64,000 nucleotides of DNA from Rhodoferax sp. GTDB lineage: Bacteria; Pseudomonadota; Gammaproteobacteria; Burkholderiales; Burkholderiaceae_C. Below are positions 1 through 64,000 of this stretch, in pieces. Position 1 is the stretch's first letter. Every line of letters starts with the position of its first letter. The stretch is from the NCBI GenBank assembly GCA_019449595.1, contig JAGRPL010000014.1, positions 124,001 to 188,000 of the forward strand. The letters run 5' to 3'. The notes beneath the pieces are model-generated. The model worked only from the letters and a program-made list of their open reading frames with translations. It was not told where the DNA came from and did no database searches. The position numbers were made by a program, and so were the translations under genes.

Positions 1-140
1 ATGTCGTCGGGCATGCGGTGGGCGGAAACCACCTTGGCCTCGTGCGCGATGCCAAACTGTTGGAGAATCTGGACTGCATGTTGCATGGTGTCCCAGTCGG
101 AGCTGGAGCCCATGACGACGCCGATTTGGATGTTTGTCAT
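1..140 (-). CDS. purE: 5-(carboxyamino)imidazole ribonucleotide mutase PurE, N-terminal fragment
   Basis: The first 46 codons of a gene that runs off the left edge. PurE moves the carboxylate of N5-CAIR to carbon 4 to give CAIR in de novo purine synthesis, in the cytoplasm. The visible N-terminus starts MTNIQIGVVMGSSSDW and continues to an SAHRMPDD segment; the GSSSDW phosphate-binding loop and the SAHR motif are the hallmarks of class I PurE. The start lies only 36 bases from the divergent thioredoxin-like gene. purC lies about 2.1 kb away on the same strand, so the two purine genes are not directly adjacent here. The family is certain; the rest of the protein is outside the window. Confidence 0.93.
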   Translation of the reverse strand, partial: MTNIQIGVVMGSSSDWDTMQHAVQILQQFGIAHEAKVVSAHRMPDD

Positions 141-176
141 CCTTGAATTTTACTTTTTCGCCTAGAGCTACCCAAA

Positions 177-1133
177 ATGATCAACGTCACCATTGAAAAC
201 TTCGACGCCGAGGTCGTTGCCGCCTCCGCTTCCGTCCCTGTTCTGGTGGACTTCTGGGCCCCGTGGTGCGGCCCCTGCAAGGTCATCGGCCCCCTGCTGG
301 AAAAAGTGGAAACCGACTACGAAGGCCGCTTCAAGCTGGTCAAGATCGACTCCGACGAGCAGCAGGAGCTGGCCCAGGCGTTCGGCATCCGCAGCATCCC
401 CACCTGCGTGCTGATGGTGGGCGGCAAGCCGGTGGACGGCTTCATGGGTGCCAAGCCCGAAAGCGAGATCAAGGCCTTCCTGGACAAGCACCTGCCCTCG
501 CCCGAGGCACTGGAGGCGCAATCGGACGCCGAGGACGCCCAGGCCCTGATTGCCGCTGGCGACCCGCAGGCCGCGCTGCACAGGCTGCACGAGGCGCTGT
601 CCATCAACCCCGGCAACGACGACGCGCGCTACGACTACGTGAAGCTGCTGATCGAGAGCGATCTGCTGGACGACGCCGCGGCGGCGCTGGCGCCCAAGCT
701 CACCGAGATTCCCCGCCAGCTGCGCTTTGAGGCCCTGGGTCAGTTCCTGGATGCCATCCAGTTCGTGGTGCACGACGACCGCGGCGCCTGGACGCCCGAG
801 CAGTTCGACGCCCTGATCGCCACCAACAAGCGCGACTTCGACACCCGCCTGGCCAAGGCCCGGGTGCTGATGGTGGGCGGCAACTGGACTGCCGCCATGG
901 ACGAGCTGCTGGAAATCATCATGCGCGACAAGGCCTGGGGCGACGCCGTGCCGCGCAAGACCTACGTGGCCATTCTGGAGCTGCTCACACCGCCCAAACC
1001 CAAGGCCGACCCGCTGGCGGCGGGCAAAACCGCCGGAGGCATCGAACTGGCCGGCAAGGCCGTGGCCGTGGAAGACCCACAAGCCCAGCTGGTGTCCGCC
1101 TACCGGCGCAAGCTCAGCATGGCGCTGAACTGA
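177..1133 (+). CDS. cnoX: Thioredoxin-domain protein with TPR-like tail (CnoX/YbbN family)
   Basis: 318 residues. Residues 1–110 form a thioredoxin fold with an intact WCGPC active site (Cys31, Cys34) and the cis-proline loop SIPTC (Pro75). Residues about 115–290 are Ala/Leu-rich helices in tetratricopeptide-like pairs, the YbbN/CnoX architecture. Members of this family act in the cytoplasm as redox-aware holdases that hand clients to GroEL or DnaK. E. coli YbbN lacks the CXXC pair, whereas alphaproteobacterial CnoX keeps it; this protein is of the CXXC type and may also be an active oxidoreductase (inference). The gene is divergent from purE and monocistronic by layout. An annotation as plain 'thioredoxin' would miss the C-terminal 200 residues. 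Confidence 0.85.
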   Translation: MINVTIENFDAEVVAASASVPVLVDFWAPWCGPCKVIGPLLEKVETDYEGRFKLVKIDSDEQQELAQAFGIRSIPTCVLMVGGKPVDGFMGAKPESEIKAFLDKHLPSPEALEAQSDAEDAQALIAAGDPQAALHRLHEALSINPGNDDARYDYVKLLIESDLLDDAAAALAPKLTEIPRQLRFEALGQFLDAIQFVVHDDRGAWTPEQFDALIATNKRDFDTRLAKARVLMVGGNWTAAMDELLEIIMRDKAWGDAVPRKTYVAILELLTPPKPKADPLAAGKTAGGIELAGKAVAVEDPQAQLVSAYRRKLSMALN

Positions 1134-1144
1134 CCTGACGCCGC

Positions 1145-1522
1145 TCAGGCGGCGCGGGCGTGCAGGCCCGCGGTGCGCACCGGGAGGCGCTCGGTAGCCA
1201 GCACGCGCTGGGCGTTGAGGCTGCTGATGGGGATGCTGGCGTCCTGCGGAATGCCCCCCGAGAGTTGCAGCGCCAGGTAGCGTCCGCAGCTCACGCGCAG
1301 GAACGACGCGAAGTTGTCCACCGCCCCGCGCGCCTGCACCAGCTCGTCGTAGAGCTTGGTGCAAAGCTGGGGTACGCTCATGCCGTCACGCTGGGCAATG
1401 TCGTCCAGCACGCTCCAGAACAGGTTCTCCAGCCGGATGCTGGTGGCCACCCCGTGCAGGCGCACGGAGCGGACACGGCATTCGTACTGGTGCGGATCGG
1501 CGTTGATGAATACCTGGCACAT
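1145..1522 (-). CDS. Ribbon-helix-helix domain protein
   Basis: 125 residues. The N-terminal half holds a short strand with basic residues followed by two helices (SIRLENLFWSVLDDIA and a following MSVPQL segment), which fits the RHH_4-type ribbon-helix-helix fold seen in a family of small proteobacterial proteins. The strand 'RSVRLHGVATSIRLE' would be the DNA-contacting ribbon if it binds DNA. The C-terminal third is less conserved in appearance and ends with Ala/Arg residues. It is convergent with the thioredoxin-like gene, 11 bases away, and lies downstream of the DJ-1/PfpI gene on the same strand with a 57-base gap, so the two may be co-transcribed. The target is unknown. Confidence 0.7.
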   Translation of the reverse strand: MCQVFINADPHQYECRVRSVRLHGVATSIRLENLFWSVLDDIAQRDGMSVPQLCTKLYDELVQARGAVDNFASFLRVSCGRYLALQLSGGIPQDASIPISSLNAQRVLATERLPVRTAGLHARAA

Positions 1523-1579
1523 GGTGCGTCTCCATCCGGTTGGTACTGGGCGCGATGATGCAGCGCCCGCCGGTGCGCG

Positions 1580-2161
1580 TCAATGCGTGATGCGGGTTCC
1601 CAGAACCGCCAGGAACTGGGCCATCCACGCCGGGTGCGCCGGCCAGGCCGGGGCGCTCACCAGGTTGCCGTCGGTGTGGGCGCCGTCGATGGCGATGTCG
1701 GCATAGGTGCCTCCGGCGCGCTCCACCTCCACCCGGCAGGCCGGGTAGGCCGAGCAGCTGCGGCCCTTGAGCACGTTGGCCCCGGCGAGCAGCTGGGCAG
1801 CGTGGCAGATGGCCGCAACCGGCTTATTGGCGGTGAAGAAATGCTGGACCATGGCCACCACGGCCGGGTAGGTGCGCAGGTATTCGGGGCCGCGGCCGCC
1901 GGGCAGCACCAGCGCGTCGTAGCTGGCCACCTGGATGTCGGCAAACGTGGCGTTGAGCGCAAAGTTGTGCCCGGGCTTTTCGCTGTAGGTCTGCGCGCCC
2001 TCGAAGTCGTGGATGGCCGTCTTGATCTGGTCGCCGCTCTTCTTGTCCGGGCAGACCGCGTGCACCGTGTGGCCGACGGCCAGCAGGGTCTGGAAGGGCA
2101 CCATGGTTTCGTAGTCTTCACAGTAGTCGCCACAGATCATCAGAATCTTTTTCGCCGCCAT
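1580..2161 (-). CDS. DJ-1/PfpI family protein
   Basis: 193 residues from a start at 2161, chosen because AGGAG lies 6 bases upstream; the frame stays open further upstream but without family similarity. The DJ-1/PfpI class I glutamine amidotransferase-like fold is shown by the ALVLPGGRGPEYL segment (about residues 83–95) and the nucleophile elbow AICHAAQLL with Cys119 followed by His120. Family members include proteases, deglycase or glyoxalase-like enzymes and chaperones, so the reaction cannot be assigned from sequence. Together with the RHH gene and the thioredoxin-like gene it separates purC from purE. A stress-related role is an inference from the family only. Confidence 0.82.
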   Translation of the reverse strand: MAAKKILMICGDYCEDYETMVPFQTLLAVGHTVHAVCPDKKSGDQIKTAIHDFEGAQTYSEKPGHNFALNATFADIQVASYDALVLPGGRGPEYLRTYPAVVAMVQHFFTANKPVAAICHAAQLLAGANVLKGRSCSAYPACRVEVERAGGTYADIAIDGAHTDGNLVSAPAWPAHPAWMAQFLAVLGTRITH

Positions 2162-2255
2162 GCTGGTCTCCTGGTTGTTGTACGGAGAGCCATTCTTTAG
2201 CGCAAGGCGGCGCTTGTGGTGGTACTGGGCTGTTACATGGGGCCCACCCCGGGGT

Positions 2256-3164
2256 TCAGCCCGTGAGCCGTTCCAGCGCTTCCTGGTATTTGGCGGCGGT
2301 CTTGGCAATCACTGCGTCGGGCACGCGCGGCGCCGGGGGGGTCTTGCTCCAGGGCTTGCCGTCCACCTGGGCCTGCTCCAGCCAGTCGCGCACGAACTGC
2401 TTGTCGTAGCTGGGCGGGTTGCTGCCCTCCACGTAGCTTTCCACCGGCCAGTAACGGGAAGAGTCGGGGGTGAGCACTTCGTCCATCAGCGTCAGGGTGC
2501 CGTCTTTGTCCAGACCGAATTCGAACTTGGTGTCGGCGATGATGATGCCCTTGGTCAGCGCAAATTCAGCCGCCGCCTGGTAGATGGCGATGCTGATGTC
2601 GCGGATGCGGGTGGCCAGGTCCAGGCCGATCATCTCCACGGTTTTTTCGAAGGTGATGTTCTCGTCGTGGTCGCCCACGGCGGCTTTGGCAGCCGGGGTG
2701 TAGATAGGCGCAGGCAGTTTGCTGGCGTTCTTCAGGCCGGCGGGCAGCTTGACGCCGCAGACCGCGCTGTTCTCCTGGTATTCCTTCCAGCCGCTGCCGG
2801 CCAGGTAGCCGCGCACCACGGCTTCCACCGGAATGGGTTTGAGGCGCTTGACCAGCATGGAGCGACCTTCGACCTGGGGCACCTCGGCCGGCGTCACCAC
2901 GCTCTCGGGCGCGTCGCCGGTCAGGTGGATGGGGCACAGGTTCAGACCCTTGGGGCCGAGCTTGTCGAACCAGAACAGGGCCATCTGGGTGAGCAGCTTG
3001 CCCTTGCCCGGAATGGGCTCGCCCATGATCACATCAAAGGCACTGAGGCGGTCGCTGGCCACCATGAGAATGCGGTCGTCGCCCACGGCGTAGTTGTCGC
3101 GCACCTTGCCACGGGCAAGCAACGGCAAGGAGGTCAGGGCGGAGGTGTGTACGGTGGAGCTCAT
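2256..3164 (-). CDS. purC: Phosphoribosylaminoimidazole-succinocarboxamide synthase PurC
   Basis: 302 residues. SAICAR synthetase joins CAIR and aspartate with ATP in de novo purine synthesis. The N-terminal [16 protein letters not shown] segment is the ATP-binding signature, followed by [10 protein letters not shown] and, later, the [25 protein letters not shown] region with metal- and substrate-binding acidic residues. Length fits the bacterial/fungal-like long PurC type of beta-proteobacteria. The start at 3164 is preferred over an in-frame ATG-type codon 51 bases upstream because that upstream region forms the terminator hairpin behind fba. Runs in the same direction as fba and pyk. Confidence 0.95.
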
Positions 3165-3192
3165 GGTCGGACGCAAAGAGAGACAACAAAAG

Positions 3193-3222
3193 AAAAAGGC
3201 CCGCTGAACAGTCAACGGGCCT
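3193..3222 (-). terminator. Intrinsic terminator after fba
   Basis: On the minus strand a GGCCCG/CGGGCC stem (arms 3198–3203 and 3216–3221, 12-base loop with a possible extra TGA/TCA pairing) is followed at once by TTTTT. It lies 25 bases after the fba stop and ahead of the purC start, so purC is probably attenuated from, or independent of, fba transcription. Confidence 0.75.
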
Positions 3223-3246
3223 GGAACTATTCCGGCGAATTATCGC

Positions 3247-4311
<1,065 letters not shown>

Positions 4312-4343
4312 TTTGAATCCCCAGGAAGTTGAAAACCGCTTGC

Positions 4344-4378
4344 GTTACCGGCTTGGTAACCACTTGGTAACTGGTACC
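4344..4378. promoter_or_regulatory. GGTAAC-type repeat cluster upstream of fba
   Basis: The segment holds GTTACC (4344–4349), GGTAAC (4355–4360), GGTAAC (4366–4371) and GGTACC (4373–4378). The first two form an inverted repeat, and the second and third form a direct repeat, CTTGGTAAC, with an 11-base period (one helical turn). It sits 33–67 bases ahead of the fba start, where an operator would be expected. No regulator is identified. The spacing is seen directly; the function is inferred. Confidence 0.4.
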
Positions 4379-4435
4379 AAAAGGGGGGATTTTAAACGTC
4401 CGGGGCACACTCGGACCTTACGCCGGCGGCGCCGC

Positions 4436-5869
4436 TCAGCCCACGGCGCAGATTTTCAGCATGTTGGTGCCACCGGGCGAGCCCATGGGCTCGCCGCAGG
4501 TGATGGCGTACACGTCGCCGCTTTGCACGATGCCGCGGGATTTCAAGTGGTTTTCGGCCTCTTTCAGCGCGGTGTCGCGGTCGGCGCTGGTGTCGGCAAA
4601 CAGGGGGCGCACGTTGCGGTACAGGGCCATCTTGCGCTGCGTGGCCACCTTGGTCGTCAGGGCATATATGGGCACGCGGATCAGGTGGCGGCTCATCCAC
4701 AGGGCGGTGGAGCCGCTGTCGGTCATGGCGACAATGGCCTTGGCCCCCAGGTGGTGGGCGGTGAACAGTGCGCCCATGGCAATGGTCTGGTCGATGCGGT
4801 GGAAGGTCTTGCCGGTGAAGTCAGCCTCCAGCTCGAAGTCTTCGTGGCCTTCGGCAGCATGGCAGATCTTGGCCATTTCCACGATGGTCTCCAGCGGGTA
4901 CTTGCCCGCAGCCGTTTCGGCCGACAGCATGACGGCGTCGGTGCCGTCAAGCACGGCATTGGCCACATCGCTGACCTCGGCGCGGGTGGGCACCGGGTTG
5001 GTGATCATGGATTCCATCATCTGGGTGGCGGTGATGACCACCCGGTCGTGCTCGCGGGCGAGCTTGATCATGCGCTTTTGCAGGCCCGGCACGATGGCGT
5101 TGCCCACCTCGACGGCCAGATCGCCGCGGGCGACCATGATGCCGTCGCTGGCCAGCAGGATCTCCAGCAGTTTCGGAATGGCCTCGGCCCGTTCGATCTT
5201 GGCGATCAGGCCGGGCTTGTGGTTGTACTCGGCAGCCGCCACGTTGCACAGCTGGCGCGCCATTTCCATGTCGGTGGCATTCTTCGGAAAACTCACCGCC
5301 ACGTAATCGGCCTGGAAGCTCATGGCGGTGCGGATGTCGTCCATGTCCTTGGCGGTAAGGGCCGGCGCGCTCAAGCCGCCGCCCTGCTTGTTGATGCCCT
5401 TGTTGTTGGACAGCTCGCCGCCGATCTTGACGGTGGTGTGCACGGCCTCACCCTTGACGGCGTCCACCGTGATGACGATCAGGCCGTCGTTGAGCAGCAG
5501 CACGTCGCCGGCCTTGACCTCGCGCGGCAGCGCCTTGTAATCAAGCCCCACGCCGTTGTTGTCGCCGAGCTCGACCCGGGCGGCATCCAGCACGAATTTC
5601 TGTCCCGGCTCCAGCACCACCTTGCCCTCGGCAAACTTGCCGACACGGATCTTGGGGCCCTGCAGGTCCGCCATGATGGCCACCTCGCGGCCCGCACGCT
5701 GCGCCGCCTCGCGCACCAGGCGGGCGCGGTCGATGTGGTCCTGCGCCTTGCCGTGGCTGAAGTTCAGGCGCACGACGTTGACCCCCGCGCGAATCATCTG
5801 CTCCAGCAGCTCCGGGGCACTGGACGCCGGGCCCAGGGTGGCAACAATCTTGGTGGCGCGACGTGGCAT
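4436..5869 (-). CDS. pyk: Pyruvate kinase
   Basis: 477 residues. Transfers phosphate from phosphoenolpyruvate to ADP, the last step of glycolysis. The start at 5869 has AAGGAG 8 bases upstream; the frame extends upstream but without pyruvate kinase similarity. Recognisable segments are the N-terminal ATKIVATLGPASS, RLNFSHG, the Lys/Glu region IAKIERAEAIP followed by IMVARGDLAVEVG (metal and substrate site), and the TATQMMESM loop. The C-terminal allosteric domain is present. It lies upstream of fba on the same strand, 124 bases apart, and divergently from a diguanylate cyclase gene. Confidence 0.96.
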   Translation of the reverse strand: MPRRATKIVATLGPASSAPELLEQMIRAGVNVVRLNFSHGKAQDHIDRARLVREAAQRAGREVAIMADLQGPKIRVGKFAEGKVVLEPGQKFVLDAARVELGDNNGVGLDYKALPREVKAGDVLLLNDGLIVITVDAVKGEAVHTTVKIGGELSNNKGINKQGGGLSAPALTAKDMDDIRTAMSFQADYVAVSFPKNATDMEMARQLCNVAAAEYNHKPGLIAKIERAEAIPKLLEILLASDGIMVARGDLAVEVGNAIVPGLQKRMIKLAREHDRVVITATQMMESMITNPVPTRAEVSDVANAVLDGTDAVMLSAETAAGKYPLETIVEMAKICHAAEGHEDFELEADFTGKTFHRIDQTIAMGALFTAHHLGAKAIVAMTDSGSTALWMSRHLIRVPIYALTTKVATQRKMALYRNVRPLFADTSADRDTALKEAENHLKSRGIVQSGDVYAITCGEPMGSPGGTNMLKICAVG

Positions 5870-5998
5870 GCAACAGTCTCCTTGTGGTGAGACTGCCATT
5901 TTCACATGGATGGGTGCGGGCCCTGCCCAGGGGCGCCCGACGCACCCGGCAGCAAAAAAAACGCCGTTATTGCCAAATAGTGCAGATCTCTTGCTACC

Positions 5999-6026
5999 AA
6001 TATCCCCCACGAAAAGGGGGGATATT
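5999..6026. promoter_or_regulatory. Perfect 10-bp inverted repeat ahead of the GGDEF gene
   Basis: AATATCCCCC (5999–6008) pairs with GGGGGATATT (6017–6026) around an 8-base loop. It lies 16 bases ahead of the diguanylate cyclase start and 130 bases ahead of pyk. No T-run follows, so it is not a standard terminator. It could be an operator for a dimeric regulator or an RNA hairpin that hides the ribosome site of the GGDEF gene. Confidence 0.45.
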
Positions 6027-6041
6027 GTGTAATGGAAGGTT

Positions 6042-7115
<1,074 letters not shown>

Positions 7116-7141
7116 CACAGCGCTTGCACAGCCAGGTGCCT

Positions 7142-7193
7142 TATTGGCCCCAGCGCCCGCCAACACTGCGTCAATAGCTATGAAAAACAGAGC
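7142..7193 (-). repeat. Dispersed ATAGCT-core element, copy A
   Basis: Read on the minus strand this contains TTTTTCATAGCTATTGACGC followed by a GGCGGGCGCTGGGGC tail. It shares the core and the GC-rich tail with the other copies listed in this window. It sits immediately behind the pgk stop codon and in front of the 3' end of the GGDEF gene. Confidence 0.6.
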
Positions 7194-7196
7194 GCC

Positions 7197-8390
7197 TTAG
7201 CTGGTGGCCCGGCGTGTCAGCACTTCAAACGCCGGCAGCGTCTTGCCTTCGAGCACTTCCAGAAACGCGCCACCACCGGTGCTGATGTAACCCACCTGGT
7301 CTTCGATGCCGTACTTGGCAATGGCCGCCAGCGTGTCGCCGCCGCCGGCAATCGAGAACGCGCTGGACGCGGCAATGGCCTGGGCAATCACCTTGGTGCC
7401 GTTCTCGAAGGCGGCGAACTCGAACACGCCTACGGGGCCGTTCCAGACGATGGTGCCGGCCGCCTTGAGCTGCTGCGCCAGGGCCTGTGCGGTCTGCGGG
7501 CCGATGTCCAGGATCAGGTCGTCGTCGGCCACGTCGGTGGCAGCCTTGATCGTTGCCGGCGCATCGGCGGCAAAGGTCTTGGCAGTCACCACGTCGGTGG
7601 GGATGGGCACAGCGGCGCCACGGGCCTTCATCGCCTCGATGACGGCCTTGGCTTCTGCCAGCAGGTCCGGCTCGGCCAGGCTCTTGCCGATCTTCAGGCC
7701 GGCGGCCAGCATGAAGGTGTTGGCAATGCCGCCACCGACGATCAACTGGTCCACATTGGCGGCCAGGCTCTTCAGGATGGTCAGCTTGGTCGAGACCTTG
7801 GAGCCGGCCACGATGGCCACCAGCGGGCGCTTGGGGGCCAGCAGCGCCTTGGAGATGGCGTCCATCTCGGCAGCCAGCAGCGGACCGGCGCAGGCGATGG
7901 GTGCGAACTGGGCAATGCCGTAGGTGGACGCCTCGGCGCGGTGGGCGGTGCCGAAGGCGTCGTGCACGAAGATGTCGCACAGTGCGGCCATTTTCTTTGC
8001 CAGTTCTTCGCTGTTCTTCTTCTCGCCCTTGTTGACGCGGCAGTTTTCCAGCAGCACCAGCTGGCCGGGCTGCACTTGCACGCCGTCGACCCAGTTGGCC
8101 ACCACGGGCACGCTGCGGCCCATGAGTTCACCCATGCGCGCGGCCACGGGGGCCAGGGAATCTTCGGGCTTGAACTCACCTTCGGTGGGGCGGCCCAGGT
8201 GCGAGGTGACCATGACGGCGGCACCAGCATCCAGCGCCATCTGGATGCAGGGCACGCTGGCGCGGATGCGGGTGTCTTCGGTAATGCGGCCTGTGCCATC
8301 CTGCGGCACATTCAGGTCGGCACGGATGAAAACCCGCTTGCCGGCCACTTGGCCACGGGCGCACAAATCAGAAAAACGGATAACGTTCAT
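7197..8390 (-). CDS. pgk: Phosphoglycerate kinase
   Basis: 397 residues, the usual length. Transfers phosphate between 1,3-bisphosphoglycerate and ADP in glycolysis. The start at 8390 has an AAAGGTGT SD-like site; upstream extension of the frame shows no homology. Recognisable: [53 protein letters not shown] (nucleotide domain), [17 protein letters not shown] and the C-terminal GGGDT and STGGGAFLE loops. Encoded on the same strand as pyk, fba and purC but separated from pyk by the diguanylate cyclase gene. Confidence 0.97.
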
Positions 8391-8516
8391 GGGGACACCT
8401 TTGAAGAATGGAGGAAAGCCATGCGCCGCGCGTGCGGGCTCGGCCGCCATTGTAAAAGCCACCCCGTTGCCACCGAGCCGCCCAAGGCGCCCTAACCCCT
8501 GTACGGGAGGCAGCAA

Positions 8517-8539
8517 CCCACACAACAGCGCGGTGTGGG
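8517..8539 (-). terminator. Hairpin behind azlD
   Basis: CCCACAC (8517–8523) and GTGTGGG (8533–8539) form a 7-bp stem with a 9-base loop, beginning 10 bases after the azlD stop codon. There is no T-run, so Rho-independent ending is only a possibility. The remaining 125 bases up to the pgk start should hold the pgk promoter; no clear consensus boxes were seen. Confidence 0.4.
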
Positions 8540-8548
8540 GGCCCTAGT

Positions 8549-8896
8549 TCACCAGCCCAGCCCCAGATGCAAGGGCAGGTAGACCGCCATGCCACTCACA
8601 ATCGTGCCCAGCACGGCCTGACCCCGCCCATGGGTGCCGAAGTAGTACGCGGCTCCCGCCAGCGCTGCAAACAAGCGCGCGTCCTGCCAGGTCGTGATGA
8701 GATGTCCCTGGGTCATCAGGACTTCGGGCAGCACCACGGCCGAAAGGGCCGCAATCGGTGCGTATTGCAGGCCGCGCTGCGCCCAGTGCGGCAGGTGCCA
8801 GGGTTTGGCGCTGAGAAAAAAGAAACAGCGCGTCACCACGGTCACCAGTCCCAGCCCGACAATCACCCCCAGGGTCCAGCCATCGGTCTCGTTCAT
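8549..8896 (-). CDS. azlD: AzlD family branched-chain amino acid export subunit
   Basis: 115 residues with four predicted hydrophobic helices, matching AzlD, the small partner of AzlC. The AzlCD pair exports branched-chain amino acids or their analogues across the inner membrane. The N-terminus has the GVIVGLGLVTVVTRCFFF helix and a conserved ALSAVVLPEVL segment typical of the family. Its start overlaps the azlC stop by four bases, which indicates translational coupling. The substrate is inferred from the family only. Confidence 0.88.
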   Translation of the reverse strand: MNETDGWTLGVIVGLGLVTVVTRCFFFLSAKPWHLPHWAQRGLQYAPIAALSAVVLPEVLMTQGHLITTWQDARLFAALAGAAYYFGTHGRGQAVLGTIVSGMAVYLPLHLGLGW

Positions 8897-9639
8897 GCCG
8901 GACTTCCCGGAGTGGTCGGTGCGTCAGGCCGCAGGTGTTCCAGCACCAGACACAGCGCCACGGCTGCCGCGATGGCGGCCACGATGTTGAGCTTGAAGGG
9001 CAGCGCAAACGCCGCCACCGCGGCCATGGCGGCCACCCCGGCAGACACCCGGCGCAGCGCACTGGTGGCCAGGGAACAGCCCACGCCCAGCAGCGCCAGG
9101 ATGCCTGCGAACCCCAACCCCCAATTCGCGGGAATGGAGTGCGCCAGCGCAATGCCCAACAAACTCATGGCCTGCCAGCTGACCCAGTTGAAAAAACTGC
9201 CCCCCGACAAATAGGCCAGCTCGGCCGTGCGCCCTGCCTCATCGGTGGCTGGGTGGGTGAAGCGCCGGGTGAACATCACATAACTCAGGTCTGCGGTCAG
9301 GTACCCCTGGAATAGGCGCCAGCGCAGCGGCAGGTGCATCAGGTAGGCCCGCATGTGGGCGCTGAACACCACAAAGCGCAGGTTCACGCAAAAAGCGGTT
9401 GCCAGGATCACCCATACCGGGGCACCAGCCGCGATCAGGGGCATGGACGCCAGCTGTGCGCTGCCGGCAAACACCAGCAGACTCATGGCAGCGGCTTCGA
9501 AGGTGCTCATGCCGGAGTTGACCATGGCCACACCCGTCATCAACCCCCAGGCGGCCAGCCCGGGCGAGGTAGCCGCCATTTCCCGCAAACCCCGCTGGAA
9601 CTCGGGATGCCGCCACCAATGGCGCCAGCGCGCAATCAC
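8893..9639 (-). CDS. azlC: AzlC family branched-chain amino acid exporter
   Basis: 248 residues, the usual AzlC length, with a GTG start that overlaps the fmt stop by four bases. Multiple membrane segments are visible, together with the family segment [14 protein letters not shown] and the [15 protein letters not shown] loop that characterises AzlC permeases. It works with the AzlD subunit encoded next. The tight def–fmt–azlC–azlD run on the minus strand suggests one transcript, although there is no obvious functional tie between formyl-methionine processing and amino acid export. Confidence 0.9.
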
Positions 9640-10607
9640 GCCAAGACCTGCCCCACCTGCAGGGGGACACCGCGCAGGAAGTCCGCCGCCGCCAGACGCT
9701 TGCCGCCGGGGCGCTGCAGCTCGGTCAGAATCACTACTGAATTCATAGCGGCCACCGCAATGCCTTCAGCCCCTACGGCCACAATCGTGCCTGGAAGCGG
9801 GTTTGCGGCGGCGGCCGGGGCCGGCTGCGCCGCCCAGACCTTGAGCACTTCGCCCTGCAGGGTGGTGGTGGTGGCGCCCGGAAAGGGGTTGAACGCCCGC
9901 ACCCGCCGCGCAATGGTCGGCGCGTCGAGGTGCCAGTCAATGGCGGCTTCATGCTTTTCGATCTTGTGGGCGTAGGTGACGCCGGTTTGCGGCTGGCGTT
10001 GCGGCTGCAGATGCCCGGCAGCGGCGCGGTCCAGCGCCTGCACCACCAAGTCGGCACCCAGATCGGCCAGCCGGTCATGCAGGGTGGCCGTGGTGTCGTG
10101 TTCGCCTATGGGCACGCTGTGCACCAGCAGCATGTCGCCGGTATCCAGTCCGGCATCCATCTGCATGATGGTGACGCCTGTCTCGGCATCGCCCGCTTCG
10201 ATGGCCCGGTGGATGGGCGCCGCGCCGCGCCAGCGCGGCAACAGGGAGCCGTGGATGTTGAGGCAGCCGAGCTTGCCGGCCTGGGCCATGTCGTCCAGCA
10301 CCCACTGCGGCAGGATCAGGCCGTAGGCGGCCACCACCATCACATCGGCATCGGCCTGCGCAATGGCCTGGCGCGCTGCCACGGCGTCCTCGGGGTATTT
10401 GCCGTCGAGCCGCAGGCTGCGCGGCTGGGCCACGGTCAGGGCATGGTCCAGCGCGAACTGTTTGACCGCCGAGGCCTGCAGCTTCATGCCGCGCCCGGCG
10501 GGTCGGTCGGGCTGGGTCAACACCAGACGGATGGTGTGGCCGCTGGCGTGCAGCCGCTCCAACGCCACCCGGGCAAACTCGGGCGTGCCGGCAAAGACGA
10601 CGTTCAC
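9636..10607 (-). CDS. fmt: Methionyl-tRNA formyltransferase
   Basis: 323 residues. Formylates Met-tRNAfMet using 10-formyltetrahydrofolate so that bacterial translation can initiate. The catalytic set is visible: Asn117 and His119 in LNIHGS, the [12 protein letters not shown] loop, and Asp155 in DAGLDTGD. The C-terminal domain (about 210–320) contacts tRNA. Located 10 bases downstream of def, the enzyme that later removes the formyl group, the classic def–fmt pair. Confidence 0.96.
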
Positions 10608-10617
10608 CGCCTCGCCC

Positions 10618-11127
10618 TCACCGCGCGTCCTCGCGCTGGGCCTTGCGCAGCTTGGTCTTGATGCGGTTGCGCTTGAGCGGCGAAAGGTATTCGACGAACA
10701 CCTTACCCATCAGGTGGTCCATTTCATGCTGGATGCACACCGCCAGCAGCTCTTCGGCTTCGATGGTGCGCACCTGCCCGGCAAGGTCCATGGCGCGCAC
10801 ATGCACAGCGTCAAACCGCTCCACACCGTCGTAGATGCCGGGCACCGACAGGCAGCCCTCTTCGTTGAGGTGGGTGCCGGGGCTGGTCCAGACCAGTTCG
10901 GGGTTGATCAGCACGATGGGGTCGTCGCGTTCCTCGGAAACATCGATCACGATCACGCGTTCATGCACGTCGATTTGCGTGGCCGCCAGGCCAATGCCCT
11001 TGGCGTCGTACATGGTGTCAAGCATGTCGGCCACCAGGGTGCGGATGCGGTCGTCCACGGCGGCAACCGGCTTGGCAACCGTGTGCAGGCGGGGATCGGG
11101 ATAACAAAGTATGGGAAGTAAAGCCAT
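10618..11127 (-). CDS. def: Peptide deformylase
   Basis: 169 residues. Removes the N-formyl group from nascent proteins. The three class motifs are present: GIGLAATQ (residues 44–51), EEGCLSVPG with metal ligand Cys92, and QHEMDHL with ligands His134 and His138 and catalytic Glu135. The length and the long C-terminal helix match the Gram-negative class I type. Transcribed ahead of fmt; divergent from the LysM gene, with which it shares a 143-base promoter region. Confidence 0.96.
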
Positions 11128-11198
11128 GGGGTCTCTTCAAAGATGTCGCTATTTTCGCCACTTTTCCGTAATCGAGTGTAAGCGTCGGGCAAAAAACG

Positions 11199-11227
11199 TT
11201 GCCGAATCAAGGGCTTGAGCGCAAAAT
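11199..11227 (+). promoter_or_regulatory. Possible sigma-70 promoter for LysM–dprA–smg
   Basis: TTGCCG (11199–11204) and CAAAAT (11222–11227) are 17 bases apart and resemble -35 and -10 boxes, 44 bases ahead of the proposed LysM gene start. Each box matches four of six consensus bases, so this is a tentative call. Confidence 0.3.
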
Positions 11228-11270
11228 CGTGCGTGAATTATCAAGTTATCCCTCGGGATTGCAGCACCAC

Positions 11271-12482
11271 ATGACGACACACCTTATGGCGAAATCCACT
11301 CTGGCCACGGCCCTCCTGAGCGCACTGGCCAGTGCACTGGTTGCCGCTCCCGCCCAAGCCCAGAACTTTCCCATCACGGCCGCTCAAAGGGAAACTGCCA
11401 GCCAGGTGGCCCAGAAGGGCGTCCCCTTGAGCGAGCTGGCCGCCAACGCGCCCGAGCGCTACACCATCAAAAGCGGCGACACGCTGTGGGCCATTTCGGG
11501 CCTGTTCCTCAAGCGCGCCTGGCACTGGCCCGAGCTGTGGGGCATGAACCTGGATGACATCAAGAACCCGCACCGCATTTACCCGGGGCAGGTGCTGGTG
11601 CTGGAGCGCAAGAACGGCATGGCCACCCTGCGCGTGGATGGCGCGAACGACGCGTCCCTGCCCGACACGGTGCGCGTATCCCCGCGCACCCGCTACGAGT
11701 CACTGGCTGACGCCGCCCTGCCCACGCTGCGCCCCAGCGTCATTGAACCCTTCCTGGCCGAACCCGTGGTGGTAGACGAAGCCGGCCTCAAGTCCGCCCC
11801 GCGCATCGTCTCCGCTCCGGAAAGCCGCGTGCTGCTCACCCAGGGTGACCGTGCCTACGCCCGGGGACCCAAGGACATGCCCCTGCTGGACGACCAGCGG
11901 CTGGAGAAACAGTTCCGCGTGTTCCGCGAAGCCACTCCACTCAAGGACCCCGTCACGGGTGAGGTGCTGGGTTACGAAGCCCAGTACGTGGGCAAGGCCA
12001 CACTGGTGCGCGGCGAAACCACGACAGAAGTCGAGAACCGGGACGGCAGCCTGAGCACCGCCCTCGTGCCGGCCACCATCGACATCGTGGGAGCCAAGGA
12101 AGAAATGCGCGTCGGCGACCGCATGCTGCCCGAGCCCCCGCGCCAGCTGATGGCCTATACCCCCCACGCGCCGGCCAGCAAGATGGACGGGCGCATCGTC
12201 TCGGTCTATGGCAGCGCCGTGGTCAACGCCGCCCAGAACCAGGTGGTGGTCATCAACCGCGGAACGCGCGACGGCATGGAAGTCGGGCATGTCATGGCCA
12301 TCCTCAAGGACGGCGCCCGCGTGGTGGACAAGTCCGACGACAGCCGCCCCCTGCTGAAGCTGCCCGACGAACGCAACGGCCTGCTGATGGTGTTTCGCAC
12401 CTTCGACCGCGTGTCGTATGCGCTGGTCCTGGAGATCACCGACGGCGTCCGGGTGGGTGACCGCCTGACCAACCCGCGCTGA
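11271..12482 (+). CDS. Secreted LysM peptidoglycan-binding protein
   Basis: 403 residues from an ATG at 11271 (another ATG at 11286 is equally possible; the frame is open to a TTG further upstream). A signal peptide follows: short polar N-terminus, hydrophobic ATALLSALASALVAAP, and an AQAQ cleavage region. A LysM domain begins near residue 62 (RYTIKSGDTLWAISGLFLK) and ends at PHRIYPGQVLVL, so the protein should bind peptidoglycan in the periplasm. The rest of the protein carries no recognised catalytic domain and is conserved in beta-proteobacteria next to dprA. Followed 39 bases later by dprA; the two and smg are usually an operon. Confidence 0.87.
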   Translation: MTTHLMAKSTLATALLSALASALVAAPAQAQNFPITAAQRETASQVAQKGVPLSELAANAPERYTIKSGDTLWAISGLFLKRAWHWPELWGMNLDDIKNPHRIYPGQVLVLERKNGMATLRVDGANDASLPDTVRVSPRTRYESLADAALPTLRPSVIEPFLAEPVVVDEAGLKSAPRIVSAPESRVLLTQGDRAYARGPKDMPLLDDQRLEKQFRVFREATPLKDPVTGEVLGYEAQYVGKATLVRGETTTEVENRDGSLSTALVPATIDIVGAKEEMRVGDRMLPEPPRQLMAYTPHAPASKMDGRIVSVYGSAVVNAAQNQVVVINRGTRDGMEVGHVMAILKDGARVVDKSDDSRPLLKLPDERNGLLMVFRTFDRVSYALVLEITDGVRVGDRLTNPR

Positions 12483-12521
12483 CACGGCGCGGCCAGACTC
12501 CCGCCGCCCCGCCACCGCCCC

Positions 12522-13685
12522 ATGGAGCGTGACGAACTTGCCGGCTGGCTGCGGCTGCACCTGACACCCGGCATCGGCAACAGCACCGCCAGGCGGCTGC
12601 TGGCGGCCTTTGGCCTGCCAGCGCAGATTTTTGCGCAAACAGCCGCGGCCCTGGGCCAGGTGGCCGGCGTGCAGCAAACCGCAGCCCTGCTGCAGGAGCC
12701 GGTCGAACTGCCGGCCCTGCTGGAGACCACGTGGGCCTGGCTGCAATCCGACCCGCAGAGGCACCGCGTCCTGACGCTGGGCGATGCAGCCTACCCGCAA
12801 TCCCTGCTGCAGATGGAAGACCCCCCGCTGCTGCTGTATGGCATGGGCGCCCCGGCGGCCTGGCAGGCGGACGGGTTGAACGCCACCCTGGCGCGCTGCA
12901 TCGCCGTGGTGGGCAGCCGCAACCCGACCCCGCAAGGGATCGCCAACGCGCGGCAGTTTTCCCTGGCCTTGGCCCAGGCCGGCTGGACGGTGGTATCGGG
13001 GCTGGCATTGGGCGTGGATGGTGCCGCCCACGCCGGCGCGCTGGACGGCGCCAGCGCCACCCCGCTCGCCACCGTGGCCGTGGTGGGCACCGGGCTGGAC
13101 CGGGTCTACCCGAAGCAGCACCGGGACCTCGCCCATCGCATAGCCCAGCACGGCGTGCTGCTCAGCGAATACCCGCTGGGCACCCCGCCCCACGCGGCCA
13201 ACTTCCCCCGGCGCAACCGCATCATTGCCGGGTTGGCGCGCGGCACCCTGGTGGTCGAGGCGGCCCTGCAATCGGGCTCCCTGATCACGGCGCGACTGGC
13301 GGCCGAACAGGGCAAGGAGGTGTTCGCCATTCCCGGCTCCATCCACTCCACCCAGGCTCGGGGCTGCCATGCCCTCATCCGGCAGGGCGCCAAGCTGGTG
13401 GAATGCGCCCAGGACATACTGGAGGAACTGCAGACCGAACCGCCTTCCGACAGCGCTAGCAATTCCATAGCTGCCCACACAGATGACACGGGTGCCAACG
13501 CGGAAAAAGAATCTCAAAACAGCCTGCTGCAGGCACTGGGCTTTGATCCCGTCGGGCTGGACGCGCTCCTGGCCCGCACCGGACTGGACACCCCGACGCT
13601 GCAGGTGCGGCTGCTGGAACTGGAGCTGCAAGGCCAGCTGGGTCGCCTGCCCGGGGGCCTGTTTCAGCGCGTGGCACGCAGCTAA
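12522..13685 (+). CDS. dprA: DNA processing protein DprA
   Basis: 387 residues. DprA binds incoming single-stranded DNA during natural transformation and loads RecA. N-terminal helical SAM-like domain, then a Rossmann fold (residues about 115–300) with IAVVGSRNPTPQG, VVSGLALGVDGAAH and the PRRNRIIAGL motif, then a C-terminal winged-helix-like segment (about 335–387). A copy of the dispersed ATAGCT repeat is translated in frame (around residues 312–326, NSIAAHTDD), exactly in the linker between the Rossmann and C-terminal domains. Sits between the LysM gene and smg. Confidence 0.94.
   Translation: MERDELAGWLRLHLTPGIGNSTARRLLAAFGLPAQIFAQTAAALGQVAGVQQTAALLQEPVELPALLETTWAWLQSDPQRHRVLTLGDAAYPQSLLQMEDPPLLLYGMGAPAAWQADGLNATLARCIAVVGSRNPTPQGIANARQFSLALAQAGWTVVSGLALGVDGAAHAGALDGASATPLATVAVVGTGLDRVYPKQHRDLAHRIAQHGVLLSEYPLGTPPHAANFPRRNRIIAGLARGTLVVEAALQSGSLITARLAAEQGKEVFAIPGSIHSTQARGCHALIRQGAKLVECAQDILEELQTEPPSDSASNSIAAHTDDTGANAEKESQNSLLQALGFDPVGLDALLARTGLDTPTLQVRLLELELQGQLGRLPGGLFQRVARS
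13455..13497 (+). repeat. Dispersed ATAGCT-core element, copy B, inside dprA
   Basis: Contains GCTAGCAATTCCATAGCTG followed by CCCACACAGATGACACGGGT, matching the shared pattern GCTAn–AATT–ATAGCTG–YRCRCAG–GGTGC. It is in frame within dprA and falls in the inter-domain linker. Confidence 0.55.
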
Positions 13686-13751
13686 ACGCGGAAAAGCAGG
13701 GCAAGTCCGACCCGCGCCGTCCGGCTCGTTTTTCTGCGCTATATTGGCGCC

Positions 13752-14249
13752 ATGTTTGAAGTTCTTGTCTTCGTTTACGAAAACTATTACACCGGCGACA
13801 GCTGCCCCGAACCTGCCCATCTGGAGCGCAAGCTCAATGCCGTCGGGTTCGCGTCAGATGAAATCGACGACGCAATGACCTGGCTCAAGGGCCTGAACAC
13901 CGCCGCCAGCGGGTCCGCCCCTCTGGCCGACACCAGCCCGCGGACACTGCCGGAGCCCTGGCTGCGGGAACCCAGCCCCACCAGCGTGCGCATTTACCCA
14001 GCCGCCGAGCAGTTCCATCTGGGCGCGCAATGCCTGGGGTTCATCAGCTTTCTGGAATCGGCGGGCGTACTGCCGGCCCACATGCGCGAAGTGGTCATCG
14101 ACCGGGCCATGGCCGCACCGGGATCGCCCGTCTCGCTGGACGACCTCAAGATCATCATCCTGATGGTTTACTGGAGTTTCGGCCAGGAACCCGATGCACT
14201 GGTGCTCGACGAGCTGTGCGAGGACACCAGCGCGCGCGTCGCGCATTAG
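13752..14249 (+). CDS. smg: Smg family protein (DUF494)
   Basis: 165 residues. The MFEVLVFVYENYY start and the LGAQCLGFISFLESAGVL and LDDLKIIILMVYWSFGQEPD segments are diagnostic of Smg/DUF494, a conserved small cytoplasmic protein of unknown function encoded near dprA and topA in many beta- and gamma-proteobacteria. Here the gene after smg is a convergent DUF1631 gene, so topA is not adjacent. A middle stretch (about residues 50–75) is Pro/Ser-rich and probably unstructured. No SD-type site stands out. Confidence 0.9.
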   Translation: MFEVLVFVYENYYTGDSCPEPAHLERKLNAVGFASDEIDDAMTWLKGLNTAASGSAPLADTSPRTLPEPWLREPSPTSVRIYPAAEQFHLGAQCLGFISFLESAGVLPAHMREVVIDRAMAAPGSPVSLDDLKIIILMVYWSFGQEPDALVLDELCEDTSARVAH

Positions 14250-14256
14250 AAACTAG

Positions 14257-14340
14257 TCCCCACGCGTCCCCACTGCGTGTGGGTCGCTCCCCCCCAAGGG
14301 GGCCGCGTTTCACCTTGGGGCGGTCCGGCGGTGAAACAGC
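14257..14340. repeat. GC-rich multi-hairpin intergenic element between smg and DUF1631
   Basis: Three nested inverted repeats lie in 84 bases: CCCAC/GTGGG near 14269–14283, a C7-AA-G5 hairpin (14289–14302) and GTTTCACC/GGTGAAAC (14307–14314 and 14330–14337). It fills the gap between two convergent genes. From memory it resembles GC-rich interspersed elements common in Comamonadaceae. It probably acts as a two-way terminator. Confidence 0.5.
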
Positions 14341-14362
14341 CCCTACGCCACGCCGGTCACTC

Positions 14363-16933
14363 TCAGGCCAGCAAGCGCTCGGGATTGGCTTCCAGCTTGG
14401 TCAGCGCATTGCGGGTGGCGCGCACGGTGAGAGTTTCCTCTTCCTGCGGCAACAGCAGACCCGCCTGCAAATAGGCCGCCAGACGTCCGCCCTGGATCAG
14501 GAAACACCGCCCCGACGGCGCGGCAAACAGGTTCAGGTGCTTGCGGTCGCTGCGCCAGGCAAACTGCACCTGCGTGATCTGGCTGTTGTGATCCAGTGTG
14601 AACCAGGCGCCGGGTTGCAGTTCCTGCGCCCAGGCCAGCATGGCAGCGGTCGGCTTGGAGCCGCCGCTGGCAACCACTTCAATGGCGGAAGCCTCGATGC
14701 CCAGCATCATCTCGATGCTCTCCGCATCCAGGGGCAGGTCTCCCATGCCGTCTTCGCTCACGAAATCTTCCAGATTGCCCAGGCGCTGGGCCATGGCATC
14801 AATCTTTTCCTGCGAAATCGCCTGGGTCTTGGACAGGAAGGCATCTGCCAGGGTGTCGCTGAGCGTCTTGATATGTGCTTCCTGCTCGGACGGAGCCATA
14901 GACAGCAAGGACATGCCCGAACGCAGGCGCAGCAGCAGGTTGGGTAGATCCTGGATGACGCGGGCGCGGTCGGCGCGGTTGGGCTTGGCGCTGGCGGCCC
15001 ACACCAGATCCGTGGCCGATTTCTTGAGCGAAAGCGTATCGGCGTGTTGCGGCCCCTTGCGCACGGCCACCACGGCCAGCACCTCGGCCCACACCTTGAA
15101 CAGGAAATTGCGGATCTCGCTGCGCACCGGCATGTCCTTGAGCACGTTGCGCAGCTCGATGGTGTACTGGATGGCGAGCGTTTCCTTCTGCTCCACCTGC
15201 TGCGCCACGCTCACCACTTTCTGGGCCGGCCCTTTTTCCGTCAGGAACTTGTCCAGGAATTTCTGGAACTCGTCGTACACGATCTGGTAGACCTTCTTGC
15301 CGGTCTCGGGGTATTGCTCCACCACCTGCACGATGCGCTTGATTTCGGCCTCCATGGCCTTGCCATGCACACCGGCCGAATCGAAACCCATGACGCACGA
15401 CCCCATGCGGTCGATCAGCAAGCGCGCCGGGTGCGTGGTTGTTCCCAGAAAGTCCGGGTCCTCCAAAGCCACGCGCAGCACCGGCATCTGCAGCCTGGCA
15501 AACCATACCCGGATGCCAGGGGGAATGCGGTCTTCGGACAGAATCGCCTGGAACATCAGCGCCACGATTTCAATCGTGGCCTTTTCACCCTTGGTCTCGG
15601 CCTTCTTTTTCAGGTCGGCGGTCTTTTCGCGCAAATCCCCGGCCACGCGGGCCACTCCGGCCGGGCTGTAATCTTCGTACAGCGTGCCCCCGGTCGCGTA
15701 GGCAGCCATCTGCCCCACTGGCATGGGCGCCATGGCAGCCGCCAGCGCCGGCGAGGGCACATGGTGCGCGGTACCGACAAAATCGCCGCCGCCGTGGCTC
15801 ACGAACAGGCGCCGGATCTGGCCGATGACACCCTGCGCGCGGCTGCGCGCGCGCGCCAGCGGCGTTGTGGCGGTCATCATGCGAGTTTCATCGGCCGCCC
15901 CATACCCGGGGTTCAGATTGCTCTGCATGGACGACGGCTGCCGCCAGAAGGGCGCCGGTGACGATGTGGAGGGCGTGCCCGCGCCGGGGGGAACGGAATC
16001 GCCCCCTGCCGCCTGCGCCCCGTGTGCTCCCCAGCCCAGACGGCCGCCGAACAAGCCGCCGTCCGCAGACGCCGCCGCCGAGGACGCACTGGGGCTCGGT
16101 GTCATCCCGGCCGACCCGACACCGTGCGTGGCACCCGTTGGCCCGCCCCGTGGGTTGGCCATGGCCTCTTGCCGGCGCTCTTCGGGGGGGCTGCCGCCCG
16201 CCGCCGAGGCAGACGGTGCGCCCGGCGCCGAAGGACCGGAGGCGGCCACACCGCGCGACCCAGCACTGCGCACTGGAATTTTGACGCGGTCCTTGAGTTC
16301 AATGGTGGGCAGGACGCCCTTCTTGACGAGCACGTCGTTGGCGTTGGTGTACGCCGTTTTCAAGCGCTCCACCAGGAGCTTCTGGACCACGTCGTTGACC
16401 AGGGGCCAGGAATCCCCGGGCATGCCCGCAGTCGTCCATTGCTCCACCATCAGCAGCACCAGCACTTCCGGGCGCAGCACATCGTGCCCCGGCAACTCCT
16501 GTGTGCCTTCCAGAAACTGGATGCGCACGCGCAGGTCTTCCAGCTGCTCGCCGACTTTCTCCATGACCGCCAACACCATGCGCGAGGCCAGAATCTTGTT
16601 CTCGACCACGTCGGTGCCCACCAGCTCCAGTCCGGCCCCGTCCGCGTGGGCAGACGCGTTCTTCTTCGGCGGCTCCAGACTCGCGCGCCAGACTTTCATG
16701 GTGCTGTCCAGCCAGAGGGGACGGCTTTGCCGGTAGGCCGTCCAGGCATCGCGGCGGGACTGGTTTTCCCGCGCACTGGTCGACTCATCCATCAAGATGG
16801 AGAGCTGGTCCCCCACCGCCGTACCGATCTCGACCATGGCCTTGCCCGCCTCGGCCAGAAAGCGCTCACGCACCGCCCGGGCGAGCTGCAGCCTGGGAGA
16901 CAGGCTGGGGGAAGGTCCGGACGCGATCGCCAT
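14363..16933 (-). CDS. DUF1631 family protein
   Basis: 856 residues. Matches the large, mostly helical DUF1631 family restricted largely to beta- and gamma-proteobacteria. Function is unknown. The N-terminal part (about 1–220) and the C-terminal part (about 390–856) are helical and charged. Between them, roughly residues 225–345, lies a Gly/Ser/Pro/Ala-rich low-complexity segment that is likely a flexible linker. No signal peptide or membrane helices are seen, so a cytoplasmic location is likely. The C-terminal 130 residues (after about 720) look like a compact domain. Convergent with smg; secF lies upstream on the same strand, 14 bases away. Confidence 0.82.
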   Translation of the reverse strand: MAIASGPSPSLSPRLQLARAVRERFLAEAGKAMVEIGTAVGDQLSILMDESTSARENQSRRDAWTAYRQSRPLWLDSTMKVWRASLEPPKKNASAHADGAGLELVGTDVVENKILASRMVLAVMEKVGEQLEDLRVRIQFLEGTQELPGHDVLRPEVLVLLMVEQWTTAGMPGDSWPLVNDVVQKLLVERLKTAYTNANDVLVKKGVLPTIELKDRVKIPVRSAGSRGVAASGPSAPGAPSASAAGGSPPEERRQEAMANPRGGPTGATHGVGSAGMTPSPSASSAAASADGGLFGGRLGWGAHGAQAAGGDSVPPGAGTPSTSSPAPFWRQPSSMQSNLNPGYGAADETRMMTATTPLARARSRAQGVIGQIRRLFVSHGGGDFVGTAHHVPSPALAAAMAPMPVGQMAAYATGGTLYEDYSPAGVARVAGDLREKTADLKKKAETKGEKATIEIVALMFQAILSEDRIPPGIRVWFARLQMPVLRVALEDPDFLGTTTHPARLLIDRMGSCVMGFDSAGVHGKAMEAEIKRIVQVVEQYPETGKKVYQIVYDEFQKFLDKFLTEKGPAQKVVSVAQQVEQKETLAIQYTIELRNVLKDMPVRSEIRNFLFKVWAEVLAVVAVRKGPQHADTLSLKKSATDLVWAASAKPNRADRARVIQDLPNLLLRLRSGMSLLSMAPSEQEAHIKTLSDTLADAFLSKTQAISQEKIDAMAQRLGNLEDFVSEDGMGDLPLDAESIEMMLGIEASAIEVVASGGSKPTAAMLAWAQELQPGAWFTLDHNSQITQVQFAWRSDRKHLNLFAAPSGRCFLIQGGRLAAYLQAGLLLPQEEETLTVRATRNALTKLEANPERLLA

Positions 16934-16947
16934 GGTTCAGGAAAACC

Positions 16948-17901
16948 TCAGACGGCCGCGCCCGCGTTGGGATCGCTGGGATCCTCTTCCTTCTTGACCG
17001 GTCCCTTGATCAGGTCTTCGCGCTGGATGCCCAGCCACATGGCAATGGCAGCCGCCACGAACACCGAGGAGTAAATGCCGAACAGGATGCCGATCGTCAG
17101 CGCCAGCGCAAAGTAATGCAGGGTGGCGCCGCCAAACAACAGCATGGACAGCACCATCATCTGCGTGGCACCGTGGGTGATGATGGTGCGGCTGATGGTG
17201 GACGTGATGGCGTTGTCGATGATCTGCGGGGTGCTCATCTTGCGGTAGCGGCGGAAGTTCTCGCGGATCCGGTCGAAGATCACCACCGATTCATTCACCG
17301 AATAACCCAGCACCGCCAGCACGGCCGCCAGCACCGGCAGGGAAAACTCCCACTGGAAAAAGGCAAAGAAGCCCAGGATGATGATCACGTCGTGCAAGTT
17401 GGCGATGATGGCTGCCACGGCAAACTTCCACTCGAAGCGCAATGCCAGATACAGCATGATGCCCACCACCACGGAGGCCAGTGCCTTGAGGCCGTCGGCC
17501 GCCAGCTCATCGCCCACCTGAGGACCGACAAACTCGGTGCGGCGCAAGGTGGCCGAGCCATCCGCTGTCTGGAGGGTGGCCATGACACGCTCGCTTTGCT
17601 GGCCCGAACTGCTGCCTTTTTGCACCGGCATGCGGATCAGCACATCCCGTGCGGTACCGAAGTTCTGCACCTGCACGTCGTTGATGCCCAGGGCCGCGAC
17701 ACTGGAACGGATGGCGTTGAGGTCCGCCGGCTGGGAATAGCTCACCTCCATCAGCGTGCCGCCGGTGAACTCCACCGACAAATGCAGCCCGCGGGAAAAC
17801 AGGAAGAACACAGCCGCCAGGAAGGTGACGAGCGAGACCAGGTTGAACACCAGCGCATGCCGCATGAACGGAATGTCGCGGTGGATCTTGAAAAATTCCA
17901 T
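16948..17901 (-). CDS. secF: Protein translocase subunit SecF
   Basis: 317 residues with six membrane helices: one near residues 17–37, a periplasmic loop, then five from about 140 to 295. SecF partners SecD to use the proton gradient in late protein export. Family marks include SVEFTGGTLMEVSY after the first helix, VVGIMLYLALRFEWKFA and the LGYSVNESVVIFDRIREN segment. An AGGGGA Shine-Dalgarno-like site lies upstream. Encoded 12 bases after secD in the yajC–secD–secF operon. Confidence 0.96.
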   Translation of the reverse strand: MEFFKIHRDIPFMRHALVFNLVSLVTFLAAVFFLFSRGLHLSVEFTGGTLMEVSYSQPADLNAIRSSVAALGINDVQVQNFGTARDVLIRMPVQKGSSSGQQSERVMATLQTADGSATLRRTEFVGPQVGDELAADGLKALASVVVGIMLYLALRFEWKFAVAAIIANLHDVIIILGFFAFFQWEFSLPVLAAVLAVLGYSVNESVVIFDRIRENFRRYRKMSTPQIIDNAITSTISRTIITHGATQMMVLSMLLFGGATLHYFALALTIGILFGIYSSVFVAAAIAMWLGIQREDLIKGPVKKEEDPSDPNAGAAV

Positions 17902-17913
17902 ACCGTTTCCCCT

Positions 17914-19794
17914 TTAGTCTGCCGTGGTCTGGTGACCGGCATCCGGGCGCCAGACCGTCCCGATGGACACTGTTTTCAGCTTCTTCTGGCGGCCGTACCA
18001 CAGGTTGACCAGCCCCCGCGAGAAGAACACCCCCGAGAACATGCTGGTCAGGATACCCAGGCAGTGAACCACGGCAAAACCGCGCACGGGTCCGGAACCA
18101 AAGGCCAGCAAGGCCAGGCCGGCGATAAGGGTGGTGACGTTGGAGTCGATGATGGTGGCCCATGCACGGTCGTAGCCGGCATGGATGGCCGCCTGCGCCG
18201 AGGCGCCGTTGCGCAACTCTTCGCGCACCCGTTCGTTGATCAGCACGTTGGAGTCGATCGCCATACCCAGCACCAGCGCCATGGCGGCCATGCCAGGCAG
18301 GGTGAGCGTGGCCTGCAGCATGGACAGCACCGCCACCAGCATCAAGAGGTTGAAGGCCAGGGCCACGCTGGAAAACACGCCAAACAGCATGTAGTACAGG
18401 CACATGAAGACGACCACGGCGCTGAAGCCCCAGGCCACACTGTGGAAGCCCTTGGAGATGTTCTCGGCACCCAGGCTGGGGCCAATGGTGCGCTCCTCGA
18501 TGATTTCCATGGGCGCAGCCAGCGAGCCGGCGCGCAACAGCAGGGCCGTGTCGTTGGCTTCCATGGTCGTCATGCGGCCGGAAATCTGCACCCGGCCGCC
18601 ACCGATTTCGGAGCGGATCACCGGCGCCGTCACCACTTCGCCCTTGCCCTTTTCGAACAGAACGATGGCCATGCGCTTGTTGATGTTCTCCCGCGTCACA
18701 TCGCGGAAAATGCGGGCGCCTTTGGCATCCAGTGTGAGATTGACCGTGGGTTCCTGCGTCTGGCTGTCAAAGCCGGGCTGGGCGTCGGTCAAGTTGTCGC
18801 CGGTCAGGATGACCTGCTTCTTCACGATCACCGGTGTGCCATTGCGCTCCAGGTAACGCTCGGAGCCGAAGGGCACCGCACCGGCACCCTGCTCGGCCGC
18901 GCGGGCTTCGGTGCCCTCATCCACCATGCGGATTTCCAGGGTGGCCGTGCGGCCCAGAATGTCCTTGGCCTTGGCCGTGTCCTGCACGCCAGGCAACTGC
19001 ACCACGATGCGGTCCAGGCCCTGCTGCTGGATCACCGGCTCGGCCACGCCCAGCTCGTTGATGCGGTTGTGCAGGGTGGTGATGTTCTGCTTGAGCGCCT
19101 GGTCCTGCACCGCGCGGGCCGACGCCGGCTTGATGCTGGCCACCAGCTTGAACTCAGCCCCTTCGGGCGACTCGGCGGTCACCAGGTCGGTGAACTGGTC
19201 CTGGATGACGCGCTTGGCAGCCTCCAGCGTCTGGCTGTCACGGAAGCGGATTTCAATGGTCTGCCCGTTGCGGTTGATGCCGCTGTGGCGCACATTCTTT
19301 TCGCGCAGGGTGGTGCGGATATCGCCGGCCAGCGATTCCGCCTTCTTGGACAGTGCCGCCTGCATGTCCACCTGCAGCATGAAGTGCACGCCACCGCGCA
19401 AGTCCAGCCCCAGGTACATGGGCGAGGCATGCAGCGCCGTCAGCCAGGCCGGCGAGCGCGACAACAGGTTGAGCGCCACCACGTACGCGGGCTCTGCCGC
19501 ATCCGGATTGAGCGCCTTCTGCAGCGCGTCCTTGGCCTGCAGCTGCACATCGGTGCTGGCAAAACGGGCCTTGATGGACGTGTTGTCCAGGGATACCGCG
19601 TCGGCGGCAATGCCGGCCGTCTTGAGCACCTCTTCGACCCGGGCCAGGGCCGCCGCGTCGAGCTTCATGGACGCCTTGGCAACCGAGACCTGAACGGCCG
19701 GCGCCTCACCAAAGAAATTGGGCAGGGCATACAGCCCCCCCACCACGAGCGCGATCAGGATGATCGCGTACTTCCATACCGGGTAACGGTTCAT
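17914..19794 (-). CDS. secD: Protein translocase subunit SecD
   Basis: 626 residues, the usual size. An N-terminal helix (about 7–27), a large periplasmic region with the P1 domain, and a five-helix C-terminal channel domain. The LGLDLRGGVHFMLQVD segment and the late VLGMAIDSNVLINERVREEL motif with proton-path Asp are conserved. The gene sits 35 bases downstream of yajC and 12 upstream of secF. It works in the inner membrane, pulling preproteins out of SecYEG on the periplasmic side. Confidence 0.96.
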   Translation of the reverse strand: MNRYPVWKYAIILIALVVGGLYALPNFFGEAPAVQVSVAKASMKLDAAALARVEEVLKTAGIAADAVSLDNTSIKARFASTDVQLQAKDALQKALNPDAAEPAYVVALNLLSRSPAWLTALHASPMYLGLDLRGGVHFMLQVDMQAALSKKAESLAGDIRTTLREKNVRHSGINRNGQTIEIRFRDSQTLEAAKRVIQDQFTDLVTAESPEGAEFKLVASIKPASARAVQDQALKQNITTLHNRINELGVAEPVIQQQGLDRIVVQLPGVQDTAKAKDILGRTATLEIRMVDEGTEARAAEQGAGAVPFGSERYLERNGTPVIVKKQVILTGDNLTDAQPGFDSQTQEPTVNLTLDAKGARIFRDVTRENINKRMAIVLFEKGKGEVVTAPVIRSEIGGGRVQISGRMTTMEANDTALLLRAGSLAAPMEIIEERTIGPSLGAENISKGFHSVAWGFSAVVVFMCLYYMLFGVFSSVALAFNLLMLVAVLSMLQATLTLPGMAAMALVLGMAIDSNVLINERVREELRNGASAQAAIHAGYDRAWATIIDSNVTTLIAGLALLAFGSGPVRGFAVVHCLGILTSMFSGVFFSRGLVNLWYGRQKKLKTVSIGTVWRPDAGHQTTAD

Positions 19795-19829
19795 GATCGC
19801 GCCTGGAACAGTTGGGAGAGCTTGCGAAA

Positions 19830-20162
19830 TTACTTGATGGTGCCCTTGGGCAGCACCTGCACCACGGCGGCGCGCTGGACCTGCACCTCGACGCCGTTGG
19901 CCACTTCCAGGCTGATGAAGCCTTCGCCGAGCTTGCTGACCTTGCCCAGCATGCCGCCCGAGGTCACGACTTCATCGCCCTTGGCGATAGCGTCGATCAT
20001 GGCCTTGTGCTCCTTCTGCTTCTTCATCTGGGGGCGGATCATCACGAAATACAACACCACAAACATCAGCACCAGCGGCAGCATGCTCATCAGGGAGGAC
20101 TGCATGTCGCCTCCGGCAGCGGCAACAGGGGCAGTTTGGGCAAAGGCAGAAGAAATGAACAC
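19830..20162 (-). CDS. yajC: SecYEG-associated protein YajC
   Basis: 110 residues from a GTG start at 20162, chosen because GGAG lies 7 bases upstream and the resulting N-terminus (VFISSAFAQ) fits the family; a TTG further upstream lacks an SD site. One membrane helix near residues 23–43 (MLPLVLMFVVLYFVMI) is followed by the RPQMKKQKEH basic patch and a KGDEVVTSGGMLGKV core, the YajC signature. YajC joins the SecDF complex. The usual upstream genes queA and tgt are replaced here by an indolepyruvate oxidoreductase gene. Confidence 0.94.
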   Translation of the reverse strand: MFISSAFAQTAPVAAAGGDMQSSLMSMLPLVLMFVVLYFVMIRPQMKKQKEHKAMIDAIAKGDEVVTSGGMLGKVSKLGEGFISLEVANGVEVQVQRAAVVQVLPKGTIK

Positions 20163-20252
20163 GGCAAAACTCCACAAAAGGGATGACAAGAAGAAATCTC
20201 CCCACCCGCACGCCAGGTCAGGCGCATGCAGGCAGGCAACCGGGGATTGTAA

Positions 20253-20281
20253 GCCGGCAGGGCGCTAGCCGCCCTGCCGGC
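20253..20281 (-). terminator. Strong 12-bp hairpin after the indolepyruvate oxidoreductase gene
   Basis: GCCGGCAGGGCG (20253–20264) pairs perfectly with CGCCCTGCCGGC (20270–20281) around a 5-base loop. It starts 11 bases behind the stop codon of the minus-strand oxidoreductase gene and lies ahead of yajC. The stem is strong but lacks a T-run. Confidence 0.55.
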
Positions 20282-20291
20282 CACCCCGACT

Positions 20292-23200
20292 CTACGCGAC
20301 CCGGGCAACCGGTTGGTGGAAGCGCTCCAGCAGCGTCGTCCACTGCTGGCGGGCCGCAAGCAAATGCCGTGCCTTGACATGGCCAAATCCGCGAATCTGC
20401 TCCGGCACGCGGGCGAACGCCAGTGCCACGTCGCGGTTGGACGGGTTCAGCAGCGGCAGCATGTCTTCAATGGCGCGGCGGTATTCCTCCACCAGCGCCC
20501 GCTCCTGGCGGCGCTCGTCCGAATAGCCGAACACGTCGAGCGCCGTGCCCCGCAGGACCTTGAGCGGCGCCAGCACGCGAAACGCCACCTGCATCCAGGG
20601 GCCGAACGGGCGCTTCTGCAGTTCCCCGGCTGCATTGCGGGGTGCCAGCAGGGGGGGCGCCAGGTGGTAGTGCAACTTGAAGTCGCCTTCAAACTGGGCG
20701 TTCACCTGGGCCAGGAAAGCCGTGTCGGTGTGCAGGCGCGCCACCTCGTACTCATCCTTGTAGGCCATGAGCTTGAACAGGTAGCGGGCCACGGCCTGCG
20801 TCAGCGGCAGGGCCACCGCCCCGGATGCCGGCAAAGCCTCTTCCACGCGGCGCACCTGGTCCACAAACGTCGCGTAGCGCGCGGCGTAGGCCGCGTTCTG
20901 GTACCCGGTCAGGAAAGCGACCCGCTGGGTCACCATGTCGTCCAGCGACTGCGTGGTGCGCGGCGTGAAGGCAATCACCTGCCCGGGGTTGAGCAGCTGG
21001 CGTACCGCAGCCCCGTCGTGCGCGGCCTGCCGGCCCCAGGCAAAGGCCGCCTTGTTGGCCTCCACGGCCACGGCATTGAGTTCAATGGCCCGCAGCAGGG
21101 ACGACAACGCCAGCGGAATCCAGCCCTTTTGCCAGGCGAAACCCAGCATGACCGGGTTGGTATAGATGCTGTCTCCCATGAAGCGGGTGGCAATGGCGTC
21201 GGCGTCCAGCGTGCCCACGCCCGTCTCGCCCACTGTCCGGGTGATGTCGGCCAGGCAATCCGGGCCGGGGTTGATCCAGTCGGCATTCTTGACAAACGCC
21301 GCCGTCGGCGCACTGTGGGCATTGAGCGCCACGTGGGTGCGCCCGGCGCGCATGCGCAAGGTGGTCTCCTTGCCGGCCACCACCACCGGATCGCAGCCGA
21401 TGACCAGGTCGGCCGACGCCATGCCTACGCGGGTGGTGCGGATGTCGTCCTGCGTGGCGGCAATCAGCACATGGCTCCAGGTCGCGCCGCCCTTTTGCGC
21501 CAGCCCCCCGGCGTCCTGCGTGACGATGCCCTTGCCCTCCAGGTGCGCCGCCACACCCAGCAGCTGGCCGATGGTGATGACGCCGGTGCCGCCCACGCCC
21601 GCCACCACGATGCCCCAGGCACCCCCGGCGCCCAGGGGCGGCAGCACGGGGTCTGGCAGCGCCCCCAGTTCCAGTGGCGAAGCCGCCGCGCCCTTGGCCT
21701 TCTTGCGCAGCTGGCCCCCTTCCACGGTGACAAAACTGGGGCAGAACCCCTTCACGCAGGAGTAGTCCTTGTTGCAGGTGCTCTGGTTGATCTGGCGCTT
21801 GCGCCCGAATGGGGTCTCCAGCGGCTCCACGCTGATGCAGTTGCTCTGCACGCTGCAGTCGCCGCAGCCTTCGCACACCAGTTCGTTAATGACCACGCGC
21901 TTGGCCGGGTCCACCAGCGTGCCGCGCTTGCGGCGGCGGCGCTTTTCGGTGGCACAGGTCTGGTCGTAGATGATGACGGTGGTGCCCTTGATCTCGCGGA
22001 ACTCGCGCTGGATGCGGTCGAGCCCGTCGCGGTGTTCGATCGCGATGCCCTCGGGCAGCCCGGTGACGTGCGCGTACTTCTCGGGCTCGTCAGTCACCAC
22101 CACGATCTTGACGGCGCCCTCGGCCCGCATGCTTTGCGCAATCTGCACCACCGAATGGCCTTCGGGGCGCTCGCCCACCTGCTGGCCTCCGGTCATGGCC
22201 ACGGCGTCGTTGTAGAGGATCTTGTAGGTGATGTTCACGCCCGCGGCAATGGCCTGGCGCACCGCCAGCAGGCCACTGTGGAAGTAGGTGCCGTCGCCCA
22301 GGTTGGCGAACATATGCTGGTCGTGGCTGAAGGGCTGCTGGCCGACCCAGGGCACACCCTCGCCACCCATCTGGGTAAAGCCCACGGTGGCGCGGTCCAT
22401 CCAGATGCTCATGAAATGGCAGCCGATGCCAGCCATGGCGCGCGAACCTTCGGGAACCTTGGTACTGGTGTTGTGCGGACAACCCGAGCAGAACCAGGGC
22501 TGGCGATCGGCCCCCTTGACGGCACCCAGCTCCAGCACCTGCATGGCGCTTTCCTTGGCCGCCAGGATGGCCAGCTGCGCGTCGATGCGGGCGGCGGTGT
22601 CGCTGTCGACCCCCAGCTTCTTGATGCGCTGGGCAATGGCCCGGGCGATGATGGCCGGCGACAGGTCGGCGTTGGCGCGCAATAGGGTGTTGGCACTCGG
22701 GTTGGGCATGGACCACTCGCCGCCACCGCCGTAGTGGTCGGCGGTCTCCACCTCGTTGAACTTGCCCAGCACGGTGGGCCGCACATCGGCGCGCCAGTTG
22801 TACAGCTCTTCTTTGAGCTGGTATTCGATGACCTGGCGTTTCTCCTCCACCACCAGAATCTCCTGCAAGCCGGTGGCGAACTCGCGCGTGAGCTGCGCCT
22901 CCAGCGGCCACACCACGCCCACCTTGTGCAGGCGGATGCCGATGCGCCGGCAGGTCGCGTCGTCCAGCCCCAGGTCGAGCAGGGCCTGGCGCGTGTCGTT
23001 GTAGGCCTTGCCGCTGGCAATGATGCCGAAGCGGTCGTTCGGTCCCTCGATCACGTTGTAGTTCAGCCGGTTGGCGCGGATGTAGGCCAGCGCGGCGTAC
23101 CACTTGGTATCAAACAGGCGCGCCTCCTGCTCCAGCGCGGCATCGGGCCAGCGGATGTGCACGCCACCGGGTGGCATCACGAAGTCGGTCGGCGTGACGA

Positions 23201-23921
23201 TCTGCACGCGGTCCGGGTCGATGATGGCCGTGGCGCTGGACTCCACGATTTCCTGGATCGTCTTCATGCCGGCCCACACGCCGGAGAAGCGGCTCATGGC
23301 AAAGGCGTGGATGCCCAGGTCCAGGATCTCCTGCACGTTGGCCGGGAAGAACACCGGCGTGCCGCAGGCCTTGAAAATATGGTCGCTCTGGTGCGCGGCG
23401 GTCGAGCTCTTGGCCACGTGGTCGTCACCCGCCACGGCAATCACGCCGCCCCAGGGCGTGGTGCCCGCCATGTTGGCATGCTTGAACACGTCGGAGCAGC
23501 GGTCCACGCCGGGGCCCTTGCCGTACCAGATGCCGAACACGCCGTCGTACTTGTTGCTGCCGGGCGGCGCAAAACCCAGTTGCTGGGTGCCCCACAAGGC
23601 GGTGGCCGCCAGCTCTTCGTTCACGCCGGGCTGGAACACCACGTGGTGGGCCTTGAGGTATTTCTCGGCCTTCTGCAGCGACTGGTCGTAGGTGCCCAGG
23701 GGCGAGCCACGGTAGCCGCTGATGAAGCCGGCGGTGTTCTTGCCCACGCGCAGGTCGCGCACGCGCTGCAGCATGGGCAGCTTCACCAGGGCCTGCACGC
23801 CGCTCATGAAGGCGTGGCCGTGATCGAGGGCGTATTTGTCGTCGAGCGTGACGGCCTGCGGGTCGGGGCGGGCGGGCTCGGGCAGATCATGTAGAACCTG
23901 GGGGTTCAGCGGGGCGTTCAT
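20292..23921 (-). CDS. Indolepyruvate ferredoxin oxidoreductase family protein (fused subunits)
   Basis: 1209 residues. Members oxidatively decarboxylate aryl-pyruvates (from aromatic amino acids) to aryl-acetyl-CoA with ferredoxin. The alpha-type part occupies the N-terminus (GKNTAGFISGYRGSPLGTYD). The TPP-binding part is near residues 480–600 (GCHFMSIW, NLGDGTYFHSG, then NDAVAMTGGQ). A cysteine-rich iron-sulfur insert follows (CEGCGDC, and later CNKDYSCVKGFC). A gamma-type domain lies near residues 770–960 (VVAGVGGTGVITIGQLLG). An SD-like CAGGAG lies 10 bases before the ATG. The fused long form is typical of beta-proteobacteria. The exact substrate is inferred. Confidence 0.9.
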   Translation of the reverse strand: MNAPLNPQVLHDLPEPARPDPQAVTLDDKYALDHGHAFMSGVQALVKLPMLQRVRDLRVGKNTAGFISGYRGSPLGTYDQSLQKAEKYLKAHHVVFQPGVNEELAATALWGTQQLGFAPPGSNKYDGVFGIWYGKGPGVDRCSDVFKHANMAGTTPWGGVIAVAGDDHVAKSSTAAHQSDHIFKACGTPVFFPANVQEILDLGIHAFAMSRFSGVWAGMKTIQEIVESSATAIIDPDRVQIVTPTDFVMPPGGVHIRWPDAALEQEARLFDTKWYAALAYIRANRLNYNVIEGPNDRFGIIASGKAYNDTRQALLDLGLDDATCRRIGIRLHKVGVVWPLEAQLTREFATGLQEILVVEEKRQVIEYQLKEELYNWRADVRPTVLGKFNEVETADHYGGGGEWSMPNPSANTLLRANADLSPAIIARAIAQRIKKLGVDSDTAARIDAQLAILAAKESAMQVLELGAVKGADRQPWFCSGCPHNTSTKVPEGSRAMAGIGCHFMSIWMDRATVGFTQMGGEGVPWVGQQPFSHDQHMFANLGDGTYFHSGLLAVRQAIAAGVNITYKILYNDAVAMTGGQQVGERPEGHSVVQIAQSMRAEGAVKIVVVTDEPEKYAHVTGLPEGIAIEHRDGLDRIQREFREIKGTTVIIYDQTCATEKRRRRKRGTLVDPAKRVVINELVCEGCGDCSVQSNCISVEPLETPFGRKRQINQSTCNKDYSCVKGFCPSFVTVEGGQLRKKAKGAAASPLELGALPDPVLPPLGAGGAWGIVVAGVGGTGVITIGQLLGVAAHLEGKGIVTQDAGGLAQKGGATWSHVLIAATQDDIRTTRVGMASADLVIGCDPVVVAGKETTLRMRAGRTHVALNAHSAPTAAFVKNADWINPGPDCLADITRTVGETGVGTLDADAIATRFMGDSIYTNPVMLGFAWQKGWIPLALSSLLRAIELNAVAVEANKAAFAWGRQAAHDGAAVRQLLNPGQVIAFTPRTTQSLDDMVTQRVAFLTGYQNAAYAARYATFVDQVRRVEEALPASGAVALPLTQAVARYLFKLMAYKDEYEVARLHTDTAFLAQVNAQFEGDFKLHYHLAPPLLAPRNAAGELQKRPFGPWMQVAFRVLAPLKVLRGTALDVFGYSDERRQERALVEEYRRAIEDMLPLLNPSNRDVALAFARVPEQIRGFGHVKARHLLAARQQWTTLLERFHQPVARVA

Positions 23922-24068
23922 TGTTTGAAGTCTCCTGTGGGTTTAACTGCCGCCTTGTGGGCGGCGACTCGGCGCACCCATCCGGGTAGGACAGGCAACG
24001 CAACCAGACACAAAGTGTAGTGGTGATTGCGTCACAATGTGCGCACCCCCTGTCGCCTGCGAAACCCG

Positions 24069-24788
24069 ATGCCCATGACCACCGCCCAGCCCACCACGCA
24101 CCGGAGCCGGCGCGCACATGCCGCCGCCGCATTTTTGGCCTTGTTTTGGCTTGCAGCACCCGCAGGTATTGCGCAGACAGCTATTAATTCAATAGCAAAC
24201 ACCAGTGGACTGCCGATGCGCAATATCCAGATTGAAGTGCGCCAGGTGCTGCGCAACGACCGCCAGCAGGCCGATGTGCAGACCCGCGGCGCCCTGCAGC
24301 TGGGGAACGACGGACAGCTGGACGCCCAGGCCCGCGTGCAGCTGCGCCAGCAGCAGACGCAGCAATCGGCCACCGCCAGCCAGCAGGTTCTGGTGCTCAA
24401 CGGCCGCAGCGCCCGCATTGCCCTGCACACCAGCACCCCCCTGCGCGTGGTGCAGACCGTGGTGCGCAACGGCGCACGCATCGTCACCCGCGGCACCGTG
24501 CTGCTGGACGCCACCACCGGCTTTCTGGCAACCCCGCGCTGGGACGGCTCCAACCAGGCCGAACTGGAACTGGCCGCCAGCCAGGCGACCCCGCCCACAC
24601 CCGGCATGCCAGCAGGCGCCATCCCGGTGTCCAGCGCGGCCAGCACGCTGGTGCTGCCCTTGGGCGAATGGGTGACGGTGGCCGAATCCGACCAGGACAG
24701 CCGCAGCACCGGCTCCGGCCTGGGTGGCAGCGCCAGCGAGACGGATCAGCGCGCCAGCGCGCTGCAGGTGCGGCTGACGGTGCGCTAG
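24069..24788 (+). CDS. Secreted protein of unknown function, possibly secretin-like
   Basis: 239 residues from an ATG at 24069 (24075 also possible; no clear SD site). After a basic start the segment AAAAFLALFWLAAPAGIAQ is a signal peptide, so the protein should reach the periplasm. The rest contains a Gln/Arg-rich middle and a beta-rich C-terminal half. The order of short motifs resembles the C-terminal domain of secretins: an IQIEVRQV strand, an LVLNGRSARI loop, a TPRWDGSNQAELELA segment and an LPLGEWVTVAES turn. This is a suggestion from motif order only. No pilQ-like multidomain structure is present. A copy of the dispersed repeat is translated just after the signal peptide. Convergent with cheV. 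Confidence 0.6.
   Translation: MPMTTAQPTTHRSRRAHAAAAFLALFWLAAPAGIAQTAINSIANTSGLPMRNIQIEVRQVLRNDRQQADVQTRGALQLGNDGQLDAQARVQLRQQQTQQSATASQQVLVLNGRSARIALHTSTPLRVVQTVVRNGARIVTRGTVLLDATTGFLATPRWDGSNQAELELAASQATPPTPGMPAGAIPVSSAASTLVLPLGEWVTVAESDQDSRSTGSGLGGSASETDQRASALQVRLTVR
24150..24200 (-). repeat. Dispersed ATAGCT-core element, copy C, inside a coding region
   Basis: On the minus strand it reads GCTATTGAATTAATAGCTGT then CTGCGCAATACCTGCGGGTG, the best match to copy F behind recA. On the plus strand it is translated as the residues right after the signal-peptide region of the secreted protein (AQTAINSIANTS). Confidence 0.6.
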
Positions 24789-24801
24789 GTAAGCGACCGC
24801 G

Positions 24802-25755
24802 CTAGCGCGCCAGCACCTGGCGAATCGTGGTGCCCAGCTCTTCCGCCACAAACTTGGCAATGTAGGCGTCGGCGCCCACGCTCTTCACATGGCCTTCGTT
24901 GGCAGTGCCCGTCAACGACGAGTGGATGATGACCGGAATGGTGTTGAAACGCGGATCCTGCTTGATGTTGCGCGTCAGGGTGAAGCCATCCATCACCGGC
25001 ATTTCCAGATCGGTCAGCACTACGGCCACCTTGTCGTGGGCGGTCTTGCCTTCGGCCGCCGCCTTGGCGGCTATGGACTCCAGCATGTCCCAGGCTTCCT
25101 TGCCGGTCTTGGTCATGATGTAGGGCACGCCCATGGCCTGCAGGCCCTGCTCGACCATCATGCGGGCCACGGCCGAGTCGTCGGCCGCCAGCACCACGGT
25201 GCCGGGTGGCAGGCGCACCGGCGCCATGTCGTGGTTGCTGGCGCTCGCCTTGGGTTCTTGCGGCATCACGTCGCGCAGGATCTGTTCCACGTCGAGCACC
25301 TGCGCCAGGCGGGTGTTCTCGGCAGCGCCGTCCAGCCGCGCAATGCTGGTCACCAGGCCGCCGCCGCTGCCCTCGGCGGACAGCACATGCTTCCACTCCA
25401 GGCGCACGATTTCATTCACCTCTTCCACAGCAAACGCCTGGGTGGTGCGGGCGAACTCGGTCACCAGCAAAATGCCCAGGCCCTTGGTGGGCTTGCAACC
25501 CACCACGGCGGGCAGGTTGATCACGGGAATCATCTGGCCGCGGATGTTGGCCACGCCCATGACGGTGGGCGGCATGTTGACCATGGCGGTGATCTCGGGC
25601 ATGACCAGGATCTCGCGCACCTTGAACACGTTGATGCCGAACAGCTCCCGCCGCTCGGTACCGGGGGCTTCGCCCAGACGGAACAGCAACAGCTCGAACA
25701 TGCTGTTGCCCGCCAGGTTGGTCCGCTCGTCAATGTCCCGTATGGATGTGTTCAT
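24802..25755 (-). CDS. cheV: Chemotaxis protein CheV
   Basis: 317 residues. A CheW-like coupling domain (about 20–165) with IRGQMIPVINLP is joined to a receiver domain (about 185–315) with acidic pocket residues AADDS and the phospho-acceptor Asp249 in VVLTDLEMP. CheV links chemoreceptors to the CheA kinase and can act as a phosphate-controlled adaptor. No other che genes lie within the window, so the gene is unlinked from a chemotaxis operon. Convergent with the secreted-protein gene; mltA lies upstream on the same strand. Confidence 0.92.
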   Translation of the reverse strand: MNTSIRDIDERTNLAGNSMFELLLFRLGEAPGTERRELFGINVFKVREILVMPEITAMVNMPPTVMGVANIRGQMIPVINLPAVVGCKPTKGLGILLVTEFARTTQAFAVEEVNEIVRLEWKHVLSAEGSGGGLVTSIARLDGAAENTRLAQVLDVEQILRDVMPQEPKASASNHDMAPVRLPPGTVVLAADDSAVARMMVEQGLQAMGVPYIMTKTGKEAWDMLESIAAKAAAEGKTAHDKVAVVLTDLEMPVMDGFTLTRNIKQDPRFNTIPVIIHSSLTGTANEGHVKSVGADAYIAKFVAEELGTTIRQVLAR

Positions 25756-25825
25756 GGGCTTTTCCCGTTATTGGCGCCGTGAAGGGGCTGCAACCCCCAA
25801 AACCCCGATAGTAACGTGGTCTGGT

Positions 25826-26950
25826 CTACTTTGGCCACAACGCCCACAGCTGCAGGGGTTGGCGCAGCCGCCCGGCCAGTTCCCCGGCCTCGGCGCCCCA
25901 GCCGGCAAAGTAGTCGGCGCGCACCGCGCCGGTGATGGCACTGCCCGTGTCCTGCGCCAGCACCAGCTTTTGCAGGTTCACCTGCGCGCCCTGGGACGCC
26001 AGCCACACCGGGGTGCCGTAGGGAATGCTGCCGGGGTCCACGGCGATGGAGCGCCCCGGCGTGAGTGCCACGCCCTGGGCACCCCGCGGGCCGCCGGCGG
26101 CGTCCATGTCGGCCAGGGGCTCCTCCTTGAAGAAGGTCATGCGCGGGTTGCTCCACAACAGCTCCTGCTGGCGCTGCGGGTTTTGTGCCAGCCAGGCCTT
26201 GATGCCGGGCCAGGAGGCGTCCTTGACCAGCCCTTGGTCCACCAGCCAGCGCCCCACACTGCGGTAGGGGTGGTCGTTGGTGCCGGCATACGCCAGCCGC
26301 ACCCAGTGCTGGCTGCCGTCGGGCTGCGTCACGCGCAGGCGCCCGGAGCCCTGGATCTGCAGCACCAGGGCATCGATCGGGTCGGCCAGGTAGGCAATCA
26401 CCCGGCCCCTAAGGGCGGCCTGGGCCTCGGGCAAGGTGTCGATCTCCTGCCGGGTGAACCAGGGCTTGCGCTGGAGCAGGCCGGCAGGGGGTTGGTACAG
26501 GGGCACGCTGAAGCGGGCGCTGGGTTCCCGGCTGGCTTCCAGTACCGGTTCGTAATAGGCGGTGAGCAGGCCATTGGCATCGCCCTGCGTGGATTCCACC
26601 CGGTAGGGGCGCAGGCGCTGCTGCATCCAGGCGCGCTGCTCGTCGGCGCTGCCGATGCTCAGCCGGCGCACCTCGCCGCACAGGGCCGCCTGCGGCGCCA
26701 CCGGGCGCTCGCAGCCCTTGAGCCAGGCATTCCAGGCTTCAAACAGCGTGTCGTCGGCAAAGCCCGGCAGATCGCTCCAGGGCACCGGGACCCAACGGCT
26801 GCGGGCCTGGCTGACGGTGCCCGGCACCTCCAGCGGCGGCGCGGCACGTACCCCCTCAACCCGCGGGGGCGATAGGCGCGGCGCGCTGCCGCAGGCGGCC
26901 AGCGTTCCTACAATCAGGGCCATCCATCCACAGGCCAGGAGCCGGTTCAT
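25826..26950 (-). CDS. mltA: Membrane-bound lytic murein transglycosylase A (lipoprotein)
   Basis: 374 residues from an ATG at 26950; the frame is open upstream but only this start gives a lipoprotein signal, MNRLLACGWMALIVGTLAAC, with lipobox LAAC and Cys20 as the lipid anchor. MltA cleaves glycan strands of peptidoglycan to 1,6-anhydro ends at the outer membrane. The MltA and 3D domains are recognised from LLTAYYEPVLEAS, RVIAYLADPIDALVLQIQGSG, and the C-terminal AVDPGSIPYGTPVWL and LAQDTGSAITGAVRADYF, which carries the catalytic Asp region. The start codon shares the palindrome CATG with a divergent 50-residue gene. No clear SD site. Confidence 0.93.
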   Translation of the reverse strand: MNRLLACGWMALIVGTLAACGSAPRLSPPRVEGVRAAPPLEVPGTVSQARSRWVPVPWSDLPGFADDTLFEAWNAWLKGCERPVAPQAALCGEVRRLSIGSADEQRAWMQQRLRPYRVESTQGDANGLLTAYYEPVLEASREPSARFSVPLYQPPAGLLQRKPWFTRQEIDTLPEAQAALRGRVIAYLADPIDALVLQIQGSGRLRVTQPDGSQHWVRLAYAGTNDHPYRSVGRWLVDQGLVKDASWPGIKAWLAQNPQRQQELLWSNPRMTFFKEEPLADMDAAGGPRGAQGVALTPGRSIAVDPGSIPYGTPVWLASQGAQVNLQKLVLAQDTGSAITGAVRADYFAGWGAEAGELAGRLRQPLQLWALWPK

Positions 26951-27101
26951 GACATTGCTATTTCTGGAAGCCCTGGGCGCAGGGTTGATACTCATTGGAA
27001 TCATTTGGTGGACCATGTTCTCGGGCCGTAAAAATGGCGAGTTGCCACACACGCAGGACGACGCGGCCACACGGCCGGCGGGGGAAAATTTGCACAAATA
27101 A
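26949..27101 (+). CDS. Small single-span membrane protein (50 residues)
   Basis: A 50-residue protein with one strongly hydrophobic helix at residues about 2–24 (LLFLEALGAGLILIGIIWW) followed by a charged tail (FSGRKNGELPHTQDDA). The ATG has AGGAG exactly 7 bases upstream, better than the site of the divergent mltA gene, and the two start codons overlap in the palindrome CATG. The helix-then-RKNGE layout resembles small conserved hypothetical proteins of Comamonadaceae as I remember them. No function is known. It may insert in the inner membrane with the tail in the cytoplasm (inference). Confidence 0.65.
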   Translation: MTLLFLEALGAGLILIGIIWWTMFSGRKNGELPHTQDDAATRPAGENLHK

Positions 27102-27133
27102 TGCGCCCATGCCGCATGAAAACTGCGTGCAAT

Positions 27134-27177
27134 GCTCTTAAATTCATAGCAGAAACCATGTACATCGGCACCTTGCC
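27134..27177 (+). repeat. Dispersed ATAGCT-core element, copy G (weak)
   Basis: Holds GCTCTTAAATTCATAGCAGA and a GGCACCTTGCC tail. The first half matches copy D well (GCTACCAAATTCATAGCTGT); the middle has diverged. It lies just behind the nitrilase-family stop codon, the same placement as copies A, D and F. It fills most of the gap between the small membrane protein and that gene. Confidence 0.4.
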
Positions 27178-27179
27178 GG

Positions 27180-27995
27180 TCACAGCACCCGGTGCTGCAG
27201 GGCGGGCAACTGGGCCCGCCGCTGCGCCAGGGTGTCTGGACGGAGTTCGGCGCAGACCACGCCGGCCTCCTGTGCCTGCTGCGCCAGCACCTGACCCCAG
27301 GGGTCGATCAGCAGGGACTGGCCCCAGGTGTGGCGCCCGTTGGGGTGCACGCCGCCCTGCGCAGCGGCGGCCACAAAGGCCAGGTTCTCGATGGCGCGGG
27401 CCCGCAGCAGCACCTCCCAGTGCGCCTGCCCCGTGGTGTGGGTGAAGGCACTGGGCACCAGGATCAGGTCCACGCCCTGCTGGGCATAGCTGCGGTACAG
27501 CTCGGGAAAACGCAGGTCGTAGCACACGCTCAAGCCCACCTGCCAGCGGTGGCCATCACGGGACGGTAACTCGAACCGGGTCGGCAGGGAGCCGCGGCTC
27601 AGCACCCGCGATTCGTCATACGACTCGACGCCATTGTCAAAACGGAACAGGTGGATCTTGTCGTAGCGCGCCACGCAATCGCCCTGCGGGTTGTAGACCA
27701 GGGAGCTGTTGTAGACCCGGTCGGGCTCGGGCGCGGCCAACGGCAGGGTGCCTCCCACCAGCCACAGGCCCAATTCGCGGGCCGCCGCCGCCAGAAAGGC
27801 CTGCAGGGGGCCGCTGCCATAGGCCTCGCGGATGGCCAGCTTGTCGGCATCGTGCTGGCCAATCAGGCAGAAATACTCCGGCAGCACGGCCAGCTCGGCA
27901 CCGGCCCGTGCGGCCTGCTCCAGCAGCGTGCGGGCCTGCTGCAGGTTGTGGGCCACGCTGGCGGTGGACACCATCTGAATGGCTGCGACCTTCAT
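27180..27995 (-). CDS. Nitrilase-superfamily amidohydrolase (Nit1/deaminated glutathione amidase-like)
   Basis: 271 residues with the carbon-nitrogen hydrolase triad Glu40 (LPEYF), Lys113 (YDKIHLF) and Cys158 (LSVCYDLRFPELYR). The DKIHLF and CYDLRFPELYR wording points to the Nit1/YbeM branch, which hydrolyses deaminated glutathione as metabolite repair; an omega-amidase role is less likely. It overlaps the upstream YhdP-like gene by four bases (ATGA), so the two are translationally coupled, an arrangement often seen in beta-proteobacteria (from memory). Cytoplasmic. Confidence 0.87.
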   Translation of the reverse strand: MKVAAIQMVSTASVAHNLQQARTLLEQAARAGAELAVLPEYFCLIGQHDADKLAIREAYGSGPLQAFLAAAARELGLWLVGGTLPLAAPEPDRVYNSSLVYNPQGDCVARYDKIHLFRFDNGVESYDESRVLSRGSLPTRFELPSRDGHRWQVGLSVCYDLRFPELYRSYAQQGVDLILVPSAFTHTTGQAHWEVLLRARAIENLAFVAAAAQGGVHPNGRHTWGQSLLIDPWGQVLAQQAQEAGVVCAELRPDTLAQRRAQLPALQHRVL

Positions 27996-30900
27996 TTGGA
28001 CTCCTCGGGTTTGACGGCGGTGCCGGAGCGGTGTTCGACGCGGGTGACGCGGGGGTCGACCCAGGTGCCGTCCACCAGGAACTCCTGCGTGGCGGCCTCA
28101 ATCAGGGGTTTGCGCAGCAGCAGCTGGGCCAGAAAGGTGCTCAGCCCGACGACCGGGTTGATGTAGGTGGCAATCAGCGAGGCGCTGCCGGCGTTGATTT
28201 CCGGTACCACCACGACCTTGAGGTTCTGCGTTTCCTTGGCGATGTCGGCTTGCCCTTCCATCAGCACGGCGGCATTGACGCCCTTCATCTGCAGGTTGTT
28301 GGTGCGGGCGATGCCCTGGGCAATGGTGGCGTCGCCGCGCAGGAAGTCAAAGGCGAAGCCTTCGCTGAACACATCGCGGAAGTCGAGCGTGAGGCGCCGC
28401 GGCAGGGACTGCAGGCTGAGCACGCCCAGCAGTTTCGCAATGCCGGGGTCGGCCTTGAGGAACTGGCCGTTCTCCACGTTCACGTTGAGGTTGCCGCTCA
28501 GGCTGGGATAGTCCAGCGTGATGGGCGACCCCAGCCAGGCCACCTGGCCTTCGATTTTTCCGCGCCCCTTGCGCACCACGCCGATCATGCCAAAGCGCTG
28601 CAGCAACTCGCCCGCATCATTGAGGTCGAGCTTGAAATTCATCACCGTGCGCCGCCGCTCCTTGATGCTACGCCCGGCAGCCGGTGCGCCCTGGGCATTG
28701 ATGTTGGTCCAGTTACCGCTGGCGGTGAGCACGGCCTCGGGCGTGATGATGTTGAACCGGTTCAGGCGCCACTCGCGGGCGGCGTCGCGCGCCGCACCGG
28801 CCGTGCCTGCGCCCAGGTTGACGGCGTCAATCTCGACGCGGCCGAGTTTCTTACCTTTGAGCTCGAAGTTTTCCACCACCACATCCAGCGCGGGAATGCT
28901 GGTCGGCTGCTGGTCGAGCAGGCTCTCCACGTCCTGCGCCGTGCTCGGGCCGATGGCCAGCCGCGACAGCCGACCGTACAGCCGCCCTGCCGCCGGCCCG
29001 GACGACTGGCGGTACTCGACATAGCCATTGAGTTCGGAGGCATCCAGGTTGGCCCGCCACAGCAGGCCCTCGCGTCCGGCCCCCACCACCACGTTGTTGA
29101 GCTTGTGCCCGGCCAGGGTGAGCTCGCGGGCACGCACCGCCAGGCTGGTGGGCAGGTAGCCCATGCCGACGTTGCTGCCCTGCGCCGCCAGGGTACCGAC
29201 CGACAGGTCCACCCCTGACGCCCGGGACAACACCTCACTCCAGGCATCCAGGTCCGCGCTGGCCATGTTCACGTTGGCCACCACCCCCTCGGCGGGCAGG
29301 GGGGCGGTTTCGTCGGCCGCCAGCCCCACCCCAATGGAACCCCGCAACACCCGGGCGTCGGGCCCGGACACATCGCGCACGTAAACGATGCGGGCCAGGC
29401 GCCCCACGTCCAGCTGCAGCTGGTCCTGCAGCTTGGCCCCGCCGGCCGTGCTGGCGGGCAGTGCCGTGCGCACGGCCGACGTTTCCAGCCGCAGGGGCAG
29501 GGGGGCGTCGGCTGTCTTGGCAAACGGTGCCGGCAGCTTCAGGGCCAGGCCGGTCAGGTTGCTGGCAATGGCCAACTCGGACACGCCGCCGCGCAGGCCC
29601 AGCACCGCGGTATACGCGGCAGAACCGCTGGCGTACTGGGCCAGCCGGGCCGCAAACCCCAGTTCGCGGGCCTGGCGCAGCCCGTCGGCCGTGGCCGTGC
29701 CCTGCAGGCGCAGCACCTGGGGCGCGGCCTTGCCTGCGACGATGGGGGTCGCGTCGCTGCGGGTGCTCAGGCCCCCCTCGATCCGCACGTCGCCGCCCAG
29801 CGCGCGGGCTTGCCCGCCGGTGACCGAAAAACCGGTTTCGGAAAACGCCACCGTACCGCGGGCGCGGGTCAGGCGCGGCATGTCCGGACTCATCTGCAGC
29901 TCATTGCCGGCCAGCGCAATCGTGCCCTGCACGGTGGCGCGCTCCACGGCGGCAATGGGAAAGCCGAGCTTGAAACGGTAGTCGGCGTTGCCACCTGCGG
30001 TCGCCCGCGCCAGCGCCTTGCCGGTCATCGTTCCCAGCGGAGAGGCGTTGACCACGCCCAGCACATCACCCAGCGGGCCCTGCACTTCCGCAGTCACCGC
30101 CACGGTTGCCCCGCCATACAGGTGGTCCACCACACCGTCGACCTTGGTGATGCGCAAACCGGCAGCCCCCGTCAGCGCGCCATGCGCACCCTTGACCTGC
30201 AACGTGGCGCGGTCGATCACCAGCTCGCCCGAAAGCCGGGTCAGCGCCGGCCAGGGCAGGCTGTCCTTGGGCAACAAACCCGCCGGCGCGTAGGCGTAGG
30301 TGGCATCCGCGACGTTGGCCGAGATGCGGAAGTCGCCCTGCTTGGCGGTGGTAAAGGGGAAATCCTGCAGATTGCCCTTGACCTTGAATTTCACGTCCGA
30401 TGCGGTGCCGGCCACCACCGCGTCGCGCACGTAGTTGCGCACGTCCTGCGGCAGGGCCAGCGGCAGATAGCGGTGCACCTGAGTCCCGGCCGCCCGGCTC
30501 ATGCTGCCCTGCAGATCGAGTAGCCCGGGATAGCCGGGGCCGGTGTCGGCGGTCTGCCACTTGACCTGGGCTTCCCCCTGGGCATCGGCATTGCTGAAGC
30601 GCAGGCTGGACACGTTCAGGCTGGTGCGCGCGCCCTCGTGTTTCCATTGCACCTCCGCGCCGAGCTGGTCGAAATGGAGCGCCGGGTCCTCAAACAGGCC
30701 CGGCAAGTCGATGCCACCATCGCGCAGGGCCAGGGTTGCCTTGCCCCCCGACTGGGTGAGGTCAAAATCGATGTCCGCCCCCCGGACGCCCGGACGGGTG
30801 CCCTGCTCCACGGTCTGTGCCGCCAGTGCCAGCCCGCTCACGCGGCCCTTGGCGGCAAAGCGGGTGGGGGCTTCCACGGGCCCTTGCCAGCTGCCTTGCA

Positions 30901-32098
30901 CCTGCTCGACCAGCCCCCGGGGCGCCAGCCCGGCCAGCGTGGCATGCACACCATCCCCCAGGGGCAGACGATCGGCAATCTGCGCCATGGCGGCCAGATC
31001 CAGCCGGTCGGCCAGCAGCTCCCCGTGGGCAGGCGTACGGGCATCGCCCGGAAACACGCCCACGCGGACATTGCCGCCCGGCCAGTGCAAGCCATCCTCG
31101 GTGTCGAACTGCAGTGCCTGGGTGGCAAATTCCTGGCCACCGTCCACCATCCGGGCGCCCAGACGTCCCGTCACCGAGCGCAAGGCCAGCGCCTCCAGGC
31201 GGGGACTGACGGTGACGTGGACCCCGTTGAGCGCGAGGTCGGTGGTGACGCCGGTCAGCGCACCGCGGTCCACGTCGACCCAGGCCCGCACGGCGCCTGC
31301 ACCGCGCGTGACATCCACGCCCAGATCGGCATGGCGGCGCATTTGCGCCAGATCCACCTGGGAAAAATCGGCGAAAAGCTGACCTTCCCAGGCCCGCCAC
31401 GCGCCGGCGCGGCGGGACAGCAAGGGCTGCTTGAAAACACCCGACACGCTAAACCGCGTACCCCATTCGGCTGGCGGTGTGGCATCCACCCGCAGGGCAT
31501 GGCTGCGGTGCTGGTTGCGCAGCACCACGTCCACCGCGGTCAAGTCCAGAGGCGGGGCGCCACGCAATGCATCGGTCCAGCTCACGGTGCCGTGGCGGAT
31601 GACCAGTTCGACTTGCGAGAACACCCAATCCGCACCCGCGCTGTCTCCGGTGTCCCCGCTGGGCAGCGCAAAGCCGGCAATCCAGATCTGTCCGCTGGCG
31701 TCGCGCCGCACATCCAGCACCGGGCTGTCGATGTACAGCTGCTCAAACCCCAAGCCCAGCAACGAACGTGGCGACAGGGCGGCCAGCACGGACGGCAGAC
31801 GCAAAGCCTCCTCGCCCTGGGCGTTCAGCAGGCGCACATCATGCAGTTCGAACGCCGGAATCAGTCCATTGGAGCGGGCCGTGATGGCCCCGACCTGCAC
31901 CGTCACGCCCAGCCGGCTCGATGCCTGCTGCTCCAGCAGCGGGCGAAACTCCGCGATTCGCGGCACAATCAGAAAATGCAGCCCGCCCCAGACCATGGCC
32001 AGTACCACCCACGCTGAAACGAGCAGCCACAAGGCCACCCGCACAGCAGTGGCTCCGGCCTTGATCCAGAACGGGGGAATGGGCGGAAATTCAGTCAT
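27992..32098 (-). CDS. yhdP: YhdP family AsmA-like envelope protein
   Basis: 1368 residues. One N-terminal membrane helix (about residues 17–40) anchors a very long beta-rich periplasmic region. The YhdP/DUF3971 and C-terminal AsmA-like regions are recognised by composition and by the late segments MNFKLDLNDAGELLQRFG and GVNAAVLMEGQADIAKETQNLKVVVVPEI. AsmA-like proteins (YhdP, TamB, YdbH) bridge the inner and outer membranes and carry phospholipids outward. It is divergent from glnE with only 15 bases between starts, and the last four bases overlap the nitrilase-family gene. Confidence 0.9.
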   Translation of the reverse strand: MTEFPPIPPFWIKAGATAVRVALWLLVSAWVVLAMVWGGLHFLIVPRIAEFRPLLEQQASSRLGVTVQVGAITARSNGLIPAFELHDVRLLNAQGEEALRLPSVLAALSPRSLLGLGFEQLYIDSPVLDVRRDASGQIWIAGFALPSGDTGDSAGADWVFSQVELVIRHGTVSWTDALRGAPPLDLTAVDVVLRNQHRSHALRVDATPPAEWGTRFSVSGVFKQPLLSRRAGAWRAWEGQLFADFSQVDLAQMRRHADLGVDVTRGAGAVRAWVDVDRGALTGVTTDLALNGVHVTVSPRLEALALRSVTGRLGARMVDGGQEFATQALQFDTEDGLHWPGGNVRVGVFPGDARTPAHGELLADRLDLAAMAQIADRLPLGDGVHATLAGLAPRGLVEQVQGSWQGPVEAPTRFAAKGRVSGLALAAQTVEQGTRPGVRGADIDFDLTQSGGKATLALRDGGIDLPGLFEDPALHFDQLGAEVQWKHEGARTSLNVSSLRFSNADAQGEAQVKWQTADTGPGYPGLLDLQGSMSRAAGTQVHRYLPLALPQDVRNYVRDAVVAGTASDVKFKVKGNLQDFPFTTAKQGDFRISANVADATYAYAPAGLLPKDSLPWPALTRLSGELVIDRATLQVKGAHGALTGAAGLRITKVDGVVDHLYGGATVAVTAEVQGPLGDVLGVVNASPLGTMTGKALARATAGGNADYRFKLGFPIAAVERATVQGTIALAGNELQMSPDMPRLTRARGTVAFSETGFSVTGGQARALGGDVRIEGGLSTRSDATPIVAGKAAPQVLRLQGTATADGLRQARELGFAARLAQYASGSAAYTAVLGLRGGVSELAIASNLTGLALKLPAPFAKTADAPLPLRLETSAVRTALPASTAGGAKLQDQLQLDVGRLARIVYVRDVSGPDARVLRGSIGVGLAADETAPLPAEGVVANVNMASADLDAWSEVLSRASGVDLSVGTLAAQGSNVGMGYLPTSLAVRARELTLAGHKLNNVVVGAGREGLLWRANLDASELNGYVEYRQSSGPAAGRLYGRLSRLAIGPSTAQDVESLLDQQPTSIPALDVVVENFELKGKKLGRVEIDAVNLGAGTAGAARDAAREWRLNRFNIITPEAVLTASGNWTNINAQGAPAAGRSIKERRRTVMNFKLDLNDAGELLQRFGMIGVVRKGRGKIEGQVAWLGSPITLDYPSLSGNLNVNVENGQFLKADPGIAKLLGVLSLQSLPRRLTLDFRDVFSEGFAFDFLRGDATIAQGIARTNNLQMKGVNAAVLMEGQADIAKETQNLKVVVVPEINAGSASLIATYINPVVGLSTFLAQLLLRKPLIEAATQEFLVDGTWVDPRVTRVEHRSGTAVKPEESK

Positions 32099-32113
32099 CG
32101 CGATAGTGAAACC

Positions 32114-34870
32114 ATGTCAGGAATTATGACCTCCAATGGCCTCCCAGACCTGTCCGAGGGCTCCCGCTTCGGCCAGCGAATCCGGCGTCGTTATGCCCAG
32201 CAGTTGCCGCTGCTCCCGCCAGGGGCCCCCACACGGTCCACCATCGAACAGCTCTTTGACGCCCTGCGTGCCACGCCTATGGACACGGCCCACGCCCTGC
32301 GCACCACCCGCCAGCTGGTGCTGGAGCGGCTGGTGACGCTGGACTGCCAGCAGCAAGCCAGCCTGCAAGCCGTCACCGCCACCATGACGGAGCTGGCCGA
32401 ATTTGCGCTCGATGTCGCCTGCCGGGAAAGCGCGCAGGCGCTGGACCAGATGCACGGTGCGCCCCGGACGCCGCAGGGAACGCGCGCCGAGCTGTGCGTG
32501 GTGGGCATGGGCAAGCTGGGGGCCCGCGAACTCAACGTCTCCAGCGACATCGACCTGATCTACGTCTACGACCAGGACGGGGAAACGGCGGGTGACGCCG
32601 ACGGGCGGGGACGCATTTCCAACCAGGAGTATTTCGGCAAGATGGTGCGTGCCATCTACGCGCTGGTGGGCGACACCACGGAACACGGTTTCGTGTTCCG
32701 GGTGGATTTGGCGTTGCGCCCCAACGGCAACTCCGGCCCCCCCGCGGTGTCGCTGGGCGGCCTGGAGGAATACTTCCACGTGCAGGGTCGGGAATGGGAG
32801 CGTTTTGCCTGGCTCAAGAGCCGGGTGGTGGCCCCCGCGCAGGCCATTGGCTCCCCCTGCGCGCAGACCCTGCGCAGCCTGGTCGTGCCGTTCGTGTTCC
32901 GGCGCTACCTGGACTACAACGTGTTCGACTCCCTGCGGGTCCTGCACCGCCAGATCCGTGACCACGCCACCAAACGCAGCGCCGGCAAACCGGAGCGCAG
33001 CAACGACGTCAAGCTCTCGCGCGGCGGCATCCGGGAGATCGAATTCACCGTGCAGCTGCTGCAGGTGGTGCGCGGCGGCCAGTTCCCCGAACTGCGCACC
33101 CGACCCACACTCAGCGCCCTGCAACGGCTGGCCACCGCGGGGCTGATGCCCCCGGCCACGGCCGAAGCGCTGGCGCGGGCCTATGTGTTCTTGCGCCAGG
33201 TGGAGCACCGCATCCAGTACCTGGATGACCAGCAGACCCATGTGCTGCCGACCACGGATGCCGACCTGCACTGGATTGCCCAGACCCTGGGGTTTGCCGA
33301 CAGCGGCGCCTTCCTGGGCGAGCTCGATACCCACCGGGAACTGGTGGCCCAGGAATTCGACGCCCTGCTGGGCGGCTCCGGCAAGGAATGCAAGGGCTGC
33401 GGCTCCTCGGGCAACGGACCGGAAACCACCGACTTCGACGAACTGCTGACCCAGCTCAACGGCCGCTTCCGTGAACGGGTGGCCAGCTGGCGTGAGCACC
33501 CCCGCGTGCTGGCACTGCGTGAGGCCTCCCGCGAGCGGCTGGTGCGGCTGATACAGCGCACTGGGCAGTGGGTGGCCCAGGGCAAGGTGGACGAAGAGGC
33601 CGCGGTACGGCTGGCCGACTGGATCGAGCCGCTGCTGCGGCGCGAAAGCTACCTGGCCCTGCTGCTGGAGCGCCCCAATGTGCACGAACGCCTGCTGCAC
33701 ATGCTGGGGGCCGCACGCTGGCCGGCGCGCTACCTGCTCAAACACCCCGGTGTGATTGACGAACTGGCGGGCAATGCCATGCTGGAAGAGCGCTTTGACC
33801 CTGCCGACTTCGAGCAGGAACTGGAACGCCGGCGCACCGCCCTGCAAGGCAGCGCCGAGGACGACGACGAGACCCTGCTGAACCTGCTGCGCCGCGCCCA
33901 CCATGCGGAGGTATTTCGCATCCTGGCGCGCGACGTGGAAGGCCGGCTGACCGTGGAGCAGGTGGCGGATGACCTGAGTGCGCTGGCCGAAGCCGTGCTG
34001 CGCATCACCACCCGCTGGTGCTGGGACCGGTTGAAGAACCGGCACCGCGCAGAGCACCGCCTGGGCATCATTGCCTACGGCAAACTGGGCGGCAAGGAAC
34101 TGGGCTATGGCAGCGATCTGGACATCGTCTTCGTGTACGACGATGATGACGAACGCGCCCCCGAGGTCTACGGTGCACTGGTGCGCAAGCTCATCAACTG
34201 GCTGACCGTGAAGACCGGCGAGGGCGACCTGTACGAAATCGACACCGCCCTGAGGCCCAACGGCAACTCGGGGCTGCTGATCACCAGCTTCGAGTCCTAC
34301 GCCAACTACCAGCAACAGCGCGGCAGCAACACCGCCTGGACCTGGGAACACCAGGCCATGACCCGCGCGCGCTGCGTGCTGGGTGTCGCGCCCCTGCCTG
34401 CGCGTTTCGATGCCGTGCGCGAGGCCGTTATCGGGGCGGAGCGGGACAGTGTGGGCCTGCGCGCTGAAATTGGCACCATGCGCGAACGGGTGCGCGCGAG
34501 CCACCCGGTGAAAGGCGAGCAATTTGACGTCAAGCACAGCCCGGGGGGTATGGTCGACATCGAGTTCGCCGTGCAGTTCCTGGTGTTGTCGCAGGGTTGC
34601 CGCCACCCGGAGTTGCTGGCCAACGTGGGCAATATTGCACTGCTGGTGCGCGCCCAAGCGTGCGGGCTGCTGCCGGGCCAAGTGGGGGAAAACGCTGCAC
34701 GCGCCTACCGCACACTGCGCCAGATCCAGCACCGCGCGCGCTTGAACGAAGAGCCCACCCAGGTCAGCATGGTGCACGCGCAGCAGGAGCGTGCAGCCGG
34801 CCTGGCCCTGTGGACGGCGGTGTTCGCCAACCCGGAACCGGTCTTAGCTGGAGCGGATGCGCTCCAGTAG
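32114..34870 (+). CDS. glnE: Bifunctional glutamine synthetase adenylyltransferase/adenylyl-removing enzyme
   Basis: 918 residues with the duplicated nucleotidyltransferase layout of GlnE. The N-terminal adenylyl-removing domain carries GMGKLGARELNVSSDIDL (from about residue 130) and the C-terminal adenylylating domain AYGKLGGKELGYGSDLDI (from about residue 653), each with the paired acidic metal ligands. It sets glutamine synthetase activity in response to PII and glutamine. An alternative ATG at 32126 has AGGA three bases upstream. The 3' end overlaps the convergent hldC gene by 27 bases. No PII or glnA gene is in the window. Confidence 0.96.
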   Translation: MSGIMTSNGLPDLSEGSRFGQRIRRRYAQQLPLLPPGAPTRSTIEQLFDALRATPMDTAHALRTTRQLVLERLVTLDCQQQASLQAVTATMTELAEFALDVACRESAQALDQMHGAPRTPQGTRAELCVVGMGKLGARELNVSSDIDLIYVYDQDGETAGDADGRGRISNQEYFGKMVRAIYALVGDTTEHGFVFRVDLALRPNGNSGPPAVSLGGLEEYFHVQGREWERFAWLKSRVVAPAQAIGSPCAQTLRSLVVPFVFRRYLDYNVFDSLRVLHRQIRDHATKRSAGKPERSNDVKLSRGGIREIEFTVQLLQVVRGGQFPELRTRPTLSALQRLATAGLMPPATAEALARAYVFLRQVEHRIQYLDDQQTHVLPTTDADLHWIAQTLGFADSGAFLGELDTHRELVAQEFDALLGGSGKECKGCGSSGNGPETTDFDELLTQLNGRFRERVASWREHPRVLALREASRERLVRLIQRTGQWVAQGKVDEEAAVRLADWIEPLLRRESYLALLLERPNVHERLLHMLGAARWPARYLLKHPGVIDELAGNAMLEERFDPADFEQELERRRTALQGSAEDDDETLLNLLRRAHHAEVFRILARDVEGRLTVEQVADDLSALAEAVLRITTRWCWDRLKNRHRAEHRLGIIAYGKLGGKELGYGSDLDIVFVYDDDDERAPEVYGALVRKLINWLTVKTGEGDLYEIDTALRPNGNSGLLITSFESYANYQQQRGSNTAWTWEHQAMTRARCVLGVAPLPARFDAVREAVIGAERDSVGLRAEIGTMRERVRASHPVKGEQFDVKHSPGGMVDIEFAVQFLVLSQGCRHPELLANVGNIALLVRAQACGLLPGQVGENAARAYRTLRQIQHRARLNEEPTQVSMVHAQQERAAGLALWTAVFANPEPVLAGADALQ

Positions 34871-35338
34871 ACGCGTCGTGGAGTAGCCCTGCACAAACGG
34901 CAGGGCCAGGGCCCGTCCGCCCCAGGACTGCACCAGGGCCGTTTCCGGCAGTTTGGCCATGTCGTAGTCGCCGCCCTTGACCAGGATGTCGGGGCGGATT
35001 TCGGCAATCAGCTGCACGGGGGTGTCTTCGTCAAACCAGGTGACCAGACTGACCGACTGCTGGCTGGCCATGACCACGGCCCGGTCGGCTTCGTTGTTGA
35101 GTGGCCGGTCGTCGCCCTTGCCCAGGCGACGCACCGAGGCATCGGTGTTGAGGGCCACGATCAGGCTGCCCCCGAGGTCGCGCGCCTGGGCCAGGTACAT
35201 CACGTGGCCCCGGTGCAGCACATCGAACACGCCGTTCGTGAACACCCAGGGCCGGGGCAACCGGTCCAGATGGCGCGCCAGGTCGGTGCGGGCGCAAATC
35301 TTGGACAAAAACGCGGGAGGCAGGTCTTGGAAATGCAT
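34844..35338 (-). CDS. rfaE2: D-glycero-beta-D-manno-heptose 1-phosphate adenylyltransferase
   Basis: 164 residues, a stand-alone version of the C-terminal half of E. coli HldE (HldC/RfaE2). It makes ADP-heptose for the lipopolysaccharide inner core. The nucleotidyltransferase signatures FTNGVFDVLHRGHVMYL (HRGH at 42–45), VALNTDASVRRLG and the PDILVKGGDY segment are present. The kinase half must be encoded elsewhere. Convergent with glnE, with a 27-base overlap at the 3' ends. A similar FAD-synthetase-like activity is possible but the LVKGGDY motif argues for the heptose enzyme. Confidence 0.92.
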   Translation of the reverse strand: MHFQDLPPAFLSKICARTDLARHLDRLPRPWVFTNGVFDVLHRGHVMYLAQARDLGGSLIVALNTDASVRRLGKGDDRPLNNEADRAVVMASQQSVSLVTWFDEDTPVQLIAEIRPDILVKGGDYDMAKLPETALVQSWGGRALALPFVQGYSTTRLLERIRSS

Positions 35339-35420
35339 GACCGGAATGCTAGCAGGGTGGCAGCCGGCTCAAGACGGGCCCGTTTTGGCCGATATGACAT
35401 GCATAATCCCCCTCCACCCC

Positions 35421-36650
35421 ATGCAGCTCGTTCCCGTCAGCGTAGATTCCATCCGCGTTCGCCAACCCCTGCCTTTTCCTTTGATGGACAAGGACGGTGT
35501 GCTGCTGGCCAAAAAGGATTTTGTCATCGAGTCGCGGGAAGACCTGGTGGAAATCGCCGAGCGCGGTGGCGGCCTGTTCATCGACGTGGCGGACTCGGAC
35601 GTCCACCACCGGGCCTATGTGGAACGCCTGCACGGGCTGGTGCGCGACGAGAAGTCACTGGGGGAAATCGCCAGCACCCAACTCTCCGCCAGCGCCCCGG
35701 GCGCACGCAGCGTCCAGGACCACAAGGCACCCGACTGGCTGGACCTCCAGGTGCAAAGCAACGCCTTGCTGCGGGAAAAAACCCCGGCGCTGTTCATGGA
35801 TCGGCTGGAACGCCTGAACGGACAGCTGAGCCAGCTTTGCCAGCGCAACCCGGACGGCACGCTGTTCGCGCTGATTCACCTCTCAGCCAGCGAAATCCAG
35901 CTCTACAGTGCCACGCACGCCATGCTGGTCCGCGTGATCTGCGAGCTGGCGGCCCGGGAAGTCCTGAACTGGCCCGTCGAGATGGAAACCCAGCTGTGCA
36001 AGGCCGCACTGACCATGAACCTGGGCATGACCGATTTGCAGGACCGGCTGGCCCGCCAGATCGAGGCGCCCTCGGCCGAGCAGCGCGCAGCCATCAAGGC
36101 CCACGCGGCCCGCTCGGTCGACATGCTCGTCGCCATGGGTGTCACCGACCCCATCTGGCTGCAGGCCGTGCACGAACACCACAACCCGGAACCCGGCTCC
36201 CTGCAGAACAAGACGCCGGCGCAACGGATTGCCAGGCTGATCCAGCGGGCGGACATGTTTGGCGCCCGGTTGGCCCCCCGCGCCTCACGGGTCCCCACCG
36301 CTCCGGCTGCGGCCATGCAGGCCTGTTATTTCGATGAAAACCGCCAAATTGACGAGGCGGGCGCGGCACTGATCAAGGCCGTGGGCATTTACCAGCCGGG
36401 GGCCTTTGTGCGCCTGGCAACCGACGAGGTGGCCATCGTTGTCAAACGGGGTACTAACACCACGACGCCGCGCGTGGCCGTGCTGATCAACCGCCAGGGC
36501 ATTCCCACGGTGGAGCCTACGGTGCGCGACACCAGCCTGCCGGAATACCGAATTGTGGCCAGTGTGGCCCACCGCGACGTCAAGGTTCAGATCAACCTGG
36601 AGCGGTTGCTGCCGCTGACCGCTGCACCCGCGACCAACCGGTTCCCGTGA
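35421..36650 (+). CDS. Degenerate HD-GYP-like domain protein
   Basis: 409 residues from an ATG at 35421; the frame is open upstream across the opposite strand of rfaE2 but that region shows no similarity. An N-terminal segment (1–60) resembles the short domain often placed before HD-GYP domains. A helical HD-like domain follows at about 140–300. The leading His (SATHAML), the HEHH pair (VHEHHNPE) and a late Asp (QRADMF) are kept. The canonical HD diad position (AALLHD in true HD-GYP) reads AALTMN, and no GYP is visible, so phosphodiesterase activity is unlikely. It may be a c-di-GMP or signalling adaptor (inference). No membrane segments. Confidence 0.7.
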   Translation: MQLVPVSVDSIRVRQPLPFPLMDKDGVLLAKKDFVIESREDLVEIAERGGGLFIDVADSDVHHRAYVERLHGLVRDEKSLGEIASTQLSASAPGARSVQDHKAPDWLDLQVQSNALLREKTPALFMDRLERLNGQLSQLCQRNPDGTLFALIHLSASEIQLYSATHAMLVRVICELAAREVLNWPVEMETQLCKAALTMNLGMTDLQDRLARQIEAPSAEQRAAIKAHAARSVDMLVAMGVTDPIWLQAVHEHHNPEPGSLQNKTPAQRIARLIQRADMFGARLAPRASRVPTAPAAAMQACYFDENRQIDEAGAALIKAVGIYQPGAFVRLATDEVAIVVKRGTNTTTPRVAVLINRQGIPTVEPTVRDTSLPEYRIVASVAHRDVKVQINLERLLPLTAAPATNRFP

Positions 36651-36686
36651 TACGGACGGGCAGGACCGCCGCGCGTCACGCGAACA

Positions 36687-36890
36687 TCACGCGGACAAGG
36701 GGCTGGGCTGGGAATCTATCGTGCGGCGGGGTTCGCACCACGCCTGCACATTGGCGAACACGTTGCGGCAACCCGTGCAACGGTACTGCCCCGTGGGCTC
36801 CAGCGTACCACTTTCTGTACGGTCAATAACCCGCTGGTAGCTGGTGGCGCCGCATTCGCGGCATTTGTAGATCGTTTTGTACGTAGCCAT
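36687..36890 (-). CDS. Small zinc-ribbon protein
   Basis: 67 residues from an ATG at 36890 (a GTG nine bases upstream is an alternative). Two CXXC knuckles, Cys10/Cys13 (KCREC) and Cys38/Cys41 (RCTGC), 24 residues apart, form a likely zinc ribbon. A short Ser/Pro-rich tail follows. No function is known. It is convergent with the HD-GYP-like gene. The 110 bases upstream, to the glutathione S-transferase stop, hold an A/T-rich stretch that may carry its promoter, and no further gene. Confidence 0.6.
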   Translation of the reverse strand: MATYKTIYKCRECGATSYQRVIDRTESGTLEPTGQYRCTGCRNVFANVQAWCEPRRTIDSQPSPLSA

Positions 36891-37000
36891 CGTGCGCACA
36901 CTCTAATGGCAGGCGTCGCATCCAGGGCAAAAAAATATGTAAACCGATGTAACAACAGCCCTCGGACCGTACGAAGGCTGGTAATAAATCCCAGACGGGT

Positions 37001-39091
<2,091 letters not shown>

Positions 39092-39092
<1 letters not shown>

Positions 39093-39652
39093 TGGCCCTC
39101 AAAGCCACCATCTTTAAGGCCGGTCTGCAAATTGCGGACATCGACCACGGCTATTACGCCGACCACACGCTCACCCTGGCCCGCCACCCCAGCGAGACCG
39201 ATGAGCGGATGATGGTGCGGCTGGTCGCCCTGGCGCTGCAGGCGCACCAGCTGCAAGACGTCTGCGCTGGTGACGGCACCCTGGCCTTTGGCGCCGGGCT
39301 GTCCGACCCGGACAACCCGGACGTGTCGCTCACCGACTTCACCGGCCACAAACGCCTGTGGATCGAGGTCGGTCAGCCCGAAGACAAGCCGCTGACCAAA
39401 GCCTGCCAGAAGGCGGACGCCGTCGTGGTCTACGCCTTTCACCACGCGGCCGAGGTCTGGTGGAAGGGCATTGAAAACAAACTGACCCGGCTCGACAAGC
39501 TTCAGGTGTGGCGCGTGCCCACCGAGAGTTCGCAGGCACTGGCCCAGTTGGCCCAGCGCAGCATGCAGTTGCAGGCCACGATCCAGGAAGGCGCTCTGAT
39601 GCTGGGCGATGGCACACACCACGTCACCATTGAGCCCCTGCGCTGGAAATAA
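39092..39652 (+). CDS. yaeQ: YaeQ family protein
   Basis: 186 residues matching YaeQ, a compact PD-(D/E)XK nuclease-like fold family of unknown role; overexpression suppresses loss of RfaH in E. coli (established for the family). MALKATIFKAGLQIADIDHGYY at the start and the LWIEVGQPEDKPLTKACQKAD core are diagnostic. It begins inside the purB stop codon. No membrane or signal segments. Confidence 0.9.
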
Positions 39653-39662
39653 GGCTCAAATC

Positions 39663-39712
39663 AGCCCCAACGCACCGGAAAACCTGCGCAGACAGCTATG
39701 AATTTGGTAGCA
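39663..39712 (-). repeat. Dispersed ATAGCT-core element, copy D
   Basis: On the minus strand the core is GCTACCAAATTCATAGCTGT then CTGCGCAGG and a GGTGCGTTGGGGC tail. The TAG stop codon of the neighbouring DUF3717/DUF1289 gene (39696–39698) is part of the ATAGCT core, so the element supplies that protein's last residues and stop. Confidence 0.65.
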
Positions 39713-40166
39713 ATGGTGCGGAATTCTCAGCCGCCCGCTCGGCATACTTGTTGAACCGCCAAGCCGTGCCCTGTGCCGTGATGCGCTGCCAGGTTTGCCG
39801 CTTCTCGGCGGCGCTCATGGCGGGCCACCGCTGGACTTCATCAAAACTGCGGCCGCACCCTTTGCACCAGGCATCCCCCTGGCTGGTGGAGCAGATGGCA
39901 ATGCAAGGCGTATCAGGTGTGCTGGCATACCAGCCCAGCCAGGCCGCGTAGGCCTCGGGCGGAAACGCGCTCTCTTCCAGCAACACGGCGTGCGCAAACA
40001 CCATCTGCGCGTACACCTCCGCCAGCGCCCGGGTGCGGGCCGGCAGGGCAATGCCGTCGGGCGAGGGTTCGTGCGCGCGCCAGTAGTTGATGGCCGATTC
40101 GATGTCGGTGATGTGGATGCCTGCCAAATGCGTCTGCCGGTCGGTTGCGGTGGGGAGAGGCATCAT
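39696..40166 (-). CDS. DUF3717–DUF1289 fusion protein
   Basis: 156 residues from an ATG at 40166 (the next codon is also ATG). The N-terminal half, with ITDIESAINYWRAHEPSPDG, matches DUF3717, a small family of beta-proteobacteria. The C-terminal half has the DUF1289 pattern CIAIC–GDAWCKGCGRS with four cysteines (C-x3-C-x8-C-x2-C), a likely metal-binding knuckle, then the DEVQRW motif. Function unknown. The last seven residues and the stop codon come from the dispersed repeat copy D. Convergent with yaeQ. Confidence 0.82.
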   Translation of the reverse strand: MMPLPTATDRQTHLAGIHITDIESAINYWRAHEPSPDGIALPARTRALAEVYAQMVFAHAVLLEESAFPPEAYAAWLGWYASTPDTPCIAICSTSQGDAWCKGCGRSFDEVQRWPAMSAAEKRQTWQRITAQGTAWRFNKYAERAAENSAPLLPNS

Positions 40167-40213
40167 AGCCCGCCACCCGGCAGGTGACCCGGGCAAAGTG
40201 CTATTCTGTGGGC

Positions 40214-40567
40214 ATGAAACTTCTTGCCAAATGGTTGCTCAGTGCCACCGCCCTGCTGGCTGTCGCCTACCTGTACAGCGGTGTGGAAATCAAGAGCTTT
40301 TCCGCGGCCATGATTGCCGCCTTTGTCATTGGGCTGTTCAACGCCGTTCTGCGCCCTATCCTGGTGGTGCTGACGCTGCCGGTGACGGTGCTGACAGTGG
40401 GCCTGTTTCTCTTCGTGATCAATGCCCTGATGTTCTGGTCCGCGGCCAGCATCCTGGACGGCTTTCACGTGCAGGGCTTTGGCGCCGCATTGATCGGCTC
40501 GCTGATTTACTCGGCACTGGGTATCGTCATTGACTCAGCGCTCCAGCGCCTGTTCCCGAACCACTGA
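40214..40567 (+). CDS. Four-helix membrane protein of the phage_holin_4_2/YvlD family
   Basis: 117 residues with about four hydrophobic helices. The AFVIGLFNAVLRPILVVLTLPVTVLTVGLF segment is the hallmark of PF04020. Despite the family name it occurs widely in bacterial chromosomes without prophage, and no phage genes surround it. The start at 40214 puts a membrane helix at the N-terminus. Its 3' end overlaps the convergent M48 protease gene by 33 bases. Function unknown. Confidence 0.85.
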   Translation: MKLLAKWLLSATALLAVAYLYSGVEIKSFSAAMIAAFVIGLFNAVLRPILVVLTLPVTVLTVGLFLFVINALMFWSAASILDGFHVQGFGAALIGSLIYSALGIVIDSALQRLFPNH

Positions 40568-42073
40568 TTCCATCTGGCGCGTGCGGGTGTCGACAATGGA
40601 TGCCTCGATGTAATCCGACCCCGCCCCCCCTTTGCGGGCCCAGTCCTGCGCAACCTTGAAGCGGGTGAGCGCAGCCGGGAAGTCGAGTTGGGCGGCGCTG
40701 ACTTCTGCCTGGGCCCGGATGGCCCCCAGCGTGCGGCCCTGCGCGGTATCCACACTGGCCAGCAATTGCCAGGCCTGGGCGTCCCGCGGGTGCTCGGCCA
40801 CCCAGGTCTGCAGGGCTTGCGTGGACTGAGTCAGCGGTGCAGGCTGCTTGGCCAGCACCGCCGCCTGCGCAGCGAGGAACAGTTCAGCCCGGCTGGGCGC
40901 TGCAGGTTTGCCGGCGGGGGCCTGCAGCAGGCTGAGCGCACGGTTGCCATCCCCTTGAGCCAGCCACATCTCGACCCCCAGCAGACGGGCCAGACGGGCA
41001 GCAGCGGCATCGCCCCGCGTCCGCTCCGTCAAGCGCACCCACAGCGCCTGGGCCGCGGCGAATTCGCGCAGCTTGATGGCGGCCAGCGTGGCGCCGTACA
41101 GGGCGCCAGTCTGCTGCGCCGGCGCTAGGCGCGCCAGCGTGGTGGCCTGCGTTTCAACCGACCAGGTGCGCAGGGCATCCACCGCCGAATTGGACAGCAC
41201 CCGGGCACGGGCGGCGACCATGGCCTGGTCCCACTCGGGTGCCGCAACCGACGCGCCGGCATCTGGCCGCGGGATGCGGGCCTGCATGTCGGCCATGCGC
41301 TCGGTGGTGAGCGGATGGCTGCGCAGATAGGGGTAGCTGCCCGAATCGTTCAGACGGGCTGCCTGCTGCAGCTTCTCAAACATCGACACAAAACCCTGGG
41401 GCGCATAGCCCGCCTGGGTCATCACACTAAACCCCATACGGTCGGCCTCGCGCTCCATGTCGCGTGAAAAGTTGAGCTGGGTTTGCGCTGACACCGCCTG
41501 GCCGCCGACGATCATGGCATTGGCCGCATTCGTGTCCTTGCTGGCCGCCAGCGCACCCAGAATCATGGCCCCCAGAATCCAGGGGGCCTGCCCGCTTTGC
41601 CGGGTGAGCATGCGGGCCACATGCCGCTGCGTCACGTGGCTGAGTTCGTGCGCCAGAACCGAAGCCAGTTCATCCCGGCTGGCCACGGCACCCACCAGCC
41701 CCAGGTGCAGGCCCAAATAGGCGCCGGGCAGGGCAAAGGCATTCATCGTGCGGTCACGCCCCAACAGGATCTCCCACGCATAGGCCGCATCCAGTTCGGG
41801 CGGCAAGTCTCCGCGCAAGCGGGCAGCCGCCAGCAGCGGTTGCCAGATACCCTGCACAAATTCCATGGTGACGGGGTCGTCCACATAGTCCGGATCGCGA
41901 TAGAGCTCGCGGGCAATGCGGTCGCCCAGACGCCGCTCGGCGCTGGGTGTCATGTCGCTGCCATCACCCAGATTGGGCAATGCCGCGCTGGCAGAGACCC
42001 CCTGGGCGCCCGCCGTCGGCACGCCCGCGCCCAGCAGCACACTGCATGCGATACAAATAATGGCTAACCGCAC
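40535..42073 (-). CDS. M48 family metalloprotease, BepA-like, with TPR region
   Basis: 512 residues from a GTG at 42073 with GGAG 5 bases upstream; it gives a signal peptide (hydrophobic AIICIACSVLLG, cleavage near AGAQG). The zinc site is HELSH at 142–146 with the third ligand in SRDMEREAD (about residue 207), typical of M48. The remainder (about 270–500) is helical and TPR-like, as in BepA, which guards outer-membrane protein assembly in the periplasm. Overlaps the YvlD-like gene by 33 bases. The TPR content suggests a BepA (YfgC) homologue rather than LoiP. Confidence 0.9.
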   Translation of the reverse strand: MRLAIICIACSVLLGAGVPTAGAQGVSASAALPNLGDGSDMTPSAERRLGDRIARELYRDPDYVDDPVTMEFVQGIWQPLLAAARLRGDLPPELDAAYAWEILLGRDRTMNAFALPGAYLGLHLGLVGAVASRDELASVLAHELSHVTQRHVARMLTRQSGQAPWILGAMILGALAASKDTNAANAMIVGGQAVSAQTQLNFSRDMEREADRMGFSVMTQAGYAPQGFVSMFEKLQQAARLNDSGSYPYLRSHPLTTERMADMQARIPRPDAGASVAAPEWDQAMVAARARVLSNSAVDALRTWSVETQATTLARLAPAQQTGALYGATLAAIKLREFAAAQALWVRLTERTRGDAAAARLARLLGVEMWLAQGDGNRALSLLQAPAGKPAAPSRAELFLAAQAAVLAKQPAPLTQSTQALQTWVAEHPRDAQAWQLLASVDTAQGRTLGAIRAQAEVSAAQLDFPAALTRFKVAQDWARKGGAGSDYIEASIVDTRTRQMESVVREQALER

Positions 42074-42117
42074 TATGACTCCACAGAAGTTATCGCTTTG
42101 TTTGGAAACATCCGCGT

Positions 42118-42891
42118 TCAATAAGGATCCAATGGCAGGGTCGCCACGATTTCGGCCGTCACCGGGTCCAGAAACACGGTCCAGAATTCCTTGCGCCCCA
42201 CTAGGGGAAGGTAGCGCAGCGTCTGCGGGTTGCGCCCGGTGGCCGCCAGCAGCTGGCTGATCTCCTGTGCCCGGGCCGGGAACCGGGCCTGGAGTTCGGG
42301 TACGGGTCGGGCCGCCAAGAGGATGTCGGGGACAGCTGGGGCATAGGGACGCCACAGGTCCGGACGGGACGACAGCGAGACGCCTTGCATGGCGGCCAGG
42401 GTCGCATCCATTTTTTCCTGACCATCCTTGAATTCGCGCAAAGCCAGCAGGGTCGGGCCCGTCCAGGGCAATGCCTTCACTCCGGGCGGGGTCTTATCCA
42501 GCAGTTCCAGGGGCACGTCAATGGCGTGGACCACGCGGAAGCGGTCGTATTCAAACACCAGGTGCACTGGGCGCGCCGCACTCACCGTCCACAACCCGTA
42601 TACCAGGGCCGCCAGCTGGATCAGCACCACGATCACCAGATCCCGACGTAATTCAGGCAGAGGTTTGGCCCGGTTGAAAACCGCCAGCGTGATCAGCGGT
42701 CCCAAAATGACATCCACCGTCACCACCAACAGAAACAGCTCGCGCCCCCCCGACAGCTCGCGGTAGGGATAGGGGTACCAGATACCAAAGACCAGGAATG
42801 CCGCCAGGGCGGCGATGGCCAGGCTCAGGCCCAGATGGATGGCGCTGGCTTTAAGCCGATCACGCCAGAATGCGGAAGTAATCAGAACCAT
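42118..42891 (-). CDS. TfpZ-like type IV pilin accessory protein
   Basis: 257 residues with three N-terminal membrane helices (about 17–37, 50–72 and 83–103) followed by a soluble part. The TVDVILGPLITLAVFN segment and the overall layout match TfpZ/TfpX/FimB-type accessory proteins, which modulate pilin assembly or surface levels in Pseudomonas and beta-proteobacteria. It lies near pilA (separated by moaC and two ligase genes), which supports the call. Divergent from moaC, 68 bases apart. Confidence 0.8.
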   Translation of the reverse strand: MVLITSAFWRDRLKASAIHLGLSLAIAALAAFLVFGIWYPYPYRELSGGRELFLLVVTVDVILGPLITLAVFNRAKPLPELRRDLVIVVLIQLAALVYGLWTVSAARPVHLVFEYDRFRVVHAIDVPLELLDKTPPGVKALPWTGPTLLALREFKDGQEKMDATLAAMQGVSLSSRPDLWRPYAPAVPDILLAARPVPELQARFPARAQEISQLLAATGRNPQTLRYLPLVGRKEFWTVFLDPVTAEIVATLPLDPY

Positions 42892-42959
42892 ATTCGTAGT
42901 TGCTTCAGGGTAATCGCAGAGGGCGCCGCCCAGATGAAGGTCAGGTAAAGTCTAGCAAT

Positions 42960-43448
42960 ATGAACACCCTCACCCATTTTGACGCCCAAGGTCAAGCCCA
43001 TATGGTAGACGTGGCCGCCAAGCCTGCAACCCATCGTATCGCCATCGCCAGTGGCCGCATTGAAATGCTTCCCGCCACGCTGGCCATGGTCGAGGCCGGC
43101 AACGCCAAGAAAGGCGATGTGCTGGGGATCGCGCGCATTGCCGGCATCCAGGGTGCCAAGAAAACGGGCGACCTGATCCCGCTGTGCCACCCTCTTGCCC
43201 TGACCCGCGTGGCCCTGGACTTTCAAGTGGTGCCCGCCAACCCCACGCAGGCGGCCCACGTGCTGTGCCAGGCTACAGCGGAAACCGTAGGCCCAACCGG
43301 CGTGGAAATGGAAGCCCTGACCGCTGTCCAGGTGGCACTGCTCACCATCTACGACATGTGCAAGGCCGTGGACCGCGGCATGACCATCACCGACGTGAAG
43401 CTGCGGGAAAAGCATGGTGGCAAGTCAGGGAGTTTTGTCGCCGGTTGA
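42960..43448 (+). CDS. moaC: Cyclic pyranopterin monophosphate synthase MoaC
   Basis: 162 residues. Converts (8S)-3',8-cyclo-7,8-dihydroguanosine 5'-triphosphate to cyclic pyranopterin monophosphate in molybdenum cofactor synthesis. The [15 protein letters not shown] and [25 protein letters not shown] segments carry the active site. The ATG at 42960 is preceded by an AGGTAAAG site. It overlaps the downstream convergent ligase gene by 24 bases. No other moa genes are nearby. Confidence 0.96.
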
Positions 43449-44918
43449 TGCCGCCGCCCAGCGCGCCTGCGCTTCCGGAAATGCCGCCTTGAAACGCTGC
43501 AGAAAATACACCGCCTCCTCATCGCGCCCCAGCATCACGGCACTTTCAATCAGTTTTTCGATCACGCGCGGCTCGGCCGAAAAATGCAGCAACTGGTGCG
43601 CCAGGGTGTTGATCTGCACCGCAGTGTCCGGCGTGAGGGGTGTGGTGGTGAGTTCCGCAAAGCGCACCTGGTCCCGGAACAGCCAGGAATTCCGGACCTT
43701 TTCCAGCGTACCCTCCTGGTAGGCGCTGGCCCGCTCAGCCACAGGCAGGTACAACTGGCTGATGCGCCAGTAATCCCAGGATGAAAAACCTATTGCCGCT
43801 ACAAACAGCATAGCCACACACGCAGATACGGTGCGGCCGAAGACCTTCAAACGCATCGATTCTGACGCGCGCCACAGCATCCAGATACTCAAGCCTGTCG
43901 CCATCTGAAACGGTCCGTACCACAACGGATACTCCAGCATGCTGTGCAGCACAATGACCGCCAGTACCCCCCATGCCAGTTGGCGTGTGGCGTCCTGCTC
44001 GCTCCAAGGCCGGGCTCGCCATACCCACCAAAGCCCCACGCCACACACCGTCAACGCCAGTGGCACACCCAGCTCCACCGCCAAGTGCAGGGGCAGATTG
44101 TGCGCATTGTCCAAAATGTCGCAAAAGCGCGCGCCAGGGTACAGCGTTACGAAATGGGCGTAGCCCAACTCCCCCCAGCCCCAGCCAGTCCAGGGCTTTT
44201 GGGCGATCAAATACAACACGTTGGACCACAGCACCCGCCGGCTACTGCACCCCGCTTCTTCGGAGAACCGCCCGAGCAGGCCCCCACTGCTGAAGCCCGT
44301 TGTTGCTTCCAGCAACCGGGGTAATGCCAGCGCAGCAACCAGGTAGGCAACCCATGCACCTGCGCTCACCGCAACCACGCGCCATTGCCCCCTTGGATTC
44401 CACGCAACCATCAGCACAAACACCAACAGCCATTGCAACAAGCCGGTGCGCGAACCGCTGGCAGCATTGCCCAATGCCAGCAGCACAATGCCGACACTCA
44501 GTGCCACCGATCGCACCATGCGTGTGCCCGATTGAAATCGCGACGGCCTTTGGGCTACCTGCCACAGCAGCGCCAATAACCCGATGCTGGCCAGCGTCGC
44601 AAACTGGTTGCGCTGGCGCAGGTTGGCGAAGGCTTCGCCCACGCCTACGTCATCCACCCAGGGACTGAACGCTGGCGCAAAACCGAAGTATTGCAACAGC
44701 GCCATGACAGCACTAAGCAGTGCCGCAATGAGCCACCCCGAAGCGATTGTTCTGGCGGTCAGCTGCGATCGAAACAACCACACGAAGAGGGCGCACGAAG
44801 CGGCTGCCAGCCAGGGAATAACGGAAGGAGTGGGGCCGTTGGTGAAGGGGGTGAGCCAGGGCAGAATCAATACCGCCGGTAGTCCAATCCAGCCTCCCCA
44901 CAAATCCGAAGGTTTCAT
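43425..44918 (-). CDS. PglL/Wzy-type O-oligosaccharide ligase 1
   Basis: 497 residues, polytopic. Around ten membrane helices up to about residue 390 are followed by a C-terminal periplasmic tail. The [10 protein letters not shown] motif, the [16 protein letters not shown] His loop and the [12 protein letters not shown] segment are those of PglL/O-antigen-ligase-like enzymes (Wzy_C family). Such enzymes transfer lipid-linked glycan to pilin or LPS in the periplasm. The start at 44918 overlaps the stop of the next ligase gene by four bases. A weak copy of the dispersed repeat lies in the coding strand. Located downstream of pilA, so pilin glycosylation is the likely role. Confidence 0.8.
43798..43836 (+). 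repeat. Dispersed ATAGCT-core element, copy H (weak), inside the ligase gene
   Basis: Reads GCTACAAACAGCATAGCCAC then ACACGCAGATACGGTGCG. Alignment to copy B by eye shares the GCTA, CATAGC, CACnCAGAT and GGTGC blocks. It falls in a membrane-helix coding region. Chance similarity cannot be excluded. Confidence 0.3.
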
Positions 44919-46606
44919 GGGAACTTCAGCTTGCCCAGTTCTGGGTACTTGCTTTCTGCCAGCGCCTCCCAATTGGCACGTATGCCTGCGTAGGTCTTTT
45001 CACCATGCATGGCACGCATGACTTTGAGTTGTCGGACGGCTTCTTCTCGGTTGCCATTGAGGGCTAAGGCAAGAGCGTACCGATTCTGTATTGCTGTCCA
45101 TGGAAAGCGCATCGCAGCACTCCGTAGCAATTCGATTTCCGAAATATTCATTCCAGAGGACGGAACGATTCGGGTAGCTGTGACCATCGTATCTAGTTGC
45201 GTTAACAAGTATGTGGTCGGGCGCTCATATTCAATAGGAGTCTTCCCAATGTGCAATGCGTCGAAACGAGCGACCCGAAAATCCTCTTCAATCCTCACGT
45301 ATTCTGTTACGGACCAAGCCAAAAACAACAACAACAACAGCGCGCTCATTGCAGTGAAACTTAACCTCCACCGATAGATTCGACTCGGCGCAAGATGCGC
45401 CTCAAGCACACCTACCACTAACATCACCGGAATCAAGAAATAGGCATACGAAAAAGGGTATTCCAGCATGGAATGAACCACCACTGGGACCACAAGTGCA
45501 ATGCAGTACCAAGGCACCAGGGAAGTTGTTGACCTCAAACGATGCCAAAACCAGTTGGCCAAAAATCCTAGCAGAGCAACTGCAATTGGAAACCCCAAGC
45601 CAACGACAAGATCCAGCACTAGGTTATGGGCATATGTAAACGGTTCACTGTGCTGGTAATGATCCAAGATTGCGTTATGGGCTTTGGAAATTTCACGGAA
45701 ACCCCATCCAAGCCACGGATGCTGCATTGCAGCTTCCAATAGTTGCGCCCATACCAACAGACGAGATCCAGCAGATGTATCGAGGCTGGCGCCACCACTA
45801 ACAAAATAGCAGTGGGTAATAAATTTCGGCCACGCCCATAACAGAAACAACAATCCAATCCAACCCGCAATGATCGGTGCCGCCGTGAATCGAAAAGGCA
45901 CAACGCGGCGCTTGAATACCCACCAAGCAGTCAACACCACAGCACTCAATAAACCCGTTCTAGATTCACTCATTGCCAACCCGAGAACCAGTAGTGCGAG
46001 CAATACATTCGCCAGCGCGTAGCCCACGCGCCTTGATTCAAAGAGGAGTCCTACAGAGGCCACCCCCATCAACTGTAATGTTGCAAAGTGATTGGGCTGC
46101 CCCACATTGGCCCCTGGCCGGCGAAATCCAGGCAAACGGACGATCCAGTCAACCAAGTTCCATACATCGAATGCTTGAGCCAATGCAAGAAAAACAGATA
46201 AAACTGCGCACGCTGACAGAGCAATCGCCAATTGATAGACCAACGATTGGGTATTTGGATTTATTCCTTCAGAGAGAGAACGCGCACCCCATGCCCCACC
46301 CACGGCAATAGCCACAGAACACATAGCCAAATAAAAGCAGATGACCAGCGCATCGCCAAAAAAGTGGATTAATCCTAATCCAAACTGTATCCAAACCAGC
46401 AAGACCATGACCAGCGGTAGAAAGGCGGCTGTTGGCCATACAAAGAAATGACACCTCTGTTTCTTTTGCTCCATCAGCTCCACAGCAAAAAACCAACTGA
46501 TTGCTGCAAATGCAAGAACCTCACTGTGCCAACTGACCCAAGGTAACAAATGCAAGGGTTGCAACCAACTTGCAAGCAGTAGCAAAAAACCGGGCCAATA
46601 TTTCAT
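44915..46606 (-). CDS. PglL/Wzy-type O-oligosaccharide ligase 2
   Basis: 563 residues, polytopic (about 12 helices), with the same motif set as the previous gene: VGQPNHFATLQL, the AHNLVLDLVVGLGFP loop and VVHSMLEYPFSY. The paralogue pair is adjacent, overlapping by four bases. This gene is visibly richer in A/T and uses more A/T-ending codons than its neighbours, a mark of possible transfer. Directly downstream of pilA, with an intrinsic terminator between. Two tandem ligases suggest two glycan or two acceptor specificities, for example pilin and LPS. Confidence 0.8.
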   Translation of the reverse strand: MKYWPGFLLLLASWLQPLHLLPWVSWHSEVLAFAAISWFFAVELMEQKKQRCHFFVWPTAAFLPLVMVLLVWIQFGLGLIHFFGDALVICFYLAMCSVAIAVGGAWGARSLSEGINPNTQSLVYQLAIALSACAVLSVFLALAQAFDVWNLVDWIVRLPGFRRPGANVGQPNHFATLQLMGVASVGLLFESRRVGYALANVLLALLVLGLAMSESRTGLLSAVVLTAWWVFKRRVVPFRFTAAPIIAGWIGLLFLLWAWPKFITHCYFVSGGASLDTSAGSRLLVWAQLLEAAMQHPWLGWGFREISKAHNAILDHYQHSEPFTYAHNLVLDLVVGLGFPIAVALLGFLANWFWHRLRSTTSLVPWYCIALVVPVVVHSMLEYPFSYAYFLIPVMLVVGVLEAHLAPSRIYRWRLSFTAMSALLLLLFLAWSVTEYVRIEEDFRVARFDALHIGKTPIEYERPTTYLLTQLDTMVTATRIVPSSGMNISEIELLRSAAMRFPWTAIQNRYALALALNGNREEAVRQLKVMRAMHGEKTYAGIRANWEALAESKYPELGKLKFP

Positions 46607-46625
46607 TTAGAGCAAATCACAAAGT

Positions 46626-46650
46626 AAAACGCCCCCATAGGGGGCGTTTT
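46626..46650 (-). terminator. Intrinsic terminator after pilA
   Basis: AAAACGCCCCC (46626–46636) pairs with GGGGGCGTTTT (46640–46650) around a 3-base loop; the arms end in A- and T-runs, so it works in either direction. It lies 20 bases behind the pilA stop and separates pilA from the ligases. Confidence 0.88.
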
Positions 46651-46670
46651 ACGATATCCAGAAACTGGAA

Positions 46671-47177
46671 TTAGAGGTTACCGCGGCACGATCCTGGCAA
46701 GAATTTGGGATCAACGTCTGTGAAACCAGCCGCAGGATTCCCACAGCGCCATGCAAAAATGGTTTTACCAACATCCGTGTTGGTCATCACAGCTGACGCG
46801 CTGGTCATGGGTTCGAGAGTAACCTTCCCGCCCGCGACATAAGAAGAACCAGATTTTTTGTTGTTTATGCCTTGGCTGGTAACTGTGATCACACCAGCAT
46901 CAGTCGTTTCAATCAACGCAACATACTTCGACGATCCGCCAGCTGCACTGGACTCACAACCCCAGGCACCCGCGGCGGGCAACTGGCTAGACGCAGATTG
47001 AACAGTCTCGGTAATGGAGGTGCGGCAACCCGAAGCAGCCAAAATCACTTCAGACATCTTGGCACGAATGGTGTAGTCCTGGTACGCAGGCAATGCCACC
47101 GCAGCCAAAATACCAATGATCGCCACGACGATCATCAATTCGATCAGGGTAAAACCCTTTTGCAGAGAACGCTTCAT
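46671..47177 (-). CDS. pilA: Type IV major pilin (PilA-like)
   Basis: 168 residues. Prepilin leader MKRSLQKG is cleaved before Phe9, giving the mature [19 protein letters not shown] helix with the conserved Glu5. Four cysteines follow (two pairs; the last, Cys in GSCRGNL, is near the C-terminus), as in disulfide-looped pilins. A Ser/Ala/Pro-rich stretch near residues 61–83 ([10 protein letters not shown] and SSAAGGSS) is a plausible O-glycan attachment region. A strong AAGGAG site is 6 bases before the ATG, and a sigma-54 type promoter lies 40–55 bases upstream. Downstream are two ligase genes; upstream is the ATPase operon. Confidence 0.93.
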
Positions 47178-47216
47178 TTGAAACTCCTTGGTTAAAGAAA
47201 CTAGACCTTAGTAGTC

Positions 47217-47232
47217 AGCAGATTTCATGCCA
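47217..47232 (-). promoter_or_regulatory. Sigma-54 promoter of pilA
   Basis: The minus strand reads TGGCATGAAATCTGCT, with GG and GC exactly 10 bases apart, matching the -24/-12 consensus TGGCAC-N5-TTGC closely. The predicted start is about 12 bases past the GC, leaving a leader of about 28 bases before the pilA ATG. PilR-type activation is expected. The other bases of the 182-base gap to the ATPase gene include A/T-rich stretches suited to activator or IHF sites. Confidence 0.8.
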
Positions 47233-47359
47233 GGCTTCTTTCATCAAAAAAACGACAAAATCCACACCCGCCCGGTTTTGCGACTGACCTACGCGGACAG
47301 ATTCGCTGCCATTTTCTGACACGGAACCCATCCTTGCGACATTTTTGTCACACTCTTCG

Positions 47360-49780
47360 TCACTTGATACACACCGACCGAACCATCTTCAAATCGGTCA
47401 ACCCCATCATGACCTTCTCCATGCCGTCCATCTTCAAGGTCCGCATGCCCCCCTCAACGGCCGTGGCAAAGAGCTCGGCAACTCGGGCCCGTTCCTGGAT
47501 GAGCTTCTTGACACTGTCATCAGCCACCAGCAATTCATGCAAGCCGACCCGCCCTTTGTAGCCGGTCTTGTTGCACTTGTCGCAGCCTACGGCTTTGTAC
47601 AGCTTGATGTGCCCATCTTCACCGTAGGTTTTCAACCAGCTGTCCAGCAATTTTTTACTCTCGCCGGCATAGTCTTCCTTCCAGGCTTTCGAGTGGCGCA
47701 ATTCCTCGGCATATTCCGCTAGAAACAAGCGGAGCTCCTCCGCGTCGGGCACATAGGCGACCTTGCAATCGCACAATTTCTTGGCCAGCCGCTGCGCCAG
47801 AATCCCCAACAACGCGTCCGCAAAGTTGAATGGGTCCATGCCCATGTCCATCAAACGGGTGATGGACTCCGGTGCGGAGTTGGTGTGCAGCGTGGAAAAC
47901 ACCAAGTGGCCCGTCAGTGACGCTTCCACGCCCATGGACACGGTCTCCTTGTCGCGCGACTCCCCCACCATGATGATGTCGGGGTCCGCACGCAGGAAGG
48001 CACGCATGATGAGGGCAAAATCGATCCCCGCCTTGCGGTTGATCTGCACCTGTCGCAGGCCCTTTTGGGTAATTTCGACCGGATCTTCTGCCGTCCAGAT
48101 CTTGGTATCCGGCGTATTCAAGAACTTGAGAATGGAATGCAACGTGGTCGTCTTGCCCGAGCCGGTGGGGCCGCAGACGTAAAACAGGCCATAGGGCTTG
48201 CTAACGGTGGCTTCCAGCCGGGTCTTGTTGCTGGGCGTCAGGCCCAGCTTTTCCAGCGGAATGGGCTCCCCGGCAGCCAAAATCCGCATGACCACGTCTT
48301 CCACTCCGCCAGCCGACGGAATGGTCGCCACCCGCAGTTCGATGTCCAGTGGCCCATACTTCTTGAACTTGATCTTGCCGTCCTGCGGCTTGCGGCGTTC
48401 TGAAATATCCAGGTCGCACATGATCTTGAGGCGCGTGACCATGGCTTGCCGGAAATGCGCCGGCACTTCCACGTAGGGCACCAGACTGCCATCAATGCGA
48501 AACCGGATACCCGTCTTGAACTTGCCCGGCATGGGCTCGATATGGATGTCCGATACCTTCTGGTTGTAGGCATCGATGATGACCTTGTTGACGAACTTCA
48601 CCAGTTCGTTGTCGGCGGCAGCAGACTCCAACGAGTCATCATTGACGCCATCGTCAATGGGGCCCCCATCCATGTCGGCCAGCAACTGGTCAATGGTGCT
48701 GGTATCGGCAGCCGTGCCAAACAACTGCGCCAGTGTCTCCTGGAATTCGGTTTGCGTGGTGACCCGGTACGCGAACTTGCTGATGCGGGGAAACACCTGC
48801 GGCACCACCCGCGAACCGCGCACGGCTTCCGGGTCCATGCACATGATGACCAGCCCCTCGGGAGACTCCTCCAGCGGAATCCAGCCTTGCTCCCCGATGA
48901 ACTCGCGCTTGAGGGCACCGTGCAGCATTTCGGAACGAATGCGCCCAGGATTGAACGCCTCGTAGGGCACACCGAAAAACTTCGACAACGAAGGGCCGAT
49001 TTGCGCCGGCTTGATCTTGTATTGGGCCATGAGCAAATGCTCGACCGATTGCCCGTCATTACGTGCATCCTGAACACACTGGTTCAGTTCGTCGTCCGTC
49101 AACAGCCCATCGGCGACCAGCGCATCGTACTTGGTCGCCTTCTTGCGCGGCGTGGTACTGGCTTCCTTGACGCGCTGGCGGATGGCGGTCGCCAGCGTCT
49201 TGCAGAGCTCGTTGACCCCGTCCACTTCCAGTTCGCCAAAGGGCTCATCGCTCTTGTTGTTGATCACCTGCAGCACCCCGTGCAAGGTGTCGCCTTCCAG
49301 AATAGGGGCCACCAGCATTTGACGGGTCCGGTAGCCCGAGCGCTTGTCCACCTCCTTCAGAAAGGTCAAGGCCGGGTGGATGCGCTTCAAGGCGTCATCG
49401 TCATACACGTCCGCCAAGTTCAACGGTTTCTTGCTGAAGGCGGCATATCCGGCAATGCTTTGCGGCGAAATCGGCAGCTTGAGATCGCGGCTGCTGTTCA
49501 ATCCGGTTTTGATCTTGGAGATGATCGCCGTCTGGTCTTCCGTCACAGCGTACAAGGTCAGCCGGTCGGCATTGAGGAGCTTGCAAATGTCCTGGCTGGC
49601 CTCGAGCATGATCTGCTCCAGGTTCTCGGTGGCATGAATGCGCGCCGTGACCTGATGCAACTGCCGATAAAAAAGCGCTTCAAACGTCATGCCCCGCTTC
49701 TGGGACGGCAGCTTCTGCGACTCGAAGAACGCCTGCTCCGCAGATTTTTCCGCAGATCCGGCAGAGGTAACTGCATTCAT
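47360..49780 (-). CDS. GspE/PilB-type ATPase with N-terminal GAF domain
   Basis: 806 residues. Residues about 35–205 form a GAF-like sensor domain (ADRLTLYAVTEDQ, LVAPILEGDTLHGVLQVIN). About 215–340 is an MshEN/GspE N-terminal domain whose usual RLG-type c-di-GMP motif is poorly kept. The rest is the secretion ATPase: Walker A GPTGSGKTTT (near 536–545), ARADPDIIMVGE, GHLVFSTLHTN His box. The zinc cysteines read CDC and CDKC with a roughly 60-residue spacer, unlike the compact C-x2-C pairs of GspE. It is the last gene of an operon with FHA, PP2C and kinase genes, 182 bases ahead of pilA. No pilC or pilD is visible. It may be PilB itself or a dedicated alternative motor. Confidence 0.85.
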   Translation of the reverse strand: MNAVTSAGSAEKSAEQAFFESQKLPSQKRGMTFEALFYRQLHQVTARIHATENLEQIMLEASQDICKLLNADRLTLYAVTEDQTAIISKIKTGLNSSRDLKLPISPQSIAGYAAFSKKPLNLADVYDDDALKRIHPALTFLKEVDKRSGYRTRQMLVAPILEGDTLHGVLQVINNKSDEPFGELEVDGVNELCKTLATAIRQRVKEASTTPRKKATKYDALVADGLLTDDELNQCVQDARNDGQSVEHLLMAQYKIKPAQIGPSLSKFFGVPYEAFNPGRIRSEMLHGALKREFIGEQGWIPLEESPEGLVIMCMDPEAVRGSRVVPQVFPRISKFAYRVTTQTEFQETLAQLFGTAADTSTIDQLLADMDGGPIDDGVNDDSLESAAADNELVKFVNKVIIDAYNQKVSDIHIEPMPGKFKTGIRFRIDGSLVPYVEVPAHFRQAMVTRLKIMCDLDISERRKPQDGKIKFKKYGPLDIELRVATIPSAGGVEDVVMRILAAGEPIPLEKLGLTPSNKTRLEATVSKPYGLFYVCGPTGSGKTTTLHSILKFLNTPDTKIWTAEDPVEITQKGLRQVQINRKAGIDFALIMRAFLRADPDIIMVGESRDKETVSMGVEASLTGHLVFSTLHTNSAPESITRLMDMGMDPFNFADALLGILAQRLAKKLCDCKVAYVPDAEELRLFLAEYAEELRHSKAWKEDYAGESKKLLDSWLKTYGEDGHIKLYKAVGCDKCNKTGYKGRVGLHELLVADDSVKKLIQERARVAELFATAVEGGMRTLKMDGMEKVMMGLTDLKMVRSVCIK

Positions 49781-49813
49781 ATTTCAAACTCCTGCCATGC
49801 GCGCCAGCGGCAA

Positions 49814-50470
49814 TCAGTGTTGCACGAACTGCATCTGCGTGCCCGCCAATTCGATCAGGTCTCCGTTTTTCAGGGCCACCGGTTCCGACCTGATCGGGGA
49901 GCCGTTGAGCGTGGGGTTGCCAGCGCCCTCCACATGGTGGACCACAAACCCGTGGTGGCGGCGCGTGATGGCCGCCACCGCGACACCCGGCTTGCCGATC
50001 GTGGTCACCACCTTGGTCAGCGGAACTTCCCGACCAGACGCCGCGCCCGACAGCACCTTGATCGCAGCCTGAAACGCCCCCAGGCCCGTGGAATCTCCGG
50101 CTACCGTGGGAAAACCCGAAGGGGTGGCTGCCGCTGCGGGTTGCGGCTTGAACACCATGGTCTTGTCAAAGTTGTCTGCCGCACCGTCGCCCACAAACTT
50201 GATTTTGTACTTCCCGATCTCAATACCATCGCCGTTGTGCAGCTGCTGTTTCTTGATCGCCTTGCCGTTCACGTACGTGCCGTTGGTGCTGTTGAGGTCT
50301 TCCAGAATCACCTCGTCACCATTCATCTGCAGCACCGCGTGCTCCCCGCTCACGGCCAGATTGTCAATCACGATATCGTTGTACGGCCTGCGCCCCAAGG
50401 TGGTACGGTCCTTGGTGAGCTGGACTTCCTTGATCACGACCTCATCGATCGAAACGATCATTTTCGGCAT
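49814..50470 (-). CDS. Tandem-FHA-domain phosphothreonine-binding protein
   Basis: 218 residues from an ATG at 50470 with AAGGAG 6 bases upstream. FHA domain 1 (about 1–95) has LGRRPYNDIVI, VSGEHA and LNSTNGTYVNG, so the phosphopeptide Arg, Ser, His and Asn are present. A linker (about 100–135, Pro/Ala-rich) leads to FHA domain 2 (about 135–215) in which the key Arg is replaced (TIGKPG) and the loop reads RRHH and TLNGS, so binding may be altered. FHA domains read kinase marks on partner proteins. Lies between the PP2C gene (48 bases) and the GAF-ATPase (33 bases). Candidate adaptor between kinase and ATPase (inference). Confidence 0.88.
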   Translation of the reverse strand: MPKMIVSIDEVVIKEVQLTKDRTTLGRRPYNDIVIDNLAVSGEHAVLQMNGDEVILEDLNSTNGTYVNGKAIKKQQLHNGDGIEIGKYKIKFVGDGAADNFDKTMVFKPQPAAAATPSGFPTVAGDSTGLGAFQAAIKVLSGAASGREVPLTKVVTTIGKPGVAVAAITRRHHGFVVHHVEGAGNPTLNGSPIRSEPVALKNGDLIELAGTQMQFVQH

Positions 50471-50518
50471 GATCGACTCCTTTTCCTGTAATTTGTTTCT
50501 GGACAACGCGTCCACGCC

Positions 50519-51304
50519 CTACTTCCCGAGCAATCTTGCGATTAAACCCCGCTTTTCGGCTGACTCGCCCACTTCCACCATCAGCACGGAAATATTGTCG
50601 CGGCCCCCGTTTTCATTGGCCGCGTCGATCAACTGGCTGGCCTTTTGATCCAGCTCCATCGGAGCCGCAACAATTCTAGCGATTGCCGCGTCGTCCACCA
50701 TGTCGGAGAGGCCGTCAGAACACATCAGGTAGATATCCCCGGCCGCCACCAAATGTTCATGGATATCCAGCAGCACCGTATCGTCTACGCCCAGCGCGCG
50801 CGTCACCAGATTCCGGATGGACGAGGTCATCGCCTGCTCGGGACTGATCAAACCGGCATCGATTTGCTCCTGCAACAGGGAGTGGTCCCGGGTAATTTGC
50901 TCCAACACACCGCCCCGCAGGCGGTAGCAGCGCGAATCGCCGATATGGCCGACCAGCAGCGTATCTTCCCGGAAAACCCCCACCACCAGGGTGGTGCCCA
51001 TCCCGGCATAGTGTGCATTGGAACTGGCCGCATTGAAGATGGCCAGGTTGGCGTTGTCCACGCAGATTTCCATGGCCCGGCGCACCTCCCGGGCCCGCGC
51101 ATCCTGACCGGCTTCGGACAGCCAGCGGCCCAGCTCGGTTTTGATGAACACCGTGGCCATGCCACTGGCAATCTCGCCCGCGTTGTACCCCCCCATGCCA
51201 TCCGCCAGCACCGCTAGGTTGGTGGCCTCGTCAAAAGCCACCGAATCTTCGTTGTTCTCCCGGACGCGACCGGCATCCGTCTTTGCGCAAAATTGATACA
51301 TCAT
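50519..51304 (-). CDS. PP2C-family serine/threonine phosphatase
   Basis: 261 residues with the full PP2C motif set: NNEDSV, VLADGMGG, GHIGDSRCYRL, MCSDGLSD and GGRDNISVLMVEV, which bind two metal ions. It dephosphorylates Ser/Thr residues in the cytoplasm. The start has two ATG codons in a row (51304 and 51301). It is 6 bases after the kinase stop, so the eraser is produced together with its writer. No membrane segments. Similar to PppA/Stp1-type phosphatases by length. Confidence 0.94.
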   Translation of the reverse strand: MMYQFCAKTDAGRVRENNEDSVAFDEATNLAVLADGMGGYNAGEIASGMATVFIKTELGRWLSEAGQDARAREVRRAMEICVDNANLAIFNAASSNAHYAGMGTTLVVGVFREDTLLVGHIGDSRCYRLRGGVLEQITRDHSLLQEQIDAGLISPEQAMTSSIRNLVTRALGVDDTVLLDIHEHLVAAGDIYLMCSDGLSDMVDDAAIARIVAAPMELDQKASQLIDAANENGGRDNISVLMVEVGESAEKRGLIARLLGK

Positions 51305-51310
51305 GGAAGT

Positions 51311-53980
51311 TTAGTGCCCCGCCTTCGCGGTATCTCCACCCGAAGCGGGATCCGACCGGGCGGCTGTTTGAATAACCGTTTTCTCGAATGCGACCTGCGT
51401 TGCCGGGATCGTCGCCGCAAATACCACCGCCTCGTCACGGACAGGCTCCGTGGTGACCGCCTGCGTTGCCGCCAACGGCACCGTGCTGCCCGGAATTTGT
51501 CCCATCACGCTGCGCAAATCCGCTGCAAACTGGCGGCCGTTCTGGTAGCGCGTTTCGGGTCGTTTACCCAGCGCCCGTGCCACCACGTCGGCCAGCGCCG
51601 GCGGCAGTTCCGGCCGCATCTGGCGCACGTCCGGAGCCTCTGCGTTGGCAATGGCGTACATCAAGCTCCCCATCGAGTCACCCCGAAACGGCAACTCGCC
51701 TGTCAGCATCTGGAACAGCATGACCCCCAGCGAGTAAAGGTCGGAGCGCCCATCCACCGGCTTCCCGGCCAACTGCTCGGGCGACATGAAACTGGGGGTT
51801 CCCAATACCAGTCCGGTCCGGGTCTTGTTCAAGCCGGTAATGCGCGCAATGCCGAAGTCGGTTACCTTGACCGTGTCACTTTCCGGCTCGTACATGATGT
51901 TGGCCGGCTTGATGTCGCGGTGCACCACATGGTGTTCGTGGGCATAGGCCAACGCTTCGGCCACGCGCGCCACAATGCCCAGCACCACCGGAACCGCAAG
52001 CAGCTGTCCCGCCTTGCAATACGCTGCAAGGTCCCGCCCCTTGAGGAACTCCATGGCGATGTAGGCCAGGTCGTGTTCTTCCCCGGCATCAAAAATGGTC
52101 ACGATATGCGGGTGCTGCAAGCGCCCCGCCGTCTCGGCTTCCCGGAAAAAGCGGGCGCGGGCATCCACCAGGTCATCCCCTCCAAACTCTTGGCTCAATG
52201 CCAGAGTCTTGATCGCCACCATCCGTCCGATCTTTGGGTCCCGCCCCTGGTACACCACACCCATAGCCCCTTTACCCAGTTCCCGCTCGATCTGGTAACG
52301 CCCCAGCATGGGCCTCTCCACGCCACCCTGCGGCGGCAACATTCCGTCCAAAGGATCACCTGGTCTGGCCGCCGCTGCAGGACTTGCGGCACGGTCCAGT
52401 TTGGACTGGATATCTTTGTATGTGCCATCAAAAGCCGCCATGTACGCGTAAACGGCTCGTGCTTTTCCCGGTTGGTGCTTGTGTTCAAAGTCGGTCGCCA
52501 GGCTGTACAAGTCCCCCATCACCGCGTCCGTCAAGGGCACGCGGCGCAAGCGGTCAAATGCCATGTCAAGCTGCCCCTGCCCCTGCAAAGCCAGACCCAT
52601 CATGTGATGGGACTCGGGCACCCCGGCGTCAGCGTTGCCCACCTTCAGCAACCGCCGGCCGATGACGGCCAGAGACCCCAGCACCAGCACCGTGGCCGGC
52701 AGCACCAGCGCAAGCCAGGTCGCAGCCAACACCAGCCCGCCCCACTCCAGCGCCAGCAAGGCTGCCAAGAGCACCAGCGCGGCAACAGCCGCCACGCCCG
52801 TCGCCAGCCGGGGCAACACCCCTGCCACGCAGACGGCCATCAGCAAGCACAGACCCCACGTCACCCACCCGCCCCATCGCGGCTGGGTGATGGCATGTCC
52901 GTTGAGAATGCTGGAGGTGGCGTGGGCAATCCGCTCCGCCGGAGACAACGCCAACGTGCCGGGCACTCCGGGTGACCCTCCTGCACCCTGCGCCGTCACG
53001 CCAATGATGACGATCTTGCCCGCATAGCGGGTGGCAGGAATCTTCCCGCTCAGCACGTCATAAAACGAATCCGACGCAAATGCCGGCTTGCCGTCCCGCC
53101 CCGGATAGAACTGGGACAGCATGCGCGCCGCACCGTCAGTCGGAATGCGCAGTGAACCCAGTTGCACCGCGTCGCCCGCCTGAAGACGGATATCGGCCGC
53201 CTTCAGGCCCAGGCTGTGGGCCGCTGCCAGCAGGGCCATGGAAGGCACGGCTTTCTCACCGGCGTGCAGCAGCAAGAGTTCCCGGCGCGGCGAGCCCCCG
53301 GCATCCGGGAGCCATTCCATGTGTCCCAGGCCAGCCGCCTCGCGGCCGATGGATTCGATGGGCGGTTGCCCGCGCGACGCCGGCATGGAAAACCCGGCGG
53401 GGTCGTCGATGGCACTTTTCAGGGCATACGGTGGCAGGGAGCGATCGGCCTCGCCCTGTAACGCCCCCAAGGTATAGGCGGACGGCAGCAACACGTTGCC
53501 GGCGTTTTTTATGCTGGTGGCCAGCACCGCATCCGTGTCAAGCGCCAGCTCCGCCTCTGCCAACATCTGCCGCCACTGCGGATGGGGTAGCGCGCCGTCG
53601 GGTAGCGTCTCCAGTGCCGCCTTCATCTTGCGGATGACCCCCAGGCCGGGATCTGACTGGGGTTCTAGGAAGGGAACGGCGTACACCAGTGTCTTGGCCT
53701 TGGCCGCCGCCAGCTGGTCAATCAGACGGGCATGGATGTCGCCGGACCAGGGCCAGCGGCCCAATTGGGCCATACTCTGCTCATCAATGGCAATAACGCC
53801 AATGCGTTCGGAAGGCTGGTGCGTGGTGTGGGCGCTGGCGAAGTCGTAGTAGCGACGCTCCAGTCTGTCGATGGCGCCGCTTGCCAGGTGAAGTCCGATG
53901 ACGGCGATCACTGCCACCAGTCCGGCGAACCAATCGGCTCGCCAGACGGCGACCGATTTAGATACAAAAGATTTCGCCAC
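51311..53980 (-). CDS. CHASE2-domain serine/threonine protein kinase
   Basis: 889 residues. An N-terminal membrane helix (about 15–33) is followed by an extracytoplasmic CHASE2 sensor (about 35–345; RYYDFA, VIAIDEQSMAQLGRWPW, and a KIVIIGVTAQG strand). Three or so helices at about 367–447 lead to a cytoplasmic linker and a Hanks-type kinase domain at about 556–820: GKGAMGVVY, AIK, HRDIKPAN (near 686), DFG (near 706) and GTPSFMSPEQL are all present, so it should be active. A Thr/Ala-rich tail of about 60 residues follows. First gene of the operon kinase–PP2C–FHA–ATPase. The signal sensed is unknown. Confidence 0.94.
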   Translation of the reverse strand: MAKSFVSKSVAVWRADWFAGLVAVIAVIGLHLASGAIDRLERRYYDFASAHTTHQPSERIGVIAIDEQSMAQLGRWPWSGDIHARLIDQLAAAKAKTLVYAVPFLEPQSDPGLGVIRKMKAALETLPDGALPHPQWRQMLAEAELALDTDAVLATSIKNAGNVLLPSAYTLGALQGEADRSLPPYALKSAIDDPAGFSMPASRGQPPIESIGREAAGLGHMEWLPDAGGSPRRELLLLHAGEKAVPSMALLAAAHSLGLKAADIRLQAGDAVQLGSLRIPTDGAARMLSQFYPGRDGKPAFASDSFYDVLSGKIPATRYAGKIVIIGVTAQGAGGSPGVPGTLALSPAERIAHATSSILNGHAITQPRWGGWVTWGLCLLMAVCVAGVLPRLATGVAAVAALVLLAALLALEWGGLVLAATWLALVLPATVLVLGSLAVIGRRLLKVGNADAGVPESHHMMGLALQGQGQLDMAFDRLRRVPLTDAVMGDLYSLATDFEHKHQPGKARAVYAYMAAFDGTYKDIQSKLDRAASPAAAARPGDPLDGMLPPQGGVERPMLGRYQIERELGKGAMGVVYQGRDPKIGRMVAIKTLALSQEFGGDDLVDARARFFREAETAGRLQHPHIVTIFDAGEEHDLAYIAMEFLKGRDLAAYCKAGQLLAVPVVLGIVARVAEALAYAHEHHVVHRDIKPANIMYEPESDTVKVTDFGIARITGLNKTRTGLVLGTPSFMSPEQLAGKPVDGRSDLYSLGVMLFQMLTGELPFRGDSMGSLMYAIANAEAPDVRQMRPELPPALADVVARALGKRPETRYQNGRQFAADLRSVMGQIPGSTVPLAATQAVTTEPVRDEAVVFAATIPATQVAFEKTVIQTAARSDPASGGDTAKAGH

Positions 53981-54000
53981 CGAACGACCCCGTCCCTCTG

Positions 54001-54060
54001 TGCCGCTGCATGCTAGCGGCAGCGTTCACGTGCAACCATACCCGATCCGGACAGACCGGA
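54001..54060. promoter_or_regulatory. Inverted repeats upstream of the kinase operon
   Basis: Two palindromic elements lie 21–80 bases ahead of the kinase start: TGCCGCT/AGCGGCA (54001–54021, 7-base loop) and TCCGG-N5-CCGGA (54046–54060). The first may form an RNA hairpin; the second is a candidate operator. The rest of the 172-base gap to the TerC gene holds no gene and no clear promoter boxes. Confidence 0.35.
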
Positions 54061-54152
54061 CGCTACGGGCACGTTAGCAGATGTAACCACACCCCACCAG
54101 GCACTTGTTCTCACAAACGCTGACTTTCACGCCGCACACCGGCCGGAGGGCA

Positions 54153-54854
54153 TCAAACCGCGGGCGGCGATCGTCTCCGAATAAGCAGGCCCATGGCCAG
54201 CACCACCAGCGCACCCGCCACGCCCAAGCCGTAACTCCAGGCGGGCGTCTGCGGCAGCCAGCCCTGCACCGCCGGATCGCTGTGCGCCATGCTCCCGGCA
54301 ATCCAGCCCAGCAGCATCCCGCCCAGCGTGATGATCACCGGAAAGCGGTCCATCAGCTTGAGCACCAGTTGACTGCCCCAGATAATGATGGGGATGCTGA
54401 CCAGCAGGCCGAACACCACCAGCGGCAGCTGGTGCCGCCCGCCGCCCGCACCCGTGGCCGCGCCGGCGATGGCAATGACGTTGTCAATGCTCATGACCAG
54501 ATCCGCAACGATCACGGTCTTGACCGCGGCCCACAACTTGTCGCTGCCCGGGATATGGGCGTGGTCCTCTTCGTCCTGTGGTGCCAGCAGCTTGACCCCG
54601 ATCCACAGCAGCAGGGCGGCGCCCACCAGTTTGAGGAACGGCACCTGCAGCAAGGTCAGCGCAAACGCTATCAGGATGACCCGCAGCACGATGGCACCCG
54701 CCGTTCCCCACAAGATCCCCTTGGTGCGCAAATGCGCCGGCAACTGCCGGCACGCCAGCGCGATCACCACGGCGTTGTCCCCACCCAGCAGGATGTCAAT
54801 CATGATGATCTGGCCAACTGCCACCCAGAAATGGGTCGTGAGCAATTCTTCCAT
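54153..54854 (-). CDS. TerC family integral membrane protein
   Basis: 233 residues with about seven membrane helices. Paired acidic motifs, LGGDNAVVI near residue 24 and MSIDNVIAIAG in the middle, define the TerC family, whose YceF/YkoY-like members help to export manganese or other cations or to metallate exported proteins. This is the short form without a CBS/CorC tail. No yybP-ykoY-type manganese riboswitch was recognised upstream. Its start follows the sucD terminator by about 50 bases. Confidence 0.88.
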   Translation of the reverse strand: MEELLTTHFWVAVGQIIMIDILLGGDNAVVIALACRQLPAHLRTKGILWGTAGAIVLRVILIAFALTLLQVPFLKLVGAALLLWIGVKLLAPQDEEDHAHIPGSDKLWAAVKTVIVADLVMSIDNVIAIAGAATGAGGGRHQLPLVVFGLLVSIPIIIWGSQLVLKLMDRFPVIITLGGMLLGWIAGSMAHSDPAVQGWLPQTPAWSYGLGVAGALVVLAMGLLIRRRSPPAV

Positions 54855-54904
54855 GCGGGTCTTTCAAAAGGTCGCGATGCGGTGCAATGGCGTCGCGCCA
54901 AAAA

Positions 54905-54941
54905 CAAAAACCGGATTGTCCCTCAGGAAATCCGGTTTTTG
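54905..54941 (-). terminator. Intrinsic terminator after sucD
   Basis: AAAAACCGGATT (54906–54917) pairs with AATCCGGTTTTT (54929–54940) around an 11-base loop; both arms end in A- and T-runs. It lies 44 bases behind the sucD stop and before the terC start, ending the sucCD transcript. Confidence 0.87.
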
Positions 54942-54984
54942 CGTACGGGGGCCCCGAAAGGCCGCCCAAGGGAAAGGTCAGGCC

Positions 54985-55878
54985 TTACAGCAGGGACTTG
55001 AGCAGCTTGCCCAGTTCGGACGGGTTGCGAGTGATGGTGAAACCACACTCCTCCATCACGGCCAGCTTGGCATCAGCCGTGTCAGCACCGCCAGAAATCA
55101 GGGCACCTGCGTGGCCCATGCGCTTTCCGGGAGGAGCGGTCACGCCGGCGATGAAACCAACAATGGGCTTCTTCATGTTGGCCTTGCACCAGCGGGCCGC
55201 TTCGGCTTCGTCTGGTCCGCCAATTTCACCGATCATGATGACGGCGTCGGTGTCGGGATCGTCATTGAAAGCCTGCATCACGTCAATGTGCTTGAGGCCG
55301 TTGATGGGGTCGCCACCAATGCCCACGGCAGACGACTGGCCCAGGCCGACTTCGGTCAGCATGGCCACGGCTTCGTAGGTCAGCGTGCCGGAGCGGCTCA
55401 CCACGCCGATGCGGCCCTTGCGGTGGATGTGGCCGGGCATGATGCCGATCTTGATCTCGTCGGGCGTGATCAGGCCTGGGCAGTTGGGGCCCAGCAGCAA
55501 GGTTTTCTTGCCGCCGGCCAATTCCTTGGCCTTCATCTTGTTGCGCACCATCAGCATGTCGCGCACCGGGATGCCTTCGGTAATGCAGATCGCCAGATCC
55601 AGGTCGGCCTCGACGGCTTCCCAGATGGCGTCGGCAGCACCCGCCGGCGGCACGTAGATCACGCTCACGGTCGCGCCGGTCTGGTGGGCGGCTTCCTTGA
55701 CGGAGGCGTAGATCGGGATGTTGAAGATGGACTCGCCCGCCTTCTTGGGGTTCACGCCGGCGACGAAGCAGTTCTTGCCGTTGGCGTATTCCTGGCACTT
55801 CTCGGTGTGGAACTGACCGGTCTTGCCGGTAATGCCCTGGGTGATGACTTTGGTGTCTTTGTTGATATAGATAGACAT
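54985..55878 (-). CDS. sucD: Succinyl-CoA synthetase, alpha subunit
   Basis: 297 residues. Catalyses succinyl-CoA + phosphate + nucleoside diphosphate to succinate with SucC, in the TCA cycle. CoA-binding [11 protein letters not shown] loop at the N-terminus, GPNCPGLI and GGDPINGL segments in the middle, and the phosphohistidine His256 in [13 protein letters not shown] are visible. Encoded 18 bases after sucC. Confidence 0.97.
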
Positions 55879-55896
55879 GGTTCTTCTCCGGGCTTC

Positions 55897-57057
<1,161 letters not shown>

Positions 57058-57242
57058 GACGTCTCTCGTGGAGCTGGGAAGGATTCGCCATGCGACCACA
57101 CGTATTTGCGCAGCCCATGGCACTGGACACATCAATTTCGAAATGTATCATGTTGCAACGCGTCAAACTTGTGACTAACTTACAACGGTAAATTGACCGC
57201 TTTCATCCCCCCAGCCAAAGACCGCTAGAAGCGCCCTGTCCC

Positions 57243-58178
57243 ATGAAGAAGATTTTTATCGACGGCGAAGCCGGCACCACCGGTCTGCAAATCCGCGAAC
57301 GCCTGCAGACCATGCCCGGCATTACGCTCCTGAGCATAGACCCCGCCCTGCGCAAGGACATCCGCGCCAAGCAGGCCCTGATGGCGCAGGCCGATCTGGT
57401 GATCCTGTGCTTGCACGACGACGCGGCCATCGAATCGGTCGCCATGGTGGACGCCATCGAGCGGGAAACCGGCCGCCCCGGGCCGCGCATCATTGACGCC
57501 TCCACCGCCCACCGCACCGCCCCCGACTGGGTCTACGGCTTTCCGGAGCTGGCCGCGGAGCAACGTGCCGCCGTGGCCCAGGCACGCCGCGTGGCCAACC
57601 CCGGCTGTTATGCCACCGGTGCCATTGCCCTGATACGCCCGCTGGTGGACGCGGGCCTGCTGCCCACCGACTTTCCGGTCTGTCTGCCATCCATCAGCGG
57701 CTATTCCGGCGGCGGACGCAGCATGATCGAAGCGTACGAGGCCGGCACAGCCCCCGCCATGGAGCTGTATGCGCTGGGCCTCAAGCACAAGCACATCCCG
57801 GAAATCATGCGCTACACCGGCCTGCGCCGCCGCCCCTTGTTCGTTCCGTCGGTCGGCAACTTCCGCCAGGGCATGTTGGTGCAACTGCCCCTGCACCTGG
57901 ACACACTGCCCGGCAAGCCCACCGCGCAGGACTTGCATGCCGCCTTGCAGCGGCACTACGCCGGCAGCGAATGGGTGACCGTGGAGCCGGCGACGCCCGA
58001 CCAGAAGCTCGACGCCGTGGCGCTGGCCAACACCAACAAGATGGAGTTGCGCGTGTTTGCCAACGACGCTGCCCAGGACGGCTTCGCCCATGCGGTGCTG
58101 GTGGCGCGGCTGGACAACCTGGGCAAGGGCGCCTCCGGCGCGGCCGTGCAAAATCTCAAACTGATGCTGGGGCTTTGA
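57243..58178 (+). CDS. argC: N-acetyl-gamma-glutamyl-phosphate reductase, type 2
   Basis: 311 residues, the short type 2 ArgC. Reduces N-acetylglutamyl 5-phosphate with NADPH in arginine synthesis. The N-terminal [13 protein letters not shown] Rossmann loop, the catalytic Cys122 in ANPGCYATG and [15 protein letters not shown] are diagnostic. Divergent from sucC. A copy of the dispersed repeat follows its stop and precedes the 3' end of recX. Confidence 0.95.
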
Positions 58179-58182
58179 ACGC

Positions 58183-58230
58183 GCTACTGTTTTAATAGCT
58201 GTCTACGCAGATTCTGCGGCATCTGGCTGC
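58183..58230 (+). repeat. Dispersed ATAGCT-core element, copy E
   Basis: Reads GCTACTGTTTTAATAGCTGT then CTACGCAGATTCTGCGGC and a CTGGCTGC tail. It occupies nearly the whole gap between argC and recX and is in the same orientation as copy F on the other side of recX. Confidence 0.65.
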
Positions 58231-58231
58231 A

Positions 58232-58684
58232 CTATTCATCATCCGCGGCGCCGGCCACCACGCGGCGGATGGCGTCACCGCCAAACCCCCGGCTGGCCAG
58301 AAACCGCATCTGCTTGCCCCGCTCGGCCGCGTCGGCCGGCGGCGCTGCAAACTTCTTGCGCCAGACGGCACGGGCCCGCTCCACCTCGGTGGCCCGCAGC
58401 TGTTCCACGGCGTGCGCCACCGCTTCCGGGTCCAGCCCCTTGTCGTTCAACTCCTGGCGAATGCGCGCGCTCCCCAGCTTGCCCGCCCGGCGGTGGACCA
58501 CGGACTCCACCACCCGCTGCTCGTTGATGAAGTCCTTGGCCTGCAGCTCGTCCAGCGCCTGCGCCAGCGTCCCCGCCACCTCCTCGTAACGGGCCAGCTT
58601 GCGCTCAAGCTCAGCCCGGGAATGCTCCCGGCTGCTGAGCAGGCGCAAGGCCCGGCCTTTGAGGGAAATGGGGGTGGTCGCCAT
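58232..58684 (-). CDS. recX: Regulatory protein RecX
   Basis: 150 residues. RecX caps and inhibits RecA filaments. The three-helix repeats are recognisable from ALRLLSSREHSRAELERKL, the KDFINEQRVVESVVHRRAGKLGSARIRQEL segment and the C-terminal RGKQMRFLASRGFGGDAI. It lies downstream of recA on the same strand with a 49-base gap that holds repeat copy F, so it is probably read through from recA under SOS control. It is bracketed by repeat copies E and F. Confidence 0.94.
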   Translation of the reverse strand: MATTPISLKGRALRLLSSREHSRAELERKLARYEEVAGTLAQALDELQAKDFINEQRVVESVVHRRAGKLGSARIRQELNDKGLDPEAVAHAVEQLRATEVERARAVWRKKFAAPPADAAERGKQMRFLASRGFGGDAIRRVVAGAADDE

Positions 58685-58713
58685 GCGCCAGAACCGGATA
58701 CGAGCGTGCTTTT

Positions 58714-58760
58714 GCTATTGTTTGTATAGCTGTTTACGCAATGTCTGCGGGGCTTGCAGC
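58714..58760 (+). repeat. Dispersed ATAGCT-core element, copy F, overlapping the recA stop
   Basis: Reads GCTATTGTTTGTATAGCTGT then TTACGCAATGTCTGCGGGGC and a TTGCAGCC tail. The minus-strand recA stop codon (58734–58736) and its last few codons fall inside the element. Confidence 0.65.
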
Positions 58761-59831
58761 CTTCTTGGATGCCGATTTCGCCTTCCCTTCGGGTTCTGCC
58801 GCACCTGGCAGCAGAGGAATGCCCAGCGATGCACGCACCTTGTTTTCAATCTCGGCGGACAGCGCCGGGTTTTCGCGCAGGAATTCGCGGGCGTTGTCAC
58901 GGCCCTGACCGATCTTTTCGCCGTTGTAGGCGTACCAGGCACCGGATTTGTCCAAGATGTTGGCGTTGACGCCCATGTCGATGATCTCGCCCTGGCGGCT
59001 GATGCCTTCGCCGAACAAGATGTCGAACTCGGCCGTCTTGAACGGCGGGCTGACCTTGTTCTTGACCACCTTGACCTTGGTCTCGTTGCCGATGGCCTCG
59101 TCGCCCTTCTTGATGGTGCCCGTGCGGCGGATGTCCAGGCGCACCGAGGCGTAGAACTTGAGCGCATTGCCACCGGTGGTGGTCTCGGGCGATCCGAACA
59201 TCACGCCGATCTTCATGCGGATCTGGTTGATGAAGATAACCATGCAGTTGGTCTTCTTGATGTGGGCGGTGAGCTTGCGCAGGGCCTGGCTCATCAACCG
59301 AGCCTGCAGGCCGGGCAGGGAGTCGCCCATTTCGCCTTCCAGTTCGGCCTTGGGTGTGAGTGCGGCCACCGAGTCGACCACGATCAGATCGACCGCACCG
59401 GAGCGCACCAGGCTGTCGACGATCTCCAGGGCCTGCTCGCCGGTGTCGGGCTGGCTGATCAGCAGGTCTTGCAGATTGACGCCCAACTTTTGCGCGTACT
59501 GGATGTCCAGCGCATGCTCGGCATCGACAAAGGCGCACTGGCCGCCCTGTTTTTGCATCTCGGCAATCACCTGCAACGTCAGCGTGGTCTTGCCAGACGA
59601 CTCAGGGCCATAGATTTCGACCACCCGGCCGCGCGGCAGGCCGCCCACGCCCAGGGCGATGTCCAGCCCCAGGGAGCCGGTGGAGACCACCTGGATGTCC
59701 TCGATCACCTCACCCTCGCCCAAGCGCATGATGGTGCCCTTGCCAAACTGCTTTTCAATCTGGGCCAGGGCCACTTGCAGGGCTTTGGCTTTTTCGCTGT
59801 TGGCGGCGGGGCTCTTGACGGGTGCGTCCAT
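58734..59831 (-). CDS. recA: Recombinase RecA
   Basis: 365 residues. Forms filaments on single-stranded DNA, carries out strand exchange, and triggers LexA and UmuD self-cleavage. Walker [11 protein letters not shown], the VDAEHALD strand, [10 protein letters not shown] and the L2-adjacent [14 protein letters not shown] segment are complete. The C-terminal tail is Lys/Ala-rich and its last residues (PADIA) come from the dispersed repeat. A candidate LexA box lies 60 bases upstream. recX follows. Confidence 0.98.
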
Positions 59832-59890
59832 GGAAGTCTCCTAAAAAATCGAACAAGGGGTGCAAAACAGCCAGTGGTATTAATTACAGG

Positions 59891-59906
59891 CTGGATGCTT
59901 GAACAG
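59891..59906. promoter_or_regulatory. Candidate LexA (SOS) box of recA
   Basis: CTGGATGCTTGAACAG fits the CTG-N10-CAG consensus of gamma/beta-proteobacterial LexA and lies 60 bases ahead of the recA start, as expected. The inner bases are less A/T-rich than the strong E. coli boxes. Confidence 0.55.
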
Positions 59907-59973
59907 TAGTTTAGCGGCACGTGCCAGAATCCGTAAATACATTTTTTAGTCAGTTTGCATTACCATCTGCGCC

Positions 59974-60450
59974 ATGGCCTCCCTCCCTCCCGCCGACAAC
60001 TGGCGCTATACCCACGTAGGGCACTGGTTGCGCCTGGCGCTGGAGCGGTTCGATGCGCGGGTCATGGCGCTGATGGCCCGCCACCCGGGCGTACCGCTGG
60101 GCCTGTCCAACCTCGCGGAGCGCGGCCAGGTCGGCGCGGCGCATCTGCACATCACCCGCCACCTAGCGCTGGAAGGCTCTCGCCTGACCGATCTGGCCCA
60201 GCGTGCCGGCATGAGCAAGCAGGCCATGGGCACGTTGGTCAACCAGTGCGAGGCTTGGGGCATGGTGACCCGCGAGAGCGATCCCACCGACGCGCGGGCC
60301 CGGCGGGTCTGCTTCACCGCCACCGGGCGGGCCTGGCTGGAGGCCTACCAGGAGGCCGCCGTCCAGGCCGAAGCCGAAATGCGCCAGGCCGTCGGCCCCG
60401 AGGTGGCCACCGTCGTGGCCATCGGACTGGAGGTCTACAGTGGGCAGTAA
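59974..60450 (+). CDS. MarR family transcriptional regulator
   Basis: 158 residues. Winged-helix MarR fold: helix-turn-helix at about 65–95 (LTDLAQRAGMSKQAMGTLVNQCEAWG) followed by the wing VTRESDPTDARARRVCFTATG. A small-molecule or oxidative ligand is unknown. It is divergent from recA, 142 bases apart, and 120 bases ahead of a response-regulator gene, the target perhaps being its own neighbours (inference). Confidence 0.9.
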   Translation: MASLPPADNWRYTHVGHWLRLALERFDARVMALMARHPGVPLGLSNLAERGQVGAAHLHITRHLALEGSRLTDLAQRAGMSKQAMGTLVNQCEAWGMVTRESDPTDARARRVCFTATGRAWLEAYQEAAVQAEAEMRQAVGPEVATVVAIGLEVYSGQ

Positions 60451-60570
60451 ATACCCCAGCGCCGCGGGCAGCCCGACTCCTGCCCGCGATGGGTCCCGCC
60501 TAGAATGGCATCCGGTGCCCCTCCCACAAGTCCGGCCGAGACAGGGGGTGCGTTCAATGAGGAGACAGAC

Positions 60571-61245
60571 ATGCGGATTTTGATCGCGGAAGACGACCAG
60601 GTACTGGCCGATGGATTGTTGCGCGCCCTGCGCAGTGCCGGGGCCGCCGTCGACCACGTGGCCAGCGGTACCGAGGCCGATGCGGCCCTGATGACCAACA
60701 CCGAGTTTGACCTGCTCATCCTCGACCTGGGTCTGCCGAAAATGCACGGCCTGGAAGTGCTCAAGAAGCTGCGCGGGCGCGGCTCCTCGCTGCCCGTGCT
60801 GATCCTGACGGCTGCCGACGCCGTGGACGAGCGCGTCAAGGGGCTGGACTACGGCGCCGACGACTACATGGCCAAGCCCTTCAGCCTGCAGGAACTCGAA
60901 GCCCGCGTGCGCGCTCTGGTACGCCGCGGCATGGGCGCCACCACCAGCAGCATCAAGCACGGCCCGCTGGTGTACGACCAGGCCGGGCGCGTAGCCACCA
61001 TCGACGGCAAGATGGTGGAGCTGTCGGCGCGCGAACTGGGCCTGCTGGAAGTGCTACTGCAGCGCGCCGGCCGCCTGGTGAGCAAGGACCAGCTGGTCGA
61101 GCGCCTGTGCGAGTGGGGCGAAGAGGTGAGCAACAACGCCATCGAGGTCTACATCCACCGGCTGCGCAAGAAGATCGAGAAAGGCCCTATCCGCATTGCC
61201 ACCGTGCGCGGCTTGGGCTATTGCCTGGAAAAAATCGTTCCCTGA
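60571..61245 (+). CDS. OmpR/PhoB-family response regulator (TctD-like)
   Basis: 224 residues from an ATG at 60571 with GAGGAG 6 bases upstream. Receiver domain with EDD acidic pocket, phospho-acceptor Asp52 and Lys102 (AKPF), then an OmpR-type winged helix (about 130–220; SARELGLLEVLL, NAIEVYIHRLRKKI). Partner of the next gene's kinase. Closest in layout to TctD/QseB regulators. Tricarboxylate transport genes that usually accompany TctDE are not in the window. Confidence 0.92.
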   Translation: MRILIAEDDQVLADGLLRALRSAGAAVDHVASGTEADAALMTNTEFDLLILDLGLPKMHGLEVLKKLRGRGSSLPVLILTAADAVDERVKGLDYGADDYMAKPFSLQELEARVRALVRRGMGATTSSIKHGPLVYDQAGRVATIDGKMVELSARELGLLEVLLQRAGRLVSKDQLVERLCEWGEEVSNNAIEVYIHRLRKKIEKGPIRIATVRGLGYCLEKIVP

Positions 61246-61249
61246 ATAT

Positions 61250-61324
61250 GGCGCCCACACGTGTCATGGCGTGCAAGGCGCTTTCCCCTGAGGGGGCTTG
61301 CATGCGTTGGGACGGCCCGGCAAC
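61250..61324. repeat. GC-rich intergenic element between regulator and kinase genes
   Basis: A 75-base segment with TTTCCCCTGAGGGGGCTTGC (CCCCTGAGGGG palindrome) flanked by GCGTGCAAGGC and TTGCATGCGT, a near-inverted pair. It resembles the GC-rich interspersed type seen after smg. It separates two genes that are normally tightly linked and may attenuate kinase expression. Confidence 0.45.
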
Positions 61325-62770
61325 GTGAATATCTTCCAACGCGAGCAACGGTCCCTGTTCGGAGAAATTCTGGACTGGATGCTCACGCCCCTGCTCCTGC
61401 TGTGGCCGGTGAGCCTGGTGCTGACCTGGCTGGTGGCGCAAAGCATTGCCGGCAAGCCGTTTGACCGGGCGCTGGAGTACAACGTCGAGGCCCTGGCGCA
61501 GCTCATCACCATCGACCACAACCACCCCCGCTTCGTGCTGCCGCTGCCCGTGCGCGAACTGCTGCGGGCCGATGACAACGACACCGTGTACTACCAGGTG
61601 CTGGGCCCCTCCGGCGAGCACCTGAGCGGCGAAAAAAACCTGCCCCTGCCACCGGAAGACGAGAAGGTGACGGTGGGCGAGATGCGCATGCGCGACGACC
61701 AGTTCCGCGGCACCGACCTCAAGGTTGCCTACATGTGGGTCAAGCTGGACCTGCCGGGCAGCCGCCCGGCACTGGTGCAGGTGGCCGAGACCATGGACAA
61801 GCGCTCCATGCTGGCGACCGAGATCGTCAAGGGCGTAATGCTGCCACAGTTTGTCATTCTGCCGCTGGCGGTGCTGCTGGTCTGGCTGGCGCTGGTGCAG
61901 GCCATCAAGCCGCTCAACCGCCTGGAGGAGCGCATCCGCGCACGTAGCCCCGATGACCTGAGCCCGCTGGACGTGGAAGCGGTTCCGCTCGAAGTGGCGC
62001 CGCTGGTCTCGGCCGTCAACGACCTGCTGATGCGCCTGAAGGAATCCATCTCCACCCAGAAGCGTTTTCTGGCGGACGCCGCGCACCAGCTCAAGACCCC
62101 GCTGGCCGGGCTGCGCATGCAGGCCGACCTGGCCCAGCGCGAAGGCGCCAACGCCGAGGACCTGAAACTGTCCCTGCGCCAGATTGGCCGCTCCAGCATC
62201 CGCGCCACCCACACCGTCAACCAGCTGCTGGCTCTGGCGCGGGCGGAAAGCAGCGGCACGGTGATGAGCCAGCAGCCCTGCGACCTGGCGCGGCTGACCA
62301 TGGAGGTGGTGCGCGACTGCGTCCCCCGCGCCATGGAGAAACACATCGACGTGGGCTACGAAGGGGCCCAGCCCGGCAGCGAGGGAGTCACCCTGCCGGG
62401 CAACCCCACCTTGCTCAAGGAAATGGTGCGCAACCTGATGGACAACGCCATCAACTACACACCGTCCAACGCCGGCCGGCCCGGCATGATCACGGCCCGC
62501 GTGCTGACCGACCCCTTCAGCAAGGTGCTGGTGCTCCAGGTGGAAGATTCCGGCCCCGGCATCCCGGCGGCGGAGCGGGAACTGATTTTCCAGCCCTTCT
62601 ACCGGGTGCTGGGCACCGAGGCGGATGGCTCAGGGCTGGGCCTGCCCATCGTGTTGGAAATCGCGCGCCAGCACCGGGCCACGGTGACCGTGGAAGACAG
62701 CCGCCCCGGCCAGTCGCCGCCGGGCACCTGTTTCACGGTGCGCTTTGCGCAGGCGCTGGAATCGGCCTGA
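61325..62770 (+). CDS. Sensor histidine kinase (TctE-like)
   Basis: 481 residues from a GTG at 61325, which gives an N-terminus typical of the family (VNIFQREQRSLFGEILDWM); an upstream ATG at 61298 lies within the GC-rich element and is less likely. A first membrane helix (about 20–42), a periplasmic 2CSK_N-type sensor (about 45–165), a second helix (about 170–195), a HAMP-like linker, an H-box with His254 (ADAAHQLKTPLAGL), and an ATPase domain with N, G1 (EDSGPGIP) and G2 (GSGLGLPIV) boxes. The ligand is probably a carboxylate, by family. Confidence 0.92.
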   Translation: MNIFQREQRSLFGEILDWMLTPLLLLWPVSLVLTWLVAQSIAGKPFDRALEYNVEALAQLITIDHNHPRFVLPLPVRELLRADDNDTVYYQVLGPSGEHLSGEKNLPLPPEDEKVTVGEMRMRDDQFRGTDLKVAYMWVKLDLPGSRPALVQVAETMDKRSMLATEIVKGVMLPQFVILPLAVLLVWLALVQAIKPLNRLEERIRARSPDDLSPLDVEAVPLEVAPLVSAVNDLLMRLKESISTQKRFLADAAHQLKTPLAGLRMQADLAQREGANAEDLKLSLRQIGRSSIRATHTVNQLLALARAESSGTVMSQQPCDLARLTMEVVRDCVPRAMEKHIDVGYEGAQPGSEGVTLPGNPTLLKEMVRNLMDNAINYTPSNAGRPGMITARVLTDPFSKVLVLQVEDSGPGIPAAERELIFQPFYRVLGTEADGSGLGLPIVLEIARQHRATVTVEDSRPGQSPPGTCFTVRFAQALESA

Positions 62771-62782
62771 CGCCCTGCGGCG

Positions 62783-63445
62783 CTAGCCGTTGCAGCTGTG
62801 CAGCGACTTGCCTGCCAGCGCGGGCTTGATGTCACCCAGCCGCGTCTTCATGGCCTCGGTCAGCGCGGGCAAGCGGAGCTGATTGGCCCGGCCTTCCGCA
62901 CGCTCCTGCACCACCCGCGCCGTGCGGATGCCGCGCTTGCCCAGCCGGCCGAGCTCGGCCGCCGCTGCCGCCTGGGTGGAGAAATTGCCCAGCGACAGCC
63001 CCGGCTCCAGCGCCGGATTGAACAAGGGCTGCGGCTTGAGGCCCAGGCCGGTCAGCTCGTTGCGTTTTTTGGCCAGTGCCTCCGCCTGGGGAAACTTGCC
63101 CATGTACACAATCCAGCGGGCCGGCTCCACCACCGGGTCAAACTGCCAGGCACCGGGCGCCAGCGTAGACTCCAGCGCGCGGCGCAGGGTCGCGGTCTGC
63201 TCCTCGTCAAAGGGACCGGCCTGCCAGCACTCCCGGGGCGCCAGATCGGCCTGCGCCTGGACTTCCGCCCGCTTGGATTCCGTGGCGGACAGCACCCGCA
63301 ACGCGTCGGGCTTGATCTGCTGCGCCAGGCGCTGCGGCTCCCGTTGCGGGGCCGGCGCGAACCCGTAGGCGCGCATCCAGCCCCCGCTCCAGGCGAAGTA
63401 CGCACCGTTGACAAGGATCAGGGCCAGTACAAGCAGTCGCAGCAT
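62783..63445 (-). CDS. SPOR-domain membrane protein
   Basis: 220 residues from an ATG at 63445, giving a membrane helix at residues 2–22 (LRLLVLALILVNGAYFAW) and a periplasmic remainder. A SPOR domain at about 125–200 (RWIVYMGKFPQAEALAKKRNEL, GLSLGNFSTQAAAAAELGRL) should bind peptidoglycan stripped of stem peptides. The C-terminus ends with a Cys (SLHSC). Only 4 bases separate it from the upstream birA stop, so the two are co-transcribed. Confidence 0.88.
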   Translation of the reverse strand: MLRLLVLALILVNGAYFAWSGGWMRAYGFAPAPQREPQRLAQQIKPDALRVLSATESKRAEVQAQADLAPRECWQAGPFDEEQTATLRRALESTLAPGAWQFDPVVEPARWIVYMGKFPQAEALAKKRNELTGLGLKPQPLFNPALEPGLSLGNFSTQAAAAAELGRLGKRGIRTARVVQERAEGRANQLRLPALTEAMKTRLGDIKPALAGKSLHSCNG

Positions 63446-63449
63446 AGGT

Positions 63450-64000
63450 TCAAGGCGCGGAGGCGGTGGGTGGGGCGGCAGGACGCACGCTGACCTCCGC
63501 ACTGGTGATTTTCTTCAGCCCGGCCGCAGTGTGCACCAGCAGGGCGCCACTGGCATCCACGCCGCGCGCCGTGCCGGTCAGGCCGTCGCTGCATTCCACC
63601 TCGCGGCCGTAGAGCAGGTCGCGTGCGTGGTACGCCGGGCGCAGCGGCGCAAAGCCTTGGGCCGCGAAACGCTGGATCGCGCGCACCAGGGGCGCTGCCA
63701 CGCGCTCCAGCGCAGCCGGCGCATCCACCCCGGGCAGCACCTCGGTCAGTGCGGCCGGCGGCGTCCGCAAGCCTTCGGCGTCCCGTGCGGCAATGTTGAT
63801 GCCCACACCGATAACGGCATACCGCGCCTCGCCCACACTGGCGGTCTCGATCAGGATGCCGGCCAGCTTGCGGTCCTGCAGCCACACATCGTTGGGCCAC
63901 TTGAGTTGCAGCGCCGGGTGCAGGCTTTCCACCACCGCCAGCCCGACGGCCAGCGACAGGCCGGACCAGTCCGTCGGCGCGAGCGGCAAGCCCAGCGAGA
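63450..64000 (-). CDS. birA: Biotin–[acetyl-CoA-carboxylase] ligase BirA, 3' part
   Basis: The C-terminal 183 codons; the N-terminal part runs off the right edge. BirA attaches biotin to the carrier of acetyl-CoA carboxylase. The LKWPNDVWLQDRKLAGILIE core contains the catalytic Asp and Lys, then GVGINIA and a C-terminal SH3-like domain (SDGLTGTARGVDASGALLV). Whether a DNA-binding N-terminal domain exists cannot be seen. Followed by the SPOR gene. Confidence 0.94.
   Translation of the reverse strand, partial: SLGLPLAPTDWSGLSLAVGLAVVESLHPALQLKWPNDVWLQDRKLAGILIETASVGEARYAVIGVGINIAARDAEGLRTPPAALTEVLPGVDAPAALERVAAPLVRAIQRFAAQGFAPLRPAYHARDLLYGREVECSDGLTGTARGVDASGALLVHTAAGLKKITSAEVSVRPAAPPTASAP

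Follow-up and report, generated by a model that had tools for sequence, protein, structure and literature searches.

We propose that the GAF-domain ATPase encoded close to pilA in a Rhodoferax sp. genome (the GAF motor) is a PilB-class extension motor, serving as one of several such motors in some species and as a stand-in for PilB elsewhere, and that it would be controlled by both cAMP and phosphothreonine. We consider this reading probable. The sequences themselves establish the gene content, the conserved order, the retained catalytic and pocket residues, the distribution of PilB and the GAF motor, and one remnant of pilB; motor function is inferred from genome comparison, and cAMP binding, the phosphorylation sites and the sign of control are inferred as well.

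The Four-Gene Run and the Operon of Its Relatives

The window is a stretch of 64,000 nucleotides (contig JAGRPL010000014.1, positions 124,001 to 188,000), in which ORF coordinates and Pfam matches place four genes on the minus strand in one tight run preceding pilA. The features, in window positions, are as follows.

51311..53980, minus strand: CHASE2-membrane Ser/Thr protein kinase, GTG start (Pfam CHASE2 and Pkinase; operon position conserved)
50519..51304, minus strand: PP2C phosphatase, Stp1 type (Pfam PP2C; NCBIfam NF033484)
49814..50470, minus strand: FHA protein with an intact FHA1 domain, an FDKTMV linker and a degenerate second FHA-like region (Pfam FHA)
50159..50161, minus strand: candidate phosphothreonine codon, Thr104 of the FHA protein (numbered from the ATG start), in the linker DKTMV (motif in relatives)
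47360..49780, minus strand: GAF-MshEN-T2SSE predicted motor ATPase, 806 residues (Pfam GAF, MshEN and T2SSE)
49172..49624, minus strand: GAF domain, residues 53-203 of the ATPase (closest solved structure 1ykd, CyaB2)
47217..47232, minus strand: sigma-54-like site TGGCATGAAATCTGCT, 55 nt upstream of the start of pilA (pattern TGGCA-N7-TGC[ATG])
46671..47177, minus strand: pilA, type IV pilin (Pfam Pilin and N_methyl)
44915..46606, minus strand: PglL/Wzy_C-type ligase adjoining pilA (Pfam; same neighbour in many loci)

The preliminary description of this DNA had the kinase, PP2C, FHA and ATPase genes in just such a run, and its gaps of 6, 48 and 33 bases are right given the ATG start of the FHA gene, which is preceded by GGAG (the longest frame extends to 50515). 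It was also correct that pilA follows, but pilA lies 182 bp off and has its own sigma-54-like site, and of the two FHA domains claimed for the third protein Pfam recognizes one stretch, with no score for the second FHA-like half. A conserved four-gene order in relatives, the absence of which was to have counted against the proposal, does exist: across 98 non-duplicate loci, the window's locus included, the order kinase-PP2C-FHA-(cyclase-PDE-CNB)-ATPase is invariant (98/98), and because it never varies the run is not a chance grouping.

The four-gene set of the window is a reduced form of a conserved operon of five to seven genes, the fuller versions of which add an adenylate cyclase (62/98 loci), a class II phosphodiesterase (PDE)-like enzyme (64/98) and a cyclic nucleotide (cNMP)-binding protein. 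The kinase is present in 65 of the 98 loci, and kinase, PP2C, FHA protein, CHASE2 adenylate cyclase and class II PDE-like enzyme occur together in 48. Polaromonas sp. JS666 and Rhodoferax bucti are examples of species that carry the operon in full. The relatives' cyclase retains the K of DKYMGD and the T of YTViGD, as in adenylate cyclases, and the two metal Asp, the Lys and Thr/Asp for adenine, the Asn and the Arg of class III adenylate cyclases are each conserved in 98% or more of the 59 sequences compared. Among its top matches is 3r5g, the CyaB of Pseudomonas aeruginosa. The PDE-like protein has the MBL motif HxHxDH and HxFNxxIWPD in common with 4ojv (3',5'-cyclic-nucleotide phosphodiesterase 1); it falls below the NF041851 cut-off, and all three of the proteins scored against PF02112, the class II cAMP phosphodiesterase family, pass its cut-off. 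Cyclase and PDE have been gained and lost together on the tree.

A Separate Family of PilB/GspE-Type ATPases

With its T2SSE domain and its nucleotide-binding and Cys motifs, the ATPase belongs to the PilB/GspE extension ATPase superfamily. GPTGSGKTT, ADPD..MVGE and HTNSA are visible together with the second Cys pair in 20 aligned sequences, the nucleotide-binding motifs being invariant, and most GAF-motor rows have CxC as the first Cys pair, some having CxxC. The protein scores below the equivalog cut-offs of PilB (TIGR02538, 467.6 bits against 675.65), type II secretion system (T2SS) GspE (TIGR02533, 427.7 against 630.25) and TfpB (NF053534, 382.9 against 850), and GAF-motor ATPases form a separate clade in an ATPase tree whose long branches leave the position of this clade beside PilB and TfpB unsure. 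Like PilB, the GAF motor has a T2SSE core and an N-terminal MshEN-like domain, co-occurs with PilM and has pilA nearby in most loci; unlike PilB, it has an extra GAF domain and its gene does not adjoin pilC in the genomes read. It resembles Acinetobacter baylyi TfpB in being a further motor family outside the pilBCD locus, whereas the TfpB of the window's genome has no GAF domain in Pfam and is encoded elsewhere.

The c-di-GMP-binding MshEN motif, RLG...LxxQ in the available portion of its source (PMC5013675), occurs in none of 93 GAF-motor sequences over residues 200-330, and for lack of it we reject c-di-GMP control via this domain. MshE-type ATPases provide the model, in that a second messenger acts on the pilus motor itself, the difference being that the motif is missing here (93/93) and a GAF domain stands ahead instead.

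The GAF Domain and a Candidate cAMP Input

By sequence, the closest solved match of the GAF domain is 1ykd, the cAMP-bound CyaB2 (3.4e-24; the next match is at 5e-8). The cAMP contacts of CyaB2 GAF-B given in the accessible part of PMC4411481 are R291, T293, I308, T309, D356 and N359, which in the 1ykd alignment map to R73, T75, I90, K91, D145 and S148 of the ATPase. For the contacts so listed, R73, T75 and D145 are identical to CyaB2 and invariant in 91/91 rows, position 90 is I or V, position 148 is S or T, and position 91, a backbone contact, is an invariant K (91/91). The retention of this R, T and D recalls the GAF domains of Anabaena CyaB2 and mammalian PDEs, from which the GAF motor differs in having a single GAF domain on a motor ATPase and an NKFDE motif that is only partly kept: N174 and F181 are invariant, K is shifted by one, and the window's domain has E and V in place of D and E. 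NKFDE is retained in most, not all, known cNMP-binding GAF members. Because the fuller operons add cyclase, class II PDE-like and cNMP-binding genes, cAMP is the predicted and likely ligand.

It is also conceivable, if somewhat unlikely, that the protein is a pilus motor whose GAF domain either has another ligand than cAMP or persists as a structural relic, with cAMP acting via the cNMP-binding protein. Such a reading would fit the partial NKFDE motif and the conservation of the pocket, which is the same with and without the operon cyclase and so gives no sign of decay upon cyclase loss. It would also fit the fold comparison, for which the full-length AlphaFold model was poor (mean pLDDT 53) and set aside in favor of an N-terminal model (pLDDT 79.6), whose rows cover model residues 1-182 and exclude the MshEN-like part; the modeled GAF region has PtsP-type fold neighbors, and the first Foldseek row is the HD-GYP protein 4mcw, which has a similar DKRTGYRT stretch. 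Against this, CyaB2 is by far the closest match in sequence, the R, T and D contacts agree with those of CyaB2 and do not vary, and cyclase and PDE-like genes are each found in more than 60 of the 98 loci.

Distribution of the GAF Motor and Canonical PilB

In a sample of 200 genomes of the order with at least 97% completeness, the GAF motor is present in 75, all of which are PilM-positive (75/75), the co-occurrence with type IVa pilus core genes expected of a type IVa pilus motor. The 143 PilM-positive genomes comprise 29 with both motors, 67 with PilB only, 46 with the GAF motor only and one with neither, such that canonical PilB is absent from about a third (47/143) and the GAF motor is found in 46 of these 47. 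The association between PilB and the GAF motor has a Fisher p of 2.5e-16, a value that ignores relatedness and overstates the case, and PilM misses some piliated genomes, as 15 have PilB over cut-off and no PilM match at 1e-60. The 46 genomes with the GAF motor only are spread over 15 families, some of them mixed: f11 and f23 include genomes with both motors and with the GAF motor only, and f21 includes genomes with PilB only and with the GAF motor only.

Nine GAF-only genomes, in which every first-look candidate was scored, have no PilB over cut-off. Their pilC genes, 64-69% identical to that of the window's genome, have pilD behind them and no intact pilB in front, and in seven of the nine a CorC-like gene precedes pilC; for comparison, the order in G046 is CorC-pilB-pilC-pilD. 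One of these seven, G038, retains a stub of PilB, its final 152 residues, between the CorC-like gene and pilC. In G051, a single contig, the PilB profile matches two proteins at 1e-60: the GAF motor and a second ATPase, whose gene belongs to a distinct cluster that has a divergent PilC and pilin-like genes of its own. The window's genome keeps canonical PilB and TfpB, and the GAF motor is therefore a third motor of the class in that species.

TfpB, a proven second motor in A. baylyi according to the available portion of PMC8213720, raises the alternative that the GAF ATPase has no more than an accessory, priming role and that TfpB replaces PilB in PilB-less species. TfpB is over cut-off in the window's genome and in G048, and six other genomes (G038, G041, G047, G056, G059, and G060) have matches in the TfpB-like length and profile range. 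We nonetheless judge this alternative unlikely, given that G051 has no TfpB-range match, that G052 offers, besides the GAF motor, a GspE that passes its cut-off, a match encoded next to a divergent PilC and a weak match, and that just one of the 47 PilM-positive genomes without PilB is missing the GAF motor.

Kinase, Phosphatase and FHA Protein

The proteins of the predicted phosphothreonine arm retain their characteristic motifs. HRDIKPAN and DFG are kept in 61 kinase orthologues, and the kinase has EKTVI in its C-terminal tail; the PP2C protein passes NF033484 (248 bits, cut-off 230) and its DGMGG, GDSR and GGxDN motifs are retained in 94 orthologues (duplicates included), as are GR, SGxH and STNG in 94 FHA orthologues (duplicates included). 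The pattern [DE][KR]T[MVIL][VIFLM] occurs anywhere in 75/94 FHA proteins, chiefly as [DE]KTM, and the FHA-linker motif is found in 59/66 rows with the kinase versus 10/22 without (Fisher 6e-5, on raw counts). Joint loss of linker motif and kinase was considered and set aside: when the motif is defined a little more strictly, the tree gives 8 independent pairs, of which 3.2 agree and 0.1 oppose, which is not significant.

Kinase/PP2C/FHA trios occur in type VI secretion (T6SS) loci, where the threonine phosphorylation pathway is PpkA-PppA-Fha. The operon groups the same three kinds of protein; unlike in that pathway, the neighbor is a pilus-type motor, and no T6SS gene was found among ten window neighbors tested with Pfam. 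The FHA protein scores 47.3 bits against TagH, below the cut-off of 120. The trio might be a separate signaling unit that adjoins the motor gene by chance, as the type VI examples and the G051 motor, with no adjoining trio, could suggest. This is quite unlikely, since PP2C and FHA genes lie beside the motor in 92/98 loci in constant order; of the six loci without them, five are near a contig end and L056 is a genuine absence.

The preliminary description had pilus or secretion power switched by threonine phosphorylation and a GAF ligand, of which the placement with the type IVa pilus stands and both inputs appear likely, whereas secretion is not supported. It did not include the larger operon, with its genes for making, clearing and binding cAMP, or the substitution of the motor for canonical PilB in many species. 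Despite the generic GspE homology of the ATPase, it is very improbable that it powers type II secretion or another filament rather than the type IVa pilus, as 12 of the 32 genomes that carry the GAF motor have no T2SS GspE passing its cut-off, which disfavors a T2SS partnership, PilM is over cut-off in 31 of the 32 (the remaining genome has a completeness of 88%), pilA lies on the same strand within the flank examined in 67/98 loci, and there is no secretion gene among the ten window neighbors tested.

Proposed Mechanism and Its Relation to Known Systems

We envisage the GAF motor as a type IVa pilus extension motor of a separate family, in which a cyclic-nucleotide-type GAF domain stands ahead of an MshEN-like N-domain that has lost the c-di-GMP motif, and the operon as its control cassette, which in full form would be fed by two CHASE2 membrane sensors, the kinase and the adenylate cyclase. 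The kinase would phosphorylate threonines, likely Thr104 of the FHA linker and in its own tail, the FHA1 domain would read the phosphothreonine, and PP2C would reset the system. The cAMP made by the cyclase would bind the GAF domain and alter motor activity, and the class II PDE-like enzyme would clear it. The window's species has lost the cyclase and PDE genes, so that the phosphothreonine arm would stay locally; any cAMP would therefore have to come from elsewhere, for example from a cyclase-FHA protein, which is encoded at C13:1043444. Elsewhere in the order, deletion of canonical PilB in many families has left the GAF motor, with or without TfpB.

The relatives' operon ties a class III adenylate cyclase to type IV pili, as does the Chp-CyaB-Vfr system of P. 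aeruginosa. There, cAMP controls type IV pili through Vfr, at transcription, in the text available from PMC11656802, whereas the GAF motor is predicted to respond to cAMP directly. More tentatively, and with slightly less than even confidence, we suggest that in much of the order cAMP is a direct allosteric GAF ligand of a pilus motor rather than a transcriptional signal, that this motor is also subject to a phosphothreonine switch, and that canonical PilB has been lost repeatedly since the GAF motor can replace it. If the GAF motor is an extension motor, gene surveys that require PilB misjudge species with the GAF motor only, and the lineage would present a natural exchange in which c-di-GMP acting on MshEN gave way to a different second messenger, probably cAMP acting on the GAF domain, with a Ser/Thr kinase circuit added. 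Every step of this proposal is open to direct test.

Literature searches, limited to open-licence papers and abstracts, found no paper describing the GAF motor, the operon around it or pilB loss; the term GAF is absent from PMC11656802 and PMC6668835 when these are searched by term, and a Ramlibacter genome paper, in its available portion, names three PilB paralogues with no detail (PMC3164672). On the pilin side of the locus, the pattern TGGCA-N7-TGC[ATG] lies within 300 nt upstream of 25/49 pilA genes versus 1/94 PP2C genes, and the PglL/Wzy_C-type ligase beside pilA probably serves in pilin O-glycosylation.

The Operon of the GAF ATPase

The GAF ATPase is most likely a PilB-class type IVa pilus motor equipped with a GAF sensor of the cAMP type and with a phosphothreonine circuit, and such motors are most likely widespread in the order and stand in for PilB in many species. 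The motor role is suggested by genome comparison; the GAF ligand, the phosphorylation and the direction of control are predictions, and no published account of this motor was found in a search of open-access papers. The idea in the preliminary description of a pilus or secretion motor controlled by phosphorylation and a GAF ligand survives in part, as a type IVa pilus motor, a cAMP-type GAF domain and a phosphothreonine circuit are likely, but the four genes on which it was based are a reduced operon. In the window's genome (3.37 Mb in 14 contigs, the window being C11:124001-188000) these genes do form a tight minus-strand run, with gaps of 6, 48 and 33 bases, and are assigned from Pfam as follows:

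minus strand, kinase (CHASE2 and Pkinase)
minus strand, phosphatase (PP2C)
minus strand, FHA protein (FHA)
47360-49780, minus strand, motor ATPase of 806 aa (GAF, MshEN and T2SSE)
46671-47177, minus strand, pilin (pilA), 182 bp beyond the GAF ATPase

The FHA protein had been described as a double-FHA protein, of which the first FHA domain scores with Pfam but the second half does not, and part of that half (GKPgvavAaIt) is conserved despite the absent score. Two tandem PglL/Wzy_C-type ligases follow pilA (43425-44972 and 44915-46606, minus strand), where they probably serve pilin O-glycosylation; in relatives the flank contains both of them, a single one or none.

The operon was compared in 20 stretches from the same genus and order together with the best 80 of 577 confirmed loci, a set that is biased since the loci with a genus or family in their titles are Comamonadaceae. 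Two duplicates (L087 and L139) were removed and L044 was left out as it has no GAF match, leaving 98 loci with the window included. L044:5033-8317 (G038 C70) encodes a second, diverged motor relative (809-residue frame, 44-47% identical). The preliminary description had proposed a search of relatives for a conserved gene order as a check, and the order kinase, PP2C, FHA, cyclase, PDE, cNMP-binding protein, GAF ATPase is constant in all 98 loci, whatever members are present. PP2C and FHA occur together in 92 loci, the kinase in 65, the cyclase in 62, the PDE in 64 and pilA in 67. The set from kinase to PDE is complete in 48 of the 98 and the window's form, with kinase, PP2C and FHA and neither cyclase nor PDE, is found in 11, and hence the window's four-gene set is a reduced form of a larger operon. 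Five of the six loci without PP2C and FHA are close to a contig end, the trio with the kinase is truly missing beside the motor at L056 (G051), and contig ends may account for part of the other absences.

Motor Family and Probable Displacement of PilB

The window's genome encodes a canonical PilB (808.4 bits; curated NCBIfam equivalog cut-off 675.65) followed by PilC- and PilD-like genes (L147), GspE (657.6 bits; cut-off 630.25) and TfpB (899.3 bits; cut-off 850), in addition to MshE-like, Tad-like and PilT/PilU-like ATPases named by inspection. The TfpB gene is at L150:9249-11087 (G000 C13:377483), and this one species has PilB, TfpB and the GAF motor. The GAF ATPase is below all three cut-offs, and GAF ATPases form one fully supported clade of the tree, separate from PilB, TfpB and GspE. 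They are present in 32 of 61 relatives, and PilM is over its cut-off in 31 of these, the sole exception being a genome that is 88% complete, and in 21 of the 29 relatives that lack the GAF ATPase. By our own count, 12 of the 32 have no GspE that exceeds its cut-off.

A canonical PilB scores above its cut-off in 45 of the 61 relatives, and nine with PilM and the GAF ATPase have no PilB over cut-off even with every first-look candidate scored, which is why a sample of 200 genomes of the order (completeness at least 97%) was drawn, in which PilB and GAF-motor calls were made from the top five to six candidates per genome. PilB was found in 111, the GAF motor in 75 and PilM in 143. The PilM-positive genomes comprise 29 with both motors, 67 with PilB only, 46 with the GAF motor only and one, G082, with neither. 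PilB occurs without PilM in 15 genomes of the sample and the GAF motor in none. The 46 GAF-motor-only genomes are spread over 15 families and, as read from the lists, families f11 and f23 mix genomes having both motors with GAF-only ones while f21 mixes PilB-only with GAF-only genomes, so the change probably occurred more than once.

All nine GAF-only relatives have pilC followed by pilD, their PilC being 64-69% identical to that of the window's genome, and none has an intact pilB in front of pilC. The reference order in G046 is CorC-pilB-pilC-pilD, and seven of the nine have a CorC-like gene (named by inspection) before pilC, six of them directly; no CorC match is found in the other two (L158 and L160). 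In G038 a short frame between the CorC-like gene and pilC (L156:5875-6330, contig C15) matches the C-terminal 152 residues of PilB at 63% identity and is a remnant of the lost pilB. Seven of the nine probably have a TfpB-type ATPase, G048 having been scored and the other six called by length and profile range. None was seen in G051 and G052, and the single other PilB-profile match in G051 (at 1e-60) lies in a separate cluster that also encodes a divergent PilC and pilin-like proteins, which leaves the GAF ATPase as the only free candidate, at least there.

The GAF and MshEN Domains

The best solved sequence match of the GAF domain is CyaB2 (1ykd, 3.4e-24), followed by the HD-GYP protein 4mcw (5e-8), with the GAFs of PDE10, 5, 2 and 6 lower. 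The CyaB2 cAMP contacts named in PMC4411481 (R291, T293, I308, T309, D356 and N359) map in the 1ykd alignment to R73, T75, I90, K91, D145 and S148 of the motor (in our own residue numbering), comprising three identical residues, one conservative change (I/V), one backbone contact and one S/T versus N. R73, T75, K91 and D145 are invariant in 59 rows with the cyclase and 32 without, and T152 differs in one of these 91; the NKFDE motif is only partly kept. Modelled with AlphaFold (mean pLDDT 79.6), the N-terminal part of the motor finds matches in the GAF folds of PtsP (22.6), PDE5A (19.3), cAMP-bound Lcd1 (18.7) and CyaB2 (16.1), a result that alone does not identify a ligand. The MshEN c-di-GMP-binding motif, as defined in PMC5013675, is found in none of 93 motor ATPases. 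In the zinc-type motif of the motor (window 47360-49780), most rows have CxC as the first Cys pair, and some of those from the other families have CxxC.

Cyclic Nucleotide Genes

In relatives the gene after FHA encodes a CHASE2 class III cyclase (PF05226 and PF00211) and the one after it a protein of metallo-beta-lactamase fold that matches PDEase_II. Four of the 98 loci have a further gene immediately in front of the GAF motor, for a fusion of a cNMP-binding domain with rhodanese (for example, L053:8211-9248 and L043:9282-10373). The 59 cyclases keep adenylate cyclase residues, DKYMGD with Lys and YTViGDxVNlgsRLE with Thr, Asn and Arg, all with known roles in cyclases, and their solved-structure matches include CyaB (3r5g), presumably of P. 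aeruginosa. HxHxDH is kept in 64 PDE-like proteins, and their HxFNxxIWPD stretch aligns with 4ojv, a 3',5'-cyclic-nucleotide phosphodiesterase; their scores do not reach the cut-off that NCBIfam sets for its model of cyclic-nucleotide-degrading enzymes. Cyclase and PDE co-vary on the ATPase tree (10 independent pairs, of which a mean of 6.5 agree and 0 oppose; median p 0.016). Within the window's genus (ten genomes searched) the pair is either present or lost piecemeal, with both genes beside the motor in five, cyclase only in G001, PDE only in G026 and G032, and neither in the window's genome and G029; a cyclase-like stretch was nonetheless found in the G032 locus (L058) in the locus comparison. 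In the window's genome, a 307-residue class III cyclase-FHA protein (L154:7426-8349, G000 C13:1043444) could supply cAMP to the GAF motor. All ten genomes have a frame of 306-337 residues that matches the cyclase weakly, the FHA fusion being established in the window's.

The Predicted Phosphothreonine Circuit and the Putative pilA Promoter

Catalytic or binding residues are kept in the kinase, PP2C and FHA1. The motif [DE][KR]T[MVIL][VIFLM] is found in 75 of 94 FHA proteins, mostly as [DE]KTM behind FHA1, and in 19 of 65 kinases; elsewhere it occurs in 0 of 94 PP2C proteins, 0 of 62 cyclases, 1 of 64 PDEs, 0 of 4 cNMP-binding proteins and 1 of 93 ATPases. Where the kinase is present, 59 of 66 rows have the motif in the FHA protein, versus 10 of 22 where it is absent, a link that is only suggestive on the tree. 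Thr104 of the FHA protein and the kinase tail are predicted substrates, with FHA1 as the predicted reader.

Control of the sigma-54 type is usual for pilA of type IVa pili. For 25 of 49 pilA genes, among them the window's, a TGGCA-N7-TGC site lies at most 300 nt upstream, compared with 1 of 94 PP2C genes (duplicates included), and pilA can be read as a separate, putatively sigma-54-type unit.
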